Source: Henricia sp. BOLD:AAB3569
Lineage: Eukaryota > Echinodermata > Asteroidea > Spinulosida > Echinasteridae
Length of the DNA stretch: 64,000 nucleotides
Assembly (NCBI GenBank): GCA_037783545.1
Contig: JBBELK010000666.1
Coordinates: 45,001-109,000 of the forward strand
Reading direction: 5' to 3'
Part shown: positions 1-64,000 of the stretch, piece after piece
Numbering within the stretch: position 1 is the stretch's first letter
Layout: each line of letters begins with the position of its first letter
Notes under the pieces: generated by a model
Databases searched by the model: none
Told to the model about the DNA's origin: nothing
The model's input: only the letters and a program-made list of their open reading frames with translations
Translations under genes and position numbers: made by a program

Positions 1-350
1 CCACAGTGCTAGATTTTGCTCCGGCTCAAATAGAATTAAAATAAATGGATATACGAGAGTATAAATGAAAAACAGATAAAATATCAACTATAAAATATAG
101 TGAAGTAACAGGCTAAAAGCGAAACATAATAAAAGGTCATTAAAAACACATTACCATAAGTACACAAAGTAAGATAAAAGACAAAACAAAATGATAAAAT
201 AATCACAGTTAACAGTAAACAAAATAAATAAATATGGTATAAATTATAAATGATAAGTTGAGGGTACATTGATATAAAATAATATATAAGGAATATATAC
301 ATATATTAAACAAAATAAAAACCATATTGTAGGTAAAATACACGTAATGA
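1..350. other. AT-rich stretch beyond the LINE 3' end
   Basis: Very AT-rich sequence with no coding signal; short frames here are low-complexity. It lies directly beyond the stop codon of the minus-strand LINE, so it may be that element's 3' untranslated tail or host DNA. I see no polyA run or target duplication that would fix the border. Confidence 0.5.
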
Positions 351-2234
351 TTATAAATCAGTTTGCAGTTTAGCCTTAAAACATTTAACATTTTCTGCGG
401 ACTGGATGTTATTGCTCAGGGAGTTCCACACTATAGCACCTCTGTAGTGAAAACTTCTCCTTAAGGATTCCGTTCTAGGCTTTGGTACAAATACTGCGAG
501 ATTACTTCTTCCGAGACTATATCCTACGTTCATGCAATTAAATTTCTCGGTAAGATATTTAGGAGCAAATTGATTCATTATTTTGTACATTAAAATTGCT
601 TCATGGCGTTTTCTTCGGCTCTCTAGAGTAGTCCAGTTTAATTTATTTAAAATGACATTGCTTGGGGTACTCCATGTGGCGTTTTGAACAAGTCGGGCAC
701 CTCTGTTTTGGAGTTTTTGTAATTTATTCTTGAGTGTGTTTCCACAGTTACCCCAAACAACATCACAATGAGGTCCGACAACTGCATTATACAGTAAATG
801 ACATGTTTGTGTAGGAATGAAATGTTTAGCCTTTTTTATCACATGGAGTCCCCTAAGTATCTTTTTCTTTACATGTTCAAACTGATTTTTCCACGACAAA
901 TTTTCATCTAGAATGACACCGAGATGTTTACAGTCATGTACACGTTTTAGACTAGTCCCATTTATGTTAATGTTAATAGAATCGTTTGGCAATCTATGCA
1001 GTCTTGGCTTTGTACCTATAAGAATGTATTCTGATTTGCTAACATTGAGGCTAAGTTTATTGGTGTCAAGCCAGGTTTTTACATTCTGTAGGTCGGCATT
1101 AATTTTACTTTGTATATCATTTATATTATTTCCGGCATAATACAGAATAGTGTCGTCAGCATACATACTAACTTTACAGTGGTTTAAATTATTAGGTAGA
1201 TCATTGATATATAAAAAAAACATTAAAGGGCCAACAATTGAGCCTTGGGGAATTCCGCATTTAACAGAGGCACATTTGGAATCACTTCCATTTAACGATA
1301 TATAGTGGGATCGACCGTGTAAATAGCTCTTGAACCACTTAAGACTGGATTCATCAACTCCAAAAGTTGTTAGTTTTTCTATCAAAATGTTGTGATCCAC
1401 AGTGTCAAATGCTTTTTTCAGGTCAAGCATCACTACACCAATTATTTCACCCTTGTCAATTCTCGTTAACCAGTCATCCGTAACATTGATTAATGCAGTG
1501 CATGTGGAGTGTAAAGGCCTGAAACCGGACTGGTATTTATTCAGAAGTTGATTAGCGTTCAGGTGATTATAAAATTGGTCAAAAACTGCTCGTTCTAGGA
1601 TCTTTGAAAATATTGGAAGGACGGATATGGGTCTATAATTATTTAAGTCCTCTCTGTCACCACCCTTATGTATCGGAGTTATCTTAGCTTTCTTCCATGC
1701 ATCAGGAAATGTACATGAATTAATAGACAAATTAATAATATGCGTTATAGTCTTGGTGATGCTTGGAGCAGCAAATTTGACAAGTTTAGCTGGACAATTA
1801 TCACACCCTGTGGCTTTATGTTCTGAAATACTATTTAGCTGCTTTAATACAAAAGTTTCGGAGACTGGTTTTAAATGGAATGTTTCGCTACTGCGACTTG
1901 AGGTAGAACTTGCTTCACCTGCAGCATCAGCTGAAATTTGTGATGCAAGTTTAGGTCCTATACTTGCAAAATAGTCATTTAGAATTTCGACAATTTCACA
2001 TGGCTTAGAAATTTCATCGTTGTCGTTACGGATGCAGTTAATTTCACAGTTTTTCTTTTTGGTAGGTAGGCAGGCAGGCAGAATTTTTAAGGTGCTTCCA
2101 TACCTGGGCACTGTCGTTATGGCTAGACTTAATTGCGTCATGAAGGTAATCTCTTTTAGTCTGCCTAATTTTGACATTAATTTGATTACGTAGACATTTG
2201 TACCTTTTCCAACAATCAGGTTGGTTAGTGACAA
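351..2234 (-). CDS. LINE reverse transcriptase domain
   Basis: 627-residue frame containing the RT of the same LINE. Visible blocks: KITPIHKGG and YRPISVLPIFSK (fingers), FRPLHSTCTALI, LDLKKAFDTVDH (block A), GIPQGSIVGPLMF, and the catalytic SMYADDTILYY. The C-terminal thumb and tail are present (IVWNSLSNNIQS), ending in a natural stop. The first 60 or so residues of the frame are read from the endonuclease region in the wrong frame and are not real protein. Real RT sequence starts near position 2090. Confidence 0.88.
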   Translation of the reverse strand: MSLTNLIVGKGTNVYVIKLMSKLGRLKEITFMTQLSLAITTVPRYGSTLKILPACLPTKKKNCEINCIRNDNDEISKPCEIVEILNDYFASIGPKLASQISADAAGEASSTSSRSSETFHLKPVSETFVLKQLNSISEHKATGCDNCPAKLVKFAAPSITKTITHIINLSINSCTFPDAWKKAKITPIHKGGDREDLNNYRPISVLPIFSKILERAVFDQFYNHLNANQLLNKYQSGFRPLHSTCTALINVTDDWLTRIDKGEIIGVVMLDLKKAFDTVDHNILIEKLTTFGVDESSLKWFKSYLHGRSHYISLNGSDSKCASVKCGIPQGSIVGPLMFFLYINDLPNNLNHCKVSMYADDTILYYAGNNINDIQSKINADLQNVKTWLDTNKLSLNVSKSEYILIGTKPRLHRLPNDSINININGTSLKRVHDCKHLGVILDENLSWKNQFEHVKKKILRGLHVIKKAKHFIPTQTCHLLYNAVVGPHCDVVWGNCGNTLKNKLQKLQNRGARLVQNATWSTPSNVILNKLNWTTLESRRKRHEAILMYKIMNQFAPKYLTEKFNCMNVGYSLGRSNLAVFVPKPRTESLRRSFHYRGAIVWNSLSNNIQSAENVKCFKAKLQTDL

Positions 2235-3165
2235 TGGCCATTTTTTTCAAACGGTCCCTTTCGTGAATGACCCCGAGGATGTCTTGATTCATCCAGGGTG
2301 ATTTATATTTTTTAACATGCACGTTTAGTTCTAAAAGGAGCAAAATTTTATTGAAAATGTCTAGAGCCATGTTAACATCGTGCAAGCTAAAAATACAACC
2401 CCAATCAACAAAATACAAATCACTTATAAAACCTGCTTCATTAAAACTGTTATAAGATCGAAATGTTTTCGTAAGATGACCAGAATTTTTGGAAAAACCT
2501 TTACCCATAATAACATAAATCATTGAGTGGTCACTTAGTCCTATATGAATAACACCGCTTTCGGTAATGTTTTCAGTCAATGTACTATACAAAAGATCAA
2601 TTAATGTGGATGAATGTTCGGTTATCCTCGTAGGGGTGTTAATTATTTGTACAAGATGGAAGTTATCACACATATTCATCAGTTTTTTAGTGTGACACGA
2701 GGGATTGGGATGGCTAAGATCGCAGTTTAGATCTCCCAATAATATGACCTCCTTCCCTTCGCTTTCAATAACTTCAAGAATATGCTCTATATGATCAAAT
2801 ATATCAATACTGGAATTTGGCGGTCGGTACCAGTTTAGTAAAATAAATGGCTTAGTCTTACTTAATGTCATTTCAACTGCAATCATTTCAAGATGTTCCG
2901 AGATAAGATCAAATCTGGGCTTGCATTTAATTTGTTTATTAACGTACAAAACAACACCTCCACCATTTTTATTCCTATCTTTCCTATATATATAGAAATT
3001 TTCTACATTTAACTCGCTATCAATTATTGTATCATCAAGTCTAGTTTCACAGAGGCCAAAAACATCGATATAATTATTTGTCAGAATAAATCTTATTTCA
3101 TCAAAATTGCGGGGCAAGCTTCTGATATTTAGATGCGCTAGCTTTAATCCCTTTTTATTATTTGG
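2044..3165 (-). CDS. LINE APE endonuclease domain
   Basis: Apurinic-like endonuclease that nicks target DNA for target-primed reverse transcription. Motifs in order: HLNIRSL at the very start (upstream of the first methionine at 3117, so the domain begins near 3165), GLCETRLD with the catalytic Glu, NWYRPP, LLGDLNCDL with Asp and Asn, and SDHSMI with the terminal Asp-His pair. All expected catalytic residues are visible. The frame closes at 2044 after running a short way into sequence belonging to the RT frame, consistent with a frameshift in the tetranucleotide tract around 2070. Confidence 0.85.
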   Translation of the reverse strand, partial: PNNKKGLKLAHLNIRSLPRNFDEIRFILTNNYIDVFGLCETRLDDTIIDSELNVENFYIYRKDRNKNGGGVVLYVNKQIKCKPRFDLISEHLEMIAVEMTLSKTKPFILLNWYRPPNSSIDIFDHIEHILEVIESEGKEVILLGDLNCDLSHPNPSCHTKKLMNMCDNFHLVQIINTPTRITEHSSTLIDLLYSTLTENITESGVIHIGLSDHSMIYVIMGKGFSKNSGHLTKTFRSYNSFNEAGFISDLYFVDWGCIFSLHDVNMALDIFNKILLLLELNVHVKKYKSPWMNQDILGVIHERDRLKKMAIVTNQPDCWKRYKCLRNQINVKIRQTKRDYLHDAIKSSHNDSAQVWKHLKNSACLPTYQKEKL

Positions 3166-5178
3166 ATTCGGATCTGACGTGAAACAAACACGCCCTTTGT
3201 GTATTAATCTAATTTACATGAACGTATCTTTTTTTCCGGAGCATCGTGCGCTAGTACGGGCGCACACACCTCAAGTAACTTTCAGTGTGCTCAATCAACA
3301 GTATATAGCTGTACAAATGTACATATTTCGTGGTTTTTATTGTGTGGATATTTTTCGCCGAAATATAAATCCGTGCTTTACGCGTGTAAACATCGAGAAA
3401 CCTAGCTAGCTAGGGCTAGAGCAAGTTATGACTTCACGTGCATGGACATACAAATGCCTCAACCTTTTTCGGTAAGTGCACTTCTGCGATTTAAATTACG
3501 CCTCATTTTCAAGAGAATTTCGCCTATCGCGGCAAAGGAAAATTGTCTGTATGACCGCCTGCTAGCGCTGCCGTATGCCGGGCTAGCTTCACGTTCGGCA
3601 AGCAGAAGATAAGTGCCTTCGGTCACTGCATTTACTTCATGCATTCGTACAGATAAGACGACCCAAACATCGATCTTAAGTTAGGAAGAGTTGGACCGTG
3701 TTGCCATGGGAAATAGGACGAATTGAACACATCCTAAGTTTTGTGAAATCGGTCCTAGGATTAGTTCCAAGATAAGACGAGTTACACTTTCTATGACGAA
3801 TCTTAGCGCTTTGTGAAAGCGGCCCCAGAGCATTCTTCAGTTATTAACCGTGTACAAATAGATACGACAGATACACCCGCAAAAAACACAAGTACCAAAT
3901 CCCATAGCGTTACGACGGTCACTTCACTTGTACACGTTTTGGGCCATAACTCGAGAACGCAAATTTCGATAGACTTGTCCAGCGCTACAAATAGAAAGCA
4001 AAGCGGAGCCAATCGGATGATGGGGGCGTGGATACGGCCACCCCCCCCCCCCCCGAAATCGGTATTTTATATATAACTGGTCGTCAGAGCGACCGAGCGC
4101 AGCCATACTCGCACGAGAGGTGTGGACCATCTTCGCCCAACTTCTGTCAAAATTTTGCTGCAATCGGCGCAAGGGTTCTCCAGTTTTAGCGAAAATTGTG
4201 AAAAACACACGGGTCTCGTAAAACGGCCGTAATTAGACGATGCGAGTTTCCAGAACAGTCAGATTTTGATGCGAGATAGGCAAAGACATGCGCTACACGC
4301 TGTTTTAGGTTCGGTCCAAATCGGACTGGGGGTTCGGACGTTATAAGCGAAAATATAATTCCAAACGACAGAGGGCGCCCTTCAAAATCACAAAAACGTC
4401 CATAACTGACCCATCCCTTGGCCGATCGAGCTCAAATTCAGGAAAAGAACTCCTTGGGGCCGCGCACCTCACCCTGATTTGTTTCGGCCGAAACCGAGGC
4501 TTTCAACATCAACAACCGCATGGTGGTAGCCCTACATTTTCACTACACGCTTATTAGCTCGAACAAAAATAATCTGTGCACATTTTCGGACATAACTGCA
4601 GAACCAGAAGGCCGATTGCGTCGACCATTCGATTCGTCTCGCGACGCCCGTTCTAACAGTACCATCGGCTGTCCGGTCACTTTTCGGGAACGCATTTCGG
4701 ACATAACCCGACAACATCTTTGGTCGTCTCCGGAGTGATATTTTTGAACTCGCCTGACCGCGCCGAGTCCGACAATTTCGTTGGCGCGCCTCTGGAGTCG
4801 AGAGTCTGGAGTCTAGTTGGGTGACCAACCATTGCATGTTGCATGCAGTATAGAACCATTGTTGCATGCAGACTGCAATGTCGCAGGGGTAGACGCAATT
4901 AGTCGTGTACTTTAAAAAACGGTGTGCTCTCTTTAAGATGCAAAACTCAAGCATTCACAGCCAATCAAAAAAACTGCCTGCGGTTACTAATAACCATTCA
5001 ACCATCACACTGCTAGATAACAAAAGTAGGTATACAACCATGTTAAATTATGCCGGTGAAATCTCGCAAATGAATAAATATGGATTTTGTTTAGTCAGAA
5101 AAACGAAACTTTTTCTCGGCGCCCCGTTACGTTTGTGCACACGCTGAAAAACTTTGCCCCCAATCTGCCAAATAGTCT
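3166..5178. other. Non-coding intergenic stretch with C homopolymer
   Basis: No frame here looks coding. It holds a run of about 16 C residues near 4040-4055, which explains the proline- or glycine-rich spurious frames around it, and GC-rich unique-looking sequence at 4.1-4.8 kb. I recognise no gene or RNA. Confidence 0.5.
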
Positions 5179-6365
5179 GGGGCCAATTTCATAAAGCAGT
5201 TAAAGAGGAAGAATCCCCCTTGACGAAAATACAGCATTTCGATAGTCCAAACATCCCTCTTGCCGACGTGAATTTTTATTATTTTTTAATTGTCGGTTTT
5301 AAGTGGATAAATTGCAAGCAAAAGTGCGCTTTTCGAAAATGAGATTTTCGCGATTTCTGAAACGCTCATTAGGTATTAATGATATGCGCGTGACCCCGTG
5401 ACGCAATCCTGAGAAAGAGAAGTCAACACGATTGTTAGCTCCATACGTTTACACGCAAAAAACTTGGAAAACCGTCTCTGTTAGATGGTGTTTTTTGAAG
5501 AATTTTGTTGGTCCAAAAAGCCAAAGATACGCCCAGTAGCTGCGTATTTGTATGTTTTACCAGACACTATGGAAAAAAAAGAGCAGAAAGATTTTCTTTT
5601 CTATTACCAAGAGAGAGAAAAATGAGTCGCTCATTCTAACTTGTACCGGGCGATGTTCAAACACGTCGAAGCTTCCCCCGCAGTGAACCGTCCAATGTTG
5701 TAGACAGACCGCTGTGAATGCCGTTCGTTCCGTCACAAAACCACCCGTCGCAATGCACAAGTATTTACTTCAAAAGAGCTTCATTGTAAGCGACAATTAC
5801 ACCGTTTTTTCACAAAACAGGTAATAGTAGAGTGTTGTCATATTACATGAAGTGTTTTTCACGTTTGTATTTTGAATTACAAGGACAAAACAGGCATGAT
5901 AAACATTCACTTCGTGTATTTTCCATTCAATACTGCACAGGCCGTTTTGTATGTTTCTCAGGATGACGTCAAAACCCTGTTGATAAACAAGCCAAGTGAC
6001 CTGGAGCGTTTCAGAATTCGGGTGAAGAGGGTCGGAACTGCACTTACGTTTTAAGCAAAAGCCTGTCGATTTTTTTGTGAAAAACAAGTTGTCATGGTGT
6101 TGTAGACTCATACACCTCCATGATAAACAGAAAAATTAAAAAAAATGTGGACGCGGGGATTCTAGCTGTTTAAGCAAAACAAATTGCTTAATCCAAAATT
6201 TGTTTGCCTCATAAAAATGGGTTAATAATCAAAATTTTACGTCAACTTGTGTTTTTAGCAAAAATAGCAGATAATCTTGTGAAAATGCAATTTCGACTAT
6301 TGACTCATTTTTATAAAGCAAACAAATTTTTGATGAAGCAAATTTTTTGCTTAATTGCTTTAGGT
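5179..6365. mobile_element. GGGGCCAATTTCAT-type MITE fragment, split by a TTAA element
   Basis: The sequence GGGGCCAATTTCATAAAGC at 5179 matches the terminal repeat of MITEs at 46,261 and 54,866 in this window. Its continuation (TTAAGCAAAACAAATTGCTTA) resumes at 6170 after a 966-bp insertion. The right terminal repeat is not recognisable, so the copy is degraded at that end. Confidence 0.55.
5204..6169 (+). mobile_element. TTAA-flanked non-autonomous element, copy 1
   Basis: 966-bp repeat flanked on both sides by TTAA (5200-5203 and 6170-6173). Termini are imperfect inverted repeats: AGAGGAAGAATCC at the left, ACAGCTAGAATCC read inward from the right. A second copy in opposite orientation is at 36,944-37,868, roughly 95 percent identical over the parts I compared. 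Short open frames are shared by both copies, but substitutions do not favour silent sites, so no protein is claimed. TTAA duplication is typical of piggyBac-like elements; assignment is inferred. Confidence 0.7.
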
Positions 6366-6426
6366 GCCTTCCTAATTACAGCCGCGGCAATGTTATTTGA
6401 TTAGGGGCTGGTGGTCTATTACATAG

Positions 6427-6452
6427 AGTTGTATAAGCCCGCTTATACAACT
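6427..6452. repeat. 12-bp perfect hairpin
   Basis: AGTTGTATAAGC, two C residues, then its exact reverse complement. Could be a remnant of a small foldback element; nothing else supports a function. Confidence 0.6.
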
Positions 6453-7308
6453 ATATGGTCTATTATAATAGTTATATATGTCTGTATGCAGCCATATCGT
6501 CATGTAGCGCCCTCTGCTGACGCACGGCGCGTGATGCCCTCTTCATTTCCGGTGTGGTAACTGTAAACACGACATGACAATAATTATTGTTGCTAGTCTC
6601 GCTCGGATGCTTTTCGTCAATCTCTTCGTAGGTTATTATTATTACTGATTAAAGTGTGCAAGAATTTGTGTAATGAGCCGAGTACTTGAACGTGTACGAT
6701 AAGGACCGAGAGCAGCTATCTAGTGCAACATGCCAGGGTGGATGCCGGCTTGTCTTCGGGGATCAAGTGACGGTAAAAACAAGTTTATCCTGCAAGCACC
6801 TAAATTCGCGCGGGCACGTAATTAAGCGCGCTGCTGCTTTCCTCGGCGTATCTTCTCAACAAAATCACGCACTGACGTCAAATTTTTGTTGAAAGTTGTT
6901 TGTCACATCATCTTTTAATTTGCATTCAAATGAGAAAAAATAAGGGTTTCTCAGTAAGTAATTGAATAACTGTTAATTCAGGGTACAAAATTCTACCTTA
7001 GATTAGCAGATTAGGTTTTGGTTTTAGTGGGTACAAATTACTACACTCAAAACGGTTCTAAGAAATCTTTAAAATTCACGAAAACCTTTACCACCGATCG
7101 TCTGCTCAGTCTCCAAGCACTAAAAAACAATATTGATTAGGTTTTACTTTCCAAAAGAGGGTGCTTTGGCTAAACTATAGAATGCAGGGCCCACTATACT
7201 TCAATCTCTACGTCTCCGGAGACGTGGTCACGGTGGTCACGGACTTGCACATTCATATGTTGCGCCCTCTTTAAAATGAACTGTGAATATATTGCGCCCT
7301 CTATATAA

Positions 7309-7990
7309 AGTCTGGAAATAGAGGGCGTTCTCCGTTTCAACTTAATTCGACCGCCCCCCGCCCCCCATCCACAACAGTCTCCGCGTCGCCGCTCCTCCAG
7401 CTGTCCAGAAACCCTCTTACCTGGAATAATCTCGGCACGAGAGGCATATTGAAAAAAAGGTAAATAAAGTCTGGAAATAGAGGGCGTTCTACGTTTCACC
7501 TTAATTCGACAGGCCCCCCCCCCCCCCCACCCCAATCCACAACCGTCTCCGCGTCGCCGCTCCTCCAGAGACCCTCTTACCTGGAATAATCTCGGCACGA
7601 GAGGGATATTAAAAAAAGGTAAATAAAGTCTGGAAATAGAGGGCGTTCTACGTTTCAACTTAATTCGACACGCCCCCCCCCCCCCACCCCCAATCCACAA
7701 CCGTCTCCGCGTCGACGCTCCTCCAAAGACCCTCTTACATGGAATAATCTCGGCACGAGAGGGATATTTAAAAAAAAGGTAAATAAAGTCTGCAAATAGA
7801 GGGCGTTCTACGTTTTAACTTAATTTGATCCCCTCCCCCTATCCACAACCGTCTCCGGGTCGCCGCGTCTCCGCTTCTCCAGAGACCCTCTTACCTGGAA
7901 TAATCTCGGCACGAGAGGGATATTTAAAAAAGGTAAATAAAGTCTGGAAATAGAGGGCGTTCTATCTTTAACTTTATTCGGTGTCCAGAG
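7309..7990. repeat. Tandem satellite, about 159-bp unit, 4.3 copies
   Basis: The marker AGTCTGGAAATAGAGGGCG recurs at 7309, 7468, 7627, 7787 (one mismatch) and 7941, giving periods of 159, 159, 160 and 154. Each unit carries a C-rich run (8 to 14 consecutive C in several copies) that varies in length between units, then CCACAACCGTCTCCGCGTCG and CTCGGCACGAGAGG. Minus-strand frames through it (RRTPSISRLYLPF) are repeat translations, not genes. Confidence 0.85.
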
Positions 7991-8403
7991 GGCGCTTTTA
8001 ATTAACGAATTCACGGCAAAGTTGTGCTTTCGACCACAAGAGGGCGCTCCTCTTCCGTCTCCCGTCCCGCGTCTTCGAAATTCTCTCCTCGGTCACTTTG
8101 TACTTCGGAGATTTGTTTTATTACGAAGTCACGGCAAAGTGATACTTTCGCAAACCAAAGGGCGCCGTCTCTTCGATCACATCGTCTCCGTTCGTCTTTG
8201 AAAAGGTGCCGTCGCGTGGGCCCTGTATTCTATAGTTACTCCATCAATCATAATAATTTACTTATAATTTACGATTTCATGTTTTTTTTCTCATTCTACA
8301 AGGGAGACAGACCGAGAGAATAAAAATAATAAAACATGATAAAAAAAAAAAGGCTTCACATTAAAATGAAATCAACGGCAATATAGCCCATTCCGCCCTC
8401 CAT

Positions 8404-8541
8404 TAGGCTAATGAAACTCGATTTTATGTTTCCCGTAACATTTTTGTCCAGCCCAAATGAGGCAACTATTTCATTATTCATTATTCATTATTTTGTAGCA
8501 TTTCATTATTCGCAAAATAACGGCTATTTGATCAAAACTTA
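8404..8541. repeat. Direct repeat, left copy
   Basis: About 135 bp starting TAGGCTAATGAAACTCG and ending GATCAAAACTTA, with an internal CATTATT microsatellite. The right copy is at 8906-9036. Confidence 0.75.
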
Positions 8542-8905
8542 ACGAACAGAAAGTGCCTTGTTTGACTTATAATTACGCTTACATACCTTTTACCACCATG
8601 TACGGCCCCATTTTTTAAGATCACCATGATCACCATTCCACAAAGTGAAATTTCCTAAGAGATACTGAACGGTCAATGCTCCCAATGCATTGTGGAGTGC
8701 AGGGCACTAATAAAAAAGAAATTGTTTCTCCTGATTGTTTCCCATGCACGCCGGATCTTTCTTTTGAAATGACACTTAATCTGTGTAAATTGCCGCTTTT
8801 GTTAGTGGGCATGTAAACATTTCCAGTTTTCGTGATTTAACTCTGGAGATCATGATATAGTCGAAGAAACCCAACCATGGAGCCGACTATAACATGCTCG
8901 TACGT

Positions 8906-9036
8906 TAGGCTCTTCAAACTCAATGTTATGTTTCCCGTAACATTTTTGTCAAGCCCAAATGAGGCAACTATTTCATTATTCATTATTTTGTAGCATTTCA
9001 TTATTTGCAAAATAACGGCTATTTGATCAAAACTTA
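8906..9036. repeat. Direct repeat, right copy
   Basis: Second copy of the 8404-8541 repeat. It differs by one fewer CATTATT unit and scattered substitutions. The two copies bracket about 365 bp of unrelated sequence; they could be a local duplication or the ends of a small element. Confidence 0.75.
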
Positions 9037-9039
9037 GCG

Positions 9040-10380
9040 CGCTCTATACCCTCTGATAGTGTGTTAAAACACAACCCTGATCAATTTATACACACATAGT
9101 CCGGTTCACTATGTCCGTTCAGTTTGTTCATTTTTTTTGGAGATTGGGTAAACTATACATTTTTGAAAACTCCATGGACCAACCAATCAGAAAACACATG
9201 TTTCCATTTTCCCGAAAGTCTGTAAGGCGGCCATCTTGGATTGTCGAAAATTGCCACATAAAAGTCGGAATTTCGCTCTATTTTAACTGCCATGTTACCA
9301 AGAATCACATTTTTTTGCGACCAAGCTTACAGTTTTGCAATTATGTTAATAGCAAAAGGGTACAAATTGTCAAATGCACAGGTATTGGCGAGGCATATGG
9401 GATTAAGTGTCTTGCCCAGGGACACAAACATGTTGGACATAGTTGGTCTTGAAACCTCAACCTGTGATTCCCCCACTAGACTATACACTACGTACAAACA
9501 ATCCATTGTTGGTTACATTGTTATATTAATTACATTTCAAAGCATCAATATATTTAAAATACAAATTTGGACAGATTTCCATGAGTTTGGGCAATTTGGA
9601 TGCAGTGAAAAGCAACTTGTGTCCACCGGGATTCGAACCGCGGACCTTCTGCTCAACGTGCAGACGCCCTACTAATTGCGCTATGAAGCCAACCGGTGGT
9701 TTCGAATCACGGCAGTGCAGTGATTGTGATTGGCCACCACGTGAGCTTAGCAAGCCCTACAGAGAGATAAACCCGTCAATGAGATACCACCCCTCCCCGA
9801 GATCACCTAAGATATGCCCCAAAACGAAATTGGTGCAAGCTGGGCAAGTCTTGGGACTGGCTCTGAGTGTTCATTTTAACACAAGAAACAAAGCGCCGAT
9901 GAAGCTTCTTAATGCACTGGGTTATTGCATCCCGCACCCTGGTCCTAAAAACTGCTCTTGCCAATACCGTGGTGGAAACACTAAGCAGTTTCAAGGCTTC
10001 TATGTACCCCCATTCCGCTTCTGGCAACACTGATTTTGCGGATGGTACGACTCGTGGAACAATTGTGGATGTATGCATGCGTACCAGAAAGCTGATGCTG
10101 CGGGAGAAACAATTGCTCCAAGGCTGACCATTGGGGATGCAAAAAGTATTTCAGTCACACTATACCACAAACAAGTAAAAGGACAAATACATTTCCGGTC
10201 AACAAGCAGGGTATCCAGGGACCAGGATTCCAGCAAATCCCATACTGGCTCGTCTGGCTGGGCAGGCTACAACTTACTGATGTCCACAAGCCAGCCTGTA
10301 ACTCAGGTGGTAGCCTTACCTCTGCTTCCGGAGGTGGCACATACGTGGTCGACTCTGCTGACCGTGATCATGTAAACAAG
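9040..10380. other. Non-coding repeat-like stretch
   Basis: Apart from the tRNA-like sequence at 9619-9690 I recognise no gene. The piece near 9380-9430 (TTAAGTGTCTTGCCCAGGG) resembles the inner part of the Ser/Leu-like SINEs at 46.1 and 60.7 kb. Frames here are short and overlap on both strands. Confidence 0.4.
9619..9690 (-). mobile_element. tRNA-like sequence (SINE head or tRNA relic)
   Basis: On the minus strand it shows TAGCGCAATTAGTAGGGCG (A box region) and GGTTCGAATCC (B box). An anticodon-like arm TCTGC/GCAGA encloses a 7-base loop with GTT at the anticodon place. The acceptor ends (GGCTTCA and TGGACAC) do not pair, so it is not a working tRNA gene. Confidence 0.55.
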
Positions 10381-10394
10381 TCGGCACGGTGGTG

Positions 10395-11165
10395 CTGAGG
10401 TGCCGTTCACTGGACCTCGGCCCCCTCGGCTCAACCTGAGGCGGTTGGTCCAGCTTGGCGCCTGGAACATCCTCTCCCTTCAGGAGGACGCCCGCGTGCC
10501 TGCCTTTATCGGCGGAGCTCGCCCAGCTCGACATAGCCATTGCTGCCTTGTCTGAGGTGAGGACGCCACGCTCGGGTGAGATTGGAGGAGGTGGTTACAC
10601 ATAGTTCGGTGCAGCCGACAGTGCGTGGCAGTGGCGGTTACTGACCGGCTCGCTTCGCTGGTAAGGGAGGTTACGTCAGTCTCGGAGCATATGATGCGAC
10701 TGAGGCTTGCCCATACTGTGGGTTGAGTCTCATTAGTTGCAGTGTATGCTCCGACCAGGGATTGTAACCGCTCAACGAAGGAGGCATTCTATGCCTAACT
10801 CCACACGGTGGTGGATGCGGGACCCAAGGGGGATACGTTAGTCCTTCTCGGTGACTTCAATGCTACCGCTGGCACATCCAGAGACAGATACGAGGCTCTG
10901 GACCACGTGATGAAAGCTCCTCAGTGTTGCTTGACTTTGCAGTAAGTCGCGGGTTGAGGATATCTGGATCGTAGTTCCAGAGACCGGATTGGTGGCGCTG
11001 GACTTGGTATTCTAGCAACGGCGTCACCATGAAAGAGATCGACCATGTACTTGTTGATGGCGCTGGAAGCTGATCGAGAACTGCCTGGTGTACACGAGTG
11101 CCCAGGTTTTCAGCACTGACCACAGGGTGCTGGTATCAACTCTGAAGCTGCGTCTGAAGTGTCCG
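10395..11165 (+). pseudogene. LINE endonuclease relic ('craniofacial development protein 2-like' type)
   Basis: Plus-strand fragments spread over all three frames match the LINE endonuclease often misannotated as craniofacial development protein 2: LGAWNILSLQEDARV near 10,458, VLLGDFNATAG near 10,845, and HRVLVSTLKLRLKC near 11,124. Many frameshifts and stops separate them, so this is a decayed, non-functional LINE piece. It ends abruptly at about 11,165, where the palindromic GTCGCCCCA repeat region begins. No RT domain follows. Confidence 0.7.
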
Positions 11166-11166
11166 A

Positions 11167-11545
11167 GATGGGCGACGACGGGTCGCCCCATGTCGCCCCA
11201 TTGCGCCCCATGTCGCCCCATTGCGGCATTCAGCGTTGTTTAAACAACTCTGAATGCCGCAATGGGGCGACATTTCGGCAAGACTCTCGCCGGGGACCAC
11301 CGAAATTTCGGCAAGAGTCACTTAAAATGACACCTTCTTTTTTTACCCATTAAGCTTCCGGAGATGGTTCCAGACCGAAGAGAAACGACTCCAGTCCCGA
11401 TAAAAATGGTTCTCGACCTAAAAAAAATGGTTTTTGACCTAAACAAATTAATTTTAAACTCAAAAAAATATTAGGGCGACACCAAAATGTCGCCCTATTG
11501 AGCAGGTCGCCCTAATATAGCTTTTTTACACACGATTTGTCGCCC
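11167..11545. repeat. GTCGCCCC-rich palindromic region
   Basis: Tandem ATGTCGCCCCATTGCGCCCC units (11,181-11,230) pass into a 62-bp palindrome at 11,211-11,272. Then come two copies of AATTTCGGCAAGAG-like sequence and, at 11,474-11,545, facing copies of GTCGCCCTA. The facing repeats suggest a small foldback element. It separates a plus-strand LINE relic from a minus-strand LINE. Confidence 0.6.
11211..11272. repeat. 62-bp near-perfect palindrome
   Basis: TGTCGCCCCATTGCGGCATT... pairs with its reverse complement across the centre GTTGTTTAAACAAC. Thirty of the 31 base pairs match; the one mismatch is 11,234 against 11,249. Confidence 0.9.
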
Positions 11546-11549
11546 TATT

Positions 11550-14158
11550 CTAGCATTGATAGTAATTTAAATTATTATTATTATTATTATTATTACTGTA
11601 TGGAATCAGGATCCTTGGGATCAAATGTGCAGTAGATTTGGGTATCATCGGCATAAATGTGAAAGAGTAAATTGTGTTTGCGAATAATGTTTCCGATCGG
11701 TTTAGTATATAGATGGTAAACGCTACTGGTCCGAGGACGGAACCTTGAGGAACACCGAAGTTTAATGACTTAGGTTGCGAGAGTGCGGAATCAACACGTA
11801 CTCGGTATGATCGATTACTGAGGTAGCTGCGAAACCAGGACAGTGCGGTATTAGTAAGTCTGAGAGTTTCACCGAGTCTCCGCAGAAGAATTGGATGGTC
11901 CACCGTGTCAAAGGCTGCACTTAAAGGAACACACCTTCTTTGTTGGGCTATTTTGGCTCGAAATAGACCCATACATTATTCTGAAGCGCATTCGAGAGTA
12001 AATTAGATATATCCTGAAAATACGCCGTCAAATTTAGCCGTTTTTGAGCACTTTTGAAAAATCCAAGGTCACGTGACTTTTCGGAACCAAATTCTGGTTC
12101 CGAAAAGTCAAGTGGTCTTGTGAGTTAGTTGTATTTCCAGCCGTATAAAACTTTTTTACTGCAGAACTGCACCAAATTCAACTCTGATTTCCCCCCAATA
12201 TTTATAAGTAATTCACAAAAGAGAGACTATTTATACAGGTATGAAACAAAGTTAAACTAAAGTAAAGTATGAAAATTCGAACATAATTGTTTGTTTCGAG
12301 AGTCCGGAGAACGGGAGCGAGCGCGTGCTACGGCAGGCTACCGTGGAGTGTAGAAATTTGGCCCGCGCAGTACACGGCAAATAGCCTGAGTGCACACACA
12401 CACGGAAGGGCGTGTTGCTTCGGTGCACGTACGTTCGTGAAGAAAAAAACATGATGCCAACGCCTCAAAAGAAAACGGAAATTCCTATTCGGTCGTCCGG
12501 GCTGTCCAGTGAAATCGTGAGCAGAAAATTTGAGATATTCTGAGCAGGAGAAGAGCGAATCGTTTGTGACAAAGTCGTGAGGCTCTCGCGTAGTTGCAGC
12601 GGCTGGTAAAGCGTATAACCCGTCTTTTGACCGTTTTCGTTATTTTTGCACTTCTTTAGTAAATTACGGGATATTTTGATGAATTTTTTTCGCAACGACC
12701 ATCAAAAAAGTATCGTCAATGCTGCTACATCACTAAATCATGTAAACAGTAGGCAGGTGTGTACCTTTAAGTCGAGAAGGACAATGAATACGCCCTTCCT
12801 GTCGCCAATTGCCTGCAAAATATCGTTCTTCAATGAGAGTATAGGGCGGTCTCGGTGCTATGCCCTGACCTGTATGCCGACTGGTAAGATTCGCAAAGGT
12901 TGTGCTGAACCATTTGCGTTGTTATGCGGGAAACCACGACCTTTTCGATGACTTTTGAAAGAAACGGGAGGTTTGACACAGGACGGTAATTGGCCAGTTC
13001 ATTTTCGTCAGCTGAAGGCCGTTTGAGAACCGGCGTTACAACCGCGTGCTTCAAGGATTCTGGAAAGGTGCCACTCGAAAGTGATGTGTTGACTATGTGA
13101 GTGATGAGTGGAACAAACGTTGAAACGTTGGACTTCAAAAGCCATGTGGGGATAGGATCCAGACTACTGGACTTATTAGGTGAAGAACAGATAATTGTAT
13201 GAATTTCACTCTGTGATGCAGCTACAAAGTCCAAAATGGGTACATCAGGAGGGACACTAGTATCAGAATGACTCTGTGTATAATCTGCTAGTCTCCAGAT
13301 GTTTGCGGATGTCTGATATTTTTGCATCAAAGAAATTCACAAAGTCGTTGGCTAATGACTGGTTGCAATCACGTGGAGTTAGGGGTTTAACTTTCCGCTG
13401 TAATAGGGTATCGACTGTCCGAAAAATGGCTTTTGTGTCGGCATTTTCCAACTCGCTGGAGAAATGTGCTCGCTTAGCCTCTTCAATGAGAGAGTTAACG
13501 TGTTTCCGATGATCCATGAATACTTTGTGGTGATATTCCAGACGGTTCTTCCGCCATAGTCGTTCACTCTGACGTCGCTTTTTCCTTGCAGCGTGGATCT
13601 CTGCATTCTACCATAGCTGACGCAATCGGACTTTACTTGACTGAGTTATCGATGTCCGATCTAAAAAGGCGCAAGTCGATCGACCGAAGATTACGCAGAG
13701 TGTACACATATGCGGATAGCTGGGCTTAGTGAGGTAAGAGTGCAACAAACGACATTATGATCCGATAAAAAGTTTTCATCGACGACACATGATTGGACGA
13801 TGCCATCCTCCTCACGACTCATGACTAAATCTAGGATATGACCACTCGAATGTGTCGGTTCTGTCACAAACTGCTTTAGACCAACTGTCGATACAATTGC
13901 TATGAACTGGGAGGCATCAGAGCGTGATGGTTGGTCGATGTGCAGGTTGAAGTCTCCGATGATGAGGATCTTGAGTGAGTTCAGTGTTGAGTTGCCAAGG
14001 AATAAATCAAATTCGTCTAAAAACTGCGATGTAGTGAACCTGTTCTTAGGCGACAGAGGACGCCTATAAATAACTATTATATTGATCGCTCGTTGCCGGT
14101 CTGTAAAATACGCATGTTCAAAATTGTTGGTAATTAGACCAGTCTGCTGACGACGCAA
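11550..14158 (-). mobile_element. LINE, CR1/L2-like, interrupted by a TTAA element
   Basis: Minus-strand LINE in pieces. Endonuclease part at 14,158-13,691 (IIGDFNLHID, FVTEPTHSSGHILDLV, LSDHNVVCC). Linker at 13,517-13,263. RT fingers at 13,330-12,830 (VVTPVLKRP, YRPVSNLPFLSKV, GHSTETAL). RT palm at 11,921-11,597 (AAFDTVDHPILL, GVPQGSVLGP, then HIYADDTQIY in another frame). Several frameshifts are present, including one after the GVPQGSVLGP block. A TTAA element sits exactly within the LLDL/SAAFDT junction. The element stops shortly after the YADD motif at an (ATT)n run, so the RT thumb is missing. Confidence 0.85.
11925..12766. mobile_element. TTAA-flanked element inserted in LINE RT
   Basis: 842 bp flanked by TTAA at 11,921-11,924 and 12,767-12,770. 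Ends are inverted repeats AGGAACACACCTT and AGGTACACACCTG. Removing the element and one TTAA restores the codons for LLDL-SAAFDT in the LINE, which proves both borders. A subterminal hairpin (TTTTCGGAACCA facing TGGTTCCGAAAA) lies at about 12,068-12,120. No transposase frame is present. Piggybac-like mobilisation in trans is inferred from the TTAA duplication. Confidence 0.88.
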
Positions 14159-14269
14159 CGGAAATTTGTATATCAGCCGATTGCTACATGTCTTGAGTAT
14201 TCAGCTGAAATGTTTTCGCACAAACTGCATTCCTTCTAAAATAAATTTCAGTTTTGTATTTCATGCTGT

Positions 14270-14680
14270 AGAGTGGGGGTACGGACACTACAGTTTTTGC
14301 CTGTATAGGCCTATACATGTACATGTTTATCCACTGTGAGGCACTCTGTTATACCATGTACAATAATTCTGGGAGGTTAATCTTTATTTACACCTTTAAT
14401 ACTCTTAGTTTGTGATATTAAGAAATGTTTTCCTGCAGTAAATCCTATAAGCATTGTACACAATGATGCGATTTATAACATGAGGGTACGGACACTACAG
14501 AAGGGTATACGGACACTTAATTTGACAGAATATTGTGCTGTATTTTTTTATAACTTAACAATACTGAACAAATAAATACCACATTATTGTATGAAAAATG
14601 CCCCCACATACATATGAGTTTGATGACTCAAAGTATATAACATGAAGAAAATTGCAAGTAGGGGTACGGACACTACATAA
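14270..14680. repeat. Dispersed GGGTACGGACACTAC motif, four copies
   Basis: GGGTACGGACACTAC appears near 14,277, 14,485 and 14,663, and a variant (GGTATACGGACACTTA) near 14,504. All are on the plus strand, in otherwise AT-rich non-coding sequence. Confidence 0.7.
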
Positions 14681-15285
14681 TTTTCCGGAAAATGATTGGT
14701 CAATTTCAAGCTGCCACTTGAAATATATATAGACTATTTAGAGATGGGTATAACTTCCTAATTGTGTAAAGACAGGTTCTAGAATTACTTTAATTGACAA
14801 ATTATTCCTATTCTTTTAGTGCAATACGAATTTAAATTGTCCAGAAAATCCAACTTGAAATTTCCACAAAATCCGTAACACAGTGATTTTTTACGAGATC
14901 TCATGAAATCTGTATGAATTCTCAAAGTATCCTCAACAGATGACCTGCAAAAGTTGAACAACAAGTCAGGTTTCCTATCAGACCTATTCAAATTAGAGGG
15001 AGTTTTGTCTTTTTACTTGCATATTCTGCCCTGGAAATTGTATAGAAATAAAAGTGGCTGTTCGTAACCATGAAAATTGCCATTTTTTAATGCTTCAAAT
15101 CCTTTTTTTTATTAAATGCACCGATTTCCTTTTTTTTTAATTTTAATTTTGCTCAGCAACTGGTACTGCTTTGTACAAGAAATAAACAGTAACTGTACCA
15201 CCTTTACTTTCAATACAAATAGCCCGTAACAACTGACAAGTTAAAGTGGTACACCTGATTGTGAAATAGCCGTATGCCTCATACA

Positions 15286-15400
15286 TTGTGTAGCTCAACT
15301 GGTAGAGCGTCTGCCTGGTGAGTCAGGGGTCTTTGGTTCGAACCCCAATAAGACCCTTACAATTTCTCATTACAGGTTTGGTTGTTTCCACAGATTTCTA
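15286..15400 (+). mobile_element. tRNA-derived SINE (family A)
   Basis: tRNA-like head with A box TAGCTCAACTGGTAGAGCG and B box GGTTCGAACCC, followed by CTTACAATTTCTCATTACAGG and GTTTGGTTGTTTCC. The same head and tail occur at 52,221 and, in part, at 51,018. The acceptor ends do not pair well, so it is a SINE, not a tRNA gene. Confidence 0.7.
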
Positions 15401-15575
15401 TTAACAACAAGATAAGAAACGACTGTAATTGAATGGCGCATCACCATAAACGGTTTCAGGCGGTTTGGAACGCGTGTGCGTGTAGCGCAATTTGTGTTTG
15501 AACATACACGCGCGGTCGTCACAAACATTGAGAAATTGCGCATGCGAGAGGTTTTACGTGTAATTCAATGGGGAA

Positions 15576-15642
15576 GTGCCCAAAACCATGCAAATGAGGT
15601 GCCCAAACTTATGCAAATGGTGCCCAAAACTATGATAATGAG
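15576..15642. repeat. Three copies of a 22-bp unit with octamer core
   Basis: GTGCCCAAAACCATGCAAATGA is repeated three times with variation. The first two units contain ATGCAAAT, the POU-factor octamer. A regulatory role is possible but nothing else supports it. Confidence 0.6.
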
Positions 15643-15989
15643 AAGGCGCGGTTATGCGCATCCCGGCTCCGTTTCCGTTTTTAATGGAGTTCTGATGTTG
15701 TTTTATTTCAATGGTGATCAGGTACATATAACAGCGGTATAATTAAATTACAGCAACATGGCGCTCGTTACCACCGCTCTTCCCAGCTGACAGTTCCACG
15801 TACCACCAACATATGGGGAGATCATTTTTACACAGTCAGTCCGCAGCGCCCCCGATAATGAGGTCAAATGCCCAATTTTATCTGCACAGCTCATTGGCGT
15901 GAAAGCGCCGCGAGAAAGTCCGGGATGTTCACGAGATTTCGTTGGCCTTATTTCGTTGCTCGCATGCGTTTTTAACGAGTAGTTGGTGG

Positions 15990-16008
15990 CCAAGATGGCG
16001 GGGTAAGT
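15990..16008 (+). promoter_or_regulatory. Possible first-exon start: YY1-like site, ATG and splice donor
   Basis: CCAAGATGGCGGGGTAAGT combines a YY1-like CAAGATGGCG, a well-placed ATG and a consensus GTAAGT donor. This resembles a TSS-proximal first coding exon encoding only Met-Ala-Gly. I could not identify a following exon on the plus strand, so this stays a weak candidate. Confidence 0.25.
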
Positions 16009-16009
16009 T

Positions 16010-18590
16010 TGTAGAATAATTCTTCCTCTTTCGATTGATGTATATTTTGTCACAATTTGGGTCATTGTTTAGTTGGTAATTGTGTAAATCTGAAGTGATG
16101 GGTCGTATCGTGGATTTTGAGGGGGTCAATTGGTTTGTGATTCCTGACTGGACTAGACAAAACTTTGGAAAACAATAGCGTTTTTCCGATAGATGAAGAC
16201 AAGTGCTTTCGTTTAACGTGCCATGTGGCTTGCTGATAGAGTTTTTTCAATGGTTTTTGCGCTACGATTTTACCGCGAGATTTCACCCTTTTAGCAGTGC
16301 GATGTTACTGTGGCTGCGTACTGTGTACGTACGTACGTGTGCACGCATACATTGTAGAAATGCGCCTAAACACATTCATGACAGTCAACTCGACCATTGG
16401 ACCAACTCGACCGTTGGACCAACTCGTCCGTTGACCGACTCGACTTCAAAGTTGAGGGAAATTTGGGGAGTCGATCATGGCTTTAGACCTTGAGTGCAAA
16501 ACATACGAGCCAGGCTGACAAATTGTTAAGTCTTTCTTCACACAATTTAAAAGAAATCTTAAATTTGTTTATCCCACTTATGTTTTTCAAAAGGTAGGCC
16601 TATGCCTATTGGTAATTAAGTTGGAATCAGGTCAAGTCGCCACCTTATGTACTCGGCCCCTTTCCAACTCGCCCCCTGACCGACTCGCCCCCTGATATCA
16701 TCGATGCAGTGATTTACGCTGCAGTTGCAATACCGTAACTATATGCATTTCTTAACGCGTTATGGTTACTGTAACTATATATAGCCACTGCGATTTTTTA
16801 AGTGTTTCCTCAGGGAATGTTAAATTTTTCCCACTCAAAATGTGGGTTAAATCTGCACGGCACAACACCCCCTCCCCCTCCCCTTGATGTTATTATTAGT
16901 GCTCACTAATTTTGTTTTAACTATTTTAAATTACTGCAGTGGTCATCATGGGGACCTGCTATTATGTACATGTATGCAGCATCAGAAGCACAATGGCAAA
17001 GGATAACGCAAAGTTCATCTGAGACACATCTCCTGACAACTTCACATAGACTCAGGCAATTATCCCTGGTAATTTTAGTCATTCTAACTCACTCACTTGT
17101 CTTTTGACATAGTGTCAAGCATTCTGCCAAGGAACATAAAAACATACATTTACCGGTAATTAAGTTGCAGTACTTATCCTATAATGAAATGTGGCAGTGT
17201 GTGTATTTATGCAAGACTTTTATTTGCAGGGTTTGTACCAGTGTGCTATTTTAATTACAATGTATGTCAAAATTGTCAACTGATATTAATAACTTGTACT
17301 TCATTTTTGTTATGCATGTTAGTGCAAGTTTAGATGTACATGTACCTGTATATAATTTTAAACCAGCTGCATGATGAGAGATACAACCTATATTTTATTT
17401 TTGGGATCTGTGCAGCTTGAAATACATGTACAAGCAATAAACCATATATTTTGTATCGTCATACATGTATTTGTCTTTTACAGTTGATCCAGTATACTTT
17501 AGCAACTCTAATCAGACAGTGTTTACATGTGTGGCAGTTATCAAGTTTTAAAAAACTTTTATAATATTTATGTAATTATACACTCTCTGCAACAACAGAA
17601 CCTGTTGTGACTATTCCGCTCGTGGTTTTTCATTATGGTTACATTTTTGGCAATAATAACGGTTTTGAAATCCACCATATGTCAATCATAAGTCATGTAG
17701 TTGTTTTAACAGATTTATTTATCAGTTGCTGTGTAGTATCCAAAGATGTGTGACATTGAATAAATTAAAAAGAACCGTTAACAATCTGTCATGTTTCCTG
17801 TGTCATATAATCCTTTTCCCAACTGGACTGATTACTGTTTAAAATTTATTTGGGCAGATGGAGGCATAGAACAAGGAACCAGAAGATTAGGAAATTACTT
17901 CAATCTTGTGTAAACATAAAAAAAAGCTTCAGATCCTAGCTAAGTGATTTTTAGGAAAAAATGATCAAAACTAAGATTGAATACACACTTGGCTATGCTT
18001 TGAGAATTGTTACACCGGTTTGAATTTAACTCGATTTATGGGGGCTTAACTATACTGTTCGAAGAGGAGAAATCAAAATCAAGGTAGACCTATACATGCA
18101 TTCAATAACTAGCTCCATGGTACAACCCACGAAAACATTGGTGGACTTGAAACCAGTCTAATCTGGAACTAGCAATGACGTCATCGTTAGCCAATCGGAC
18201 TACGGGAAACTATGCGGTGCCACGGCGGTAATTTTGGGTTTGTGTTTTTTGGGAATGCCGTTGGATTTCGCTGTTTCCTGACTGGACTAGACAAAAGTAC
18301 GTACAATTTTCATTATTTATGGGTAGAATATTACATATTCTTTGTATAAAAGGTAAACATGGACTGCTGCAAGTAGTAACAAAGGGAGATATTTGCCGAT
18401 GTTTTGGGTGTCTTTTGTCGTCTTTTTTGACGTGTTTTTTCTTGAATATTTCTCAACTCAAAATACAAAAAAAACATAAAATAGTGATACTCGACGACAG
18501 ATATGTTTCTCATCTTTCCGAAAATCCTACTCTTATTGTTCAGATCCCTAGAAATGAATGAGAAATCCTTGGTTTTCGACAGGCTGTTCA
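16010..18590. other. AT-rich intergenic stretch, no gene seen
   Basis: No convincing frame. Small local repeats: CCAACTCGACCGTTGGA-like units at 16,386-16,445 and CCGACTCGCCCCCTGA at 16,660-16,695. TCCTGACTGGACTAGACAAAA occurs both at 16,141 and at 18,277, a short direct repeat 2.1 kb apart. Confidence 0.45.
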
Positions 18591-18599
18591 AGCTCATTA

Positions 18600-18896
18600 A
18601 ATATGCAAGACTGCAACTGGCTGAAGTCACGCTTGCATACTGTGCACATAAAAGGAAGCACTTTTGTGTGCGCTGCGGACTGACTGTACATGCTGGTCCA
18701 TTCCTGTGGAACAAACTTCCTCAGACCATCCGTTCACTCACAAATCTCTCTGATTTCAAGAGTGCGCTCAAAACACACATGTTTAACCTTCTTTTGTTAG
18801 TCTAAGTATTCTGTTTCATTGTTATGCGCCATGAGCGTCATTTATGACGGATACCGGCGCAGTATAAATATTCGTTATTATTTACTATTATTATAC
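18600..18896 (+). mobile_element. LINE 3' terminal fragment
   Basis: The frame ends GPFLWNKLPQTIRSL, DFKSALKTHMFNLLL, the usual C-terminal tail of Jockey-superfamily RTs. It is followed by GCGCCATGAGCGTCATTTATG, ACGGATACCGGCGC and a TATTATTTACTATTATTA tail typical of LINE 3' ends. Only the last 100 or so codons are recognisable, so the copy is 5' truncated. It lies just beyond the 3' end of the ABCC gene, on the opposite strand. Confidence 0.75.
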
Positions 18897-18938
18897 CAGA
18901 TATTGCGTTGTGTGACTGTGTGTCGGGACTCTTGTGTA

Positions 18939-19076
18939 CGAATGACTGGTAATGACAAAGTAAACAAATTGTCCATCATCTCCCATCAGCAGGTTCTCAG
19001 GTGTATCATACTCTACCACGGCGCCTTCCCTCATAACTATGATGCGATCTGCATCCAGGATGGTTCTTACACGATG
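18939..19076 (-). pseudogene. Tandem second copy of the terminal exon
   Basis: Encodes [40 protein letters not shown], then TSHS. About 80 percent identical to exon 16, with an AG acceptor (CTTAG) retained. The position of the stop codon is TCG here, so the frame runs on through SYTRVPTHSHTTQYLV to a TAA near 18,888. Offset between copies is 161-164 bp. It could be an alternative last exon; with no transcript evidence I list it as a duplicate. Confidence 0.8.
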
Positions 19077-19099
19077 CTAAGTGTAGTGACTCTTGTGTA

Positions 19100-61210
<42,111 letters not shown>

Positions 61211-61440
61211 CTGAACATACAAACATGTTAAATAAACTTGGCATTAGGATCGGGAAAGGTTGTAAATGTATATAATAAAATAATGTATGAACTATTACAG
61301 CACGGTATGAGTCAACTGCTATGTGAGAGCTACATATATCCCACCCTAAATGATCAAACGTGAACATGAAAGTTCATGAAAAAAGTTCTTCATATCAACA
61401 TGCTTAAAGCGCAGAGCAGAGGGTTGTTATAGATCTTTCT
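61211..61440. other. Intron between exon 1 of window and the 48-bp array
   Basis: Ordinary intron with a polypyrimidine-poor acceptor TATGTTCAG for exon 1. Nothing else seen. Confidence 0.5.
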
Positions 61441-64000
61441 AATATGGCAATGTCATTGTGGCTGTCGATAGCCCTAGTCACTCTTACCAATATGACAATG
61501 CCATTGTGGCCGTCGATAGCCCTATATAGCCACTCTTACCAATATGACAATGCCATTGTGGCTGTCGATAGCCCTACAGCCACTCTTACCAATATGGCAA
61601 TGTCATTGTGGCTGTAGATAGCCTTAATTATAGCCCTAGCCACTCTTACCAATATGACAATGTCATTGTGGCTCTAGATAGCCCTAGCCATTCTTACCAA
61701 TATGACAATGCCATTGTACCTGTAGATAGCCCTAGCCACTCTTACCAATATGACAATGCCAATGTGACTGTAGATTGCCATATTGGTAAGAGTGGCTAGG
61801 GCTATGTCATTGTGGCTGTAGATAGCCCTAGCCACTCTTACCAATACGACAATGCCATTGTGGCTGTGGATAGCCCTAGCCACTCTTACCAATATGACAA
61901 TGCCAATGTGACTGTAGATTGCCATATTGGTAAGAGTGGCTAGGGCTATGTCATTGTGGCTGTAGATAGCCCTAGCCACTCTTAGCAATATGACAATGCC
62001 ATTGTAGCTGTAGATAGCCCTAGCCACTCTTACCAATATGACAATGCCAATGTGACTGTAGATTGCCATATTGGTAAGAGTGGCTATAGGGCTATGTCAT
62101 TGTGGCTGTAGATAGCCCTAGCCACTCTTACCAATACGACAATACCATTGTGGCTGTAGATAGCCCTAGCCACTCTTACCAATATGACAATGTCATTGTG
62201 GCTGTATATAGCCCTAGCCACTCTTACCAATATGGCAATGTCATTGTGGCTGTAGATAGCCCTAGCCACTCTTACCAATTTGACAATGTCATTGTTGCTG
62301 TAGATAGCCCTAGCCACTCTTACCAATATGGCAATGTCATTGTGGCTGTAGATAGCCCTAGCCACTCTTACCAATACGACAATGCCAATGTGGCTGTAGC
62401 CCTAGCCACTCTTACCAATATGGCAATGTCATTGTGGCTGTAGATAGCCCTAGCCACTCTTACCAATATGGCAATGTCATTGTGGCTGTAGATAGCCCTA
62501 GCCACTCTTACCAATACGACAATGCCAATGTGGCTGTAGCCCTAGCCACTCTTACCAATATGGCAATGTCATTGTGGCTGTAGATAGCCCTAGCCACTCT
62601 TACCAATACGACAATGTCATTGTGGCTGTAGATAGCCCTAGCCACTCTTACCAATACGACAATGCCATTGTGGCTGTAGATAGCCCTAGCCACTCTTACC
62701 AATATGGCAATGTCATTGTTGCTGTAGATAGCCCTAGCCACTCTTACCAATACGACAATGCCATTGTGGCTGTAGATAGCCCTAGCCACTCTTACCAATA
62801 TGGCAATGTCATTGTGGCTGTAGATAGCCCTAGCCACTCTTACCAATATGACAATGTCATTGTGGCTGTAGATAGCCCTAGCCACTCTTACCAATATGGC
62901 AATGTCATTGTGGCTGTAGATAGCCCTAGCCACTCTTACCAATACGACAATGCCAATGTGGCTGTAGCCCTAGCCACTCTTACCAATATGGCAATGTCAT
63001 TGTGGCTGTAGATAGCCCTAGCCACTCTTACCAATATGACAATGTCATTGTGGCTGTAGATAGCCCTAGCCACTCTTACCAATACGACAATGCCATTGTG
63101 GCTGTAGATAGCCCTAGCCACTCTTACCAATATGGCAATGTCATTGTGGCTGTAGATAGCCCTAGCCACTCTTACCAATTTGACAATGTCATTGTTGCTG
63201 TAGATAGCCCTAGCCACTCTTACCAATATGGCAATGTCATTGTTGCTGTAGATAGCCCTAGCCACTCTTACCAATATGGCAATGTCATTGTTGCTGTAGA
63301 TAGCCCTAGCCACTCTTAGCAATATGACAATGCCATTGTAGCTGTAGATAGCCCTAGCCACTCTTACCAATATGACAATGCCAATGTGACTGTAGATTGC
63401 CATATTGGTAAGAGTGGCTATAGGGCAATGTCATTGTGGCTGTAGATAGCCCTAGCCACTCTTACCAATACGACAATGTCATTGTGGCTGTAGATAGCCC
63501 TAGCCACTCTTACCAATATGGCAATGTCATTGTGGCTGTAGATAGCCCTAGCCACTCTTACCAATATGGCAATGTCATTGTGGCTGTAGATAGCCCTAGC
63601 CACTCTTACCAATATGGCAATGTCATTGTGGCTGTAGATAGCCCTAGCCACTCTTACCAATATGGCAATGTCATTGTTGCTGTAGATAGCCCTAGCCACT
63701 CTTACCAATATGGCAATGTCATTGTGGCTGTAGATAGCCCTAGCCACTCTTACCAATATGGCAATGTCATTGTGGCTGTAGATAGCCCTAGCCACTCTTA
63801 CCAATATGGCAATGTCATTGTGGCTGTAGATAGCCCTAGCCACTCTTACCAATATGGCAATGTCATTGTTGCTGTAGATAGCCCTAGCCACTCTTACCAA
63901 TATGGCAATGTCATTGTTGCTGTAGATAGCCCTAGCCACTCTTACCAATATGGCAATGTCATTGTGGCTGTAGATAGCCCTAGCCACTCTTACCAATATG
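61440..64000 (-). repeat. 48-bp tandem array derived from an NBD1 exon end and its donor, about 53 units, open at window end
   Basis: Plus-strand unit GATAGCCCTAGCCACTCTTA then CCAATATGGCAATGTCATTG and TGGCTGTA. The minus strand reads VARAIYSHNDIAIL (42 bases) then GTAAGA, read as VR. In ABCC proteins VARALY...D-hydrophobics directly precedes Walker B DDPLSALD, and exon 61,073-61,210 starts exactly at DDPLSALD. So the unit is the 3' end of the preceding exon plus six intron bases. 48 is a multiple of three, so frames stay open for hundreds of bases on both strands. Four units contain inverted pieces. Confidence 0.93.

Follow-up and report, generated by a model that had tools for sequence, protein, structure and literature searches.

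A 48-bp minisatellite of more than fifty units, which runs into one end of the analysed stretch of sea-star DNA (the window, 64,000 nucleotides), raises the question of where such a repeat comes from and what its position inside a transporter gene entails for the product of that gene. The original prediction took it for the amplified end of an ABC-transporter exon fused to its own 5' splice site, each unit of which would offer an in-frame extension of the protein. The analysis points, with a probability of roughly 0.8, to the following answer: the minisatellite (array 1) derives from an exon-intron boundary of its own host gene, amplified by boundary-spanning tandem duplication, and is spliced out as intron, like the lancelet repeats known as mirages.

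The host gene

On the minus strand, 14 exons between 61210 and 34990 agree in phase, have canonical GT/AG borders and together yield a frame of 647 aa that contains no stop (Table 1). The product aligns end to end with residues 832-1479 of SUR2B (E 4e-178); late NBD1, TMD2 and NBD2 are collinear with SUR and the frame is intact, which places the gene in the ABCC8/9 (SUR)-like class. Members of the SUR (ABCC8/9) class have a Kir6 channel as partner. Sea stars provide the closest proteins among the matches listed: a Patiria miniata protein is 80% identical over 528 aa, and Acanthaster planci and Asterias amurensis proteins are 78% and 72% identical to the 647-aa product, respectively; Branchiostoma proteins reach 40-48% identity among the matches listed. 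On this evidence the DNA most probably comes from an asteroid. The homologue lists comprise the best 120 of 1723 and the best 120 of 7631 matches, and scoring was confined to the candidates with most words in common (7992 and 7971).

Several mobile-element-like stretches, named by eye, share the window with the gene: minus-strand ORFs at 351-3117 and 11550-14158 resemble LINE-type reverse transcriptase and endonuclease, and related tRNA-like, SINE-looking stretches occur on the same strand at 60590-60790 and 46122-46736. Like series of small tandem repeats are found at 20395-21268 and 32660-33528, about 12.3 kb apart; they are probably copies of one dispersed element.

Table 1. Exons, tandem arrays and boundary copies of the SUR-like gene (positions in the window)
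Feature	Position	Strand	Source and remarks
Array 1, 48-bp minisatellite, at least 53 units, meets window edge	61434..64000	-	TRF, 53.3 copies
Inverted piece within array 1, arm of I2	63396..63429	+	Inverted repeats
Further inverted pieces in array 1	62062-62095, 61918-61949, 61774-61805		Inverted-repeat search
Exon A, NBD1 from Walker B aspartates on, ends YAQK, phase 0	61073..61210	-	Acceptor GTTCAG, donor GTAATTA; SUR2B alignment from residue 832
Exon C, TMD2 start, authentic copy	57920..58146	-	Joined-frame model
Copy of last 99 bp of exon C + intron, 86.5% identical	57748..57873	-	blastn; TRF row 57748-58018
Partial exon C copies	57653-57713, 57577-57653, 57323-57372	-	blastn
Exon I, begins ASTMLNWF, in phase	50096..50207	-	Joined-frame model; adjoins array 2
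Array 2, 97-bp unit, ~24 copies	47768..50153	-	TRF, exon-versus-window blastn
315-bp duplication (98%), exon J acceptor + first 83 bp	46963..47589	-	TRF, blastn
Exon J, NBD2 start, authentic copy	46918..47045	-	Joined-frame model
Three degenerate upstream copies of exon N, acceptor + first part (74, 78, 81%)	35199..35573	-	blastn
Exon N, NBD2 signature + Walker B, authentic copy	34990..35123	-	Joined-frame model
Exon O, boundaries approximate	20008..20070	-	tblastn with relatives
Exon P, last exon	19241-19092	-	tblastn with relatives
Exon P + downstream copy 18920-19078 (86%), including acceptor region	18920..19242	-	TRF, blastn, tblastn

Anatomy of array 1

The repeat that had been reported up to position 64000 on the minus strand is real, and TRF recovers it at 61434-64000, up to the window edge. 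Read on that strand, the consensus unit is made of 42 bp of exon-like sequence, GTGGCTAGGGCTATCTACAGCCACAATGACATTGCCATATTG, and the donor GTAAGA, and it translates into VARAIYSHNDIAIL followed by VR. This composition, which had been ascribed to every unit, stands as a consensus and fails as a universal description. Within the 2.6 kb of array in the window, 47 exact GTAAGA donors are counted, where about 53 had been announced; the 46 intervals between them measure 48 bp in 35 cases, 44 bp in three and 50-144 bp in eight, and the exact consensus is found in 16 of the 46. Four inverted pieces, matched by four TCTTAC on the minus strand, lie among the units. A 24-mer from the array, allowed up to three mismatches, matched 44 times when the whole window was searched, always inside the array (shuffle mean 0.00).

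The array ends 223 bp upstream of exon A; at its far end a decayed donor passes directly into unique intron, as expected for a tandem duplication that spans a donor. Divergence from the consensus is graded, from about 1% near 64,000 to 15-16% at 61.5-62.1 kb. This gradient and the inverted pieces also bear on whether assembly has inflated or scrambled the copy number of a true allele with fewer units: such arrays are hard to assemble, and in the work on lancelet globins a mirage is reported to be mis-assembled in the draft genome, but neither property resembles a collapsed or duplicated read stack, and an artefact of this kind is quite improbable.

Register with the protein family

What the unit encodes can be compared with the residues that relatives carry at the corresponding place. 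In the four nearest full-length sea-star proteins, the 14 residues before DDP(L/F)SALD read VARAMYSHNDLVIL, VARAMYSPNDIVIL, VARAIYSHHDIVIL and VARAVYSHNDIVIL, and VARAIYSHNDIAIL is identical to these at 11-12 of 14 positions without a gap; the comparison drew on 230 fetched proteins, of which 212 fit the pattern and 18 were left out for pattern mismatch. Against a profile of 166 distinct homologous 14-mers, with any rotation and both strands allowed, the array unit reaches a score of 33.8, whereas 5000 shuffled units peak at 5.4 and 5000 random 48-mers of the window at 9.9, so that neither control contains a single score as high (0/5000 each). The Acanthaster protein, read across the exon A junction, identifies the unit as the missing exon end in exact register. 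The intron before exon A splits the Walker B motif (IAIL/DD), and one partial echinoid model among the 230 fetched proteins, P0011, begins exactly at DDPLSALD. The expectation that the unit peptide precedes the exon starting at 61,210 is supported by the acceptor and phase of exon A and by the relatives, in which the same peptide stands directly before DDP(L/F)SALD.

An unrelated satellite, whose likeness to the exon is due to chance or which was inserted from elsewhere, would have to account for the empty controls, for the correct strand, intron and phase, and for an array at exon I that is built alike; it can be set aside as exceedingly improbable. The array DNA pattern has no match in viral and prokaryote collections, which says little about animals; no protein built of the array 1 repeat was found at E <= 0.001 among 7995 scored candidates, and Rfam returned no match over 18000-64000. 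There is strong support for deriving array 1, by amplification, from an ABCC exon end that falls between the NBD1 signature and Walker B, along with the 5' splice site of that exon; the support comes both from the register in relatives and from array 2, the source exon of which is visible. The source exon of array 1 itself would lie just past 64,000, beyond the window.

Other boundary duplications in the gene

Fifteen exons (A-N and P), each with 60-bp flanks, were compared with the window by blastn, and extra exon copies were found for five of them: C, I, J, N and P. No extra copies in the window were detected for exons A, B, E, F, G, H, K, L and M, and none for exon D, of which only a 38-bp copy of the intronic flank appeared. 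The exonic part of the copies ranges from 58 to 150 bp. Three situations occur: (i) the donor side is hit at exons C and I and, by homology, in array 1; (ii) the acceptor side is hit at exons J and N; (iii) at exon P the terminal exon is affected. Because each duplication crosses one border, donor-side copies lie downstream and acceptor-side copies upstream of their exon.

Array 2 is contiguous with its visible source, exon I. Its unit comprises the last 58 bp of the exon and the first 39 bp of the intron, including the donor GTATCAAG, of which there are 20 exact instances when that of exon I itself is counted. Unlike array 1, it displays no end-to-end gradient of divergence, its diverged part being internal (48,250-48,750 bins). 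At 50096-50150, exon I ends in TEDCTG and most array 2 units in TEDYTG, and Patiria and Acanthaster have the Y, which suggests that exon I changed after the array had formed or escaped homogenisation. The copies of exon C are likewise contiguous with the authentic exon and downstream of it. On the acceptor side, the upstream copy of exon J (47278-47420) matches the start and flank of the exon without a difference (100% over 143 bp), and its reading frame runs into a stop. Exon P and its copy are both open to a stop and each follows an AG; one of them ends in FVYFVITSHSYTRVPTHSHTTQYLV and the stop, and a role as alternative terminal exon is possible.

Two further repeats of the window carry no recognised exon. 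A 159-bp tandem array of about four units (7302-7980) has the donor-like CAGGTAAGAG on the minus strand at 7897, 7583 and 7423 and might possibly be a further boundary repeat; an intronic 117-136-bp tandem repeat is situated at 53183-53922.

Placement of the duplicated segments

Whether boundaries are hit more often than chance would have it depends on what is placed at random. Whole-array spans touch an exon boundary at 5 of 12 loci, with 3.27 expected under random placement (P 0.20); this test lacks significance since, with exons so densely set, a long array will often reach a boundary. When the duplicated segment itself is placed at random, 6 of 12 loci span a boundary versus 0.84 expected (P 0.00006), and 5 of 11 do so if array 1 is omitted (P 0.0006). 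Across 12 settings that varied E-value, masking and length, with array 1 scored as non-spanning, 5 of 9-11 loci span a boundary versus about 0.7 expected (P 0.0002-0.00045), figures that may be biased toward enrichment, as observed arms may exceed one unit and the null uses unit length. The segment-based tests are judged to ask the right question, rather than whole-span overlap, and they concern one gene only.

Reading frame, constraint and donor strength

The claim that any copy's donor keeps the frame proved wrong. Read in frame from the 64,000 edge, array 1 reaches its first stop at 63420; 12 of the 47 donors precede this stop, all of them in phase 0, and the phases of all 47 are distributed 16/17/14. 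The 97-bp unit of array 2 is not a multiple of three, and only one of its 20 exact donors, namely that of exon I, comes before a stop. Read-through of exon C into its copy terminates at 57850, ahead of the copy's donor. Neither array 2 nor the exon C copies can therefore add protein.

In array 1 the donor hexamer changes at a frequency of 0.071 versus 0.060 for the exon part, and codon positions 1, 2 and 3 at 0.060, 0.087 and 0.031; that position 3 is the least variable is the opposite of coding constraint, and coding selection on the array was rejected on this ground and on the spectrum of changes: the 35 units of 48 bp show 12 distinct changes, of which 10 are non-synonymous, a share near that among all possible changes (99 of 126). 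The corresponding frequencies in array 2 are 0.049 for the donor, 0.070 for the exon part and 0.075 for the intron part, and 0.081, 0.052 and 0.076 for the three codon positions; the slightly lower variability of its donor is a hint of constraint that is too small to weigh. There is no clear sign of selection on the protein or on the donors of array 1. The gain of 16 residues per unit, in which the significance of the array had been seen, consequently carries little weight: few donors precede the stop, third positions vary least, the donor is no better conserved than the remainder of the unit, and array 2 runs into a stop before its second donor.

Pairing of the array 1 donor with U1 amounts to -8.0 kcal/mol, the mean for the 14 real donors of the gene being -8.26, and as strong a pairing is found at only 1.8% of 2488 other GT sites in the region; the array donors could thus work. 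It is possible that inner donors in the 12 units of array 1 next to the 64,000 edge serve as splice decoys or alternative sites. If inner donors were used regularly, NBD1 isoforms would form a ladder, lengthened in steps of 16 residues (16, 32 and more), and could act as a length switch within an ATPase domain. The phase of the 12 leading donors and their strength are compatible with such a ladder, as is the hydrophobic strand that every unit rebuilds ahead of the Walker B aspartates, and a human minisatellite, that of IFI6, is reported to supply splice donors (PMC4526556). It is nevertheless unlikely, given that an in-frame stop precedes 35 of the 47 donors, that the frame is lost at three units of 44 bp and at further indels, that third codon positions are the most conserved, that more than two copies of the unit motif occur in none of the 230 fetched relatives, and that the copies at exons I and C meet a stop before the copy's donor.

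Alternatively, the mass of donors could control splicing, acting as a decoy for U1 and thereby delaying or regulating excision of the intron. Forty-seven donors of normal strength in 2.6 kb, matched by so few other GT sites, would suit this role, but their bases are not more conserved than the rest of the unit, and the acceptor-side duplications at exons J and N do not fit; a decoy function must be rated as very improbable.

A model for the origin of array 1

The favoured explanation, a boundary-spanning duplication that is removed with the intron, would start from a short segment, 42 bp from the end of the NBD1 exon and 6 bp from the start of its intron, which was duplicated in tandem; slippage or unequal exchange may then have expanded it, within the intron, to over 50 units. 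At least five other exons of the gene were struck in a like manner, and at exon I the copies likewise grew into a kilobase array. The full exon would stay functional because splicing takes the copy with both borders, and the surplus copies would sit in the intron and drift. Splicing would normally use the donor of the full exon and remove the copies, and the driving force is presumably mutational rather than selection for the product.

A more far-reaching proposal, doubtful at present, is that exon-intron boundaries are hot spots of tandem amplification here, through a boundary-directed process, common to sea stars and lancelets, that repeatedly produces minisatellites with donors or acceptors, and that array 1 is a large in-phase instance, able to supply NBD1 isoforms of stepped length or new introns; a process common to both groups would perhaps be old in deuterostomes. 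Whatever their origin, such arrays can mislead gene models, as they resemble coding exons with valid donors.

Comparison with known systems

A minisatellite with multiple splice donors was reportedly described for IFI6 by Turri et al. in 1995. According to a paper that cites this work, two downstream repeat units of the human IFI6 (6-16, G1P3) minisatellite act as splice donors (PMC4526556). Array 1 resembles this case in that a minisatellite multiplies the donor of an exon end; in IFI6 the repeat donors are reported to be used, whereas those of array 1 are candidate donors. In human segmentally duplicated genes, internal tandem repeats at exon-intron boundaries were described by De Grassi and Ciccarelli in 2009 (PMC2812944). 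These are minisatellite units at boundaries, as here, which are sometimes spliced out and sometimes kept; they differ in averaging 4 units of 30 bp and in that transcripts back a comparison of paralogues. A boundary-crossing tandem duplication gave rise to a new intron in an RdRp gene of potato, as stated by Ma et al. 2016 (PMC4974935). There, too, the duplicated segment crosses an intron-exon boundary, but a single duplication made an intron that is used, whereas the intron number of the SUR-like gene seems unchanged.

The closest counterparts are the mirages of lancelets, which passages of two papers (PMC3087553, PMC3902484) define as tandem repeats that span an exon-intron boundary together with the splice signal. 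In these passages, mirages affect the 5' or 3' exon boundary, are contiguous with the authentic exon, show length polymorphism or somatic instability, and are reported not to disturb splicing; the cases include BflGb6, with 3-6 units, and Adh3, to which troponin C and PGBD5 are added (PMC3902484). The SUR-like gene agrees with these descriptions in four respects: the units span the boundary with its splice signal (in array 2, and by homology in array 1); they adjoin the authentic exon, as can be seen at exons C and I, that of array 1 presumably lying beyond the window; donor-side (C, I, array 1) and acceptor-side (J, N) cases are both present; and units at one boundary of the cluster are diverged. 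It differs in being an echinoderm-type rather than a cephalochordate gene, which touches the described range and not the structural definition, and in having six affected exons in one gene and two arrays, one of about 24 units and one of over 50, compared with 3-6 in BflGb6. With its boundary-spanning units, adjoining exons and involvement of both sides, the six-exon case appears to fit the structural definition of a mirage.

A search of the open-licence literature found no paper on boundary repeats in echinoderms or sea stars, which does not imply their absence in print. The type of structure is already described in lancelets; the animal group of the host and the density of such duplications are new. 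Boundary-spanning minisatellites are thereby extended from lancelets to a sea star, with six exons in one gene, and such a case makes boundary preference, intron gain and alternative donors testable genome-wide with existing assemblies and RNA reads.
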